From Planctomycetia bacterium (GTDB lineage: Bacteria > Planctomycetota > Planctomycetia > Pirellulales > UBA1268): 59,409 nucleotides of DNA. Under the pieces are notes generated by a model. The model saw only the letters and a program-made list of their open reading frames with translations, was not told the DNA's origin and made no database searches. Positions 1 to 59,409 of this stretch are shown here, piece after piece; positions within the stretch are counted from its first letter, which is position 1; each line of letters starts with the position of its first letter. Position numbers and translations under genes: made by a program. The stretch is from positions 1-59,409 of the forward strand of contig JAIOPD010000046.1 in the NCBI GenBank assembly GCA_021414115.1, written 5' to 3'.

Positions 1-132
1 TGACAGCCCGCGTCACGGCCGTTCAATCCTCACCGAGGTAAGACCATCGACCGGAGAGCCGTGTGCGGGAGATCCGCCAGCACGGTTCGGAGGGAGGGGG
101 GCCCGAACCCAATCGGGCCTCCCTACCCCTAT
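1..132 (+). mobile_element. Group II intron, 3' end only (domains IV-VI)
   Basis: The first 132 bases look like the 3' end of a group II intron cut by the window edge. Positions 56-88 fold as a domain V hairpin: GAGCCGT pairs with ACGGTTC, the AGC triad is at 57-59, and the upper stem carries a GAGA loop. Positions 89-132 form a GC-rich domain VI stem with an unpaired A at 125, seven bases before the end, as expected for the branch point. The end is AT at 131-132, matching the AY rule. The sequence after it (from 133) is the downstream half of a repeat found elsewhere in the window, which fixes the 3' splice site independently. The intron-encoded protein, if there is one, lies outside the window. 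Confidence 0.82.
56..132 (+). ncRNA. Group II intron domain V and domain VI
   Basis: Domain V (56-88) is the catalytic hairpin with the AGC triad at its base and a two-base bulge on the 3' side. Domain VI (89-132) is a long G-run/C-run stem with the candidate branch adenosine at 125. Seen directly: base pairing and spacing. Inferred: that the full intron is active. Confidence 0.8.
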
Positions 133-214
133 CGGGTGGCGCTCGTGTTGGCTCCGCGGAGCGGGTTGGGGTGGAGGGCGTATTCCCCGCGCTCGCGCTT
201 GGGGCTTCCCGATC
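133..214 (+). repeat. Dispersed palindromic repeat, locus 1 (downstream half, split by intron)
   Basis: This begins CGGGTGGC directly at the intron 3' junction, then continues through CGGAGCGGGTTGG and a B arm at about 172-210 that ends in CGCTTGGGGCTTCCC. The same order and nearly the same spacing are seen at 37225-37310, where no intron is present. The A arm expected upstream is missing from the window because the intron separates it. The repeat lies just past the 3' end of queE. Confidence 0.85.
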
Positions 215-216
215 GA

Positions 217-915
217 TCAGGTACCCCGGCGGTTGCCAAACCAGGTGATGTGGTGCCGCGGAGCAAAGCGGAAGCCGAGCCGCCGGCATTCGCGGGCCAG
301 CCAGGCCGATCGCCGCGCAAGCTCGTCGGCGGTCCGGGCCTGCGGCATCAGAAACACCGACCCCGGCTCGACGGCGCGGCCCAGGTCGCCGAGCCAGCCG
401 CACGCTTCGGCGAGGTCGGCCTCGGAGTCGATCACGAACTTGAACTGGTGACGACCCGCGGCGGCGAGCTCGCGGAGCACGTCGTCCTGCCGCCGCGAGG
501 CCTCGTGCCGCGTCGCCCAGCGCTGCGGCGTGTCGGCTGGTGGCGTCGAAGATGCGAGCTTGGGGCTGATCGACATCAGGTCGGCGACCGGCTCGTTCGT
601 CGCGGGGAGCACCGTCCCGGCCGTCTCGACGGTCACGTGGCAGCCCGCACGCCGCAGTGCCACGCAGAGCTCGGCCACGTCGGCGAAGAGCAACGGTTCG
701 CCTCCGGTGACGACCACGTGTCTCTGTCCGAGTGATTCAACCTTCGTGAGCACGTCGGCAAGCGGGATGTCGTCGCCCGTCGGCTCCCAGGAGGTAAAGG
801 GCGTGTCGCACCACACACACCGCAGGTTGCAGCCGCTGGCCCGCACGAACGTGCTCGGCGTGCCGGCGAGGAGTCCCTCTCCCTGAAGCGACGCATAGAT
901 CTCCGAGATGCGCAT
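217..915 (-). CDS. queE: 7-carboxy-7-deazaguanine synthase QueE
   Basis: Radical SAM enzyme that contracts 6-carboxy-tetrahydropterin to 7-carboxy-7-deazaguanine in the queuosine (preQ0) pathway. The 232-aa product starts [14 protein letters not shown], the usual QueE N-terminus. The 4Fe-4S cysteines are C29, C33 and C36 in CNLRCVWC, followed by the VTGGEPLL motif. A longer open frame exists upstream, but this start sits at the conserved N-terminus and leaves a 16-base gap to queC on the same strand, so the two are probably co-transcribed. Family identity is clear; substrate assignment rests on the queC and queF neighbours. Confidence 0.93.
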
Positions 916-931
916 GCCCGTCTCCGTCGGC

Positions 932-1681
932 TCAGGCCCACCTGGCGGGATCGCACCGTGGGTCGGCGGCGGCCGCGGCGGTGAAGCCGGCCGCGCGGAT
1001 CTGGCAGGAGTCGCATGCGCCGCAGGGTCGGCCCCGCGGGTCTGGCGCATAGCAGCTCGTGGTCAGACCGTAGTCGACGCCCAACGACAGGCCGAGGCGA
1101 ATGATCTCGGCCTTCGAGAGGCTCACCAGCGGCGCCAGAAAATCGAGCGGCCTCCCTTCGACGCCGGCCTTCGTGGCGAGCGTCGCCATGCGGGCGAATG
1201 CGGCGAGGTATTCGGGACGGCAGTCGGGATAGCCGCTGTAGTCGACGGCGTTGATGCCGAGCACGATCGCCGCGGCGCCGCGGGTCTCGGCCATCGCCAG
1301 CGCGAGCGACAGGAAGACCGTGTTGCGGGCGGGCACGTAGGTCGTCGGAATGCCCTGGGCGATCTCGGCGTCGGACCGCCCCTGCGGCACCGGGATCGCG
1401 TCGTCCACCAGCGCGCTGCCGCCGAAGGCCGCGAGGTCGACCCGGGCCACGACGTGATCAGAGATGCCGAGCGATCGGGCGACGGCCCGGGCTGCGTCGA
1501 GCTCGACGCGGTGCCGCTGCCCGTAGTCGATCGAGAGGGCCGAGAGCCGGAGTCCCCGCGCGATGGCCCAAGCCGCCGCCGTGGCCGAATCGAGCCCGCC
1601 GGAGAGGAGCACCACGCCGGTCGCCGGGCCGCTCCCCTGCCCTGCGCTGTTGGTGTCGGCTATCGTGTCGGAGAGTTCCAT
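932..1681 (-). CDS. queC: 7-cyano-7-deazaguanine synthase QueC
   Basis: ATP-dependent enzyme that converts 7-carboxy-7-deazaguanine to preQ0. The 249-aa product has the PP-loop SGGLDS near the N-terminus, the SIDYGQRH and VPARNT segments typical of the family, and a C-terminal zinc site made of four cysteines ([17 protein letters not shown]). The start at 1681 (MELSDT) is chosen because the PP-loop follows after the usual short lead; the open frame runs further upstream but antisense to queF. It is transcribed leftward with queE and divergently from queF, with only 18 bases between the two start codons. Confidence 0.93.
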
Positions 1682-1699
1682 GGCACACTTGCGACCATC

Positions 1700-2086
1700 A
1701 TGACCACCACCAGCCAGCCTTCCCGCGACCAGCTCGAGACCTTCGCGAACCAGTTTCCGGGCCGAGACTATCTCATCGAGATCATCTGTCCCGAGTTCAC
1801 GTCGGTCTGTCCGAAGACGGGCCAGCCCGACTTTGGCACGCTCACTTTTCGCTACGTCCCGGACAAGGTCTGCGTCGAGCTGAAGAGTCTGAAACTCTAC
1901 CTCCAGGCCTTCCGTAACGCAGGCATCTTCTACGAAAACGTGACCAACCGCATCCTCGACGACCTCGTGGCCGTGGTCCAGCCCCGCCGCATGACGCTCG
2001 TGGCTCACTTCACACCGCGGGGAGGCATCAGTTCCCGGCTGATCGTCTCGCATCCGTCCGGCGATCACCTTCCCGCCCAGACCTGA
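1700..2086 (+). CDS. queF: NADPH-dependent 7-cyano-7-deazaguanine reductase QueF, short form
   Basis: Reduces the nitrile of preQ0 to the amine preQ1, a step in queuosine synthesis. The 128-aa length is that of the unimodular type. The catalytic pair is visible: C37 in TSVCPKTG and D44 in QPDFG. The [14 protein letters not shown] segment is the conserved QueF motif. It lies divergent to queC, so the promoter of each gene probably lies inside the other or in the 18-base gap. With queE and queC it forms the late part of the pathway; queD and tgt are not in the window. Confidence 0.94.
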
Positions 2087-2128
2087 GGTCGGGCCGCGTC
2101 TCCAGATTCATTCCGAAAGGAGCCCTCC

Positions 2129-3139
2129 GTGCCGCAGCCCGCCGTCCTGCTCTCCGCCCTTGCCGACGAAGCCGCCTTCCACTGCTCCGCGGTCGAGCAG
2201 TTCAGCGCGCTGGCCGCGCTCGGTCTCGAGTATTACAGCATCCGCAACATCGACGTGGGCAAGGGCGTGAAGAACGTCATGAAGCTCACGCTGGCCGAGA
2301 TTCAGAAGGTCCGGCACCTCGAGGACGAGTACGGCCTCAACGTGGCCTCGATCGCATCGCCGATCGGGAAGGTGAAGCTCGTCGACAAGCCCGACGGCAC
2401 GAAGAACGTCTACGTGCCCTTCAAGCAGTATCTCGCCAAGGACGTGGCCAAGGCCTGCGAACTCGCCCATGCCTTCGAGACGAAGTTGATCCGCGGGTTT
2501 TCGTTCTACCCGCCGAAGACCGCCAAGCCCGAAGACCACCTCGAGGAGGCCGTCGAGCGGATCGGCCGGATCGCCGAGGCCTGTCATCGTTCCGATCTGA
2601 CGTTCGGGCTGGAGGTGGAGGCGAATCTCGTCGGCCGCACCGGGCAGCTCCTCGCCGAGATTCACCGCCGGGTCAATCATCCGGGGCTTGTGCTGGTGTT
2701 CGACGCCGCCAACTTGATCGTCCAGGGCTTCTCCCCCGCCGAGGTCTACGCCCAGTGGGAGGCGATGAAGCCCGGGCTCGGCTGGGTGCACATCAAGGAC
2801 TACCGGAAGGTGAAGGGCGCCGCCCGCGGCAAGCACGTCGAGGAAGACGCCCTCGCGCATTTCGTGCCGGCCGACATCGGCGCCGGTGGCCACGAGAAGA
2901 TCCTCGCCGACCTCCGCGGCATGCTGCCGACGCTCTCCAAAAAGCTGGAGCGGCGGGGCATCCCGGGCGTGTTTCTCGATCTGGAGCCGCACGTCCGCGG
3001 TGGCGGTCAGTTTGGTGGCACGAGCGGCCCCGACGGCATGGGCATCGCCGTCCGCGCGGTCTGCCGCGTGCTCGACAAGGCAAAGGTGGCCTACCATCTC
3101 CGCGACTTCGACGACCTGCTGGCCGCCCGCGGGATGTGA
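2129..3139 (+). CDS. Sugar phosphate isomerase/epimerase-like TIM-barrel protein
   Basis: A 336-aa protein of the xylose-isomerase-like TIM-barrel family (AP endonuclease 2 fold). Barrel strands with candidate metal ligands are visible in GLEVEANL, VLVFDAANLI and GWVHIKDY. The start is GTG at 2129 with GAAAGGA a few bases upstream. It precedes the radical SAM gene at 3158 by 18 bases on the same strand, so the two probably form an operon. The substrate cannot be read from the sequence; members of this fold act on sugars, inosose or hydroxypyruvate. Confidence 0.72.
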   Translation: MPQPAVLLSALADEAAFHCSAVEQFSALAALGLEYYSIRNIDVGKGVKNVMKLTLAEIQKVRHLEDEYGLNVASIASPIGKVKLVDKPDGTKNVYVPFKQYLAKDVAKACELAHAFETKLIRGFSFYPPKTAKPEDHLEEAVERIGRIAEACHRSDLTFGLEVEANLVGRTGQLLAEIHRRVNHPGLVLVFDAANLIVQGFSPAEVYAQWEAMKPGLGWVHIKDYRKVKGAARGKHVEEDALAHFVPADIGAGGHEKILADLRGMLPTLSKKLERRGIPGVFLDLEPHVRGGGQFGGTSGPDGMGIAVRAVCRVLDKAKVAYHLRDFDDLLAARGM

Positions 3140-3157
3140 CGTGCCCGCGAGGGAGCG

Positions 3158-4429
3158 ATGAGCGAAACCACCGAGCCGGGCAGCTACTTCGTCGCCAACT
3201 ATCCGCCGTTTTCCCGGTGGACGGCCGACGCGGTGCCCGACGTGCTGGCTGCCTTCGCCGCACCGCCGACGGCCGAGCCGCTCGGGCTCTATCTCCATGT
3301 GCCCTTCTGCCGGAAGCGGTGCAAGTTTTGCTACTTCCGCGTCTACACCGACGTGGCGGCGGCCGACGTGGAGCGGTATTCGCTGGCGCTCGCCCGCGAG
3401 GCGGCGTTGGCCGCGGCGCTGCCGGTCGTCGCGGGCCGCTCGCTCCGCTACGTCTACTTCGGCGGCGGCACGCCCTCGTTTCTGAGCGTGAAGCAGCTCG
3501 AGCGGCTCGTGGCCGGGATTCACGAGAGCTTCGGCTGGGACGACGCCGAGGAGGTAACGTTCGAGTGCGAACCGGGCACGCTCTCGGAGCCGAAGGTCAG
3601 GGCCCTCAAGTCGCTCGGCATGACCCGCATCTCGCTGGGTGTCGAAAACTTCGACGACGCGATCCTCGAGGCCAATGGCCGCGCCCACCTCTCCGCCGAG
3701 ATCCTCCGCGCCTGGGATTGGATCAAGGCGGCGGGTTTTCCTGACACGAACGTCGATCTCATCGCGGGCATGGTGGGCGAGACGGAGGAATCGTGGCGGC
3801 AGACGGTCGAGAAGACGCTGGCCCTCGAGCCCGACAGCGTGACGATCTATCAACTGGAACTCCCCTTCAACACGGTGTTCGTCAAGGACGCGAAGGGCGA
3901 GGGGAAGAACGTGCCCGTCGTCGATTGGGCCACGAAGCGGGCGTGGGTTGACCAGGCCTTCGAGCGGTTTACCGGGAGGGGCTACGCCGTCTCGAGCGGC
4001 TACACACTCGTCCGCGATCCCGCGAAGGTCCACTTTCGCTACCGTGACATGCTCTGGGAGGGGAGCGACCTCGTGGCCCTCGGCGTGGCGAGTTTCGGCC
4101 ACGTCTCCGGCGTGCACTATCAGAACGAGCCCCACTGGGATCCCTACCTCGCCGCCGTGGAGTCGGGGCGGCTGCCGATCCACCGCGGCCTGCGACCGAC
4201 GCGGCGGGAACTGCTGATTCGCGAGCTCGTGCTCGGGCTCAAGAAAGGCACCGTGGACACGCGGCGGCTGGCGGCGAAGTTTGGGATCGATCCGCTCGTC
4301 GAGTGGGCGGAGCAGTGGCGGCGGCTCGCCGACGCGGGATGGCTCGTGCAGATCGAGCCCGTGCCCGTGCTCTCGCGGCCCGGCCTGCTCCGCGTCGATT
4401 CGCTCCTGTCCGCCTTCTTCGACCCCTGA
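3158..4429 (+). CDS. HemN/HemW-like radical SAM protein
   Basis: A 423-aa protein with the coproporphyrinogen-dehydrogenase-like layout. YLHVPFCRKRCKFCYF carries the CxxxCxxC cluster motif, YVYFGGGTPS follows, then FECEPGTLSEPKV and SLGVENFDDAIL, and a C-terminal HemN-type helical region (about 330-423). HemN itself has CxYC followed by Gly; here the motif continues CKFCYFR, so true coproporphyrinogen oxidation is doubtful and a HemW-like or other role is possible. It probably shares an operon with the TIM-barrel gene upstream. The 3' end is followed by a dispersed palindromic repeat. Confidence 0.75.
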   Translation: MSETTEPGSYFVANYPPFSRWTADAVPDVLAAFAAPPTAEPLGLYLHVPFCRKRCKFCYFRVYTDVAAADVERYSLALAREAALAAALPVVAGRSLRYVYFGGGTPSFLSVKQLERLVAGIHESFGWDDAEEVTFECEPGTLSEPKVRALKSLGMTRISLGVENFDDAILEANGRAHLSAEILRAWDWIKAAGFPDTNVDLIAGMVGETEESWRQTVEKTLALEPDSVTIYQLELPFNTVFVKDAKGEGKNVPVVDWATKRAWVDQAFERFTGRGYAVSSGYTLVRDPAKVHFRYRDMLWEGSDLVALGVASFGHVSGVHYQNEPHWDPYLAAVESGRLPIHRGLRPTRRELLIRELVLGLKKGTVDTRRLAAKFGIDPLVEWAEQWRRLADAGWLVQIEPVPVLSRPGLLRVDSLLSAFFDP

Positions 4430-4444
4430 GCCATCCGCGATAAA

Positions 4445-4554
4445 GGAAGCCCGGAGCGCGAGCGACGGGGGTCGAAGTGGCGTCCCTCAAAGGCACCGCA
4501 GCGCCGGTTGGAGTGGAGGACGTATTCCCCGCGCTCGCGCTTGGGGCTTCCCGA
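4445..4554 (+). repeat. Dispersed palindromic repeat, locus 2 (arms A and B)
   Basis: Arm A (4445-4470) begins GGAAGCCCGGAGCGCGAGCG and arm B (4506-4554) ends CGCGCTTGGGGCTTCCCGA. The reverse complement of B is close to A, so the unit can fold into a long hairpin. It lies between the radical SAM gene and the polyprenyl synthase gene. Nothing else is recognisable in 4430-4677. Confidence 0.85.
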
Positions 4555-4677
4555 GGAAGCGGCGGTAGATTTGGTGCACCGTCTGCTACGCTTTCACGGT
4601 CGATTTGGCGTCCCGCGGCTTTTCGGGGTTAAAAATCGCTCCGGAGGCCGGTTTCCTCTGCGGGCCGCCGAGTAGGA

Positions 4678-6603
4678 TTGTCGGCCGCCAAGATCTCTCC
4701 CACGAGGCCTTTCGTGCACAAATTCGCTGCCGTTGCGACGGGTTCCGACTCGAGGGCGACGACGCCTCTCAAGGCCCCGGTTCCGCCCTCGGCCCCGGTT
4801 CCGCCCTCAGTTGCGGCATCGCTTGCCTGCCCGGCGTCCAAGCAACTTCGAGACAGGCTGCGGGCCATGGCCGCCGACCTTGTCGCCTCGTGGAAGGCCC
4901 AGGGAATGCCGCCGGGGATGCGGACGGCCGCGGGGCTGCGGACCGAGGCCGAATCGATCGCCCGACGGGCCGGGGCCGGTGACGACATCGTCGGCTGGAC
5001 GATGGTCGCGATCGTTTCCGAGCACTGGCGCGATCGACTGGCGACCCTGGGCACGGGCCGTCGACTGCTCCTCCTGCCCGACTGCCCCGTGGCACCGCGT
5101 CGCGTGGGCGAGACTGGCGTGCCGCACACCTGCGGGCCGGCGTGTGGCATCGCCACGATCTGGTCGGCCGCCCGGGATCATGGCTGGGTCGTCGAATCAA
5201 CTTCTGCGGCCGTCTCGGCGATCGGCTCGCTGCTCACCGGCCAATACGACGGCGTGCTCGGTGTCGCCAAGCTGGCCGATCTCGAAAAGGCGTTTGCCAT
5301 GCTCCCGGCATTCGCCCTGCCGATCGCGGCTGTGCCCTTTCAGCCGCTCGACTCCCGCGGCCAAACCTGCGCCGACGCCCTCGCCGCTGCGGCGATCGAC
5401 GTGGACTGGGTGCTTGGCTTGCTCGGTGTGGCCGGGGGCGATGCGGCTCCCGTGGGCGACTATCTGCCGCTGCTGCGAGAAGCCGCGGGCATGTTCGCAC
5501 CGGAAGCGATGCAGGGCCTCGTCGCACGGCTGGGCATGCCCGGCATGCTCGGCGCGGCTGCCGCCGATGCCTTCGCGACCGATTGCCCGCCGCTCGAGGC
5601 GCCTGCGGAAATGGCGGGCCAGTTCCTGGGCCGCGGTGGGAAATTTCTCCGGCCCTTCGTGACGCTCGCGGCATTCGATGCCGTGGCGGCGGACCGCCCC
5701 GTGGCAACCGCGACGCCGCGCGACGCGGCTGCCAACCGGGATTCGGCAAAGGCCGCAGCGGTCGCGATCGAGATCTTTCACAAGGCGTCGCTCGTGCACG
5801 ACGACATCGAAGACGACGACGCCATTCGGTATGGCCGGCAGACGCTTCACGTGGAGATGGGCGTGCCCTCGGCGATCAATGCCGGCGATTATCTGCTCGG
5901 CGCGGGCTACCGCATCATGGCGGCGTTGCCGGGCATCGACTCGGCGACGATCCGCGATTGCGTGGCCATCCTCGCCGACGCCCACGTCAGGCTCGCCCGC
6001 GGTCAGGGGGCCGAACTCTGGTGGCGCGACGCCCCCGCAAGCGGCCTGCGCGGCGGTGGCGTGCGGCAGCTTTCGCCTGCCGAGGCGCTCACGATTTATG
6101 GACTCAAGACGTCGCCCGCCTTCGAAGCGGCGGTGGCACTGGGGGTGCGGCTCGCCGGTCTCAATCCGGCTGAGGTCCTCGACGTGGGCCGCTACGCGCT
6201 CCATGTAGGGACGGGCTTTCAGGTGTTCAACGATCTGAAAGACTGGGCGGGCGACCTCGAGAACGATCGCCGCGCCGCCGGCGACCTGATCGGCGGACGG
6301 CCGACCGTGCTCTGGGCACTCGCCATCGAGGGTTTGTCGCCGACCGATGCGGAGTGGCTCTTCTCGCTCGCTCGCGAAGCGGGCCGGCCCGGTGCCGCCG
6401 AGACGGCGGTGGCCCATGCCGTGGCCGAGGTGCGGAAACTCTACGAGCGGGCTGGTGTCGTCGAGAAGGCGACGCTGATCGCGCGAGATCAGCGCAGGCT
6501 CGCTTCCGATGCGGTGGCCACGTGCCGGCTGCGGCGCCTGCGGGAGGTGCTCGAGTTCCTGCTCGATCTGGCCGTACCGGAAGGCTGGACAGGCAGCCGA
6601 TGA
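4678..6603 (+). CDS. DUF116-like domain fused to polyprenyl diphosphate synthase
   Basis: A 641-aa fusion. Residues about 100-215 resemble DUF116: LLLLPDC with C136, then TCGPACGIATIW with C152 and C156, and a GVLGVAKLADLEKAF segment. Residues about 305-640 are a trans-isoprenyl diphosphate synthase: GRGGKFLRP at the substrate site, first aspartate-rich motif DDIEDDD at 375-381 preceded by FHKASLVH, and second motif NDLKD in GFQVFNDLKDWAGD. The usual GGKRxRP has Phe in place of Arg. The likely role is FPP or GGPP supply for the squalene/hopanoid genes downstream. The start is uncertain: TTG at 4678 is the longest choice, the first 50 residues are low complexity, and ATG 4867 is an alternative. 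The stop overlaps the next start by four bases. Confidence 0.8.
   Translation: MSAAKISPTRPFVHKFAAVATGSDSRATTPLKAPVPPSAPVPPSVAASLACPASKQLRDRLRAMAADLVASWKAQGMPPGMRTAAGLRTEAESIARRAGAGDDIVGWTMVAIVSEHWRDRLATLGTGRRLLLLPDCPVAPRRVGETGVPHTCGPACGIATIWSAARDHGWVVESTSAAVSAIGSLLTGQYDGVLGVAKLADLEKAFAMLPAFALPIAAVPFQPLDSRGQTCADALAAAAIDVDWVLGLLGVAGGDAAPVGDYLPLLREAAGMFAPEAMQGLVARLGMPGMLGAAAADAFATDCPPLEAPAEMAGQFLGRGGKFLRPFVTLAAFDAVAADRPVATATPRDAAANRDSAKAAAVAIEIFHKASLVHDDIEDDDAIRYGRQTLHVEMGVPSAINAGDYLLGAGYRIMAALPGIDSATIRDCVAILADAHVRLARGQGAELWWRDAPASGLRGGGVRQLSPAEALTIYGLKTSPAFEAAVALGVRLAGLNPAEVLDVGRYALHVGTGFQVFNDLKDWAGDLENDRRAAGDLIGGRPTVLWALAIEGLSPTDAEWLFSLAREAGRPGAAETAVAHAVAEVRKLYERAGVVEKATLIARDQRRLASDAVATCRLRRLREVLEFLLDLAVPEGWTGSR
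4773..4808 (+). repeat. Perfect 18-bp tandem duplication near the start of the polyprenyl synthase gene
   Basis: Two identical 18-bp units (4773-4790 and 4791-4808), each GGCCCCGGTTCCGCCCTC, encode a Pro-Ala-rich stretch. This is typical of slippage in a weakly constrained segment and supports a translation start downstream, or a flexible N-terminal tail. Confidence 0.85.
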
Positions 6604-7175
6604 CAGCCGCCGACGACATGGCTCCGGAGGCTGGGGATCCTGTCCAGAGGGCCGCCGCGCTCGTGTCTCTGTTTTGTCCGGTGGCCGGCGAGTTTGGACA
6701 CTGGTCTGCGACCGTCCCCGATGCCGTGCCGGAGGTGCCACGCCGTCTGCTCGATCATCGCGGCCATATGACGGTCACGATGGAACGGGAACACCGCTGT
6801 CCGCTGACCTTGCGGGTGGTGGCCGAGCGAACATCGCCGACCGATGGCCGTTACTCACGGGAAATCCTCCTCGTGCGGCCCGACGGCAGAGTCGTGCAGC
6901 ACGGAATCGTGCGGATCGATCTGGCGGCTCTCGATGCGTCGACGGCCGACGCGATTCGCAGCCGCAGCCTTCCGCTCGGCCGGATCCTCGTCGATGCCGG
7001 ATTGCTCTGCGACGTGCAGCACGTGGCGCTGCTGCGATTCAATCCCGGGCCGCATCTCAGCCAACTGTTCGGCGGCGTGGCCGATAAAACCTTCGGCCGC
7101 GTGGCCGCGATCGACGTAGGCGGTCGGCCCGCGATCGAACTCCTCGAGATTGTGGCTCCCGCGTCGGCTGGCTGA
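6600..7175 (+). CDS. Chorismate lyase-like protein (DUF98/UbiC-like)
   Basis: A 191-aa protein whose middle resembles the DUF98 group of chorismate lyases: VPRRLLDHRGHMTVTMER, then SREILLVRPDGRVVQHGIV and SLPLGRILVDAG. Chorismate lyase releases 4-hydroxybenzoate and pyruvate from chorismate. The start at 6600 overlaps the stop of the polyprenyl synthase gene (ATGA), which indicates translational coupling. A prenyl donor enzyme next to a possible 4-hydroxybenzoate maker suggests a prenylated aromatic product, but a non-catalytic member of the fold is equally possible. The longer open frame upstream is antisense-like sequence over the previous gene and was dropped. Confidence 0.6.
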   Translation: MTAADDMAPEAGDPVQRAAALVSLFCPVAGEFGHWSATVPDAVPEVPRRLLDHRGHMTVTMEREHRCPLTLRVVAERTSPTDGRYSREILLVRPDGRVVQHGIVRIDLAALDASTADAIRSRSLPLGRILVDAGLLCDVQHVALLRFNPGPHLSQLFGGVADKTFGRVAAIDVGGRPAIELLEIVAPASAG

Positions 7176-7613
7176 TGCCGGGGGATGGCGGCAGCAGGGC
7201 CCGCGCGAGGAGATGGCCCGCCTGCGGTGTCGTGGCGCTGCACGTTTTTTACAGGTGCTTGGCCGGTTCGCGTAAAGCCCTTGCGGGCAAGGCGTTTGCG
7301 TCGAGTGGGTCGATATTGACTCGCTGCGAAAGATGCCTGTAGAGTTGGGTTGTCTGGCAAGGATGGCATGCACGGATGCACGACGAGGAACGGATTTTTC
7401 CTTTCCCGCCTTCTCCGGCCTACCACCGCTCCTTGCGGGCTTTCGGTTCCAAGCTCCCGTCGGCATGGATTGCGACGGTGGCGACCGTTACGGCGTGCGG
7501 GTTGGGATTCGTGGCAAGGAGGCCTAGGCGTCCGGGGCTGTCTCACCGTCGAGGTAGTTCTGGGCTCCGTTTTGACTAGCTGCACCACGGCTAGGGAGAG
7601 GGTGGTCAGGCAT
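7176..7613 (+). other. 438-base non-coding stretch ahead of the HTH-REC regulator
   Basis: No gene is supported here. A T-run at 7245-7250 follows a weak GC-rich stem and could end the upstream operon. A promoter-like pair, TTGACT (7316-7321) and TAGAGT (7340-7345), is separated by 18 bases. That would leave a leader of about 260 bases before the ATG at 7614. No riboswitch was recognised. Confidence 0.35.
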
Positions 7614-8201
7614 ATGCAAAAGACTGTTTATACGACTGGCGAAGCCGCCAAGATCTGCAAGGTGAGCCAGCAGACGATCATTCGCTGCTTCGACTCGGGG
7701 CAGCTCAAGGGTTTTCGCGTCCCGGGCAGCCGGTTTCGCCGGATTCCCCGTGATCAACTGTTCCTGTTCATGCGTGACAACGGCATTCCGACCGATGCGC
7801 TCGAAAGCGGTCGGCGGAAGATTCTCGTAGTTGACGACGATCAGGATCTCGTCGAACTGATCACCGACGTGCTCGAGCGGGACGGCCGGTTCGAGACGAG
7901 AAGCGTCAACAACGGCTTCGACGCCGGCATGATGGTCAAGGACTACCGTCCCGACCTGATCGTGCTCGACGTCATGCTGCCCGACATCAACGGCAAGGAA
8001 GTCTGCCAGCGGGTCCGCAGTGACTCGACCATGGACGAGGTGCGGATCATCTGCATCTCCGGCATGTGCGAGGCCGACAAGATCGAGGAGCTCAAGGCGT
8101 CGGGCGCCAACGAGTTTCTGCAGAAGCCGTTCGAGGCCGAGGTGCTCGTCGACAGGATCTGCAGTCTGCTCGACATCGAGTCGGGTGTGGCCGGTTCTTG
8201 A
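7614..8201 (+). CDS. HTH-REC regulator: excisionase-type helix-turn-helix followed by receiver domain
   Basis: A 195-aa protein with unusual domain order. Residues 1-60 form a MerR/excisionase-type DNA-binding helix-turn-helix (YTTGEAAKICKVSQQTIIR). Residues about 68-190 form a response regulator receiver with acidic residues DDD at 74-76, phosphoacceptor D119 in LIVLDVMLP, and a conserved Lys in LQKPF. Most response regulators place the DNA-binding part after the receiver. The start at 7614 has no rival upstream with similarity. A soluble histidine kinase follows at 8317 on the same strand and is the likely partner. Its place between the polyprenyl synthase and shc makes hopanoid regulation an inference worth testing. 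Confidence 0.85.
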   Translation: MQKTVYTTGEAAKICKVSQQTIIRCFDSGQLKGFRVPGSRFRRIPRDQLFLFMRDNGIPTDALESGRRKILVVDDDQDLVELITDVLERDGRFETRSVNNGFDAGMMVKDYRPDLIVLDVMLPDINGKEVCQRVRSDSTMDEVRIICISGMCEADKIEELKASGANEFLQKPFEAEVLVDRICSLLDIESGVAGS

Positions 8202-8237
8202 GGCCGTCAGGGCCAAAGCAAACGTGATGTCGCTCAT

Positions 8238-8273
8238 CGCCGCCCGCGTTCCCGTCGAGGGACGCGGGCGGCG
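8238..8273 (+). terminator. Strong GC hairpin between regulator and kinase genes
   Basis: CGCCGCCCGCGT (8238-8249) pairs perfectly with ACGCGGGCGGCG (8262-8273). The intervening TCCC/GGGA can extend the stem. No U-run follows, so it may attenuate or stabilise the mRNA rather than terminate it. Confidence 0.5.
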
Positions 8274-8316
8274 TTCGTCGTTGCGTGGGGCCGATGGCCC
8301 CGTGGGAGCATGAGTG

Positions 8317-9420
8317 ATGGCAGGTCGCGAACCTCTGTCTGATGCCGCTGCGGTCGCGACCGCAGCGGAGTCGGGCGTGGCGCTGGTGCCGCCGGGCGAG
8401 TCGGCCCGTGCGCTCGCCAATCAGGGCTGCGTCAATCTCGCGCGGGCGATCCTCAGTGAGTCGCTGCTGCTCGCGGGCCGCCCGGAGCATGATGACGAGG
8501 CGTGGGGTCGCGCGGCCGAGGATCCGGCCGTGGCCGCGTGGCTGCAGGCCGTTCGGCGTGCCGGCCATGCCTTCGTGGGCGACGGGCCGCCGCTGTTGCT
8601 GCCGGCCCGTCTCGGCGAGGCCGTCGTGGTCGGGGAGAAACTCTCACCCGAGGCGTCGCTGCTGCTCGACATCCTCGCCCTGGTTGCCGACGGCCGCGGG
8701 TCTGCACAACGCAACGGCCGCGCCATCGCCGAGGCCCGGCTCGAGGCGGCTCGCGAACTGGCCTACGGGGCCGGGCACGAGATCAACAACCCCCTCGCCA
8801 ACATCGCCGCGCGGGCGCAGTCGCTCCTGCCCGGCGAGCGTGATCCCGAGCGCCGGCGCCGGCTGTCCACGATCGTCGATCAGGCATTCAGGGCTCGCGA
8901 CATGATCGGCGGGCTGATGATCTTTGCCCGCCCACCGAAGCCTCAGCCAGCCGACGTCGGCATCGACGCGCTGGTTCGTCCTGCGGTGGACGCGGTCCGG
9001 TCCCTGGCCGAGTCTCGGGGGGTGCGGCTCGAATACAGTCCGCCTCCCGCGCCTGTCGCTGCCCGGGTCGACGCCAGCCAGGTGGCCGAGGCGATTCGAG
9101 TGCTCGCCGTCAACGCGATCGAGGCGGTCGAACCGGGGGGCCGTGTGATTCTCGAGGCGGCGGGCGACGGCGGCGGTGGTCGCTGCCTGGTTTTGGTCTC
9201 CGACGACGGCCGCGGCATGGACCCGGAGGAGGCGCGGCGTTCGTTCGACCCGTTCTTTAGCGGCCGCGACGCGGGCCGGGGCATCGGACTAGGGCTCCCC
9301 AAGGCGCTGCGGTTGGTGGAATCGAGCGGTGGCACGTTGACCGTGGATTCAAAACGCGGCGGGGGCACCCGGATCACGCTGTCGTTTCCCGCGGCGGCTG
9401 AGGCCAGCGCGGGCGGCTGA
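8317..9420 (+). CDS. Soluble histidine kinase
   Basis: A 367-aa kinase without signal peptide or membrane segment. H154 in GAGHEINNPLANI is the phosphorylation site. The C-terminal ATPase has an N box (AVNAIEAVEPGG), SDDGRGMD, and a G2 region GRGIGLGLPKALRLVE. The N-terminal 140 residues carry no domain I recognise and may be a cytoplasmic sensor. ATG 8317 is preferred over GTG 8314, with GGGAG upstream. It is the probable partner of the HTH-REC regulator 115 bases upstream. Confidence 0.85.
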   Translation: MAGREPLSDAAAVATAAESGVALVPPGESARALANQGCVNLARAILSESLLLAGRPEHDDEAWGRAAEDPAVAAWLQAVRRAGHAFVGDGPPLLLPARLGEAVVVGEKLSPEASLLLDILALVADGRGSAQRNGRAIAEARLEAARELAYGAGHEINNPLANIAARAQSLLPGERDPERRRRLSTIVDQAFRARDMIGGLMIFARPPKPQPADVGIDALVRPAVDAVRSLAESRGVRLEYSPPPAPVAARVDASQVAEAIRVLAVNAIEAVEPGGRVILEAAGDGGGGRCLVLVSDDGRGMDPEEARRSFDPFFSGRDAGRGIGLGLPKALRLVESSGGTLTVDSKRGGGTRITLSFPAAAEASAGG

Positions 9421-9612
9421 TCGAGGCCGCAAAGTCCCCCTATCTTTCCGGGCCGCTTCGCCAGCCCGCGGGGGACCTGCAATGGGCCGTGGGTGGCCCC
9501 GTCCCCCTGTCCGGCCGCTCTTGTCGGTGCGACCGGAGTTCTCTATTCTCCGCACCAGTTTTGGACAGCGGGCGATGGATCGCCCGGCAGGCATGTCAGC
9601 AGGGATGGACGC

Positions 9613-11703
9613 ATGAGTTTCACCGGACCGAACGCCGGCGGGCTGCACCCGCGCGACGGTGGGAACGAAGCGGGATTTGCGGCGTCCGTCACCACCCGCA
9701 CCTCCCGCGGTCCGCGGGCCGCGATCGGCCGCGATGCCGGCCTGACCATGGGGAGCGCGGATGCGGAACAGCGGACGGCTGCCTGGCTCCGTGGCCGCCA
9801 GGCAGCGGACGGCCATTGGCGGGCTCCGCTGGAAGGCGACACCATCCTCGAAAGTGAATACCTGCTCCTGCTCGCGTGGGCCGGACGGCTCGACTCAGCC
9901 GATGCCGCTGGTGCCGGCCGGCGGATTCTTCAGCAGCAACTCTCGAGCGGTGGCTGGGCGATCTATCCGGGCGGGCCGGTGGACGTGAGTGCGAGCGTGA
10001 AGGCCTACCTCGCCCTCAAACTGCTCGGGTACGAGCCAGACTCGTCTGCCCTCGTCCGCGCCCGACGGGCGATTGAGGACGCCGGCGGGCCGTGGGCCGT
10101 CAACAGTTTCACCCGCTATTACCTCGCCCTGCTCGGCCAGATGCCCTACTCGGCATGCCCCGCGGTGCCTCCCGAGGTGGTGCTCCTGCCCGACTGGTTT
10201 CCGGTGAATCTCCACCGCGTCTCGGCGTGGTCGCGGACGATGATCGTGCCGCTGTCGCTGATGTGGGCCTTCAAGCCGCTGCGTCGCGTGCCGTCTGGCC
10301 GCGGCATCGCGGAGCTCTTTACCGCGCGGGATCGTCGCGGTCCGCCGCCGCCGGCGGACGTGAGCCCATGGGCGACATTCTTCCGGGTCGTCGATCGGTG
10401 CATGAAGGCCTGCGAGGCCGTCGGGCTGATGCCCCTGCGGGCCCGGGCGATTCAGGCATGTCGGCGGTGGATGCTCGAGCGGTTTGGCGACAGCGACGGG
10501 CTCGGCGCGATCTTTCCGCCGATCGTGTGGAGCTTCATCGCGCTCAAGTCGATGGGCTGTGACGACGATGCGCCTGAGGTGCGCGAGGCTTGGGGCCAGC
10601 TCGAGCGGCTGGTCGAGCGCGAGGGAGACGGCACGATCCGACTCGAACCCTGCCGTTCGCCCGTCTGGGACACGGCGATCACTCTGATCGCCCTTGTCGA
10701 GTCACGCGGGGCGGATGTCCACGGTCGTCATCGTCCCGCGGCGAGCGAATCGCCGGAACGCGCGGTCGACTGGCTCCTCCGCAACGAGATTCGCACCGCG
10801 GGCGACTGGTCGGAGCGGACCAGGGCCGAGCCGTCGGGCTGGTGCTTCGAGTATGCCAACCGGTTTTATCCCGACGTTGACGACACGGCGATGGTGGTCA
10901 TCGCCCTGGCGACCTGGCGGTCGGCGGCCACGGGCGGCGGGGAGTGGGGTCGGGAGAAGCAGCGCATCGCCTCCGTCGATGCCGCGATCGGCCGCGCGGT
11001 TCGCTGGCTCGAAGCGATGCAAAACGCCGACGGCGGCTGGGGCGCCTTCGATCGGGACAACAACTGCGAGTTCCTCTGCAAGGTGCCGTTTGCCGACCAC
11101 AACGCGATGATCGATCCGAGTTCACCCGATCTCGCCGGCCGCGTGCTGGAGGCGTTTGGCAAGGTGGGGCTGCGGGCCGGGCATCCGGCGGTTGATCGGG
11201 CCGTGGCCTATGTCCGCCAGAGCCAGGAGGCAGACGGCGCGTGGTATGGCCGCTGGGGCGTGAACTACATCTATGGCACCTGGCAGGTGCTCGAGGGCCT
11301 GCGGGCGATCGGGATCCATTGCGACGATCCCGCCGTCGTCGGCGGCGCCGACTGGCTCGAGCTGCACCAACAGGCCGACGGCGGTTGGGGGGAGACGCCG
11401 GCAAGCTATGCCGATCGGTCCCTTGCCGGTACGGGCGTGCCCACGGCCTCCCAGACCGCATGGGCCGTGGCGGGTCTCGTGGCCGCCGGTCGGGCGGCAG
11501 GCAACGCCGTGACCCGCGGCGTCGACTGGCTCGCCTGTCGGCAGGAGGTGGACGGCACCTGGGAGCAGCGGGAGTTTACCGGCACCGGTTTCCCACAGGT
11601 CTTCTACCTGCGATATCACTGGTATCCCATTTACTTCCCGCTCATGGCGCTGGCCCGTGTGCGGCGGGCCACGGCGGCACGCCGTAGGGAAAGGGTGGCA
11701 TGA
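9613..11703 (+). CDS. shc: Squalene-hopene cyclase
   Basis: Cyclises squalene to hopene/hopanol at the membrane. The 696-aa product has the catalytic DxDD motif DVDD at residues 421-424 (FYPDVDDTAMV) and several QW repeats such as QNADGGWGAFDRDNN, QEADGAWYGRWGVNY and QQADGGWGETPASY. The start at 9613 has AGGGA upstream; the first 50 residues are less conserved, and an internal ATG (MGSADAEQ) is an alternative. It overlaps hpnH by four bases (ATGA), so the two are coupled. Confidence 0.96.
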   Translation: MSFTGPNAGGLHPRDGGNEAGFAASVTTRTSRGPRAAIGRDAGLTMGSADAEQRTAAWLRGRQAADGHWRAPLEGDTILESEYLLLLAWAGRLDSADAAGAGRRILQQQLSSGGWAIYPGGPVDVSASVKAYLALKLLGYEPDSSALVRARRAIEDAGGPWAVNSFTRYYLALLGQMPYSACPAVPPEVVLLPDWFPVNLHRVSAWSRTMIVPLSLMWAFKPLRRVPSGRGIAELFTARDRRGPPPPADVSPWATFFRVVDRCMKACEAVGLMPLRARAIQACRRWMLERFGDSDGLGAIFPPIVWSFIALKSMGCDDDAPEVREAWGQLERLVEREGDGTIRLEPCRSPVWDTAITLIALVESRGADVHGRHRPAASESPERAVDWLLRNEIRTAGDWSERTRAEPSGWCFEYANRFYPDVDDTAMVVIALATWRSAATGGGEWGREKQRIASVDAAIGRAVRWLEAMQNADGGWGAFDRDNNCEFLCKVPFADHNAMIDPSSPDLAGRVLEAFGKVGLRAGHPAVDRAVAYVRQSQEADGAWYGRWGVNYIYGTWQVLEGLRAIGIHCDDPAVVGGADWLELHQQADGGWGETPASYADRSLAGTGVPTASQTAWAVAGLVAAGRAAGNAVTRGVDWLACRQEVDGTWEQREFTGTGFPQVFYLRYHWYPIYFPLMALARVRRATAARRRERVA

Positions 11704-12812
11704 GCGTTCCTGTAGGACAGATGATCTCCGTGCTCCGTCATGTCGCGATCCAGCGGCTGCGGGGCAATGCCCGGTATCCGCTCGTGCTCATGCTCGAGCC
11801 TCTCTTTCGCTGCAATCTCGCCTGCGGCGGTTGCGGCAAGATCCAGCATCCGGCCGACGTGCTGCGGTCGCATCTCACGCCCGAGCAGTGCCTCGCGGCC
11901 GTGGACGAGTGCGGCGCCCCGATGGTCTCGATTCCGGGCGGTGAGCCCCTGCTCCACCCGCAGATCGTGGAGATCGTGGAGGGGATCGTCGCGCGGAAGA
12001 AGTATCTCTACCTCTGCACCAACGCGATCAAGCTCGAGGAGATGCTGCCCCGATTCAAGCCTTCGCCATTCCTCGCGTTCTCCGTCCATCTCGACGGGCC
12101 TCGCGAAGAGCACGACCACGCCGTCTGTCGCGAGGGCGTGTATGACATGGCCGTGTCGGCGATCCGGGCCGCCCGTCGGGCCGGCTTTCGCGTGACCACC
12201 AACTCGACGCTCTTTGCCGATGCCGACCCTGTTCGCTACCGGACGTTCTTCGAAGACGCGATGGCGTTGGGCGTGGAAGGCATGATGATCTCTCCCGGTT
12301 ACTCCTACTCGAAGGCCCCCGATCAGGAGCACTTCCTGCCGCGTGAGCGCAGCCAAAATCTTTTTCGTAGGATCCTCGACGGCGCTCCGTCCCGCTGGAA
12401 GTTCAACCAGTCGCCGGTGTTCCTCGAGTTTCTCAAGGGTGACTGGGATCTCGAGTGCCGCCCGTGGGGCACGCCCACCTACAACCTCTTCGGCTGGCAG
12501 CGGCCGTGCTATCTCCTCGACGAGGGCTACGCGAAGACGTTTCGCGAACTGATGGAGGAGACCGACTGGGACGCCTACGGGCGGGCCAGCGGCAACGCCA
12601 AGTGCCAGGACTGCATGGTCCACTGCGGCTACGAGCCGGCGGCCGTCGAAGCCACGTTTGGCTCGCTCGGCGGCCTGCTCGCGACGGCGCGGCTGATGCT
12701 CTTCGGCCCCCCGAAGTCGAAGCGGGATCCGGCCCTCCCCGCAGCCGCGCCCGCGTTGCGGCTCCAGCCCAACGGGCTGCCATCATTGCCGGTCATCGAC
12801 CGCGTCGCCTAA
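11700..12812 (+). CDS. hpnH: Adenosyl-hopene transferase HpnH (radical SAM)
   Basis: Adds the 5'-deoxyadenosyl group from SAM to hopene, the first step to C35 extended hopanoids. The 370-aa product has the cluster motif FRCNLACGGCGK with C38, C42 and C45, the SIPGGEPLLH segment and a C-terminal Cys group (CQDCMVHCGYE). The length matches the family. It begins inside the stop of shc, so substrate maker and modifier are translated together. HpnG, the next enzyme, is encoded at 24388-25176. Confidence 0.95.
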   Translation: MSVPVGQMISVLRHVAIQRLRGNARYPLVLMLEPLFRCNLACGGCGKIQHPADVLRSHLTPEQCLAAVDECGAPMVSIPGGEPLLHPQIVEIVEGIVARKKYLYLCTNAIKLEEMLPRFKPSPFLAFSVHLDGPREEHDHAVCREGVYDMAVSAIRAARRAGFRVTTNSTLFADADPVRYRTFFEDAMALGVEGMMISPGYSYSKAPDQEHFLPRERSQNLFRRILDGAPSRWKFNQSPVFLEFLKGDWDLECRPWGTPTYNLFGWQRPCYLLDEGYAKTFRELMEETDWDAYGRASGNAKCQDCMVHCGYEPAAVEATFGSLGGLLATARLMLFGPPKSKRDPALPAAAPALRLQPNGLPSLPVIDRVA

Positions 12813-12815
12813 ACC

Positions 12816-12947
12816 GCGTTGGGGTGGCAGGCCTCTTCCCCGCGCTCGCGCTTGGGGCTTCCTGACGGAGAGGCGTCGCGATGCGTGAGGCGTCGCCTCG
12901 GGTGCCCGGGGAAGCCCGGAGCGCGAGCGACGGGTATACGGGTGGCC
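12816..12947 (+). repeat. Dispersed palindromic repeat, locus 3 (B then A; intact intron target)
   Basis: The B arm occupies about 12816-12866 and the A arm 12909-12947. The A arm continues CGACGGGTATACGGGTGGCC, which is what an uninterrupted version of the intron insertion site at the window ends would look like. It lies between the convergent 3' ends of hpnH and ettA. Confidence 0.88.
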
Positions 12948-12965
12948 TCACGTAAGACCACTGCG

Positions 12966-14639
<1,674 letters not shown>

Positions 14640-14809
14640 CGGATGAAACGTCGCTCCACAGGGAAAGAAAGGACATGTGTCTCCTGCCCGATCCTAGCAA
14701 ATACGGCGACGCATCATGAGGGCTCGTTGCAGCGCTGCAGGGCATCCACTACCATGCCTTGCGGCATTTTCGATGCAGAAATTCATGGTCCGACGCGGAG
14801 GAGCCCCCC

Positions 14810-15709
14810 ATGCCCGAGTACGTCCATCCCGAAATGCTGGTTTCCACCGACTGGGTGGCCGAGCACCTCTCCGACCCCACCGTGCGGATCGTCGAGTCGG
14901 ACGAAGATCGGGCGCTCTACACGCAGGGGCATATTCCCGGGGCGGTTGAAATCGACTGGGCCGTGGATCTTCAAAACCAGACGGAGCGGGACTACATCGA
15001 CCGGTCGGCCTTCGAGAAGCTCTGTGCCGAGCGTGGCATCTCCAACGACACCACCGTGGTCTTCTACGGCGACAAGAACAACTGGTGGGCCTGCTATGCC
15101 TTCTGGGTCTTCAAGCTCTATGGCCACGCGAACTGCCGGGTCATGAACGGCGGCCGCAAACGTTGGGAACTCGACGGCCGGCAGTGGTCGACCGACCGCG
15201 TCTCGTATCCTCACGCCCACTACACGGCCCCGGAGCAGGACGGCTCGATCAGGGCCCTTCGCGACGAGGTGCTCAAGCACCAGAAGGCCGGCAAGCAGCT
15301 GCTCGACGTGCGGTCGCCCGAGGAGTATCGGGGCGAGAGGATGCACATGCCCGACTATCCCAACGAGGGCGCCGTCCGTGGCGGCCACATCCCGGGCGCG
15401 GTCAACGTGCCGTGGCCCATGAACTGCAACGAAGACGGCACGTTCAAGTCGGCCAAGGAGCTCGAAAAGCTCTACATCAAGGAGCTGAAGATGAAGCGGC
15501 GGTCGCCCACGATCGCCTATTGCCGCATCGGTGAGCGGTCGAGCCTCACGTGGTTCGTGCTCACCTACCTGCTGGGCTTCGGCAACGTGAAAAACTACGA
15601 CGGCTCCTGGCTGGAGTGGGGCAACTGCGTTCGGGTGCCGATCGCCAAGGGGGCCGAACCCGGCGGCCCGGCCGCATCCGCAGCCCCGACCCCGGCTGTG
15701 CACGCCTAG
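14810..15709 (+). CDS. Thiosulfate/3-mercaptopyruvate sulfurtransferase (tandem rhodanese)
   Basis: A 299-aa protein with two rhodanese domains. The N-terminal copy (about 8-130) contains [13 protein letters not shown] and lacks an active Cys. The C-terminal copy (about 160-285) carries C238 in the loop CRIGERS, the thiosulfate-type active site. A strong GGAGGAG precedes ATG 14810. The stop is three bases from sufE, so the two are probably one operon for sulfur transfer. Confidence 0.9.
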
Positions 15710-15712
15710 CGC

Positions 15713-16153
15713 ATGGGAAGCATTCAGCAGCGGCTTGACGAACTGATCGGGGAGTTCGCCGATCTCGATGCCCGCGAAAAACTCGAACTTCTCGTCGATT
15801 TCGCCCACGGACTTCCGCCGCTTCCGGCCGAATACGAGGCCCGCAAGGCCGTGGAAGACCGGCGGGTGCACGAGTGCCAAACGTCGGTCTTTCTCTGGAC
15901 TGAGGGCAGCGCTGATGCCGCGCGGCTGGTGGCGGAGGTGGCGGCCGAGGCCCCGACCGTGAAGGGCTTTGTGGCGATCCTGGCCGATGCCATCAACGGC
16001 CGACCCGTGGCCGACGTGGCTGCGATTTCCGACGACATGCTCGAGCGGATGGGCTTGGCGGACGTGCTCGGCATCCTCCGGACCCGCGGCCTCCGGGCGA
16101 TCGTGGCCCGGGTGAAGCGCGGGTTCGCCGACCATGCGTTGGCGGCCCGCTGA
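15713..16153 (+). CDS. sufE: SufE-family cysteine desulfuration protein
   Basis: Accepts persulfide sulfur from a SufS-type cysteine desulfurase for Fe-S cluster assembly. The 146-aa product fits the family length. The catalytic cysteine is C55 in RRVHECQTSVFLW. It follows the sulfurtransferase by three bases. SufS, SufB, SufC and SufD are not in the window. Fe-S supply would suit the nearby cluster enzymes (HpnH, IspH, QueE). Confidence 0.9.
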   Translation: MGSIQQRLDELIGEFADLDAREKLELLVDFAHGLPPLPAEYEARKAVEDRRVHECQTSVFLWTEGSADAARLVAEVAAEAPTVKGFVAILADAINGRPVADVAAISDDMLERMGLADVLGILRTRGLRAIVARVKRGFADHALAAR

Positions 16154-16199
16154 ACCGCTCGCACCGACTGGAAGCAGACGAATAGGAGTCATCGACATC

Positions 16200-17228
16200 A
16201 TGTCGCCAGCAGAGAGAATCGTCGCCGGCATCGACCTTGGCGGCACCGCCATCAACTACACGTTCCTCGACGAACGCGGCCAGTTCCTCATCCAGGGCCT
16301 CTGCGAACATCCCGCCCGGAGCGTGGAGGGACCCGACGTCTGCATCGGGCAGATCGCCGACGGCCTGGCGCTGGCGGCCAAGAAGGCCGACGTCGCGAGG
16401 CACAAGCTCGTCGCCGTGGGCCTCGACACGCCGGGCCCCGCCAGCGGCCGGGGCGTGTTGAGCCGTCGCGGCTCGACCAACTTCGTCCATCCCTCGTGGG
16501 CGGGCTATGACATCCGTGCGGGCCTCGAGGCCCGACTCGGCCTGCCCGCCACCTACCTCAACGACGGCAACGCGGCGGCGCTCTGGGGTCATGTCTCGAT
16601 CTTCGGCTCGGAGAACGACGCCACGAGCGTGTCCGCGATCATCGGCACGGGTCTCGGCGGGGGTGTGGTCACCGGGGGCCGCGTCGTGACGGGCCGCAAC
16701 GGCTTCGGCGGCGAGCTCGGCCACGTGCTGATCCCATACCAGTCGATCCCCGGCATCGAAGGCCTCGCGCCGGCGTGCAACTGCGGGCGGACGGGCGACC
16801 TCGAGTCGCTCTGCTCCTTGACCGCGATCCGCCGCACGCTGCTACCGCATTTTCTGGCGAAGAACCCGGGGCACCCGCTCTCCGCCCACGGCGACGCCGG
16901 CGAGGCGGCCAAACTGGTCCGCGGCCTGGCGGAGAAGGGCGACCCGCTCTGCCGCGACATCTTTCAGGTTCAGGCCCGGGCTCTCGCCCTGTTCTTCGAC
17001 GAGATGATCAACGTCTTCGATCCCGACGCGCTGATCGTGGGGGGCGGCATCGTCGAAACATCGGACGAGTTCCGCGCGTGGTTCATCGCCGAGATCCGTG
17101 CCGGCATGCCGACACAGCGGGAGGAGCAGGCCGATTTGCCGATCCACGTGATGCCCAGCGGCGATTCCGCCGGCGCCCGCGGTGCGGCGATCGACGCGGC
17201 CCGCATGGTTCGCGAACGCGGGCTCTGA
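16200..17228 (+). CDS. ROK-family sugar kinase-like protein
   Basis: A 342-aa ROK protein without an N-terminal helix-turn-helix, so more likely a kinase (glucokinase-type) than a repressor. The ATP-binding start GIDLGGTAINYTFLD, LNDGNAAALWG with the catalytic Asp, and SAIIGTGLGGGVV are present. The zinc motif reads CNCGRTGDLES, where the usual third Cys is Asp. AGGAG at 16184-16188 supports ATG 16200. It follows sufE by 46 bases and converges with ispH. Sugar specificity is unknown. Confidence 0.82.
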   Translation: MSPAERIVAGIDLGGTAINYTFLDERGQFLIQGLCEHPARSVEGPDVCIGQIADGLALAAKKADVARHKLVAVGLDTPGPASGRGVLSRRGSTNFVHPSWAGYDIRAGLEARLGLPATYLNDGNAAALWGHVSIFGSENDATSVSAIIGTGLGGGVVTGGRVVTGRNGFGGELGHVLIPYQSIPGIEGLAPACNCGRTGDLESLCSLTAIRRTLLPHFLAKNPGHPLSAHGDAGEAAKLVRGLAEKGDPLCRDIFQVQARALALFFDEMINVFDPDALIVGGGIVETSDEFRAWFIAEIRAGMPTQREEQADLPIHVMPSGDSAGARGAAIDAARMVRERGL

Positions 17229-17236
17229 GCCTCCTG

Positions 17237-17294
17237 TCGGGAAGCCCCAAGCGCGAGCGCGGGGCATGGGCCCTCCATCCCGATCCGCTCCGCG
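17237..17294 (-). repeat. Dispersed palindromic repeat, locus 4 (B arm only)
   Basis: A reverse-orientation B arm, starting TCGGGAAGCCCCAAGCGCGA and ending in the CGATCCGCTCCGCG flank also seen at other loci. It lies between the convergent 3' ends of the ROK gene and ispH. No A arm is present. Confidence 0.85.
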
Positions 17295-17300
17295 TGACCG

Positions 17301-18254
17301 TCAGGCCATCGGAAGCTGTGCGGCTGTCGCGGCGGCCCGCAGCTCCTTCGGGAGCGGGAAGTAGACGTCTTCCTGGCGGATCGTCCGCTCCTCGACGTCG
17401 GCCGTGAATCGCTCCTTGAGCCACGCGATGCAGTCCTGCACCACGCTCTCCGGAGCGCTCGCACCGGCCGTGATCACGACCGTCTCATCGCCCCGGAACC
17501 ACGCCGGGTCGATCTCGTTGGCGCCGTCGATGAGGTAGGCCGCGATCCCGCGCTCGCGGGCCAGTTCGGCAAGTCGTTGGCTGTTGGAACTGTTTTGGCT
17601 GCCGAGCACGATCACGATCTCGGCCCCGTCCGAGAGCAGCCGCACGGCCTCCTGGCGATTCTGCGTGGCGTAGCAGATGTCGTCTTTGGGCGGACCCACG
17701 ATCTGCGGAAATCGCTCCTTGAGCCGGGTGATGATCCGCGAGGCGTCGTCGACGGAGAGCGTCGTCTGCGTGAGGTAGGCGAGTTTGTCGTCGGGGCCGA
17801 ACGGGAGCGAGTCGACGTCTTCGGGCGTCTCCACGAGTGTGAATGCATCGGGGGCCTGGCCGATCGTGCCGATCACCTCGTCGTGCCCTTCGTGTCCGAT
17901 GAGCATGATCCGATGGCCCTGCTTCGCATACTTGATCGCCTCGAGATGCACCTTGGTGACCAGCGGGCAGGTGGCGTCGATGGCCCGCAGCCGTCGCTCG
18001 GCCGCGACGCGGCGGACCTCCGGGGCCACGCCGTGCGCCGAGAAGAGGAGCACGGCGCCTACGGGAACCTCGTCCACGGTGTTGACGAACACCGCTCCCT
18101 CGCGGACGAATCGATCGACCACATGCTTGTTGTGCACGATCTCGTGAAACACGTAGATCGGCGTGCCGTGGAGCCGGATCGCCGTCTCCAGGGTCTCGAT
18201 GGCCATGTTCACGCCCGCGCAGAATCCGCGGGGGCTGGCGAGCAGGATCTTCAT
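17301..18254 (-). CDS. ispH: 4-hydroxy-3-methylbut-2-enyl diphosphate reductase IspH
   Basis: Last enzyme of the MEP pathway; reduces HMBPP to IPP and DMAPP with a 4Fe-4S cluster. The 317-aa product has the three cluster cysteines C12 (RGFCAGV), C96 (DATCPLV) and C194 (DICYATQ), the HNKHVV segment and SQNSSNS near the C-terminus. The start at 18254 (MKILLASPRGFC) is the standard one; the longer frame is antisense to hpnC. It is divergent from hpnC (156 bases), which places precursor supply beside squalene synthesis. Confidence 0.96.
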   Translation of the reverse strand: MKILLASPRGFCAGVNMAIETLETAIRLHGTPIYVFHEIVHNKHVVDRFVREGAVFVNTVDEVPVGAVLLFSAHGVAPEVRRVAAERRLRAIDATCPLVTKVHLEAIKYAKQGHRIMLIGHEGHDEVIGTIGQAPDAFTLVETPEDVDSLPFGPDDKLAYLTQTTLSVDDASRIITRLKERFPQIVGPPKDDICYATQNRQEAVRLLSDGAEIVIVLGSQNSSNSQRLAELARERGIAAYLIDGANEIDPAWFRGDETVVITAGASAPESVVQDCIAWLKERFTADVEERTIRQEDVYFPLPKELRAAATAAQLPMA

Positions 18255-18410
18255 GGAGGTGACTCGGGGCGGGGGCGGCATCGACCGGACTGCCACCGGG
18301 GCCGTAAGGTACAACGTTTCCGTGGGCCACCGCATCCTAGTGGAGGTTGCGGTAGCCGGCCAGAGATGACGGTCGCCACGCGACAGCGCGGTGGTCTGGG
18401 AGCGAGAGCG

Positions 18411-19367
18411 ATGAAGCCAGGGTCCGATGCCGCCGACGCCGCGACCGTGGGCGGCCAGGCCGCGCGGCGGGATCCGGCGGCATGGCGGCTGGCCGAGGTG
18501 CCCACGACGACCGACCTCGCAGTCGCGCAGGCATTTTGTCGCGAGGTCGCCCGCCGGCATTACGAAAACTTCACCGTGGCCACGCGGCTCGTCCCGCCCC
18601 GGCTCCGGCAGCATCTGGCCACGGTGTATGCCTTTGCCCGGTGGAGCGACGACCTCGCCGACGAGGCTGCCGATCCGGCGGAGGCGATCGCGAGCCTGGC
18701 AGCGTGGCGGCATGAGTTGGAGGAATGCTTTGCCGGCCGTCCGCGGCATCCCGTCATGGTCGCCGTCGCGCACACGGCCCGCCAGACCGGCCTCGCGATC
18801 GAACCCTTCGCCGATCTACTCGATGCCTTCGAGCAGGACCAGCGAAAGACCAGGTATGAGACCCGCGCCGAACTCGTCGACTACTGTCGCCGGTCGGCCG
18901 ATCCCGTGGGCCGGATCGTGCTGGCGCTCGAGGGCTGCCGTGATCCGCAGCTCGTCACGATGTCCGACTCCATCTGCACCGGGCTGCAACTGGTCAACTT
19001 CTGGCAAGACCTGCGGCGGGACCGGCTCGCCGGCCGGGTGTACCTGCCCCAAGAAGACCTGCGGCGTCACGGCATCGGCGAGGAAGAGCTCGACGCATGC
19101 ACATCGTCCGTCGCCCTGCGGCGACTGCTCGCCGACGAGGTGGCGTGGGCCCGCGAATGCTTTGCCGCCGGTGCGCCGCTGGCGGAGCGTGGCCCTCCGG
19201 TCCTCCGGCCGGCGATCGCGATGTTTCTCGGTGGCGGCCGGGCGGTGGCCGACGCCATCGAAAAAGCCGGGTTCGACACGCTCGTCCGCCGACCGACCGT
19301 GGGCCGATGGACGAAACTCAACCTCGCGGCCCGCGGCTGGTGGGCGACCCGAAGGAGCGGTTCATGA
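18411..19367 (+). CDS. hpnC: Hydroxysqualene synthase HpnC
   Basis: Converts presqualene diphosphate to hydroxysqualene in the HpnCDE route. The 318-aa product has both aspartate motifs of the squalene/phytoene synthase family: WSDDLADEA and NFWQDLRRDRLAGRVYLP. HpnC is told from HpnD by its place first in the operon and the WQDLRRD form. ATG 18411 with GGGAG upstream is preferred; ATG 18366 would add 15 residues. It overlaps hpnD by four bases. Confidence 0.9.
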   Translation: MKPGSDAADAATVGGQAARRDPAAWRLAEVPTTTDLAVAQAFCREVARRHYENFTVATRLVPPRLRQHLATVYAFARWSDDLADEAADPAEAIASLAAWRHELEECFAGRPRHPVMVAVAHTARQTGLAIEPFADLLDAFEQDQRKTRYETRAELVDYCRRSADPVGRIVLALEGCRDPQLVTMSDSICTGLQLVNFWQDLRRDRLAGRVYLPQEDLRRHGIGEEELDACTSSVALRRLLADEVAWARECFAAGAPLAERGPPVLRPAIAMFLGGGRAVADAIEKAGFDTLVRRPTVGRWTKLNLAARGWWATRRSGS

Positions 19368-20227
19368 ATACGCTCGCGGCCGACCATGCGGCGTGCGCGG
19401 AGGCGCTGAAGAAGTCGGGGTCGAGTTTCGCGCTGCCGATTCGCCTCCTGCCCGAGGCGAAGCGCCGCGGCACGACCGCGCTCTACGCGTTCTGCCGTAT
19501 CGCCGACGACCTCGTCGATGATGCGGCCGATGAGGCGACGGCATCGTCGGGGCTCGCGGCCTTCTCCGCGGCCACGGAGGCGGCGCTTGCAGGCCACGCC
19601 GTCGAGGATCCCGTGCTGCGGGCGGTTGCCGACACGGTGCGCCGGTTCGCCATTCCGGCAACGTGCCTCCGCGACATTCTCGCCGGCGTGCGGATGGACC
19701 TCACGCAGCGGCGTTACGCGACGTTCGGCGATCTCGAACGCTACTGCAGCCGCGTGGCGAGCGCCGTCGGCGTGGCCGCGATCCACGTCTGGGGTTACAC
19801 CGACCCGGAGGCGATCGTCCTGTCGCACGACTGCGGCATCGCCTTCCAACTCACCAACATCCTCCGCGACATCCCCGAGGATCTCGGCCGCGAGCGGATC
19901 TACCTGCCGCACGAAGACTTCGCCGCCTGCGGCTGCATGGAAGACGACCTCGTGGCGGGGCGGCTGGGGCCGGGATTCACGAGACTCGCGGCACTCGAGG
20001 TCGAGCGTGCCGCCGGCTTCTACGCGCGGGCGGCGGCGATCGACGGCATGCTCTCCACCGACGGCCGCGGTGTCTTTCGCGCGATGTTCGGCCTTTACCG
20101 GTCGATGCTGGCCGCCGTGCGGCGGACCGGTCCGGGCATCTTCACGAGCCGGGTCAGACCCTCGCGGCCGCGGCTGCTGGCGGCGGCCGCCGCGACGCTC
20201 CTCTGTGGCACCCGGAGTCTCCGATGA
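19364..20227 (+). CDS. hpnD: Presqualene diphosphate synthase HpnD
   Basis: Condenses two FPP to presqualene diphosphate. The 287-aa product has YAFCRIADDLVDDA and QLTNILRDIPEDLGRERIYLP, the two Asp-rich motifs of the family, and YCSRVASAVG between them. The start at 19364 lies inside the hpnC stop with GAAGGAG upstream. Its own stop overlaps hpnE by four bases, so hpnC-hpnD-hpnE is one tightly coupled unit. Confidence 0.93.
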   Translation: MNTLAADHAACAEALKKSGSSFALPIRLLPEAKRRGTTALYAFCRIADDLVDDAADEATASSGLAAFSAATEAALAGHAVEDPVLRAVADTVRRFAIPATCLRDILAGVRMDLTQRRYATFGDLERYCSRVASAVGVAAIHVWGYTDPEAIVLSHDCGIAFQLTNILRDIPEDLGRERIYLPHEDFAACGCMEDDLVAGRLGPGFTRLAALEVERAAGFYARAAAIDGMLSTDGRGVFRAMFGLYRSMLAAVRRTGPGIFTSRVRPSRPRLLAAAAATLLCGTRSLR

Positions 20228-23200
20228 ATCAAACCGCGCCGCTACCGGTCGCGCAGGGGCCGCGGGTCGTCGTCGTGGGCGGCGGGCTCGCCGGATTGGC
20301 CGCGGCGGCCGCGCTCCTCGATGCAGGGCTTGCGGTGACGATTCTGGAGGGCCGCCGACGTGCCGGTGGGCGGGCGGCGTCATTCGACGACCCGGTGTCG
20401 GGCGGGCTCGTCGATGCCTGTCAGCACGTGGCCATGGGTTGCTGCACCAACTTTCTCGACCTCTGCCGCCGCGCCGGGATCGACCACGCGCTGCGATGCG
20501 ACCGCACGCTCTGGTTCATCGGCCCGGATGGCGACCGCAGCCGCTGCACGCCGTCGCGGTGGCTGCCGGCCCCGCTCCATCTGGCTCCCCTGCTCTTCGG
20601 CATGCGACACTTCTCGCTGCGTGAGAAGGCAGCCCTCGCCGCAGGCATGCTCCGGCTGGCACGGGTGCGGCCGCGACAGACCGCTGACACCCGGACGGCC
20701 CTCGGATGGCTGCGAGCCGCGGGTCAGCCGCCGCGGGTGATCGAGCTCTTCTGGCAGCCGGTGATCGAAAGCGCCTTGGGTGAATCGATCGATCTCGTCA
20801 GTGTCGCCGCCGCTCGGAAGGTGGCGGTGGACGGATTTCTTGCCCACCGAGACGCCGCCGATCTCGTCGTGCCGACCGAGCCGCTCGGCATTCTCTTTGG
20901 CGAGCGGCTCGTGGCCTGGCTTGCGTCACGCGGGGCGACCGTGCGGACGGCCGCGGCGGCGTCGGCGATCGAGCGGGATACCGAAGGCCTTGTCGTGGCG
21001 GTCCGCTGCGGTGACGAGCAGGTGCCCTGCGATGCGGTCGTGCTGGCGGTGCCCTGGAAGGCCGCCGGCCGGCTCGTGCCCGATCTGGTGGCCGCGGACG
21101 ACGACCGCTTCGCCGGCTCGCCGATCACGGCGGTCCATCTCTGGTTCGACCGCGGCATCGTCGACCTGCCGCACGCGGTCTTGGTGGGCCGCGTGTCGCA
21201 GTGGGTGTTTCGCGGTGAAGACCACGCCGGCGACGGCGCTTCGGCCCCGGGCTACTGCCAGGTCGTGATCAGCGCGTCCCGCGGACTCATGGGGGGCGAT
21301 CGCGAGGCTGTCGTGACCGCCGTCGTCGCCGAGCTTCGGGAGATCTTCCCCGCCGCGCGAGACGCCACGCTGATCGAGGCCCGGGTCGTCACCGATCCCA
21401 CCGCGGTGCTCTCGGTACGGCCGGGCGTCGAGTCGCTGCGGCCCGGGCCGGCGACCGCCGCGGCCAACCTCTTCCTCGCGGGCGACTGGACCGACACCGG
21501 GTGGCCTTCCACCATGGAGGGCGCCATTCGCAGCGGCCGCGCGGCTGCCGACGCCGTGGCTGCGTCGCTGGGCCGACGACTCACGAGCCTCACGGGGGAT
21601 CTGCCGAAGAACCTGCTGGTGAGACTCGTGTCGGCGGGGATCTTCATGGCGGTCGTCATCCTCGCTGGCCTGACGGCGCATCGACGGTCATTCGCCGCGG
21701 AGCCGCGGGCGACCCATAACCAGGGTGCCGCCCTGCCCGAGCCGATCCGTCGTGCGCTGGAGCTGCCCGAAAAGTATCGAGGCCTCGTCGCTCGAGAACG
21801 GCTCGACTGGAAATGGTTGTCTCAGGGAGATGCGTGGTATCGGGTGGCCACCGGAAAGAATGCCTTCGAGTTTTATTGGGTCGATTGCGAGCGAGGAACT
21901 CGCCGGCCGCTGGTCGATCGACAGAAACTCGCGCTGAATCTCGCGAAGACCAGCGGAGTGGCTCAGGATGCCGCGGCACTCGAGTGGGATGGTCTTTCGG
22001 TGGAGCACAGCGCTGGCTCGTGGGAGTCGGTGCGGGTGGCGTTCCGCACAGGAGGCAGGCGGTGGCTGTACGAACCTGCTGCCGATCGGTTGACCGAAGT
22101 CGCTGGCGGAGGCCCCGGGGGATTCGTGGCCCAGCCGACGCCGAAGTCCCGAGCAGGTCGCCCGCGACGATCGGCTCGCAATCCTTCCAGCGAGTCGCCC
22201 GATGGACGTTGGCGGATCGAGCTTCGCGATGAGAAGGCGTGGCTGGTGCCGACCGGTTCAGAAGACCGTCACGCGATGCACGCGATCGAACTTCCAGGGC
22301 AGGAGCCGAACCAGCCGCTGCTCCGCGGCCCCTTTCAATGGTCCCCCGACAGCACCCACGTCGTCGGCTGGGCCAGGGTGCCGGGCGAGCGACGCAGGAT
22401 CACGCTGATCGACTCGCGGCCCGACGACCAGCTGCAGCCGAAACGACGTGAAGTGCCCTACGACAAGCCGGGGGACCGGATCGAGATCGCCTGGCCACGA
22501 CTCTTCGAGATCGGCGCCGCATCGGCCAAGGCGATCCCGATCGCCACCGATCGATGTGCCAATCCGTGGAGCATCGAAGAGCTCGAATGGGCGGCCGATG
22601 GCGGGCGATTGACCTTCTGGTACATCGAGCGCGGGCACCAGTGTGTTCGTTGGCTGGCGGTCGATGCCGCTTCCGGGCATGTCTCGGTGCTGATCGAAGA
22701 GACCAGTCCGACCTTCATCGACTACGCCCACAAGATGGAGCGCAGGAAGCTGGAGTCCAGCGCCGAGCTCATCTGGATGAGCGAGCGGAGCGGCTGGTGC
22801 CATCTGGATCTGCACGATGCGACGACCGGCGCTCGCAAGCATCCGATCACCTCGGGCCCGTGGGTGGTCCGCGGGATCGAACGGATCGACGAGGCATCCG
22901 GGCAGCTGTGGATCTCGGCGGGTGGTTTCCATCCCGGCGAGGATCCGTACCACCGGCATCTGGTGCGCGTCGGGATGGATGGTTCGGATCCCGTGCCGAT
23001 CACGCAAGGAGACGGAGATCACGAATGGAACTTCTCGGACGATGGCCGATTCATTCTCGATCGTTGCAGTCGTGTCGATCTTCCTCCCGTCCATCGATTG
23101 ATCGACGCGCATAGCGGACGGGTGATAATCGAACTGGAGCAGGCGGACTGGTCGGCGCTGCTCGCGGCGGGTTGGCAGGCTCCTGTGCGATTCGTCGCCA

Positions 23201-23946
23201 AGGGGCGTGATGGGAAAACCGACATCCATGGAATCATTCACCGGCCCAGCGGTTTCCGGGAAGGCGAAAAGTATCCGGTGATCGAGCAGATCTATGCCGG
23301 GCCGCAGGAGGCCCATGTCCCCAAGGACTTCGGGCTGCATGTGTCGGCCCGGCAGTTAGCGGAGCTTGGTTTCATCGTGGTGCAGATCGATGGCATGGGG
23401 ACGAGCCACCGCAGCAAGGCCTTTCACGATGTCTGTTGGAAAAATCTGGCCGACGCTGGATTCCCCGACCGCCGGGTGTGGATGGAGGCAGCCGCCCGGC
23501 AATTCCCTTCCATGGATCTCTCCCGTGTCGGCATCACGGGCGGGTCGGCGGGCGGGCAGAACGCCCTCGGGGCGCTGCTCTTCCACGGCGATTTCTACGA
23601 TGTCGCCGTCGCCGACTCCGGCTGCCACGATAATCGGCTCGACAAAATCTGGTGGAATGAACTCTGGATGGGCTGGCCGGTCGGGGAGCACTACGCCGCC
23701 CAGAGCAACGTGGTCAACGCTCATCGCTTGCAGGGGCAGCTGCTGCTGATCGTCGGGGAACTCGACGACAACGTCGACCCGGCATCGACGCTCCAGGTGG
23801 TCGATGCTCTGATCGCCGCCGACAAGGATTTCGATCTCCTCTGGATGCCGGGGCTCGGCCATGGAGCCGGGAGCAGCGATTACGGGTGCCGGCGGACGTG
23901 GGAGTTCTTTCTTCGCCATCTCAAACCGGAATCCGTCGGCGACTGA
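20224..23946 (+). CDS. hpnE: HpnE (hydroxysqualene oxidoreductase) fused in frame to a signal-anchored S9 peptidase
   Basis: One uninterrupted 1240-aa frame. Residues 1-450 are HpnE, the FAD amine-oxidase-like enzyme that turns hydroxysqualene into squalene: VVVVGGGLAGLAAAAALLDAG at the N-terminus and LFLAGDWTDTGWPSTMEGAI near its end. Residues about 463-485 are a hydrophobic segment ending in a signal-peptide-like SFAAEP. The rest (about 490-1240) is a DPP-IV-type prolyl oligopeptidase: beta-propeller, then S1108 in GGSAGG, Asp1181/1182 in GELDDN and H1213 in GLGHGAG. A GTGA at the hydrophobic segment looks like an old stop/start overlap, so two genes may have merged through an indel, or a base error has joined them. 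Topologically a cytoplasmic HpnE would tether an exported peptidase. Confidence 0.85.
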   Translation: MNQTAPLPVAQGPRVVVVGGGLAGLAAAAALLDAGLAVTILEGRRRAGGRAASFDDPVSGGLVDACQHVAMGCCTNFLDLCRRAGIDHALRCDRTLWFIGPDGDRSRCTPSRWLPAPLHLAPLLFGMRHFSLREKAALAAGMLRLARVRPRQTADTRTALGWLRAAGQPPRVIELFWQPVIESALGESIDLVSVAAARKVAVDGFLAHRDAADLVVPTEPLGILFGERLVAWLASRGATVRTAAAASAIERDTEGLVVAVRCGDEQVPCDAVVLAVPWKAAGRLVPDLVAADDDRFAGSPITAVHLWFDRGIVDLPHAVLVGRVSQWVFRGEDHAGDGASAPGYCQVVISASRGLMGGDREAVVTAVVAELREIFPAARDATLIEARVVTDPTAVLSVRPGVESLRPGPATAAANLFLAGDWTDTGWPSTMEGAIRSGRAAADAVAASLGRRLTSLTGDLPKNLLVRLVSAGIFMAVVILAGLTAHRRSFAAEPRATHNQGAALPEPIRRALELPEKYRGLVARERLDWKWLSQGDAWYRVATGKNAFEFYWVDCERGTRRPLVDRQKLALNLAKTSGVAQDAAALEWDGLSVEHSAGSWESVRVAFRTGGRRWLYEPAADRLTEVAGGGPGGFVAQPTPKSRAGRPRRSARNPSSESPDGRWRIELRDEKAWLVPTGSEDRHAMHAIELPGQEPNQPLLRGPFQWSPDSTHVVGWARVPGERRRITLIDSRPDDQLQPKRREVPYDKPGDRIEIAWPRLFEIGAASAKAIPIATDRCANPWSIEELEWAADGGRLTFWYIERGHQCVRWLAVDAASGHVSVLIEETSPTFIDYAHKMERRKLESSAELIWMSERSGWCHLDLHDATTGARKHPITSGPWVVRGIERIDEASGQLWISAGGFHPGEDPYHRHLVRVGMDGSDPVPITQGDGDHEWNFSDDGRFILDRCSRVDLPPVHRLIDAHSGRVIIELEQADWSALLAAGWQAPVRFVAKGRDGKTDIHGIIHRPSGFREGEKYPVIEQIYAGPQEAHVPKDFGLHVSARQLAELGFIVVQIDGMGTSHRSKAFHDVCWKNLADAGFPDRRVWMEAAARQFPSMDLSRVGITGGSAGGQNALGALLFHGDFYDVAVADSGCHDNRLDKIWWNELWMGWPVGEHYAAQSNVVNAHRLQGQLLLIVGELDDNVDPASTLQVVDALIAADKDFDLLWMPGLGHGAGSSDYGCRRTWEFFLRHLKPESVGD

Positions 23947-24049
23947 TACGGCTCCCACTGAAGCCTCGCCGGTCAGGGCTCGATGTCCTGCCGATTGGGT
24001 TTTCTGGTGGTGAACGCCGGTTGGTAATGGATCGGGCACGAGCAGCCCC

Positions 24050-24230
24050 TTGCGCGACCGCGGCGTATACGGACCGCCTCGAGACGGTGCTGGAGTGGCC
24101 CTCGGCGCTGCCTCCAATCAGGAAGCCCCAAGCGCGACCGCGGGGTATACGCCCTCCATCCCGTTTCGTTCCTCGGTACCCTCACGCTCAGCCGCCCGGA
24201 TACCCGTCGCTCGCGCTCCGGGCTTCCCGA
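24050..24230 (-). repeat. Dispersed palindromic repeat, locus 5 (B and A arms, reverse orientation)
   Basis: The B arm in reverse orientation is at about 24119-24166 and the A arm at 24196-24230. A degenerate B-like stretch is at 24050-24076. The locus lies between the convergent 3' ends of the hpnE-peptidase gene and hpnG. The remaining sequence in 23947-24387 shows no gene. Confidence 0.82.
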
Positions 24231-24387
24231 GCCCGCAAAAAGCTCAAGAGGCGAAGCGGACCCATCGCCGGCTCCGTCAGGCAGACGTCCGTTCAATCCA
24301 TGCAACGCGATGGTGCACGCGCGAGGCTCACGTGTGACCCGTATGACGCGACCGGCAGTTCCGGCAGGTCTGCACCTGCGGCTCGCG

Positions 24388-25176
24388 TCAGGAGGGTGAC
24401 GACGGGATGGGAAGCATCTTCACGAGCTCGACGAGTGCGGCCGCGAGCGTCTTTCCATCGACGACGGCATGCTCCCAGAGTCGCCACAGGTCGACGGCAG
24501 CCCGGGGCCGCCTGCCGATGGCGCCGACCGCGGCACCGAGCCTGCGGAGCGACGACTGCGGAGCGGCCAGCGTGGCCACCTCGCGGGGCAACTCCTGCGA
24601 GGCATCGTCCGAGACCACGCGGACCGAAGCGCAATCGATGCCCGCAGATCGGGCGACGCTTGCCACCGCGTAGGTCTCCATGTCGACCAGCTGCGCACCG
24701 AACCGGGTCGCAAGCAGACGCTTCGCCGCCGCGGTCGCGGCCACGTTCGACACGGTGACGATCGACACGGCGGCCGTGCGTGATTCAGCCACGATACCGA
24801 TCTGCGCGAGCGGAATCGGGGGCCTGTCCATCTCGGTCAGGCTCGCGCCGGGCCGCACGACGCTGCCGCGGGGCAGCGCCGGGTCGAGGCCGCCGGCGAA
24901 TCCCGCACTGATCAGCAGGCGCGGGCGGTGGCCATCGACGAGCAGACGAGTGGCGGCAGCCGCGGCGTCGGCCCCGACGCCCGCCACGCACCAGGCCACC
25001 CGGCGGCCGGTCACGGTCCCCTGATGAAACCTTCCGGTGGCGGCCCGGATCTCGACGCGGTCGGTGACAAGCCGTTCGAAGGCGTCGGCCTCGATCGGCA
25101 CCGCGAAGACGACGCCCGCGTCGCAGCCGGCAGCCGACGGCAGGCCGGCGGTGCTCGATGGGTCGGGATCTCTCAT
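24388..25176 (-). CDS. hpnG: Nucleoside phosphorylase-family protein, probable adenosylhopane nucleosidase HpnG
   Basis: Removes adenine from adenosylhopane to give (phospho)ribosylhopane, the step after HpnH. The 262-aa product has the phosphorylase/nucleosidase fold: VVFAVPIEADAFERL at the start, LLISAGFAGGLDPAL, and the LVDMETYAVASVARSAG segment with the conserved Met-Glu. The start at 25176 (MRDPDPSS) is chosen because the longer frame overlaps the Cys-rich gene. The link to hopanoids rests on shc, hpnH and hpnCDE nearby; by motif alone it could be another 5'-methylthioadenosine/purine nucleosidase. Confidence 0.8.
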   Translation of the reverse strand: MRDPDPSSTAGLPSAAGCDAGVVFAVPIEADAFERLVTDRVEIRAATGRFHQGTVTGRRVAWCVAGVGADAAAAATRLLVDGHRPRLLISAGFAGGLDPALPRGSVVRPGASLTEMDRPPIPLAQIGIVAESRTAAVSIVTVSNVAATAAAKRLLATRFGAQLVDMETYAVASVARSAGIDCASVRVVSDDASQELPREVATLAAPQSSLRRLGAAVGAIGRRPRAAVDLWRLWEHAVVDGKTLAAALVELVKMLPIPSSPS

Positions 25177-25216
25177 GGGGACGGACCAGCGCGGGCATCC
25201 GTCGGCATGCCCTGGA

Positions 25217-25672
25217 TCACCACCAGCCGCAGCGGCGGACCAGGTTGAGCGGATTCCACCAGCATAGCCGGTCGCCGCCGGAGCAGGACGCGCAGTCGCA
25301 CGGCTCGGCTGCCACCATCTGCACCTCATACTTCGGCACCCGTTCGACCGTCTCGGGGCCATCGGTCTTATAGAACCGCTTTTTGACGATCACGTCGCCG
25401 CAGGGGGGGCTGCAACGGCACTCGGGCTCCGGCGCATGCCAGGAATCTCGGCCGCGGACGCAGGCGTATTCGCACTTCATCGAGTATTTCGGCTTCGAGG
25501 ACTTCTTCTCGTCCCAGGTCGCCTTGCAGGCGGGCACGCACTGCTGGCACACGGTCGTGTCGGTGCATGTCGTGCAGCCGTGCAGCCCGTGGCCGGAATG
25601 GGCCACTCGCGAGACGGCCGCGCCGACAAGAGCCACAGCGGCTGCGGTGAAGACCAGGATGATGCGTCGCAT
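25217..25672 (-). CDS. Small secreted cysteine-rich protein
   Basis: A 151-aa protein with a signal peptide (RRIILVFTAAAVALVGAAV) and about 15 cysteines in the mature part, in pairs such as CTTC, CQQC, CRCSPPC and CDCASC. The spacing could bind metal or form disulfides; I do not recognise the family. AGGAG precedes ATG 25672. It lies 29 bases after the porin gene and 40 bases before hpnG on the same strand, so it may be co-transcribed with both. Such short Cys-rich exported proteins are common in planctomycetes. Confidence 0.75.
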   Translation of the reverse strand: MRRIILVFTAAAVALVGAAVSRVAHSGHGLHGCTTCTDTTVCQQCVPACKATWDEKKSSKPKYSMKCEYACVRGRDSWHAPEPECRCSPPCGDVIVKKRFYKTDGPETVERVPKYEVQMVAAEPCDCASCSGGDRLCWWNPLNLVRRCGWW

Positions 25673-25701
25673 CGGGAGACTCCTGCGATGGAGGCGGTGG
25701 T

Positions 25702-27504
25702 TCAGAAGTCGAAGGCCAGCCGGGTGCCCAAGCCGTGAATCCAGCCGCTGCCGTCGTAGCTCGGCGACGGCACGACGACGCCGTTGACCTTGTTGAAGGG
25801 CGTGCTCTGGAAGTCGCGATAGGTGAAGTCGTAGTTGAAATAGACGCGGGCGTTGGGATTGAGCAGCCAGTTGAGGCCGAGCGTCATGCCGTTGAGCACG
25901 CCGCCATTCACCTGGCCGTCGCTGAGGCAGAGGTAGTTGTAGCGCATGCCCACCTGCCAGGCGCCCTCGCTCAGGTTGAGCCGCCGGCCGGAGCCGCCGC
26001 CGCGGACGGCGTAGAAGTTGTTGTGCGGGACGGGACGGTCGAAGCGATATTCCATCTTCGAGTAGGTGCGGCTCTCGCCCGTGAGGAAATAGAGCACCTC
26101 GGCATAGCCGCCCTGGTAGAAGACGGTGCCGACATTCGTGCCGGGGGCCGGTTGATAGCCGTTGGTGACGAGCGGGCCCGCGCTCGTCGTCCGCGTGTTG
26201 TAGAGCCACGAGCCGAAGTACTCCGACTGGAACGACCACGGGCCGTTGTTGCCCACCAGTTCGAGGCCGAGCATATTTTGCCAGGTGCCCTGCAGCAGCC
26301 CGGAGTCGGCATAGATCGAGTTGAGCGGACCGGGGGGGCCGTTTCGCAGCGAGCCGCGGCTGCGGAACCGGACCGCGTCGATGGGATCGCTGTTGGGCAG
26401 TCCCGTCGTCCTGTCGAACGACGTGTACTGCCGGCGCGGCTCCATCGTCCTTCCCGAGATCGCCGTGTGGAGCAGTTTGCGGCCTTCGTCCTCGTAGATC
26501 GGGAGCCAGACGAGCCGGCCGACCGTCATGCTGCCGCCGCTGGAGTTGGAGAAGCCGAAGGGATTGCTCGTGTTCTTGAACTCGCCGATCTGCCAGCCGA
26601 TGTCCCCCTCTTCGTTGCTGTTCATCACCTGGATGCCCGGGAGGAAGCCGTTGTTGAACGGGCCCTCGAAGGCATCCTGGCTGAACGACCGCTCCATAAA
26701 GTTGAGCCAGCGGCTGCTCGTCAGATGTTCGTAGCCGAACGGGTCTTTCTGGTTGCCGACGCGGACGGTGCCCAGAATGGGGACCTCGCGAATCTGTAGC
26801 CAGAGGTCGGTGACGGCGGTCACCGGACCGGAGTCGCGCTCCGTCGGAAAGACTTCGTTGTTGATGTTGAGCTGGTTGACGAAGTCGTATTCGCAGGCCC
26901 AATCGTAGAACTCATACATCCGGCCTTCGATGCGGAGGCGGGCACGACGCAACGCCACCGTGTCGGCGAGCTCGGGGTCGAGGCCGCCCTGAGTCGGCGG
27001 CTGATTGGGGCCGGGAGCGGCCGAGAACGCCACGGCATCGACCTGCGTGCGACCGCCGATCTTGACGCGGAAATCCTTGTTGGCCGACTCGGCCTGAAAG
27101 GAGTTGGCCCACTTCGACTTGTAGGCCGTGTCGGTGCCGATCTCGTAGGGCTCAGCGGGCTTCTTGTCTTCTTTCTTGCCGTCCGTTTTTCCTTCAGACC
27201 CGCCGTCTTTGCCGGCCTTCGCCTTGTCGGGAGCGGGCAGAGGCTCGGGCGCGGCCTTCTGTTCCAGTTCCTTCAGCCGCGTCTCGAGCGCCGTAATCCG
27301 TTGCCGCTCCGCGGTGACGGCCGCCGACACCTCGGCGAATGAACCGAAATCGGTGGCCACGCTCTCGAGCGCGAGAGGCTGGCTGTCGTTCGCGTCGCCA
27401 AGGACCAGGAGCTCGGCGGCTCGGGGAGTCACCGGGTTGCCGCACCACGCGGCGGCGGCAAACGCGAGCCACGCTCCGAGACGGTGACTTCCGCTGAGGG
27501 GCAT
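25702..27504 (-). CDS. Outer-membrane porin, OprO/OprP (phosphate-selective) type
   Basis: A 600-aa exported protein. It has a signal peptide (GAWLAFAAAAWCGNPVTPRAAE), a short coiled coil (about 50-75, ERQRITALETRLKELEQK), a Lys/Pro-rich linker, then a beta-barrel of alternating strands ending in Phe (GTRLAFDF). VALRRARLRIEGRMYEFYDW and KDPFGYEHLTSS are typical of this porin family. The start at 27504 is preferred over 27522 because GGAG lies ten bases upstream. It follows a two-component pair on the same strand, which may control it. Phosphate selectivity is a family name here, not shown. Confidence 0.85.
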   Translation of the reverse strand: MPLSGSHRLGAWLAFAAAAWCGNPVTPRAAELLVLGDANDSQPLALESVATDFGSFAEVSAAVTAERQRITALETRLKELEQKAAPEPLPAPDKAKAGKDGGSEGKTDGKKEDKKPAEPYEIGTDTAYKSKWANSFQAESANKDFRVKIGGRTQVDAVAFSAAPGPNQPPTQGGLDPELADTVALRRARLRIEGRMYEFYDWACEYDFVNQLNINNEVFPTERDSGPVTAVTDLWLQIREVPILGTVRVGNQKDPFGYEHLTSSRWLNFMERSFSQDAFEGPFNNGFLPGIQVMNSNEEGDIGWQIGEFKNTSNPFGFSNSSGGSMTVGRLVWLPIYEDEGRKLLHTAISGRTMEPRRQYTSFDRTTGLPNSDPIDAVRFRSRGSLRNGPPGPLNSIYADSGLLQGTWQNMLGLELVGNNGPWSFQSEYFGSWLYNTRTTSAGPLVTNGYQPAPGTNVGTVFYQGGYAEVLYFLTGESRTYSKMEYRFDRPVPHNNFYAVRGGGSGRRLNLSEGAWQVGMRYNYLCLSDGQVNGGVLNGMTLGLNWLLNPNARVYFNYDFTYRDFQSTPFNKVNGVVVPSPSYDGSGWIHGLGTRLAFDF

Positions 27505-27640
27505 GAGGCGGGCTCCAAGCATCGCAAGTTCCGCAGGCTGCCTCGCTTTCGCGGGCCGGCGATGCGGAACGATCGCTCTCACCGGAGTTATCGGAAGAGT
27601 CGGCAAGCCGCTTGATGAGGAATCGGCGTTGCCCCGAAGT

Positions 27641-29164
27641 TCACAACTGCCGGAAAGAAACAGAGTCTGCCATGCCGGAGGCCGTGGGCTGGGCGGGGCG
27701 AGAGCCAGCGCTTGCGGCAGGCTGCGGAGGTTGCGGGGGAGAGCGAGGACGGCCTGCTTGGGGTGGCGCCGGGAGTCTCACGGTGACGGTCGTTCCCTCG
27801 GCGACACGGCTCGCCATCACGATCGTGCCGCCGTACGACTCGATGATCGACTTGCAGATTGCCAGCCCCAGACCGCCGCTTCTCGCGGTGCCGCCGTGGC
27901 TGCGTGCGTGATCGGCTTTGTAGAACCGGTCGAAGATGTGGGCCAGATCCTGGGCCGCGATGCCCACGCCGGTGTCGGTCACGGTCAGCACGGCGTCGCC
28001 CGTGATCGGAGCCTCGGCCACCCGCACTTCGACGCGGCCTCCCGCGGGCGTGAAGCGAATCGCGTTGTCGAGCAGGTTGCTCGCCACCCTCCGGAAGTCG
28101 TCGGCTTTCCCCGGCGCCATCACCGACTTGCCCGCGAGCAGTGTCAGGCTCACGCCCTTGTCCTCCGCGGCCCCCGCGAACATGCCCGTCGACTGGACCG
28201 CGATTGCCGTGATGTCCTGCGCGTCCAGATTCACGGGAGCACCATCCGCGCCGGTCTCGGCGAGGATCAGTAGGTCGTTCGTGATTTTCGCGAGGTGGCG
28301 GGCCGCTTCGAGAATGTCGGTCAATGTCTCCTGCCGCTCGGGGGCGGCGTCGCCCTGAGAGACGGCGACTTCGAGCGAGCTTTGCAGCGCGGCCAGCGGC
28401 CCACGCAGTTCGTGGGCGGCGTCGGCCACAAACTGCTCCTGCCGATCGACGTGTGTCGCGACCGAATCGAGCAGGCCGTTGATGGTTTGGGAAAGGCGGT
28501 CGAGTTCGTCCTGTGTGCCGCGGACGAGCAGCCGGTCGCCGAGTCGCGTCGGCTTGAGCAGTTCGGCGGTCCGCAGGATGTTCGCCACCGGCCGCGTCGC
28601 CCGCACGGCGAGCCAGTAGGCCATCAGGGGCGTGAGCAGCGACAGCCCTCCGCCGACGGTGAGGAGTATCCGCAGCAAGCCGCTCAGGCTCTCGTCGAGG
28701 CCGGTCGTGTAGGTTCCCAGCCGCACGTGGTAGGCCGGCTGACCGGCGCGCGGAATCCGCAGCCGGAGGTAGCGATACTGGCCGAGTTGTACCGTGTTCT
28801 CCTCGCGGTCGAGCTTTGCCGGCGGGAATGCGGCCACGGCCTCGGGGCAATGATCGCTCGTCCACACAGACCTGCCGTCTTCGGTGAGGAGATGCATGAA
28901 CCAGCCGCGCTCCTCGTGGCTCTCGGCCTTACGGCGCATCTCCGCGACGACCGCGCTTTCGTCGAGGTCGCGGATGGCGAGCACGACTTCCCGGGCGGCG
29001 GCCCGCAGTTCGGCGTCGGTGTCGGCGTAGAGCACGGACTTGGCGGCGACCCTCACGGCGACGAGCGTGGCCGAGGTCATCAACAGCACGACCGCCGCAT
29101 TCCAGATCGTCAACCGGGTGCGAAGACTGGTCGCCCGGAGTCGCTCAGTCAGTCGCGAGAGCAT
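27641..29164 (-). CDS. Membrane sensor histidine kinase
   Basis: A 507-aa kinase: transmembrane segment (about 17-40), periplasmic part, second segment (about 163-185), HAMP (PVANILRTAELLKPTRL), then FVADAAHELRGPLAAL with the phosphorylated His, DNAIRFTP (N box), TDTGVGIA and GGLGLAICKSIIE. The C-terminal 45 residues are Pro-rich. ATG 29164 is preferred over GTG 29170 because GAGG then sits eight bases away. It overlaps the response regulator gene by 20 bases, and the porin gene follows after 136 bases. Confidence 0.92.
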   Translation of the reverse strand: MLSRLTERLRATSLRTRLTIWNAAVVLLMTSATLVAVRVAAKSVLYADTDAELRAAAREVVLAIRDLDESAVVAEMRRKAESHEERGWFMHLLTEDGRSVWTSDHCPEAVAAFPPAKLDREENTVQLGQYRYLRLRIPRAGQPAYHVRLGTYTTGLDESLSGLLRILLTVGGGLSLLTPLMAYWLAVRATRPVANILRTAELLKPTRLGDRLLVRGTQDELDRLSQTINGLLDSVATHVDRQEQFVADAAHELRGPLAALQSSLEVAVSQGDAAPERQETLTDILEAARHLAKITNDLLILAETGADGAPVNLDAQDITAIAVQSTGMFAGAAEDKGVSLTLLAGKSVMAPGKADDFRRVASNLLDNAIRFTPAGGRVEVRVAEAPITGDAVLTVTDTGVGIAAQDLAHIFDRFYKADHARSHGGTARSGGLGLAICKSIIESYGGTIVMASRVAEGTTVTVRLPAPPQAGRPRSPPQPPQPAASAGSRPAQPTASGMADSVSFRQL

Positions 29165-29816
29165 ATCCACGTCCTCGAATGGTGCGGATCATCGACGCAT
29201 CGCGGCCTTTGTCGATCTTGCCGCGGAGTCGGTTGATGTGCACTTCGATCACGTTCGTCGGGCCGTCCCAGTCGAATCCCCACACGTGCTCGCAGAGCAT
29301 CTTTCGTGTCACCACCTGACCGCTGTACCGCATCAACAGTTCGAGGATGCTCAGCTCGGTGGGGGTGAGGTCGACTGTCCGGTCGTCGAGAGTGGCCCGC
29401 TTGTTCGACAGGTTGAGTTCCAGCCCGCCCACGGTGAGCGTCATGGCCGGCTTGTCGGCAGTGCGTCGGTGGACCGCCTCGATCCGGGCAAGCAGTTCGT
29501 CCATCGCGAACGGCTTCACGAGATAGTCGTCGGCCCCCGCCTCGAACGCCTCGAGCTTGTCGGGCACGAGCCCCCGGGCCGTGAGCACGATGACAGGCGT
29601 GCGCACCCCCTGCTTCCGGGCCGCCCGCAGCACCTCGAGCCCGTCCGCGCCGGGGAGCATGAGGTCGAGCACGACCAGGTCGCTGGCGAGGATGGCCTGG
29701 TCGCGGATGGCCGCGTCGCCTTCGGCAATCCAGTGGCATTCGTGTCCCGCGTCACGGATGGCCGTCGAGACGGCCTTGGCGATGATGGGGTCGTCCTCGA
29801 CGATGGAGACCTGCAT
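29145..29816 (-). CDS. OmpR/PhoB-family response regulator
   Basis: A 223-aa regulator with a receiver (EDD near residue 8, phosphoacceptor in VVLDLMLPG, Lys in VKPFAMDELL) and a C-terminal winged helix (LTPTELSILELLMRYSGQVV and VEVHINRLRGKID). The start at 29816 (MQVSIVEDD) is standard. It is translationally linked to the kinase at 27641-29164. Likely targets include the downstream porin. Confidence 0.93.
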   Translation of the reverse strand: MQVSIVEDDPIIAKAVSTAIRDAGHECHWIAEGDAAIRDQAILASDLVVLDLMLPGADGLEVLRAARKQGVRTPVIVLTARGLVPDKLEAFEAGADDYLVKPFAMDELLARIEAVHRRTADKPAMTLTVGGLELNLSNKRATLDDRTVDLTPTELSILELLMRYSGQVVTRKMLCEHVWGFDWDGPTNVIEVHINRLRGKIDKGRDASMIRTIRGRGYALATD

Positions 29817-29903
29817 GACGGATTTCCCCAGGAGGCACCGACGCGTCTGCCGGACGGCACGCTCGCCCGCCGACTCTCTGAGCATACCGCGCCCGCGCCG
29901 CGG

Positions 29904-31514
29904 CTACTCCCACTCGATCGTGGCTGGCGGTTTCGACGAAATGTCGTAGACCACGCGATTCACGCCGCGAACCTCGTTGATCACACGGGTCGAAATCCGG
30001 GCCAGCACCTCGTACGGAAGGTGGCTCCAGTCGGCGGTCATGAAGTCCTCCGTCTCGACCGCCCGCACGGCGAGGACGTCGTCGTAGGTGCGGGCGTCGC
30101 CCATCACGCCGACGCTCTGCACCGGGAGCAGCACCGCGAATGCCTGGGCCACCTGCCGCATCAGCCCGGCCCGGTCGAGTTCCTCGAGCACGATCGCATC
30201 GGCCTCGCGGAGCGTGTCGAGCCTGGGCCTGGTCACTTCACCGATGCACCGCACCGCCAGACCGGGCCCCGGAAAGGGGTGCCGCCAGACGATTCGCTCC
30301 GGCAGGCCGAGTTGCAGGCCGAGTTGTCTGACCTCGTCCTTGAAGAGATCGCGGAGTGGTTCGATCAACTCGAACTGCAGGTCGTCCGGAAGTCCGCCGA
30401 CGTTGTGGTGCAGCTTGATCGTGGCCGCGGGCCCGTCGGCCGCCGCGCCGCTTTCGATGACGTCGGGGTAGAGGGTGCCCTGGGCGAGAAACTTCGCGCC
30501 CTCGATCCTGGCAGCTTCCGCGGCAAAGCAGTCGACGAAGGCCTTGCCGATCCGCCGTCGTTTTTCCTGGGGTTCGGTCACGCCGGCAAGCGCCCCGAGA
30601 AACAGGTCCTCCGCCGGGACGACATGCAGGTCGGTCTTGAAGTGCTGCGTGAACTCCTCGATGACGGCCGCCGCCTCACCTTTCCGGAGCAGGCCGTTGT
30701 CCACGAGGATGCAGGAGAGTTGGTCGCCGATGGCCCGGCTGAGCAGTGCCGCCACGACCGCCGAGTCAACGCCGCCCGACAGGCCGCAGATCACGCGGTC
30801 GTTCCCCACACGCTCCCGCAGTTTGGTGATCATCGACGCGGCGAAGTCGTCGAGCCGCCAGGCGCCGGAGCAGCCGCATACCCGTGTGAGAAAGTTGCCG
30901 AGGATCGCGCCGCCCGCGGGGGTGTGGGTGACCTCGGGATGGAACTGCAGGCCGAACACGGGCAGGGTCGTGTGCCGCACCGCTGCGAGCGGGCAGGTGG
31001 CAGTGCGGGCCAGCGGCACGAAATCGGCCGACAACCCGTCGACCTGGTCGCCGTGGCTCATCCAGACCTCGGTCCGCGCATGCACGCCGGCGAAGAGCGA
31101 GTCGGCCTCCAGCACCTCGCAGGTCGAGCGGCCATACTCCCGGGCCTCGGCCTTTCCCACGCGGCCGCCGAGGGCGTCGCAGGCGAGCTGCATGCCGTAG
31201 CAGATCCCGAGCACGGGAATGCCGAGCCGGAACAGCTTGGGATCACACCTTGGCGCTCCGTCTTCGTAGACGCTCGCCGGGCCGCCGGAGAGGATGATCC
31301 CGCGGGGGGCCAGCGCGCGGATCCGCTCCGCGTCGATGTCGTGGCGGACGATCTCGCAGTAGACGTGCTGCTCACGCACCCGCCGTGCGATCAGCTGGGC
31401 GTATTGCGAACCGAAGTCGAGAACGATGACTCGTTCCGACTGCTGGGGGCTGGCGGGAGACGTCGTCGGGGCGGGCGTGGTCGCGGAGGTCGCCGCGGCG
31501 GCGGGGCGTGTCAT
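29904..31514 (-). CDS. guaA: GMP synthase (glutamine-hydrolysing)
   Basis: Converts XMP to GMP. The 536-aa product has the class I glutaminase (GICYGMQ with the nucleophile Cys, [12 protein letters not shown] with His/Glu), the PP-loop LSGGVDSAV, and the C-terminal dimer domain ending KPPATIEWE, as in all GuaA. The N-terminal 25 residues are Ala/Thr/Pro-rich and not conserved, so the start could be a little later. On the coding strand TATACT lies about 30 bases upstream as a possible -10. guaB is 8 kb away. Confidence 0.96.
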
Positions 31515-31628
31515 GGCGTGGAGTCGGCTCTGGAAAAACAGCGGAGTATAAGCGGGGGACCGGGTCCGACGCGACGCTCCCGCGGCAATCCGGGGCGGAA
31601 GGGCGTGCCGGGCGGCGGTCGGCCTTGC

Positions 31629-31634
31629 TATAGT
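31629..31634 (+). promoter_or_regulatory. -10-like TATAGT close to the surE start
   Basis: TATAGT sits seven bases upstream of the surE ATG (31642). If used, the transcript would have almost no 5' leader. No clear -35 was found. Confidence 0.3.
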
Positions 31635-31641
31635 GCCGCCC

Positions 31642-32403
31642 ATGCTCACACTCGTGACCAACGACGACGGCCTCTTCGCACCCGGGATCGCCGCGTTGGC
31701 GGACGCCCTGCGGAGCCTTGGCGACGTGAGTGTCGTGGCGCCCGCGACCGAGCAGAGCGGTGTGGGGCACGCGATCACGTTTCTGACGCCGCTCACCGCG
31801 AAGGAGATTTTCGACGGCGACCGCCGCCGTGGTTGGGCCGTCGACGGCAGCCCAGCCGACGCGGTCAAACTCGGCATCGCGGAGTTCTGTCCGCGGCGTC
31901 CCGACCTCGTCGTCAGCGGCATCAACAGCGGTTTGAACGCCGGGATCAACGTGCTCTATTCGGGCACGGTGGCCGCCGCGATCGAAGGTGCATTCTTCGG
32001 GATCACGAGCATCGCCGTGTCTCTCGAGTGGGATGAACATGCCAACTACGCCCGCGCCGCCGAGATCGCGATCGACGTGATCCGCGGCCTCTTGGACCGC
32101 AAGCCGGCGGCCGGCAGCCTCTTCAACATCAACATTCCGACCCGCGCGCTGCACGGGCCAGCCGAGTTGCGAGTCGTGCCGATGTCCGTGTCGCGGTACG
32201 GCGAGGCATTCGAGCGCCGGGTCGATCCGCGTGGCCGCGCCTACTATTGGGCCAGTAACGACCCGCCACCCCCACCGTCGCCGATCGAGTCCGATGTGAC
32301 CGCGCTCGCCGCGGGAGCCGTCACACTCACGCCGCTCCACTACGACCTCACCCACCGTGCCGGTCTCGACGACCTCGCCGCCGGTCGGTGGCGGATCGGC
32401 TAG
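31642..32403 (+). CDS. surE: 5'/3'-nucleotidase SurE
   Basis: Metal-dependent phosphatase acting on nucleoside monophosphates. The 253-aa product begins [10 protein letters not shown] with the metal-binding DD, followed by [28 protein letters not shown], and [21 protein letters not shown], all SurE signatures. GTG 31633 is an alternative start but ATG 31642 matches the family. It is divergent from guaA and convergent with the Ser/Thr kinase gene. Confidence 0.95.
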
Positions 32404-32470
32404 AGCGCATCCCACTTTGGTGGATCGCCCGCTCGGTGGCGGCAAAAGTCGCCGCCTCCTCCGCCTCCCC

Positions 32471-32583
32471 GTCAGGAAGCCCCAAGCGCCAGCGCGGGGA
32501 ATACGTCCACCACGTCTGACGGCTCCTCGCCATCAATACGGTCGCGCCCCGGATACCCGTCGCTCGCGCTCCGGGCTTCCCCG
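32471..32583 (-). repeat. Dispersed palindromic repeat, locus 6 (B and A arms, reverse orientation)
   Basis: The B arm is at about 32471-32512 and the A arm at 32549-32583, the same A-B order as at 37197-37310 when read on the minus strand. It lies between the convergent 3' ends of surE and the kinase gene and is joined to the palindrome at 32611-32742. Confidence 0.87.
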
Positions 32584-32610
32584 GCAACGGACACCATCGA
32601 GTATCCGAAA

Positions 32611-32742
32611 GGGGCTGCCCGTGCCCCGAGAGCCGGGCTCGGCGGCCAGCGAAGCCAGGATGGCGAAGCGCAGCCGGCGTGCAGAGAGCGGAGGCCACGA
32701 GGGCCGTAGCGAACGTCCGGCTCTCGGGGCACGGGCAGCCCC
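32611..32742. repeat. 26-bp perfect palindrome with 80-base spacer (copy 1)
   Basis: The arms 32611-32636 and 32717-32742 are perfect inverted repeats, starting GGGGCTGCCCGTGCCCCGAG. A second copy in opposite orientation is at 37046-37168. The spacer shares blocks such as ATCCTGGCT and CGCTGGCCGCCGAGCC (on the minus strand) with that copy. Confidence 0.92.
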
Positions 32743-32774
32743 GAGCCACCACTCGGGCCCCCATCAGCCCTTTA

Positions 32775-34250
32775 TCAGCCCTTCATCAGCAACATGATGC
32801 CGAGGCCAATCGCGAGCGCGATGCCGATGCCGATCGCGATCCAGAGGCCCAGCGGTAGGCCGGCGATGTTTTTCGGCGGCTTGGTCGCCGGCCTCGGCTT
32901 TGATGCCGGACTGCCCACGGCGGATTTGGTGGTATCGATCAGAATCGGCGCTGCACCACCGGGCCCGGTCGCCGCGCGGGGTTCAATGCGGGTGAACGAC
33001 GGCTGCGCACGGGCGATGCTCGATGGAGATGGCGTGGCGGGCAGACTGCCAGAGCCGCTGGTGGAGGACGGGGCTGGAGCGAAGGGAAAAATGCCACTCG
33101 ATGCGTTGCTGCTGCCGGGGCCGCTTCTGACGACGACCCCCGGGGCAGCGGCACCGCTCACCGCCCTGCGAGGCAACGCCCGCCGCGGCCCTTCCGGCTT
33201 CGGTCCGGCGGCCGCGTCGGCGGTGTTGGCGAGCCACGCGGCGAGAGCATCGGCCACCTCCCGTGCCGACTGTGGCCGGCCGTCGGGATGCTTCTCCAGC
33301 ATTCGAAAGTAGAGCTCGGTGATCGCGACCGGCACATCGGGCCGCTCATCGAGGAGGTTGGGCGGCGGCTTGTGGAGGTGCGCCTGGAGGCGGTCGGCGA
33401 GTTTTCCGGAGGCGAAGGGAGCCTTGCCGACGAGCAGGTAGTAAAGCGTGCAGCCGAGGGAATAGATGTCGGATCGGCGATCGGCTTTGTGGCTGTCGGT
33501 CGCCTGCTCCGGGGCGAGATAATCGGCGGTGCCCAGCACCTTCTCGTCGTGCTCGCGGGTCAGCGAGCCGTCCTCGTCGCCGCCGGCCAAGGCGAGCCCG
33601 AGATCGAGGATCTTCACCGTGCCGCGGCCGTCGACAATCAGGTTGGCCGGCTTGATATCCCGGTGAACGAGCCCTTCCTCGTGGGCGTGCTGGAGGCCGG
33701 CGGCGGCCTGGCGGATGGAGTCGGCGGCCTCGCGCACGCTCAGCGGCCCGTCGCGCTTGACCTTCGCGTGGAGGTCGATGCCATCGACATACTCCATGGC
33801 GATGTAGTGGATCGCGCCGGCCGTATCGAGGTCGAACGTGCGGACGATGTTCGGGTGACTGAGCCGCGCCGACTGCCTGGCCTCGCGTTCGAAGCGGGCG
33901 AGGTAGGAGGTCTGGTCGACCCGCTTCACCGGCAACACCTTGATGGCGACCTTGCTGCGGAGCGTGGCGTGCTCGGCGAGATAGACGCTGCTCATCCCCC
34001 CTGCCCCGAGCAGCCGCAAGAGTTTGTATTTGCCGAGCGTGAAGCCCTTGTGACGCCCCTTGAGCAGCTGCTCGATCTGCCACTGCGTGAGCAGGCCGGA
34101 TTCCGTCAACGCCGCCAGCATGGGCTCGGGAGGCGGTCCCGCGTGTCCGATCCAAGGCTCGACCGCCGCCATCAGCCGGTCCTCCTCCACCAGCCCGCTG
34201 CGGCGGACCACCTGGAGAAACTCGTCGACGCTCTGGACCAAGCCTGCCAT
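32775..34250 (-). CDS. Membrane-anchored Ser/Thr protein kinase
   Basis: A 491-aa kinase. Residues about 1-60 are a short leader region with helices (LTQWQIEQLLKGRHKGFTLG). The kinase domain (about 65-330) has GAGGMSSVYLAEH, the Lys in VAIKVLP, VHRDIKPANLIV and GTADYLAPEQ. The usual DFG is DLG. A Pro/Ser-rich linker (about 345-460) leads to one transmembrane helix at the very C-terminus (LWIAIGIGIALAIGLGIML), so the kinase faces the cytoplasm with no outside sensor. The start at 34250 is chosen over a longer frame lacking similarity. Confidence 0.92.
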   Translation of the reverse strand: MAGLVQSVDEFLQVVRRSGLVEEDRLMAAVEPWIGHAGPPPEPMLAALTESGLLTQWQIEQLLKGRHKGFTLGKYKLLRLLGAGGMSSVYLAEHATLRSKVAIKVLPVKRVDQTSYLARFEREARQSARLSHPNIVRTFDLDTAGAIHYIAMEYVDGIDLHAKVKRDGPLSVREAADSIRQAAAGLQHAHEEGLVHRDIKPANLIVDGRGTVKILDLGLALAGGDEDGSLTREHDEKVLGTADYLAPEQATDSHKADRRSDIYSLGCTLYYLLVGKAPFASGKLADRLQAHLHKPPPNLLDERPDVPVAITELYFRMLEKHPDGRPQSAREVADALAAWLANTADAAAGPKPEGPRRALPRRAVSGAAAPGVVVRSGPGSSNASSGIFPFAPAPSSTSGSGSLPATPSPSSIARAQPSFTRIEPRAATGPGGAAPILIDTTKSAVGSPASKPRPATKPPKNIAGLPLGLWIAIGIGIALAIGLGIMLLMKG

Positions 34251-34313
34251 GTGATGCACATTCGGGAAGGCGCGTGGCGACACGCTGAAACCTTCCTTTA
34301 TCGTACTCCAAAG

Positions 34314-34553
34314 ATGCCTTTTGTGTTGTATTCGCGTCGCGGGTGCCACCTCTGCGAACAGGCCGAAGACATGCTCTCTTTCCACGGCTTGGCCGCGGCC
34401 GTCATCGATGTGGATGCGGACGGCTCGGCCGGGGCGCGATTCGGCCTGCGGGTGCCCGTGCTCGAGATCGACGGCGTCGTGGCGTTGGAGGGCCGCTTCG
34501 ACGAGCGCGAACTCGTCCGCGTGCTCGCAGTCGCGCGACGATCAGAGGCCTAG
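34314..34553 (+). CDS. Glutaredoxin-like thiol protein
   Basis: A 79-aa protein with the thioredoxin-fold redox motif CHLC in LYSRRGCHLCEQAEDML, and VPVLEIDGVVALEG with the cis-proline. This is the compact glutaredoxin type. It is divergent from the kinase gene (63 bases) and its 3' end overlaps that of the HAD hydrolase on the other strand by 12 bases. Confidence 0.82.
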   Translation: MPFVLYSRRGCHLCEQAEDMLSFHGLAAAVIDVDADGSAGARFGLRVPVLEIDGVVALEGRFDERELVRVLAVARRSEA

Positions 34554-35162
34554 CGGCAGGCCGCGACGGGTGAGCTGGTCGGTGAGCACGTGGGCCGCCG
34601 TGAAAAGTTCGGCGTCCCAGCCGGCGGCCCGGGCCGCCGCAACGTGCTCGGTCAGGTCGTCGCAGAAAAAGATCCGCGCGGGCTCGACGCCCGCCCGAGA
34701 GGCGGCGAACTCGTAGATCCCGCGGTCGGGCTTCGCCATGCGCACCTCGTGGCTGAGCACGATCTCGCGGAAGGTTCCGGGCACGATGCCGTAGTCACCC
34801 GAGGCGAGAAACCGCCAGTGCGGGTCGCACGTGTTGGAGAGGATGCCGAGCGGGATGCCCGCCCGGTTGCAGGCCGCGATGACGGGGAGCATCGCGACGT
34901 TGAGGTCGAACATGTCGCTCGTCGCCCGGGCCAGCCTGCCCGGGTCGGGCCGGGTGCCGGTGCGCCGGGAAAACTCGGCGTGAAACTCCCCCCAGCCGAT
35001 GTCGCCGCGCTCCAGCGCCTGCTGCAGGCCACCATCCATGACGGCGTCGCGAACCCGCGCCGCATCGACGCCGCTTGCCTCCGCCATCTGCCGAAAGGCC
35101 CGCTCACGGTCGAAAAAGAAGACGACGTTTCCGAGATCGAAATAGATGAAGTCGGGAGGCAT
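34542..35162 (-). CDS. HAD-superfamily hydrolase (YihX-like)
   Basis: A 206-aa phosphatase-like protein. Motif I is [12 protein letters not shown] with nucleophile D9. The usual acid/base Asp two residues on is Gly, as in the FDLGNV group. Motif II is GILSNT, motif III is [11 protein letters not shown] with the Lys, and motif IV is [10 protein letters not shown]. The substrate is unknown; relatives include sugar-phosphate phosphatases and haloacid dehalogenases. Confidence 0.85.
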
Positions 35163-35298
35163 TTCGGGGCGGTGTGACGGTGGCGGGAGCGGCGGCTTTC
35201 AAGCGTGGGATCAGCATACTATCCTGCGGCAGTCGCCCGTGGACCGGCCTGGGCCGGCGAGCGACCAGACACCGCCCCATCGCAAGGAACACCGCGAC

Positions 35299-36978
<1,680 letters not shown>

Positions 36979-37045
36979 GGAGCGGCTTCAGACGCGGAGC
37001 GCTGTGGGCAGGCGCAGTTGGTCGTTGCCGGGGCTTGCGTGGGTC

Positions 37046-37168
37046 GGGGCTGCCCGTGCCCCAAGAGCCGGACGTTGGCTTCGGGGAACCCGGCCCACCG
37101 CGCTCTGCAACCCGGCCATCCTGGCTGCGCTGGCCGCCGAGCCCGGCTCTTGGGGCACGGGCAGCCCC
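37046..37168. repeat. 26-bp perfect palindrome with 71-base spacer (copy 2)
   Basis: The arms 37046-37071 and 37143-37168 are perfect inverted repeats, starting GGGGCTGCCCGTGCCCCAAG. Compared with copy 1 one base differs in each arm so that pairing is kept (A-T here, G-C there). Confidence 0.92.
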
Positions 37169-37196
37169 TTCCGGGTACTCGATGGTGTCCGTTGCC

Positions 37197-37310
37197 GGGG
37201 AAGCCCGGAGCGCGAGCGACGGGTAGACGGGTGGCTACCCGTGAGGATGGTGCGGAGCGGGTTGGCGTGGAGGGCGTATTCCCCGCGCTGGCGCTTGGGG
37301 CTTCCCGACA
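37197..37310 (+). repeat. Dispersed palindromic repeat, locus 7 (A and B arms)
   Basis: The A arm is at 37197-37232, continuing CGACGGGTAGACGGGTGGC, and the B arm at about 37253-37310. This is the best complete version in forward orientation. It lies between the convergent 3' ends of ilvD and the proline-rich secreted gene. A fragment of an A arm (GGGAAGCCCGGCTG) follows at about 37334. Confidence 0.88.
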
Positions 37311-37347
37311 AAGAGCCGTGGCATCGGGTGCCTGGGAAGCCCGGCTG

Positions 37348-38265
37348 TTATCTGGGGATCGGAAGCGTCTCGATGGGCACGGGAGGCCCGGGTGCGATCG
37401 CGGCGCCCGGCGGGAGCTGCTCGGGCCTGATCGGGGCGCCGTAGACGGGGCCCCGGGGCACTGGCGGGGCTGAGGGCGGAGCAACCGCGCCGGCTGCGGC
37501 GTCGGGGGGCTGGTAGTAGGGCTCGACCTGCGGCTGCGGCTGCACGCCGAGTTTCTCGAGCACGCGGGAGAGCATCTTTTGCTCGAGGAGCGGATCGCGG
37601 CCCATCGGGATCCAGCCGAGGTTGGGCGTGGGGCTGGCGACGGGCCGGGGCTGGTCGCCCACCTGCTGGCCGAGCGTGGGAAGCGGCGTGCCGTAGCGGT
37701 AGAGCGAGTCGTCGTTGCGGAACGAGGCGCCGCCGGTCGTGGCCTGCATCGGCCGCGGAAGGTTTTCGAGTTCCTTGTTCACCACCACCTCGACTCGCCA
37801 GCCGGTGGCGTCGGGCGTGAGCCGCATGGTGGCGATTCGGCGAATCGACTGCAGCGTCGACTCCCACCGCTCGCCCCAGCCGACGGAGTCGCCCCGCCAG
37901 GGCTCGAGGACCGTGGCGCCGGTCTGCGGAAAGGTGTCGATGCGGCCTTCGGTCGGCACTCCGTTGGCAAACACGACCCGCTGCTCAGCCTGCACCTTGA
38001 AGAAGTCGTCGGTCACATCGACCATCTTCGTCCAGACGAGTTCGGCATCGAGCGGCGGAATCATCACGGCGTTGCGGGGCGCGGGGGGCGGTCCGGGAAG
38101 CACGGGGCCGCCGGGGCCGATGATCGCGCCTTCGGGCAACGGGGCAAAGGGGTTGGGCTGCCCCGGCACCGCGGCGGGAGGGCCCGGGAGCAACTCCTGC
38201 GCACTGGAGACGACGCCCGTCACGCAGGCGATGGCCAGCACGAGGAGGGCGATGCGGCGCGACAT
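37348..38265 (-). CDS. Secreted proline-rich protein of unknown function
   Basis: A 305-aa protein with an N-terminal signal (SRRIALLVLAIACVTGVVSS); the Cys could be lipid-modified, though the lipobox is poor. The middle (about 70-230) looks folded, with VWTKMVDVTDDFFKVQAEQRV and GWGERWESTLQSIRRIATMR. The ends are Pro/Gly-rich. I do not recognise the family. The start at 38265 is chosen because it gives the signal peptide. Confidence 0.7.
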   Translation of the reverse strand: MSRRIALLVLAIACVTGVVSSAQELLPGPPAAVPGQPNPFAPLPEGAIIGPGGPVLPGPPPAPRNAVMIPPLDAELVWTKMVDVTDDFFKVQAEQRVVFANGVPTEGRIDTFPQTGATVLEPWRGDSVGWGERWESTLQSIRRIATMRLTPDATGWRVEVVVNKELENLPRPMQATTGGASFRNDDSLYRYGTPLPTLGQQVGDQPRPVASPTPNLGWIPMGRDPLLEQKMLSRVLEKLGVQPQPQVEPYYQPPDAAAGAVAPPSAPPVPRGPVYGAPIRPEQLPPGAAIAPGPPVPIETLPIPR

Positions 38266-38421
38266 GCGGGGGCCTAGGCGGGATCGGACTCCGGCCGTGA
38301 CAGACACCGGCCGCTCGGGCGGCATGGTCGCGAATCGGCCCTGCCCCCTCAATGCCAGTTCGGCCCGCAAAAAGCGGGGCTCATGCGGCCGGGCGGCGGG
38401 CAGAACACCGGCCGGGGCCGC

Positions 38422-39108
38422 TCAGCAGGCGCCGATGCGGGCGGCGAGTTCCTCGAACTGCCGGGCATGGCGGGCATGCGACGTGTGGAGATGCTCGCCT
38501 TGGGAGATGAACCGGATGCGGTCGTTCCGCTCGACGCCGCTTTCCCGGAGGATCCGCTCGAACGGCAGCCGTGACTGGGCGTAGACGACGAGGAGCTTGT
38601 GCTCGTCGAGCTGCACCTCGAGGGAGAGTTCCGGATGCAGCACGGCGATCGACGTGCAGCCGTCGTTGAGCAGCAGGTCTTCGTATTCCCAGAGCATGCT
38701 CTCGAGCACGAGCCTCTCGACGCCTTCGCGGGTCAGTTCGCGGCGGACGTCCTTGGAATCGTGCGACGATTCGAGGACGACGTCGCAGGTGTCGCCGAGC
38801 GGTTCGATCAGTTCCAGAAACGTGGAAAACAGATCCTCGCTGGAGACGGCGGCGATCACGGCGGGCATCCGGCCGCCGGTGCGCGGGTCGACGTAGGCAT
38901 CGTGTCGGAAGCCGGCCTGCGGCACGACGTCGAGATGCCAGCCGGGGCGAACCGCCTCGGTGAGCGTGAACCGGCCGTAGCGGCTGCGGGCAAGGTGGGC
39001 GTCCATCGCCGCCTGGTCGGGCTGCGCGGCCGCGGTCTGGGGAGCGGTCACGGCGCGGAGCAGTGAGGTGGCGGGAAGCGTCGGGCTGGAGTCTTCGTGG
39101 AGGCGCAT
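38422..39108 (-). CDS. Conserved-looking cytoplasmic protein of unknown function
   Basis: A 228-aa acidic protein without signal or membrane segment. Features visible: DAYVDPRTGGRMPAVIAAVS, then a helical region rich in acidic residues (EGVERLVLESMLWEYEDLLL) and a His-rich C-terminus (GEHLHTSHARHARQF). The start at 39108 (MRLHEDSS) is taken since upstream residues lack protein-like character. It is divergent from guaB by 209 bases. Confidence 0.65.
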   Translation of the reverse strand: MRLHEDSSPTLPATSLLRAVTAPQTAAAQPDQAAMDAHLARSRYGRFTLTEAVRPGWHLDVVPQAGFRHDAYVDPRTGGRMPAVIAAVSSEDLFSTFLELIEPLGDTCDVVLESSHDSKDVRRELTREGVERLVLESMLWEYEDLLLNDGCTSIAVLHPELSLEVQLDEHKLLVVYAQSRLPFERILRESGVERNDRIRFISQGEHLHTSHARHARQFEELAARIGAC

Positions 39109-39253
39109 GATGAACCGCGTGGTGACGAGGGGTGCCCCGGCGGGTGCCGGATTCGAAGGGCACCACAAACCTAGGACACGCTTTCGCGCCGTGCGGACCC
39201 GCCTGCCAACCCGCCGCAAACCCGGCCGCGACGGGCTTTGGAACGGCGGGACG

Positions 39254-39283
39254 TTGCCCTCCGGGGCGTCCAGAGCCCATAAT
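39254..39283 (+). promoter_or_regulatory. Candidate guaB promoter
   Basis: TTGCCC (39254-39259) and CATAAT (39278-39283) are separated by 18 bases, 35 bases ahead of the guaB start. AAGGAG at 39302-39307 is the ribosome site. Confidence 0.45.
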
Positions 39284-39317
39284 GCCGGGCTTTTCCAGCA
39301 CAAGGAGCCCTGGCCTC

Positions 39318-40793
39318 ATGGACGGGAAAATCGTCGCTACCGGAATCACCTTCGACGACGTGCTGTTGGTGCCGAGGCATTCGGCCGTCGTGCCCGCCGA
39401 GGTGGACGTCAGCACCCGCCTGACCCGCGGTATCTCGCTCAAGATCCCGATCATCAGCTCCCCGATGGACACGGTCACGGAGAGCGAGATGGCGATCGCC
39501 CTGGCCCAGGAAGGCGGCCTCGGGGTGATCCATAAAAACCTCTCGATCGACCGGCAGGCCGAGGAGGTCGACAAGGTCAAGCGGACCGCCAACGGGATCA
39601 TCATGGATCCCGTCACGCTCCCCCCGTCGGCCACGGTCGCCCGGGCCCGCGAGGTGATGGATCAATACAACATCTCGGGCGTGCCGATCACGGCCGACGG
39701 CCGTCGCCTCGTGGGCATCATCACCCGGCGCGACCTCCGCTTTCTGGAGAGTGGCGAGACGCCGATCGCGGAGATCATGACGAAGTCGGGGCTCGTCACG
39801 GCGACCGGCAACGTGTCGCTCGACGAGGCCGAGAAGATCCTGATGGCCAACAAGGTCGAGAAGCTCCTGCTCGTCGATGCGGTGGGCGTGCTCACCGGGC
39901 TGATCACGATCAAGGACATCGACATGATGAAGCGGTTTCCCAACGCCTGCAAAGACCGGCAGGGCCGGCTGCGGGTCGGGGCGGCGGTGGGGGTCTTCGA
40001 CTACGAACGGGCGGCGAGCCTGATCGCCAAGGGGGTCGACATGCTGGTCGTGGACAGCGCCCATGGCCATTCGTCGAACGTGATCGAGACTGTCGCGGCC
40101 ATCAAGAAGCGGTGGGAGATCGAGGTGGTGGCGGGCAACGTGGCCACCCGCGAAGGCTGTCGCGATCTGATCAAGGCCGGGGCGGATGGCGTCAAAGTCG
40201 GGATCGGCCCCGGATCGATCTGCACGACGCGGGTCATCTCCGGCGTCGGCGTTCCTCAGATCACGGCGGTCTGGGAGGCATCGCAGGAGGCCGCCGCTGC
40301 CGGCGTGCCCGTGATCGCCGACGGCGGCATCCGCTACTCGGGCGACATCACCAAGGCGATCGCCGCGGGTGCACACTGTTGCATGCTCGGCGGGCTGCTC
40401 GCCGGCGTGGCAGAAAGCCCCGGCCAAACCGTCCTCTACCTCGGCCGCACCTTCAAGGCCTACCGTGGGATGGGATCGCTCGGGGCGATGGTTCAGGGTT
40501 CGAGCGAACGCTACCGGCAGAAGGCGTCAGGCCGCGGCGGCGACAAACTGGTGCCGGAAGGAGTCGAGGGACGGGTGCCCTTCAAGGGACCGTTGAGCGT
40601 GTTCGTCTACCAGCTCGTGGGCGGCCTCCGGGCCGGCATGGGCTACTGTGGCACGCGGACGATCGAGGAGCTCCGGTCCGACTCGCGGTTTATCCAGGTG
40701 ACCTCGGCCAGTGTTCGCGAGAGCCATCCTCACGACATCGTGATCACGCAGGAAGCTCCCAACTACACCGCCGAGCACGCCAAGCCCGAGTGA
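39318..40793 (+). CDS. guaB: IMP dehydrogenase
   Basis: Oxidises IMP to XMP, the first committed step to GMP. The 491-aa product has the split barrel with [11 protein letters not shown] at the start, two CBS domains (about 95-205), and catalytic C302 in [16 protein letters not shown] with the flap follows, and [11 protein letters not shown] is near the end. ATG 39318 has AAGGAG ten bases upstream; a longer frame is not needed. guaA lies 8 kb to the left. Confidence 0.97.
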
Positions 40794-40969
40794 TCCGCGG
40801 GGCGTTCGCACCGGCAGACCCCGGGAAACCGACCCGGGGATTTGGGGCGGGCGGGCGAACTGCAGTGGTCCTGACACGGCAGCCGGTATGGTCGTCAAAG
40901 TCGCGCGGGGCATTGCGCCGATCTTCCGGAAGACGTCTTCGTCGCCGCTTCACCTCGGACGCTGTCGCC

Positions 40970-41794
40970 ATGATCCGTGCATCCTTCGGGAAGGCTGTCT
41001 CTGCGTTTGGGCCGCGCTGGTCCGTGTGGTCGGTAAGCTGCGTGGCGGTGGCGATCGCCGCGCCGGTCGTCGCGGAGGATTGGCGGACGTTCCTCAAGTT
41101 TCCTGAACGGGCTGCTGACAAAGCCCGCTGCGACGCGATGCTCTGTGCCGTCGCACCCGTCCTCGGCGAGGCCGAGGAGGAGCCGGTGCCGACGGAACCC
41201 GCCGTGGAGAAGCCGGACGACGCGATCACGCTCGCCCAGGTGTCGCCCGATACAGCGTCCGCCACGACGGCGGCCGAGGCGAAGGATCCGGACGACGGGC
41301 CCGCCAGCCAGGAGCCGTGTGTCGAGGAACGCGGCGACTGCCGCGAGGCGCTCGAGAGACTTCGCGCCGATGCGATCGCCGGCATCGACCTCGACATCCG
41401 GGTGGGCGGCCGGCCGGGCAATGACTACCCGTGCGAGTGCCGCCTCGAAGGAGAGACGTTCGAGCCGCGGCGCTTCGCCACGACGATGTTCACCTGGAAG
41501 GCGGCGGGCTACTGCCACAAGCCGCTCTACTTCGAGGACTGGGAACTCGAGCGCTACGGCCACTCGCGCGGCCCGCTCGCCGATCCCTTCCTCTCGGCCG
41601 CGCACTTCTTCATCACGCTGCCCATCCTGCCCTACAAGATGGGCGTCGAACTTCCCTGGGAGTGCGTCTATCCGCTCGGCTACTACCGTCCGGGCAGTTG
41701 TGCTCCCTGGACGATTCCCGCGATCCCGATCAGCTGCCGCGGCATGGCCGTCCAGGCGGCCACCGTCACGGGGCTCGTATTTCTGTTGCCTTGA
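40970..41794 (+). CDS. Exported protein of unknown function
   Basis: A 274-aa protein with a signal peptide (WSVSCVAVAIAAPVVAEDW). An acidic Ala/Thr/Glu-rich stretch (about 50-110) leads to a conserved-looking C-terminal half with CECRLEGETFEPRRFATTMF, CHKPLYFEDWELERYGHSRG and LPYKMGVELPWECVYPLGYYRPG. Aromatic and Cys content suggests an envelope protein. I do not recognise the family by name. It converges with the channel gene at 41804. Confidence 0.7.
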   Translation: MIRASFGKAVSAFGPRWSVWSVSCVAVAIAAPVVAEDWRTFLKFPERAADKARCDAMLCAVAPVLGEAEEEPVPTEPAVEKPDDAITLAQVSPDTASATTAAEAKDPDDGPASQEPCVEERGDCREALERLRADAIAGIDLDIRVGGRPGNDYPCECRLEGETFEPRRFATTMFTWKAAGYCHKPLYFEDWELERYGHSRGPLADPFLSAAHFFITLPILPYKMGVELPWECVYPLGYYRPGSCAPWTIPAIPISCRGMAVQAATVTGLVFLLP

Positions 41795-41803
41795 TGCGTC
41801 CGC

Positions 41804-42931
41804 TCATCCTTGCTGATGGCCCGACCGGGGGGCGGTGGCTCCCCGGAACGTGAGTTGGGCGGGAATCGGCAGCCGGAGGAGCGACCTCGGCAGGTCGTCG
41901 TGGCGACCCACCACGATCAGCGTGTCGAGTGGCTCGAGTACCGATGTCGGGTGCGGGCTTCGCCTGATTTCCCCATCGGCCTTGCGGATCGCCACGATCA
42001 CGACCGCCGACTGTCGGAGATCGACGTCGGCGAGCGTGGAGCCCGCCAGCTCCGACTCGGGTTGGATCGTGATCTGGCCGATCTCCATGCCGATGTCGAG
42101 GAGCTGCTCGTTGAGCTGCCCCATGCTGTCCGCGTCGCCCAGGAGGGTCTCCGCCGAGGGGTGCGTGATCATCCGGGCGATGCGGTTGGCTCCCGCCGCC
42201 GCCGGGAGCACGACCCGCGTGGCTCCCGAGCGCAGGAGCTTCCGCTCCGTGTCGGGCCGCTCGCCGCGGGCGATGATCTCCACCGTCCCGCTCAACTCGC
42301 GGGCCGACAGCGTGACGAACACGTTGGCGGCATCGTCAGGCAGCACCACCGCCACGACCCGTGCGGTGTCGATGTGCGCCCGGCGGAGCGTCTGCTCTTC
42401 CGCCGCGTCTCCCATCACGACGGGATACCCCTGCGACTCGGCCAGCGTGAGCCGGCCTGCATCGGCGTCGATCACCACCAGCGGCATGCCCGCCGCCGTG
42501 AGATCCCGGCAGAGAATCTGGCCCACACGTCCGAAGCCGCACACGATCGCGTGGCCGCGGAGTTCGTCGATCAGTTGGTTCATGCGATGTTTCCCCAGCG
42601 CTTCACGGATTCTCCCCTCGGCCATGATTTCGACGAGCCCGCCCACCACCCACAGCCCGGCCGAACAGCCGGCGATGATCACGCCGATCGTGAACACCTT
42701 CAGCCACGGTTTGTCGAGCGGGTGCACCTCTCCATACCCGACGCCGAAGATCGTGATCACGACCATGTAGACCGCATCGACGACGGGCCAGCCGGCAAGG
42801 ACGTAGCCGGTGACGGCGATCGTGACGATGCCAGCCAGCATGAGCAGGCCGGTCGTGACGCGACGCAGGGGCGACGCCATCGCGTCGGAGCTGACGGTCG
42901 GCGTGAACAGGGCGTCTGCGGGCGAACTCAT
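41804..42931 (-). CDS. Two-helix K+ channel with RCK (TrkA-N/TrkA-C) domains
   Basis: A 375-aa channel. Two transmembrane helices (about 22-42 and 75-97) flank a pore loop with the selectivity filter GVGYGE. The RCK N-terminal domain starts at HAIVCGFGRVGQILC (Rossmann NAD-type) and a TrkA-C domain (about 290-365) follows. This is the MthK/Kch-like layout, ligand-gated at the cytoplasmic ring. The start at 42931 (MSSPADAL) is preferred over a longer frame. Confidence 0.88.
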   Translation of the reverse strand: MSSPADALFTPTVSSDAMASPLRRVTTGLLMLAGIVTIAVTGYVLAGWPVVDAVYMVVITIFGVGYGEVHPLDKPWLKVFTIGVIIAGCSAGLWVVGGLVEIMAEGRIREALGKHRMNQLIDELRGHAIVCGFGRVGQILCRDLTAAGMPLVVIDADAGRLTLAESQGYPVVMGDAAEEQTLRRAHIDTARVVAVVLPDDAANVFVTLSARELSGTVEIIARGERPDTERKLLRSGATRVVLPAAAGANRIARMITHPSAETLLGDADSMGQLNEQLLDIGMEIGQITIQPESELAGSTLADVDLRQSAVVIVAIRKADGEIRRSPHPTSVLEPLDTLIVVGRHDDLPRSLLRLPIPAQLTFRGATAPRSGHQQG

Positions 42932-43113
42932 AATTTCGGCCGCGAGCCAGGCCGGCAGGCGGGTGAAGGGGGCGGGCAACGACCAGCGGGATCGCGAGAC
43001 AGTGGTCTTCTCGCGCCCCGGCTGTCGGTCTGATCGAGCGAACCGCCCTCGCTCCAACGAGCACGAGTCTCGGGGGTGAGGCGGGCCCGGTCAAGGGACC
43101 AGCTCGCAGAGAG

Positions 43114-43188
43114 AGGTGCCAGCCACCAAATCTGAGGAAGCTGCGTTTCTGCGTTTTCCTGTTTGCCCAGATTTGGTGGCTGGCACCT
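43114..43188. repeat. 21-bp perfect inverted repeat with 33-base spacer
   Basis: The arms 43114-43134 (starting AGGTGCCAGCCACCAAATCT) and 43168-43188 are perfect inverted repeats. It lies just after the stop of the LamG gene and upstream of the channel gene, both leftward. It could terminate the first transcript, or be a small REP/MITE-like element. Confidence 0.85.
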
Positions 43189-43191
43189 TTT

Positions 43192-43923
43192 CTATCTGTC
43201 CGTGGCCAGTGCCCGCACCTGCTCGTCGGTGAGGGCTTCCTTGTAGATCCGCACGTCGTCGATCACGCCGTCCATAAACTCTCCCGCTCCGGTGTCGCCG
43301 ATGCGCAGCGTCCGCCTCGGCTGCATGAGCTTCGGCTGGCCCATGAAGGGAATCGTCTTCTTGCGGTCGCCGTCGAGATAGAGCCGGCATTGCTTCGCGG
43401 CGTCGTCGATCACGAACGTCACGAGATACCATCGCTCCAGTTCGAGATCACCCCCCTGCCCGTTCGTGCCGACGTCGTTCTTGTAAAAGTTCACTTTCGT
43501 CTCGATCCACCTGCTGCCGTCGCCGATGTCGCCGTGCACCTTGTCAGTGTTGACCTTCACATCGAAGAGCGGAGCACCGCCCGTCCTCGTGCCCAGGATA
43601 CCGGAGTAGGTGGGCGGCTTCGTGAGCCAGACCCACGCCGAGACGGTGAACGTGGAAAGCTCCAAGTCGGAAGCATGGGAAACGCTCACATGATCCTTGC
43701 GGCTGCGATCGAAGAGCAGACCTTTCCCAAACTTGCCGGCATGCGGCACGGCTCCCTGCACGGTCCCATGGTGGCCACCCGCCGAATCCCGTCCCTCGGC
43801 CCCCGCCTCGTCGAATGTCCAATGGGCGACGGGCTGGGGTAGATCGGCGTGGGCACGAGCGGCCAGAGCGGCAACGACAAATCCCCAGAGTGCAACCAGA
43901 TGCAGTCCAGTGCCCCGCCTCAT
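43192..43923 (-). CDS. Secreted LamG-domain (jellyroll) protein
   Basis: A 243-aa protein with a signal peptide (HLVALWGFVVAALAARAHA) and one LamG/concanavalin-like domain: VAHWTFDEAGAEGRDSAG, FTVSAWVWLTKPP, WYLVTFVIDD and FMDGVIDDVRIYKEAL are characteristic strands. Such domains bind carbohydrate or protein outside the cell. The start at 43923 gives the signal peptide. It is divergent from the NarX-like kinase (182 bases). Confidence 0.88.
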   Translation of the reverse strand: MRRGTGLHLVALWGFVVAALAARAHADLPQPVAHWTFDEAGAEGRDSAGGHHGTVQGAVPHAGKFGKGLLFDRSRKDHVSVSHASDLELSTFTVSAWVWLTKPPTYSGILGTRTGGAPLFDVKVNTDKVHGDIGDGSRWIETKVNFYKNDVGTNGQGGDLELERWYLVTFVIDDAAKQCRLYLDGDRKKTIPFMGQPKLMQPRRTLRIGDTGAGEFMDGVIDDVRIYKEALTDEQVRALATDR

Positions 43924-44105
43924 CGTGCAACTTCCTTCATAGATGAAACTCGTGAATCACTGGCAGTTTACCGTCTGTGTTCGATCTCGACGGCCGTCGA
44001 GGCCGAAGCGTCACAAAGCTCCAATGCCACCACCCCACGTCGGCAAAACTGCGGAGGGGGTTCCACCCGTCCAGCGGTGCGGTGTCTGGTAGGATTTTGC
44101 GTGTC

Positions 44106-45821
44106 ATGAGGCTGTATTCGCTCGTCATTGTGGGGCTGGCAGGAACGCTCGGCTGGACCGGTTGGGCGTCCTCGTGCGCGGTCGCAGGCGACACGCCTCC
44201 ACCCGCTGCGACGCTCGACCACGTCGTCGCCGACAATCACACGATTACCCCGTCTGGCAAGCGGGGGACGGAGGACGTCTACGAGCTGCCCGCCCGCCCT
44301 GGGCGGCTGCTCCTGTCGTTCGGCGATGCGGAGCGGCTCGGCCGGACGCCGGTGCAGCTGCGGTATCGGCTCGATGGCCGCGATGACGACTGGCGGGATC
44401 CCGACCACGGCCTGATGCGGTTTCAGTTGCGGTTCATCGATGCCAATAACCAACTGGTCGATGGCGATGAGAGTTGGACCAAAGGCCGCTCGCCGGGCTG
44501 GACCGGGCAGATTGAGACCTCGCCGTTTCAGCACCGCAGCAAGCGGATCACGGTGCCGCCCCGAGCTGCGAAGCTGATGCTGTGGCTGATCTCGGCCGGG
44601 CCTGAGGAGACGACGGGCGTGCGAGTGTTCGAGTCAATTCGGATTTCGGTCGTCGATAAAGACGGCACGCCGGATCGTGAGATCTACCAGAGTGACTTCG
44701 AGACCGGCGAAGACCTCGACAATCCGTTCGGCGTGCCCAAGGACTGGGAACGTGACGGAACGAAGCCCGGAGTCGGCCGAGTCGTACGACTCCCGGGCCC
44801 CCCCGCGCGTCACGCCCTCGCGCTCATCGACGAGGATCCAAGTGGCCTCGGCGGCTGGATCACGTCGTCTGCGGGATCGCCGGCGGTCACCTCCGGTGAC
44901 GAACTGCTTGTCGAATGGAGCGAGCTTTATGCAGTCGGCGAAGGGGGAGCAGCGTCGGTGGCGTACGACGACCTTGCCTCCGGTGAGTATCGGTTTCGGA
45001 TCAGTGAATGCTCGCATCTCGGCGTGCCGCAAGGGCCCGAATACACCGCCGTGATCCAGGTGCCACCGCCGGTCTGGGCTCGGCCGTGGTTCTGGGCCGC
45101 TTCAGCCGCTGGCACCACCGGTCTGTTTGCCTTGTTCATCCGCCAGGTGTCGCGGCAACGCACGCAACGGCAACTCGCGATCGCCGAGCAGCAGCGGATG
45201 ATTGCAGCCGACCGGATGCGAATCGCCCAAGACCTGCACGACGACCTCGGTGCCAATCTCACGCGGATCGGCATGCTCAGCGATCTCGTCCGCAGCCCGG
45301 CAATCACGGCCGACGAGAGCCGCCGCTATCTCGACCAGATCTTCGAAAACGCCACTGGCCTGGCCAAACACCTCAACGAAATCGTGTGGGCGATCAGCCC
45401 CCACAACGATGCCGTCGAACCTTTCTCGGCGTATCTCTGTAAATACGCCCAGGATTTCGTGGCCTCGAGCGGCGGTCGCTGTCGGATCGATCTGCCCGAC
45501 AGGCTCCCCGACGTGCCGCTCCCATCGAACATCCGGCACAACCTCTTCCTGGCCGCGAAGGAAGCCCTGCACAACGCCGTCAAGCACTCCCGGGCAGCCA
45601 CGATCGTCCTCCGACTCGGAGTGGTGGATGGCCGGCTAACAATCGTCGTCGAAGACGATGGCTGCGGAATCCCCGCGGCCGCAACGCGGGAGGCGTCCGG
45701 CGGCAAGGGCTTTGCCAACATGCAGCGCCGGATGCAGCAGGTTGGCGGCACGTTCTCCTGCGAAAGCCGCCCCGGCAAGGGCACGTCCATCCGTCTCTCC
45801 GTCCCGGTTTCCACATCCTGA
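44106..45821 (+). CDS. NarX/DegS-type histidine kinase with extracytoplasmic beta domain
   Basis: A 571-aa kinase. A signal/anchor (RLYSLVIVGLAGTLGWTGW) precedes a large exported part (about 30-325), ending in a Y_Y_Y-like segment (YRFRISECSHLGVPQGPEYT). One transmembrane helix follows (PWFWAASAAGTTGLFALFI), then the HisKA_3 domain with the phosphorylated His in IAQDLHDDLGANLTR and an ATPase with EALHNAVKHS and GKGFANMQRRM. The start at 44106 gives the signal. The response regulator follows after 24 bases. Confidence 0.9.
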   Translation: MRLYSLVIVGLAGTLGWTGWASSCAVAGDTPPPAATLDHVVADNHTITPSGKRGTEDVYELPARPGRLLLSFGDAERLGRTPVQLRYRLDGRDDDWRDPDHGLMRFQLRFIDANNQLVDGDESWTKGRSPGWTGQIETSPFQHRSKRITVPPRAAKLMLWLISAGPEETTGVRVFESIRISVVDKDGTPDREIYQSDFETGEDLDNPFGVPKDWERDGTKPGVGRVVRLPGPPARHALALIDEDPSGLGGWITSSAGSPAVTSGDELLVEWSELYAVGEGGAASVAYDDLASGEYRFRISECSHLGVPQGPEYTAVIQVPPPVWARPWFWAASAAGTTGLFALFIRQVSRQRTQRQLAIAEQQRMIAADRMRIAQDLHDDLGANLTRIGMLSDLVRSPAITADESRRYLDQIFENATGLAKHLNEIVWAISPHNDAVEPFSAYLCKYAQDFVASSGGRCRIDLPDRLPDVPLPSNIRHNLFLAAKEALHNAVKHSRAATIVLRLGVVDGRLTIVVEDDGCGIPAAATREASGGKGFANMQRRMQQVGGTFSCESRPGKGTSIRLSVPVSTS

Positions 45822-45845
45822 GCATCACGCTGAGGCCTGTTCGCC

Positions 45846-46565
45846 ATGACCAAATCCGCATCAATCGCCGCTCCGCCCCGCTCCGATGCTCGGAAGCTGA
45901 TCCGCGTCGGTATCGTCGATGACGACAAGGCCACCCGTCAGGCTCTCGCCGGATTTCTTCAGTCCGATCCCGAGATCGAATGCGTGGGCACGTTCGGGTC
46001 GGCCGAGGAGGCAGTCCGCGACCTGCCAACGCAGCTGCCCGACGCCGTGATCATGGACGTCAATCTGCCGAAGATGGACGGGGTGCAGTGCGTTCGCGAA
46101 TTGGTCGCAAAGCTGCCGCAGGTGCAAATCGTGATGCTCACGGTCTATGACAACACCGACGTCATCTTCCAGTCACTGGCGGCGGGGGCGAAGGGCTACC
46201 TGCTCAAGCCTATCCGTGCGGCCCAGCTGCTCGCGGCCGTCCGCGACGTGATCGGTGGCGGAGCACCCCTGACGAGCAACATCGCCCGCAAACTCGTCCA
46301 GGCCTTCGCCGAGCCGGCCACGCAGCCGGCAAAGGCAGCCACTCGCGAGGCCGATGCCCAGCGGGAGGCCGTCGAGGCCACCCTCTCACCACGCGAACGT
46401 GAGGTGCTTGACCTCCTGGCCCGGGGCTACCTCTACAAGGAGATCGCCAAGCACTTCAACGTGAGCTATTCCACGGTCCACACCCACATCGAGCGGATCT
46501 ACCACAAGCTCCATGTTCGCTCTCGGGCCCAGGCGGTCGCGAAGATCTACGGGCCGAAAACCTGA
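45846..46565 (+). CDS. NarL/FixJ-family response regulator
   Basis: A 239-aa regulator with a receiver (IVDDDKATR, phosphoacceptor in AVIMDVNLPKMDG, Lys in LLKPIRA) and a LuxR-type helix-turn-helix (LSPREREVLDLLARGYLYKE, then VSYSTVHTHIERIYHKL). It is the partner of the kinase at 44106-45821. Targets are unknown; the LamG gene and the pseudopilin/PEP-CTERM pair flank the system. Confidence 0.93.
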   Translation: MTKSASIAAPPRSDARKLIRVGIVDDDKATRQALAGFLQSDPEIECVGTFGSAEEAVRDLPTQLPDAVIMDVNLPKMDGVQCVRELVAKLPQVQIVMLTVYDNTDVIFQSLAAGAKGYLLKPIRAAQLLAAVRDVIGGGAPLTSNIARKLVQAFAEPATQPAKAATREADAQREAVEATLSPREREVLDLLARGYLYKEIAKHFNVSYSTVHTHIERIYHKLHVRSRAQAVAKIYGPKT

Positions 46566-46649
46566 ATCCGCCGTTGCGGCTGTCGAAGGGGCAGTGCGCC
46601 ATCACGGCTTCGACGTGTTCTTGGCCTTGGTGAATGTGAGCAGCCGCGT

Positions 46650-47594
46650 TTACGGCAGTGCTTCCAGCAGGTCGGCCGCGCGGATCGTACCATAGGCTTG
46701 CCACACGGCGAGCGTGATCTCGTTGGTCACGAACCGCGTACTGCCGTCGCCGAGAACCGCGGAGACGCCGCCGGGATGAAGACTGCGGGCAGAGTTCCAG
46801 CCATCCGGTATCGGCCATGATACGCAAGGTCCGGGATAGGTCGCCGACTGCGGCCCCAGGCAACGGCAGTAATCCGTTCCTGAGTTCGGCGTGGACTTCG
46901 TCATGAACGTCGGGCCTCCCGCAGTGTTGTTCAACATGAATCCCCGCATGTCGTTGTCGGTATCGTTGGCTGCCATCACGGTCTCCGACATAAAGATTGT
47001 GTTCGAGAGCCCATCGCGGAAAGCGGCGGCGGCATTGCCGGGTTCACGGCGGCTCTCGATCTGACTGAACGTGGGATTGTTCGACTGGTAGTCGCTAAAA
47101 GGCGCCTTCACATACTGGGGCTCGCTTTGGAGAAAGTTTGCATTGCCCCAATTGCAGACGTAGTTCCCGCGTGCCATCCAATAGATGTTGGCTCGCCAGG
47201 CACCCGCCCGGTCGCTCGGGCAGTAGTACATCGGGACACGCGCATCGACGGCCTTCTGGTTTGCCGGGTCCCAAAATGGTTTTTGCAGGTCGTATTGCCC
47301 AAGCACGTTCTGCGCGTCGATGTAAGGCCACAATGAGACCACGAACGTGCGACGGTCGCGGGTGGGATCCGATTGAGCACCGCCGTAGGAAATCGACCCC
47401 GGCGGAAATCGGCCGTTGCTTGTCTCGTACTGCTGCATTGCGAGGCCCCATTGCCGCATAGTACTGAGACATTGCGTGCGCCGGGAACTCTCGCGAGCCG
47501 ACTGCACGGCCGGCATGAGCAGTCCCACGAGTACGCAGATAATCCCGATGACCACCAGCAGCTCGATCAACGTAAATCCGGTGCGGCGATTCAT
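46650..47594 (-). CDS. DUF1559 pseudopilin-like protein
   Basis: A 314-aa protein with a type IV pilin-like N-terminus (RTGFTLIELLVVIGIICVLVG): prepilin cleavage before Phe, Glu at +5 and a hydrophobic helix. The C-terminal part is the DUF1559 domain, with MYYCPSDRAGAW, NTIFMSETVMA and the typical HPGGVSAVLGDGSTRFV. Planctomycetes carry many of these. Its start overlaps the stop of the PEP-CTERM gene by four bases (ATGA), so it is probably made with that protein. Confidence 0.94.
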   Translation of the reverse strand: MNRRTGFTLIELLVVIGIICVLVGLLMPAVQSARESSRRTQCLSTMRQWGLAMQQYETSNGRFPPGSISYGGAQSDPTRDRRTFVVSLWPYIDAQNVLGQYDLQKPFWDPANQKAVDARVPMYYCPSDRAGAWRANIYWMARGNYVCNWGNANFLQSEPQYVKAPFSDYQSNNPTFSQIESRREPGNAAAAFRDGLSNTIFMSETVMAANDTDNDMRGFMLNNTAGGPTFMTKSTPNSGTDYCRCLGPQSATYPGPCVSWPIPDGWNSARSLHPGGVSAVLGDGSTRFVTNEITLAVWQAYGTIRAADLLEALP

Positions 47595-50500
47595 CGTGAT
47601 GCTCGTAACAGCTGCCTTCGCAGGCTCCATGCCGCGGCCGCGATGCCTATGCTTGCCAGCGCGACCGCTCCTGGCTCCGGCACGATCACGAACTGCGTGA
47701 CGCTGCCGGTCACGCTGCCCACCGAGCCACCGAAATCCTTCGTGCCGTAGCTCGTCTGGAGCGTCACTCCGGTGATGCCCGTGATGGTCGTGATGTCAAC
47801 GTAATTCACACCGCCGAACGAGCGGGTGCCTGCCCCCGTGGTCTTCGCCCAGTAGCTGAACGACCCCTTGCCATCGAGGGTCGCGAGCAGGTCCACCGCC
47901 GACAGGCCGGTAAAGAAGCCGCCCTCGTAGATCTGGCCGTTGGCGATCGAATCGACGTTGAAGTAGACGTCGATCACGTTGCCGGCGGTGAACGTGCCCG
48001 TCGCAAAAGGAGCGGAGCCGTTCGTGAGCCGCAGGACGTCGTTCACGCTCGCCGACGCACTCGTGTAGGTCGGCGCGAGGCCCGTGAACTCGAAGGCCGC
48101 ATCGAGACCGGCCGAAGAATTGAACTGGCCCGCGGTGAGGATGCCAGGCGAGTTGCCCGGGCTGACAAGGCCGGCGCCGGTGATGGCCCCGGCGATCGAG
48201 CCCGACCCGCCGAGCGTGGCGTTTGACGCCACGGTGACGGCGGAGGCGCTCGTCAAGCTGCCGTTGACGGCGAGCGTGCCGGCCGTGACGTCGGTGGCGC
48301 CCGTGTAGCCGTTTGATCCGGAGAGCACGAGCGAGCCGACCCCCAGCTTTTCGAGGCCGGAGCTGCCGAGGATCCCGGCCTTGATCTCGTGGAGGCCGCC
48401 CGCTTCGACCTCGATCGTCGGCTTGCCGCTCGACGCCGCGAGCGTGAGCGAGCCGCCCGAGCCCTGGTCGAGCACGTAGCGGTTGGCCGTGTTGGAGATG
48501 ACGAGGGCCGCGAGGCTCGGCGTGGCGCCGTTGAGCAGGATCGTTGAGGTGCCGGTCTGCGAACCGGCGAAGATCGCCCGGTCGGTGTTCGTGTAGTCGG
48601 CGAACGTGCCGGGCGCCGCCCCGACACCGCCCGTGCTCGTCCAGTTGCTGCTCGCGCTCGTGCCCCACGAGCCGCCGCCGGCCATGGTCCAGGTGCCGGT
48701 GCCGCTGAAGACGCTCACCGAGTAGGGGAGATTGGTCGTGCCCGGCAACTGGCCCGGAAGCGGCCCGCCGGTTTCAGCGCTCGAGTTCGTGAGCGTGATC
48801 GTGCCGGAGATCGCCCCGGCCGTGCCGAAGCTGCCGGCGACGGCGCGGCTCGAACCGCCGCTGCCGTCGAACACGAAGCCGCTGCTGCCGCTGACGATCA
48901 GCCCGCCGCCGGAGCCGTTGGCAACCCTGATCCGCGTGAAATTGTCGTCCAATCCCGCGCTCGTGAAGGTCGAGGTGACCGTGCCCGAGGCGCCCAGGTG
49001 GACGAGGCCGAAGTTCACAGCGGAGGCCGTCACGACGCGGTTGTCGACCACGGCGCCAGCCACGGTGAACGTGCCGGCCGCGTTGTTGGCAATGCCGGTG
49101 TTCGTGAACGAGACCGTGCCGCTGCGGGCGCCGGTCGCGGCGGTGCTCGCGTAGCCGACCGAGATCGCCTGCGTCCCGGAGCCGGCGAGCGTGCCCGTGC
49201 TGCTGCCGATGAGCGAAAGGGCCGCCGATGGGGAGAGCGAATAGTCGGTGGCGTCCGGGCCGCTGTTGGTCAGGTTCACCGACATGGTCGTGCCCTGGTT
49301 TTGCATCACGCGGAAGCCGGTCACGCTCGACGTCGATGAGGTGAGCGAGCTGATCGTGTTGTAGGCGAGTACGAGCGACTGGTTGCTGCCGCTGCCGACT
49401 TGCGAGATCATGAACGAGCCCGACGAGGTGTTCGAGAAGGCCGAGCGGTCGAGCGTGAACTTGTTCGCCGCAAAACCCGTGATCCCGTTCGACGACGACA
49501 GGATCGTCCACGAGCCCGCCTTCGTCGCCGAGAAGTTGGCCGCACTGCCCGCGGCGGTGCCGGAGAGCGACGTGATCGCGATCTTGAACGTGGTGCCGCT
49601 GGTGGCGTTGATCACGAGGCCGCTGCCGCCAGACACGTTGATCAGGTCCCAGCCGGTGCCGGCCGTGCTCGTGGCGTCGTTGACCTCCCAGAGATACGTG
49701 CCCGCCGGATCCCACGTGAGGCCTCTCGTGTAGGCCTGGATGCCGGGAGAGTTGCCCGGGGAGAGGATGTCGCCGGTTCCGACCGTCACGGCCGTGCCGA
49801 TCGTGCCCGTGCCGGAGATCGTGCCCTGCGTGAACGTGATCGGCTGCGTGAGGGGCGTGGCCGAGTTGTACTTCAGCTCAGCGTCGGAGCCGTTGATCGT
49901 GATCCCGCTCGTGGAGTTGATCCGGCCATTCGAGGCGATCACGAGACGGCCCCCGGTGATCGACGTCGTCCCGGTGTAGCCGTTCGAGCCGGAGAGTGTG
50001 AGCGCCCCTGCGCCCGACTTCGTCAGGCCGCCAGAGCCGGAGATCGTGCCGGAGAGTGTCTGGCCCGTGGAAGTGGCGATTGCCAGCCCAGCGCCGCTGG
50101 CAACGGAGATCGCGCTCGAATAGGTGCCCGTTCCAAGTGCGCCTGCACCGCCGACCTGGAGCGTGCCGGAAGAGATCGTGATGCCGCCGGTGAACGTGCT
50201 TGTACCGGTGAGAGCCAGAACGCCGGATCCTGCTTTCGTCAGACCAAAGCCGACCCCAGCGATGGGTCCGCCGACGGTCAGTGTGCCTGCCGACACCGTC
50301 ACAGAACGGCTTGCTCCGAGTGTGACAGCACCGGAACCGAGGTTGAGGTCATTCGGTCCAGCGAAAGTGAAATCGGCGCTCCAGGACTGGGCGTTGTTGT
50401 TCGACAGGGTGATGGCTGAACCGGACGAATTGCCGATCGTGCCGCCAGTGATCGTAAAACCGCCGGCGCCGGCGGCCGTCGTGCTGTTGAGATCGAGTTG

Positions 50501-51703
50501 GCCGGCGGAAAGAGTCAGGCCGCCGGGGAACGTGTTGGAACCCGAAAGCACCATCCGGCCGGCCCCGGCCTTGACGAGGTTGCCGCCGTTGTTGCTACTG
50601 CCTTGCGTATCGGTCGCTACAGCGTCGGTAATCGGCCCGCTGACGAGCAGGTCGATGCCGTCGGCCGTGGAGCCGCTTGCGACGTCAAATGTGAGTGTGC
50701 CGCTCGTACTCAACCGCAATGAGATGCCGCCCGAGAGCGTCGAGCGGGCGGAACTCGCGAGGGTCTGGAGCGTCGGGGTGAGCGTGTTCGCGTTGTACCA
50801 GGCGAACGAGACGCCGCCGACCGTGCCGCCGGTGAGCGTGATCGTGTTGGCCGCGAGGCCGGCACTACTATTTACATTCGTGAAGTTGAGCAGGCCGCTA
50901 TTGATCGTGATCGACGTGACGGAGGTACCCGAGTACGCGGCGCCGGACCGCGTGCCACCATACCCGAGTGACCATCCCCCGGCGTTCGCGTTGACGGCGG
51001 CTCCGGAATTGACGGTCAGACTGCCACGGATGTTGCCGTTGGCGGCGCCAGTGCCCAGCGTCAGCGTACCGCCGTTAACAATCGTGCCGCCGGAGTAGGT
51101 GTTCTGGACGTTGCCCAGCGTGAGCGTGCCGGCGCCCGACTTCGTCAGACCGCCGGCCCCGGAGATCGTGCCGGAGAGCGTCGTGCTTCCAGAGCCGGCG
51201 AAGGTGAGGCCGAAGCCGCCGTTTGTGATGGCAGCGCTCGCCGTCAACAGGCTTGCTGAGTTATTCGTCCACGACTGGGCCGTTCCGAGCGTGATGGGGC
51301 TCGCAAGCGTGACGGCGCCCGCGCCCGCGTTCATCATAAGGCCGCCACTGCCGAGCGTGAGTGTCTGCCCCGACGTCCCGAGTGTGTAGGTGCCGCTGAA
51401 CGAATTAAATGCGAGTGAGGCAGCGGTCGTGGTCGCCGAAAGCGTGACCGCGCCACCAGTGCCACCCACGCCAAAGACGGCGTCGTCGCCCGAGGTCCAC
51501 GAGACATTCGATGTGCCATTCCACCATTGGCTCGCTCCGAGCCAGGCGCCGGCGCCGTCAGTCACGCTGGCAGCCGTCCCGTTTGCGTCCCACGTGACGG
51601 TGGCGGCGGGGGTGGTGCACGGCCAAGCGGCCATCGTGATCGTCAAGGCTAGCGATACGATCTCTCTCCGCCAAATGGGTTGGAGGGCGGCTTCATTCGT
51701 CAT
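47591..51703 (-). CDS. Large autotransporter-repeat protein with PEP-CTERM sorting signal
   Basis: A 1370-aa exported protein. It has a signal peptide (REIVSLALTITMAAWPCTTPAA), then many Gly/Ser/Thr-rich beta-helix repeats of the passenger-associated type (for example GGLTKSGAGTLTLGNVQNTY and GTTSITGGRLVIASNG). A choice-of-anchor-like domain follows (about 880-960, VTGFRVMQNQGTTMSVNLTNS). The C-terminus is VPEPGAVALASIGIAAAAW then RRQLLRASR: a PEP motif, helix and basic tail. An exosortase would process it. The start at 51703 is chosen for the signal peptide. An ISL3-type insertion lies about 210 bases upstream and may affect its promoter. Confidence 0.9.
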   Translation of the reverse strand: MTNEAALQPIWRREIVSLALTITMAAWPCTTPAATVTWDANGTAASVTDGAGAWLGASQWWNGTSNVSWTSGDDAVFGVGGTGGAVTLSATTTAASLAFNSFSGTYTLGTSGQTLTLGSGGLMMNAGAGAVTLASPITLGTAQSWTNNSASLLTASAAITNGGFGLTFAGSGSTTLSGTISGAGGLTKSGAGTLTLGNVQNTYSGGTIVNGGTLTLGTGAANGNIRGSLTVNSGAAVNANAGGWSLGYGGTRSGAAYSGTSVTSITINSGLLNFTNVNSSAGLAANTITLTGGTVGGVSFAWYNANTLTPTLQTLASSARSTLSGGISLRLSTSGTLTFDVASGSTADGIDLLVSGPITDAVATDTQGSSNNGGNLVKAGAGRMVLSGSNTFPGGLTLSAGQLDLNSTTAAGAGGFTITGGTIGNSSGSAITLSNNNAQSWSADFTFAGPNDLNLGSGAVTLGASRSVTVSAGTLTVGGPIAGVGFGLTKAGSGVLALTGTSTFTGGITISSGTLQVGGAGALGTGTYSSAISVASGAGLAIATSTGQTLSGTISGSGGLTKSGAGALTLSGSNGYTGTTSITGGRLVIASNGRINSTSGITINGSDAELKYNSATPLTQPITFTQGTISGTGTIGTAVTVGTGDILSPGNSPGIQAYTRGLTWDPAGTYLWEVNDATSTAGTGWDLINVSGGSGLVINATSGTTFKIAITSLSGTAAGSAANFSATKAGSWTILSSSNGITGFAANKFTLDRSAFSNTSSGSFMISQVGSGSNQSLVLAYNTISSLTSSTSSVTGFRVMQNQGTTMSVNLTNSGPDATDYSLSPSAALSLIGSSTGTLAGSGTQAISVGYASTAATGARSGTVSFTNTGIANNAAGTFTVAGAVVDNRVVTASAVNFGLVHLGASGTVTSTFTSAGLDDNFTRIRVANGSGGGLIVSGSSGFVFDGSGGSSRAVAGSFGTAGAISGTITLTNSSAETGGPLPGQLPGTTNLPYSVSVFSGTGTWTMAGGGSWGTSASSNWTSTGGVGAAPGTFADYTNTDRAIFAGSQTGTSTILLNGATPSLAALVISNTANRYVLDQGSGGSLTLAASSGKPTIEVEAGGLHEIKAGILGSSGLEKLGVGSLVLSGSNGYTGATDVTAGTLAVNGSLTSASAVTVASNATLGGSGSIAGAITGAGLVSPGNSPGILTAGQFNSSAGLDAAFEFTGLAPTYTSASASVNDVLRLTNGSAPFATGTFTAGNVIDVYFNVDSIANGQIYEGGFFTGLSAVDLLATLDGKGSFSYWAKTTGAGTRSFGGVNYVDITTITGITGVTLQTSYGTKDFGGSVGSVTGSVTQFVIVPEPGAVALASIGIAAAAWSLRRQLLRASR

Positions 51704-51913
51704 GGAAACGGCTTCTTGTCCAACCCTAACCATGCGGAGGAAGGCAAGCGGCACGCACGAGTTCGTGGATTGCAGTCGGTAACGTCCCATACACGTGTCT
51801 CCGAGCACGCGGCAAAATCGGTGGGTGTTCCCCGTTCCTCGGAAAGATAGGTCACCGGTGAGCGAAGCAAAATCGGCAAATCTGCCGACGGACCAACTGT
51901 CGAAGTAGAAGTT

Positions 51914-53494
51914 GCCTCCTCAGCAGAATCTGTGGGTGAACGCAGGCTCGGGTAACCGCCCGAGCACATGAAAGAGCGCGATTTCGATGCCCCGCGGCGT
52001 CCGGAAGCCGAACGCTTTTCTGGTGGTCAGTTTTGCTTTGCCGTTGAATCCCTCGACAACGCCCGACGAGATGGTGCCCCGAGCCCGGAACCAGTTGAGG
52101 ATCAGATGCCGATGACGCCGCAGGCTCCTGGCGATCTTCTTCATCGGGCCGATCCGGCTTCGCATGGTGCGGCTGCACCAGGCGTCGAGGAACTTCATCG
52201 CCCACTCGGGGCTCGTGTACTCCCAGAACCGCTGGAAGTCCTCGCGAAGCAGATGAGCCCGGACGCTCTTGAGGTTGTACTGCAGGATCTCCTTGAGCCT
52301 GACCTCCTGATGCTCCGTGAGGTTCTCCGGTCGCTTGAGCAGGCACCATCGGGTCTTCGTGAGGATCGGCTCGTAGCCGTCCCGCCGCAGCTGGGTGACC
52401 TCGGCACGCCTGACCTCGTCGAGGGCCATGTTCATGTTCCGTATGATGTGGAATCGGTCGAGGACGTGCAGGGCGGCCGGAATCTGCTCTGCGATCACCT
52501 TGAGGTAAGGCTTCCACATGTCGCTGCAGACGAAGCGGATGCCCTGCCGCACCTCGGCGGTGAGCGATGTGAAGAAGCCCCGCAGGCTCTGCTCGGTCCG
52601 CTCCTGGGCCACCCACAGCAGTCGCTTCATTCCGTCGATCTGATAGACGAGCGTGAGATAGGTGTGGCCACTTCGCCACTGGATCTCATCGACGCCGATG
52701 GCCTCGATGCCCGAGAGATCCCGATGGGCGAGGCCCCATTCGACGGCATGTTTTACCGAGCGAAACACGTTGTCCCAGGTCGTGTTGAATACGTCGGCGG
52801 TCTCTTTCCACGAGAGCCGCTTGGCCCAGCGGGCCAGGAACCAGCGGTAACTGGTCGTGAGATGCTCCTTGCCCTCGCCCCACGGCACGCGTTCGACGGT
52901 CACGCCGCACTCCGGGCAGTCGACCCGTCGCATCGCGTAGACGAAGAACACCGCGATGTTCCATAGCGGCACGAACTGAAACCGTCGTGGCGCAAGCCGG
53001 TCGTAGCCCGGCCGCTTCTTGCCGCATCCCGAGCAGATCGCCCGGCTGTTGGCCCGGGGCTCGATCTCGACCTCGAGTTCCGAATCGACCAAGCCGTCCA
53101 CGAATCGAACCTGCCTGTAGACGAAACACTTGTGCCGCTCAACGCGGTTGAGAATACTCTTGAGATGCATCCTGCGGTGGCTCCGGCAAAGGGGCTGACT
53201 AAGCAACCGCATCTTTACCGCATGACGCCGCAGGATGCTTCTTTCTCTCCATGGTCCGCCCGGCAGGGACGTGCTTCCGGGCGGCGGAACGCCGCCGCCT
53301 GCGGGCTGCCGCCGCGAGGCGGCGGGCCGCATCAGACCGTCGAGGCGGTGATGCCTTGCTCGAGATCGCCCACGCCCCGACGCGTTGAGGGCTCGCCACG
53401 CTGTGCGATGACCACGCCGCTGCCCGCACTTCTCGGAGATCGTGCCCAGGCGTATTCAGAACCCGTTCTTACCCACAGATTCTGCTGAAGACCC
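51914..53494. mobile_element. ISL3-family insertion sequence
   Basis: About 1.58 kb. Perfect 18-bp inverted repeats lie at 51920-51937 and 53471-53488 (CAGCAGAATCTGTGGGT plus one base); weaker matching suggests true ends near 51914 and 53494. The flanks TAGAAGTT (51906-51913) and TAAAATTT (53495-53502) match at six of eight bases, so an 8-bp target duplication is possible but not clean. It carries one transposase. Positions 53171-53470 are non-coding and rich in short GC palindromes. Confidence 0.8.
51920..53170 (-). CDS. ISL3-family transposase
   Basis: A 416-aa transposase, apparently intact. The N-terminal zinc ribbon has C46/C49 (CSGC) and C85/C88 (CPEC). The DDE residues are visible: first Asp in IGVDEIQWRSGHTY, second in VCSDMWKPYLKVI, Glu in VVEGFNGKAKLTTRKAFGF. 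The last codons (THRFC and stop) are encoded within the terminal inverted repeat. The start at 53170 (MHLKSIL) is preferred over a longer frame. Confidence 0.93.
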   Translation of the reverse strand: MHLKSILNRVERHKCFVYRQVRFVDGLVDSELEVEIEPRANSRAICSGCGKKRPGYDRLAPRRFQFVPLWNIAVFFVYAMRRVDCPECGVTVERVPWGEGKEHLTTSYRWFLARWAKRLSWKETADVFNTTWDNVFRSVKHAVEWGLAHRDLSGIEAIGVDEIQWRSGHTYLTLVYQIDGMKRLLWVAQERTEQSLRGFFTSLTAEVRQGIRFVCSDMWKPYLKVIAEQIPAALHVLDRFHIIRNMNMALDEVRRAEVTQLRRDGYEPILTKTRWCLLKRPENLTEHQEVRLKEILQYNLKSVRAHLLREDFQRFWEYTSPEWAMKFLDAWCSRTMRSRIGPMKKIARSLRRHRHLILNWFRARGTISSGVVEGFNGKAKLTTRKAFGFRTPRGIEIALFHVLGRLPEPAFTHRFC

Positions 53495-53682
53495 TAAAAT
53501 TTCGGGGTGTTCTCCGGCCGCACGCTGGTTTCGGCGATCGTTGCGCCGGCTGTGCGGGCTGACGACGCTCCGGGGCTGAGGACCGGGCTCTGCGTAGCCG
53601 CCGCGTCGGCAGTTCTGACGACTGGTGATAGCCCTGGGGCCGCCGCACGATTGCAAGGGTGGCAACGAACAACGGCAACGCG

Positions 53683-53798
53683 GCCGGAAACCCGAGGCGT
53701 AAGCCGACGGTGGAGTTGAGGTTGTCCTGCCGTCGACGTCACGCCCACTCTCGACACGCCGCCCAACGCCCTCTCGGCTCACGCCTCTGGCTTCCGGC
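53683..53798. repeat. 25-bp imperfect inverted repeat, a further repeat family
   Basis: The arms 53683-53707 and 53774-53798 match at 22 of 25 positions when one is reversed; arm 1 begins GCCGGAAACCCGAGGCGTAA. It lies between the insertion sequence and the GH78 gene. Otherwise 53495-53851 shows no gene; GGAG near 53844 serves the next start. Confidence 0.75.
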
Positions 53799-53851
53799 AA
53801 CGGTAGTGGGATGTCATGTGTTGTTGGAAACGTCAGTGGAAACGGAGCATC

Positions 53852-56800
53852 ATGGATTTCATATTCTGCCGCCTCGCTGGCCTCTGTCACGCCACTGCAG
53901 TGTTGGTGCTCATCGCAGCGCTGCAGCAGGCTCACGGGCAGGTGGCTGTGTTCGTCGATCCCGACTGGGCGACGCTTTCGCGGAACGACGTGGTGCCGGC
54001 GCCGCTAATTGCCGACCTCCTCGCGAAGCACGTTGTGGTCACGAGGCTCTCGGCGGATGACCTCGGCAACCCGGTGAAGCTCGATGCCACGAAGTTGCCC
54101 GTGCTCGTGCTGCCGGAGACGGACGCGCTGCCCGAGGCAGCGATTCCTGCGCTGCAGGCCTTTCGCAAGGCAGGTGGCAGCCTCGTCTATTTTCGCGACC
54201 CCTTCGCGAAGGTCGCCGTGCGTGAACCCAAGCCAGCGCCGGGACAGCCGCGGTGGACGACGGCACCGGCGACCGAAGCTCAGCGCAACGAGGCCGCGGA
54301 TCCGCTCCTGCTCCGCACGGCCGGCACGGTACGGCATGACCGGCCCTGCAGCCGCACCGTGCCTGCGAATCCGCTTGGCATCACGCAGGCGATGCTCGAG
54401 AGCAGCCTGCCGAACCAGCAGCGGCTTGATCCGAAGTCGTTACCGGCTGGCGATGAGCTGATCCCGCTCGTGATGGTCGAGCAGGAGGGCCAGGGCCCTG
54501 CCCTGCCGATCGCAGCGGCGATCCGGCGACGGTGCCCGCAGGCGAAGGGGGCATCTGATATCTGGCTCGGCCAGACCGTCTGGAATCTCGATGGTCGTGA
54601 GCGGTGGTTCGCCGAGCAACTGCTCGTCCGCGGCGTGCTCTGGTGTCTGCAGGAGCGGGGACTCAAGACCGCGGCCGACGTGGCGGCCGTCCACGCCTGG
54701 CTCGACGCGGTTCCCAAGCCGGCGCCGTTGCCTCGCGATCTCCCGATCACGCGCACGCCCCGCCCCTGGGGCGATTCACTCGTGCCGCGTTCGCCGCCGC
54801 CCGCCAAGCGGCTCGTGGCAGTCGATCTTTCGCGGCTGCCACTGGATGAACGAGCCGCACTCTGCTGCCTCCAGGGGCTCACGTCCCGCCGCCAGCCGTC
54901 GATCTGGCTGCTGCGTTCCGGCGGGCCTCACGACCAGGATCGCTTTTGGCTCGATCAGCACGTGCAACAGGGCCTGATCGAGGGCTACGACGTCATTCCC
55001 GACTGGACCACGCTCGTCCGCGAGCATGCTGCCGAGATCAAAGGCGCTATCATCGCCGACCTCGCCTGCGATCGCAGTGACGTGATCGCGATGAACGTCG
55101 CTGCCTGCGAGGACCTTCTGCTCTGCACACCCGCACTCGCCGAGAAGCTCGGCCTGCCTGTGAAGGTGGACCTCCGTGGCCGCTTCGCCACCTATCTCGA
55201 CGGGATGGAGTGGGTCTGGGCCACCTACCGCGACCGGCTCTCGCGACACGCGCTCAACTACTTCCATCCCGCCCGGCTCGCCTGGGGCAACGTCGATCAG
55301 TGCTACCAGTGGCGGATCCCGATGGTCTGGACGGCGTACAAGGACGACGCCTTCGCGAAAGGAGCTGACCCGGCCCGCGAACACGACCTCGTTGCCCGAA
55401 TGCTCGCCGCGCTGGACACGCATTCGATCGTAAATGGCTGGCCGTCGTTCGGTCCGCGGCTCGGTGTGGACGAATACATCGCCGTGATGCAGGCGACGCC
55501 CTACTCGCATGGCTATGTGCCCAGCGACGGCCTCGCCAACATGAGCGTGATGAGCGGAGTGACACCGCCCGAGGTCACGCGGCCCGCGCAGCCGCCGGCG
55601 CCACCCGTCGAGCCGGGGAAGATCTATCTGAGCCTCGTGATCTCCGACGGCGACAATCTCTCGCCGTGGATGGACTACTTCCGGCAGCATTACTTCGCCG
55701 CCGACACGCCCGACCTGCCGTTCGGCATAACGATCGGCCCGACGATTCGCGAGGCGATGCCGGCGGCGACCCGCTGGTATGCCGAGCACGCCGGGCCTGG
55801 CGTCGAGTTTCTCTGCGGCGTGAGCGGGGCGACGTATGTGAGCCCGGAAGTGTTTGCGACGCGGCTTACCGATCCGGAGGCCGCCTGGAAAATCTTCTTC
55901 GGTGACACCGCCCGCAGCATGCAAACCCTTGGGCTCAAGACGCTCAACGTCTCGCCGCGGGGTGAGCCGCTCGCCGATCGCTACGCCCGCGCGCTTCCCT
56001 TTTGCCACAGCATCATCAACAGCTGGAACCGACGCGGTGACGATCCCGATGCGCTCGTCGAGCAGCTGCCGTGTGGTATGCCCGCCTTCTGGAGCAGCAC
56101 GCCGGGCATGCTTCGATTCGATCCGCCGGCCGCCCAAGACGGGGGCGCGGCGATGGCCCGGGCGTTTTACGGCGATCTCGACGTGTTGGTCGGCCGGCGG
56201 CTCGCTGACCGGGAGCCCGTGTTCGTCTCGAGCCTGCTGTCGTGCTGGGAGTGGAACAAGGAGCCACTGAAACAACTCGTTGCCCAGAAGCCCGACCACG
56301 TCGTGTTCGTCACGCCTGCGCAGCTCGCGGCGCTGGCGAAGCAAGCCCCACGGAAGCCCGAAGGCGAATGGATCGGGTTCAATCAGCCGGTCGAACGCCG
56401 GCTGCCTCCGACCGGTGCCGAAAGCCGGCTCGACTGGAAGGGCGTCGGCTGGTTCTGGACCGGCGAGGCGACGCGTGCGACCGATACGGCCGCCGCGGGC
56501 CGCCGCTCTTTCCGCTGGAACGTGCGGCTCCCCGAGCCCGGCGAATCTGCCATCCGCGCGGCGTGGGTGCAGCTCACCGGCGACGACCGGGCAGATCTGT
56601 ATATCAACGGCCACCGACGGTGCGAGGCGACGGACTGGGCCAAGCCCGTCGAACGCGAGGTGACTGAGTATCTGCGGCCGGGAAACAACGTGCTCGGTAT
56701 CGCCGGCAGCAATGGCGGAGGCGCCGCAGGCTGGGCCCTGAAGCTCGTCATCGAAATGGCCGACGGCCGTGTGCTCGAACTCTCGCCAGCGGTCGGCGAC

Positions 56801-59080
56801 GTTCTCTGGACCGACGCTGCCGATCCCGAGGGGAAATGGGCGGCGCCCGAGACGAGCACGGCCGGGTGGAAGTCGGCAGTGCGGCTCGGCGACGTCGGCA
56901 TCGCGCCGTGGGGAGCCGTAAAGCCCACCGGCTTCGTGCCTGGCAGCAACCAGCCGGCCCCGGCGCCGCTCCTGCGGAAGACGTTCACGGTCGAAAGAAA
57001 GGTGAAACGGGCGACGCTCCAGAGCAGCGGACTCGGCTGTCACGACGTGTTGTGCAATGGCACGAAGGTCGGCGACGCGGTGCTCGGCCCCGCCATGACG
57101 CAGTACGACAAAACCGTGCTCTATGTCGAGCACGACGTCACGAGCCTCGTGAAGCCGGGCCGCAATGCGGTCGGCGTGATGCTCGGCCACGGCTGGTTCG
57201 CGGAGACCGTGAACACGGCCTGGAACTTCGACCACTCGCCCTGGAAAGATCGGCCAAAGGCACTGGTCACGCTCCGGCTCGACTATGAAGACGGCTCCGA
57301 GCAGACGATCGTCTCCGATGCCTCATGGAAAGCCGCCTACGGCCCCGTGCTCGTCGATGCCTTCATGAACGGCGAGGTCTACGATGCCCGCGCCGAGCAG
57401 CCGGGCTGGGCCACGGCCGAGTTCGATGACTCGTCATGGGCGGCGGCCGAGACGATGAAGCCGTCGGCGGGGCGGCTCCGCCGGGAAACGATCGCCCCGA
57501 TGCGAGTCACGCAGACCCTGCCCGCAGTGAAGCTCACGGAGCCTCGCCCAGGCGTCTGGCTTTACGACTTCGGGGAGAACATCGCCGGCTGGGCACGGAT
57601 TCGCGTGCGCGGACCAGCTGGCCAGGAAATTCGCCTCCGGTTTGGTGAGCAGCTCCGCGATGGCCGCATCGATCGTGAGCTCGGGGGCCTGATCTGGAGC
57701 GGCTGGTTCCAGCAGGATCGCTATGTGCTCAAAGGCGACGGCCTCGAGGAGTGGGAGCCGCGGTTCACGTATCACGGTTTTCGCTACGTCGAGGTCGAGG
57801 GCTGGCCCGGCACACCGGAGCTGTCGTCGGTCGAGGCCCGGTTTGTGCATACCGACTTTCCATCGGCGGGTTCATTCGAGTGCTCCGATCCGCTTCTGAA
57901 CGCGATCCATGCGGCCGTGCGCCGCAGCTACCGGGGCAATTTTCATGGTTTCCCTACCGACTGCCCCACGCGCGAGAAGAAGGGCTGGACGGGCGATGCC
58001 CATCTGGCCTGCAGTCAGGCGATGTTCAATTTCGACAACGCCGCCGGCTACCGGAAGTGGATGGGTGATTTTCTGGACGTGCAGGACGGCGAGGGTCGGC
58101 TGAAGAACGTCTGCCCGACGGCCGGCTGGGGGGGCGAGGCGAGCGACTGGAACGTGGCCGGCGTCGTCGTGCCGTGGACCGTGTTTGAGTTCACCGGCGA
58201 TCGCACGATCGTGGCGGCGAGCTATCCGATGATGAAGAAGTGGGCCGACTTCCATGCCCGTCAGGCCCCGGATTTCATCATCAAGGATGGCGTGAGCGAT
58301 TGGAGCCCGGCGAAGACGCGGACGCCGAAGGAGATCACCTCCACCTGCTTCTACCACGGTGCCGTCGAGCGGCTGGCTCGCATGGCGGAGCTGCTCGGTA
58401 AGACGGACGACGCAAAGCGGTATCGCGACCTGGCCGCATCGGTCCGCGAGGCCTTCGTCCGCGAGTTCGTGAAGCCCGACGGCACGGTCGGTGCGGGCAG
58501 CCAGAGCGCCCAGGCCTGTGCGTTGCATTTCGGCCTTCTACCCGAGCCGCTCCGGCCACTCGCCGCGGCGCAGCTCTCGGCAGCCGTCACGGCAGTCAAC
58601 GACCACGTGGACGTGGGTATCCTCGGGTCGAAGTCGCTCTTTCGGGCACTCTCCGACCACGGCCACCATGAGCAGGCCCTGCGGGTCGTGCGCCAAAAGA
58701 CCGCGCCGGGCTACGGCTGCATGATCGAGAAGGGCTGCACGACGCTCACCGAAGACTGGTGGGGCGGTGGCTCCAACAACCACATCATGTTTGGCGACAT
58801 CGGCGGCTGGTTCTACGAATACCTGGCGGGCATCCGGCCCGATCCGGAGCAGCCAGGATTCAAGCACTTCTTCCTGCAGCCGATGCCGGCCGGCGACCTT
58901 GCCTGGGTGAAGGCCGAGCACCTTTCACCGCGGGGACTGATCCGCGCGGCATGGGAGCGGCACGCGGACGGCAGTTATTCCGCGAGCTTCACCGTGCCGG
59001 TGAACGCCACGGCAACCGTCGTGCTGACCGATGGTCATCGCGCCGACGTCGGACCGGGCGACCACACCTTCTCGTGGTGA
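53852..59080 (+). CDS. Giant secreted glycosidase: GxGYxYP-like module fused to GH78 alpha-L-rhamnosidase
   Basis: A 1742-aa protein. A signal peptide (ATAVLVLIAALQQAHGQ) precedes a glutamine-amidotransferase-like domain (about 25-300). A GxGYxYP-type putative hydrolase follows (about 318-830, with AALCCLQGLTSRRQPSIWLL and YLSLVISDGDN; the naming motif is degenerate, GATYVSP). A jellyroll (about 845-1030) comes next, then GH78 (about 1038-1735). GH78 carries DCPTREKKGWTGDAH at 1370-1384, where E1375 is the likely general acid, and TTLTEDWWGGGSNNH, which holds the base. It probably removes rhamnose from extracellular glycans. ATG 53852 with GGAG upstream gives the signal peptide. Confidence 0.88.
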   Translation: MDFIFCRLAGLCHATAVLVLIAALQQAHGQVAVFVDPDWATLSRNDVVPAPLIADLLAKHVVVTRLSADDLGNPVKLDATKLPVLVLPETDALPEAAIPALQAFRKAGGSLVYFRDPFAKVAVREPKPAPGQPRWTTAPATEAQRNEAADPLLLRTAGTVRHDRPCSRTVPANPLGITQAMLESSLPNQQRLDPKSLPAGDELIPLVMVEQEGQGPALPIAAAIRRRCPQAKGASDIWLGQTVWNLDGRERWFAEQLLVRGVLWCLQERGLKTAADVAAVHAWLDAVPKPAPLPRDLPITRTPRPWGDSLVPRSPPPAKRLVAVDLSRLPLDERAALCCLQGLTSRRQPSIWLLRSGGPHDQDRFWLDQHVQQGLIEGYDVIPDWTTLVREHAAEIKGAIIADLACDRSDVIAMNVAACEDLLLCTPALAEKLGLPVKVDLRGRFATYLDGMEWVWATYRDRLSRHALNYFHPARLAWGNVDQCYQWRIPMVWTAYKDDAFAKGADPAREHDLVARMLAALDTHSIVNGWPSFGPRLGVDEYIAVMQATPYSHGYVPSDGLANMSVMSGVTPPEVTRPAQPPAPPVEPGKIYLSLVISDGDNLSPWMDYFRQHYFAADTPDLPFGITIGPTIREAMPAATRWYAEHAGPGVEFLCGVSGATYVSPEVFATRLTDPEAAWKIFFGDTARSMQTLGLKTLNVSPRGEPLADRYARALPFCHSIINSWNRRGDDPDALVEQLPCGMPAFWSSTPGMLRFDPPAAQDGGAAMARAFYGDLDVLVGRRLADREPVFVSSLLSCWEWNKEPLKQLVAQKPDHVVFVTPAQLAALAKQAPRKPEGEWIGFNQPVERRLPPTGAESRLDWKGVGWFWTGEATRATDTAAAGRRSFRWNVRLPEPGESAIRAAWVQLTGDDRADLYINGHRRCEATDWAKPVEREVTEYLRPGNNVLGIAGSNGGGAAGWALKLVIEMADGRVLELSPAVGDVLWTDAADPEGKWAAPETSTAGWKSAVRLGDVGIAPWGAVKPTGFVPGSNQPAPAPLLRKTFTVERKVKRATLQSSGLGCHDVLCNGTKVGDAVLGPAMTQYDKTVLYVEHDVTSLVKPGRNAVGVMLGHGWFAETVNTAWNFDHSPWKDRPKALVTLRLDYEDGSEQTIVSDASWKAAYGPVLVDAFMNGEVYDARAEQPGWATAEFDDSSWAAAETMKPSAGRLRRETIAPMRVTQTLPAVKLTEPRPGVWLYDFGENIAGWARIRVRGPAGQEIRLRFGEQLRDGRIDRELGGLIWSGWFQQDRYVLKGDGLEEWEPRFTYHGFRYVEVEGWPGTPELSSVEARFVHTDFPSAGSFECSDPLLNAIHAAVRRSYRGNFHGFPTDCPTREKKGWTGDAHLACSQAMFNFDNAAGYRKWMGDFLDVQDGEGRLKNVCPTAGWGGEASDWNVAGVVVPWTVFEFTGDRTIVAASYPMMKKWADFHARQAPDFIIKDGVSDWSPAKTRTPKEITSTCFYHGAVERLARMAELLGKTDDAKRYRDLAASVREAFVREFVKPDGTVGAGSQSAQACALHFGLLPEPLRPLAAAQLSAAVTAVNDHVDVGILGSKSLFRALSDHGHHEQALRVVRQKTAPGYGCMIEKGCTTLTEDWWGGGSNNHIMFGDIGGWFYEYLAGIRPDPEQPGFKHFFLQPMPAGDLAWVKAEHLSPRGLIRAAWERHADGSYSASFTVPVNATATVVLTDGHRADVGPGDHTFSW

Positions 59081-59237
59081 TCCATCAGGGATCGTTGTGG
59101 GGAGGACGCGGCCAGGCGTCACGAGAGAGCACCTCAGGCAAAGGCACCTGATGCGCAACTGCCGCGATCATGAGGATCCGCGGGTGGCACGTGCAGAAGC
59201 CGCGGAAACTCGGCGTGGCCGTTGGAGTCGGGGATTT

Positions 59238-59268
59238 CGGGAAGCCCGGAGCGCGAGCGACGGGTATT
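59238..59268 (+). repeat. Dispersed palindromic repeat, locus 8 (A arm, split by intron)
   Basis: An A arm beginning GGGAAGCCCGGAGCGCGAGC and ending CGACGGGTATT, where the group II intron begins. The matching downstream half is not in the window. It lies past the 3' end of the GH78 gene; 59081-59237 shows nothing recognisable. Confidence 0.88.
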
Positions 59269-59409
59269 GTGCGATTGCGAGTGACCTGAACCAGCAGGGT
59301 GTGAGTCCCTGTCGGGGTTTGGCTTGAACCCCGTAGCCGATCGAAACTGCATCCCCGCGAGGGGGTGTGGAGAGCATCAGGAGGCGAAAAACCAGTCCGT
59401 AGGATGACG
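59269..59409 (+). mobile_element. Group II intron, 5' end only (domain I)
   Basis: It begins GTGCGATTGCGAGTGACC, fitting the GTGYG 5' consensus, followed by small stem-loops typical of domain I such as CAGCAGGG with CCCTGTCGG and CGGGGTTTGG with GAACCCCG. It runs off the window end. The boundary is fixed by the repeat arm that stops exactly at 59268. Together with 1-132 it suggests the same intron type at both ends. Confidence 0.8.

Follow-up and report, generated by a model that had tools for sequence, protein, structure and literature searches.

A putatively IIC-like group II intron at one position of a dispersed REP-like repeat in a planctomycete genome

The described insertion specificities of bacterial group II introns comprise homing sites, terminators and attC sites (PMC4424553). 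Group IIC introns insert after intrinsic terminators (PMC4424553; PMC8919778, which cites Robart et al. 2007 on this point), as do intron types g6, U1 and U2 (PMC8919778). That a IIC holoenzyme can hold a DNA hairpin is known from a solved complex with a DNA stem-loop, whose stem contains G-A pairs and which also has a spacer and an EBS1-IBS1 pairing of 4(+1) bp (PMC10190682). REPs are the targets of the insertion sequences IS1397 and ISPpu9/10 (PMC1525189), and 2 of the 9 group II intron copies of Pseudomonas putida KT2440 are listed as REP-associated (Tobes and Pareja 2006, PMC1525189, table); we found no analysis of the site, hairpin or EBS1 of that intron in the text of PMC1525189. Hairpin-directed insertion by group IIC introns is already known; we found no account of systematic REP homing by group II introns anywhere in the literature searched, from which subscription papers were mostly out of scope, and its novelty is unproven.

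Here we describe a group II intron found at both ends of the window, the whole stretch of 59,409 nt that was analysed, which is one contig (C31) of an assembly of 4.35 Mb in 144 contigs (95% complete). Like terminator-associated group IIC introns, the element has a reverse transcriptase/maturase that appears to lack an endonuclease, lies a few nucleotides 3' of a hairpin in intergenic DNA, and is multicopy. Unlike them, it resides in a dispersed palindromic repeat that lacks a T-tract, and introns of this type are predicted to pair with the 5' exon over up to 6 nt, into the hairpin stem; in the solved IIC target, by contrast, IBS1 measures 4(+1) nt and is preceded by a spacer. Hairpin-forming repeated DNA is also the target of the group IIC-attC integron introns (PMC4424553), but attC belongs to integrons, and the target here is a repeat present hundreds of times in the chromosome. 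The P. putida intron shares the association with REPs; that case differs in that the association is 22%, stands in one table line, and is compared here without regard to intron class. IS1397 and ISPpu9/10 likewise use REPs as abundant landing sites, although they do so with DNA transposases and by an unrelated mechanism.

Our main reading, to which we assign a probability of about 0.88, is that a mobile IIC-like group II intron uses retrotransposition to invade a single family of REP-like repeats. A dedicated repeat family would put hundreds of intergenic sites within an intron's reach, and the tie connects two kinds of poorly understood repetitive DNA.

Intron junctions in the window and across the assembly

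The relevant features of the window are as follows.

1..132, +: 3' end of another intron copy of the same subfamily, entering from beyond the contig (seven identical 3' ends plus the C22 copy; junction list)
3..41, +: tail of the intron-encoded protein, last 12 codons and stop, TARVTAVQSSPR (compare AARAAAVQSSRR, ending the C22 protein)
54..132, +: intron domains V and VI, ending CCCCTAT (Rfam RF00029, 52.6 bits)
133..140, +: 3' exon CGGGTGGC, which resumes the interrupted repeat; its first base, C, is IBS3 (junction comparison)
181..210, -: inverted partner arm, GGGAAGCCCCAAGCGCGAGCGCGGGGAATA, of the repeat unit to which the 3' exon at 133..140 belongs (sequence reading; arms are about 80 nt apart elsewhere)
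12909..12946, +: empty site, uninterrupted repeat GGGAAGCCCGGAGCGCGAGCGACGGGTATA then CGGGTGGC (sequence and pattern match)
24201..24228, -: further repeat copy (degenerate pattern match)
32554..32581, -: further repeat copy (degenerate pattern match)
37198..37225, +: further repeat copy (degenerate pattern match)
53816-59080: ORF of 1,754 aa upstream of the intron, ending 188 nt before it; judged by eye, presumably a rhamnosidase-type protein joined to another domain
59239..59268, +: intron-interrupted copy of the REP-like repeat, whose arm GGGAAGCCCGGAGCGCGAGCGACGGGTATT is the 5' exon (sequence reading; pattern matches)
59244..59265, +: predicted hairpin of the repeat, with a GCCCG stem, tandem G/A mismatches, a GC stem and a GCGA loop at 59253-59256 (DNA fold; compensatory change in congeneric repeats)
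59263..59268, +: IBS1, GGTATT, putative partner of EBS1, overlapping the base of the hairpin (from pairing in relatives)
59269..59409, +: intron start, first 141 nt, running off the contig (identical on seven contigs; nhmmer profile common to intron relatives)

At the right end of the window, direct reading of the sequence has CGACGGGTATT stopping at 59268 and GTGCGATTGCGAGTG beginning at 59269, where a group II intron starts within the dispersed palindromic repeat. In the uninterrupted copy at 12909-12946, CGACGGGTATA CGGGTGGC, the sequence runs through GGGTATA straight into CGGGTGGC. Both positions agree with the junction given in a preliminary description of this DNA. Since an intron 3' end occupies positions 1-132, the contig both starts and stops in introns, and the protein tail at 3-41 implies that the subfamily in the window carries a maturase ORF. 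The whole contig thus spans the interval between two introns in two repeats; the left copy had previously gone unmentioned.

The contigs of the assembly contain eight 5' ends of the intron and as many 3' ends. All 16 junctions occupy a single repeat position, ...CGGGTAT(x)/intron/CGGGTGGC, bearing out the earlier proposal that the repeat is a home used at one exact nucleotide. The 141-nt intron start is identical on seven contigs (three slightly shortened by contig ends), which define the main subfamily; the eighth, on contig C22, is 79% identical to it. Every 5' end reads GTGCGAT, in agreement with the conserved group II start GUGCG, and follows a repeat ending in GGGTAT(C/T/A) or, once, GGGTGTC, while all eight 3' ends are followed by CGGG(T/C)(G/T)GC. 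With about 645 repeats in 4.35 Mb, the probability of eight 5' ends agreeing by chance is about 1e-33.

Repeats are natural substrates for recombination, and the copies might instead stem from homologous recombination or duplication of repeat-bearing segments. The flanks outside the repeat, however, differ among all eight upstream and all eight downstream sides; the base at -1 (C, T or A) and the repeat subtype vary among copies, so that separate, pre-existing repeats appear to have been hit; and the same site is occupied by two intron subfamilies whose 5' ends share 79% identity. We consider this origin very improbable, and independent insertion is the reading adopted below.

Outside C22, almost every intron end coincides with a contig end or falls a few bases short of it, and no more than some 141 nt of the sequence common to the main copies is present in the assembly. 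Such a pattern is expected where near-identical copies collapse during assembly; the interior of all seven main copies, about 1.9 kb, is absent from the assembly and was probably left unbinned for this reason. The same pattern would suit an artefact of assembly or binning, to which we give practically no credence: the single contig C22 spans the repeat, the entire intron inside it and both flanks; a 1,890-nt copy is found in a congener, again in this repeat family; and the complete genome of Desulfosarcina alkanivorans behaves alike with a repeat of its own.

The preliminary description had suggested that the repeats offer safe sites at gene ends. In all eight downstream flanks the longest ORF is on the opposite strand and aimed at the intron, and in the upstream flanks it is on the intron strand in five of eight and on the other strand in three, these having a long ORF on each strand; longest ORFs are only a rough guide in a G+C-rich genome. 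This arrangement fits intergenic sites between convergent genes.

The complete element and its protein

The C22 copy is a complete intron of 1,890 nt (L049 501-2390). Its ORF is intact and predicts a 447-aa reverse transcriptase/maturase (TIGR04416, 384.8 bits; RVT_1; GIIM), and domains V-VI are likewise intact (Rfam RF00029 at L049 2312-2390). The reverse transcriptase with its maturase domain, together with the domain V-VI matches, confirms the group II identity first read from the intron start. The domain search of the 447-aa protein gave only RVT_1 and GIIM, with no match to an endonuclease domain. Its nearest solved maturases are those of group IIC, GsI-IIC (235.8 bits) and 7uim (217.4), ahead of 6me0 (169.3) and LtrA (139.2). 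Protein similarity and hairpin-adjacent insertion agree with the group IIC likeness raised earlier and support an intron that probably works like group IIC and is a candidate member of that class. Over its last 79 nt C22 is 100% identical to the window subfamily, despite 79% identity at the 5' end, a mosaic suggesting that recombination or conversion may have taken place.

The only other complete copy is a 1,890-nt relative in the congener G017 (L050 and L131, which we take to be the same locus because their junctions are identical), inserted directly after GACGGGAATG in a variant of the same repeat. It is 96% identical to the window subfamily at the 5' end and 97% at the 3' end, where the C22 copy scores 79% and 94%. 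A second G017 intron, the remnant L159 (G017:C70), sits after AGGAAGCCCCAAGCGCAAGCGCGGGGAAGC. Its reverse transcriptase is broken, yet it is still located in the repeat. With the window subfamily, C22 and the G017 introns, the repeat is home to no fewer than three intron subfamilies in two species.

Hairpin, EBS1 and flanking bases

Eighty related loci from other genomes were collected, and their 5' ends were placed with an iterated profile. The EBS1 loop was found by intron alignment, beginning directly after GGCGAGCCTGC and followed further on by GGCGAAGCC; 13 loci in which the search expression did not match this loop were excluded from the pairing test. Across 34 distinct pairs, the first six bases of the loop form a mean of 5.25/6 pairs with the last six exon bases, against 2.09/6 after shuffling, and none of 10,000 shuffles reached the observed mean. 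Examples are TCATGC with GCATGA (L107), TAGGTC with GACCTA (L061), GGTCTG with CAGACC (L086) and TATCCC with GGGATA (L098). The C22 intron pairs TTTACC with GGTATA at 5/6, with one mismatch, and L050 pairs CATACC with GGAATG, also at 5/6. In many relatives the pairing extends over 6 nt and overlaps the stem, and in most the first base of the 3' exon is C. The EBS-IBS pairing anticipated in the preliminary description thus stands for the intron family, whereas the window subfamily's own EBS1 falls in unassembled sequence.

That EBS1 may nevertheless be predicted in part. The base at -1 is C or T in 7/7 main-subfamily copies against 13/32 scanned repeats (Fisher p = 0.005; the comparison was chosen post hoc, and one of the 32 repeats is the occupied copy in the window), so that a G is expected in the main-subfamily EBS1.

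Upstream of the insertion sites, hairpins score higher than in control flanks (p = 1.5e-11). In 39/53 non-redundant exons the apex of the hairpin is 10-12 nt away from the insertion site, and in most exons the stem base is 0-5 nt away; with the former distance steady and the latter variable, the constant is the spacing between apex and site, close to one helical turn. For the window repeat this spacing is 12, the 3' edge of the GCGA loop lying 12 nt before the site (GCGACGGGTATx); here the hairpin finder misassigned the structure, which has internal G/A mismatches, and the intended hairpin was taken from the DNA fold.

We propose that the intron RNA and its reverse transcriptase/maturase would recognize the repeat hairpin, extruded as single-stranded DNA, through a distance of about 11 nt from the apex, the six bases GGTATx before the site through EBS1-IBS1 pairing, and, as a third feature, the C at +1 (IBS3). 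Reverse splicing would then take place between GGTATx and CGGG, and the maturase would copy the inserted intron into DNA, with the replication fork as the probable source of the primer, given that an endonuclease domain is absent. As the repeats lie between genes, hundreds of mostly harmless sites would be on offer, and the intron may still be mobile. An endonuclease-less intron thus appears to read a hairpin and six bases. Counting against this scheme are the unassembled bodies of the main copies, the EBS1 mismatch of C22, the weak fold of the repeat, and a 6-nt IBS1 that overlaps the stem where the solved IIC target has a spacer.

Proximity to a hairpin is the rule throughout the intron family, and some relatives lie beside hairpins that look single-copy, namely L132 in the congener G020 (after GTCCCCCCGGCTCGCGCCGGGGGGCT), L086, L098 and L100. 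The introns might accordingly target any hairpin, the repeat being struck merely as the commonest one in the genome. We regard this explanation as rather unlikely, since 8/8 copies lie in one repeat family and EBS1 resembles the end of the local repeat: L050 has CATACC for GGTAT, hosts with CGTC-type hairpins have TCATT for AATGA, and the remnant L159, from a genome with GGGGAA arms, has TATTCC. Specificity therefore seems to have followed the repeat, as homing to a repeat family would have it, and such cases are natural experiments on EBS1 tracking its target.

The host repeat and the repeats of other hosts

Depending on the pattern, the genome holds 310 (28-mer, up to 3 mismatches), 581 (degenerate 28-mer) or 645 (25-mer) copies of the repeat, with 0 matches for the reversed-pattern controls. 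It has the traits of a REP: a short palindrome, in high copy number, intergenic, and with arms often in inverted pairs about 80 nt apart. Its DNA fold, at -5.5 kcal/mol, is not below that of shuffled sequences (z -0.8). Variants in G000, G014, G015, G017 and other genomes keep a CCC(N)...(N)GGG stem and a GC/GC inner stem. There is a compensatory change from C-G to G-C at repeat pair 9-22, 94.7% of cells are paired, and the covariation score of 22 sequences exceeds all 500 shuffles; because the set was hand-picked from pattern hits and the pattern fixes most stem bases, this gives mild support only. The loops are mostly GNRA-like (GCGA, GCAA, GGGA, GGAA, GAGA, GTGA), partly as a product of the search pattern. 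GNRA-like loops and tandem G/A mismatches are features usually associated with RNA.

A RAYT-driven origin of the repeat was considered and rejected: Y1_Tnp, the RAYT-type transposase, had no match in the window genome (95% complete), and its presence across the genus does not track the repeat. Nor do we favour a single element in which the intron spreads the repeats. The two repeat-richest genomes of the genus, G000 and G017, both bear the intron and have no detectable Y1 transposase, as such an element would lead one to expect, but the repeat occurs with no intron detected in G014 (137 copies), G010 (67) and G008 (28), and the intron occurs in G020 with the repeat essentially absent. A co-spreading unit is rejected on this distribution, and we think a one-element origin most improbable. 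The repeat appears instead to be independent of the intron, which colonized it. G014, G010 and G008 also serve as intron-free hosts for comparison.

In other hosts, related introns occupy repeats of other kinds. In the complete genome of Desulfosarcina alkanivorans, 7/7 introns with a recovered 5' end lie directly after CGCGGC(N)nGCCGCTCC(N)A, two of them with the same upstream flank; this repeat occurs 60 times, often as head-to-head pairs. Its reverse complement starts TAGGAGCGGC, or GTAGGAGCGGC with the C of the 3' exon, and it resembles the GTAG superfamily of REPs (PMC3733652) as far as sequence can tell. Six further loci (L079, L081, L089, L095, L107 and L122) lie in GGATTCCCGC..GCGGGAATGA/C-type hairpins (slash, insertion point), a family with 16 to 103 matches (up to 2 mismatches) in each of the six host genomes, whose sequence likewise resembles the CGTC superfamily that includes dRS3 (PMC3733652). 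In both repeat types the intron is found at the tag end of the hairpin and splits the tag: CTA/C in the GTAG type and GA/CG in the CGTC type. The window-genome repeat differs in that neither tag is found at its end.

Hairpin repeats thus appear to be landing pads for a whole intron lineage across phyla. L132 of G020 sits in a hairpin other than the window-genome repeat, and the hairpins beside L060, L061, L076, L093 and most others may or may not be multicopy; REP targeting is therefore common in this sample and not universal. We lean slightly towards the wider proposal that a widespread IIC-like lineage is specialized for REPs, with an apex gauge of about one helical turn and an EBS1 that evolves to match the REP tag of the host, such that unrelated REP families in different phyla would be dedicated homing sites. 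The near-identical introns L067-L073 of D. alkanivorans PL12, in a single REP family, are a tractable model.
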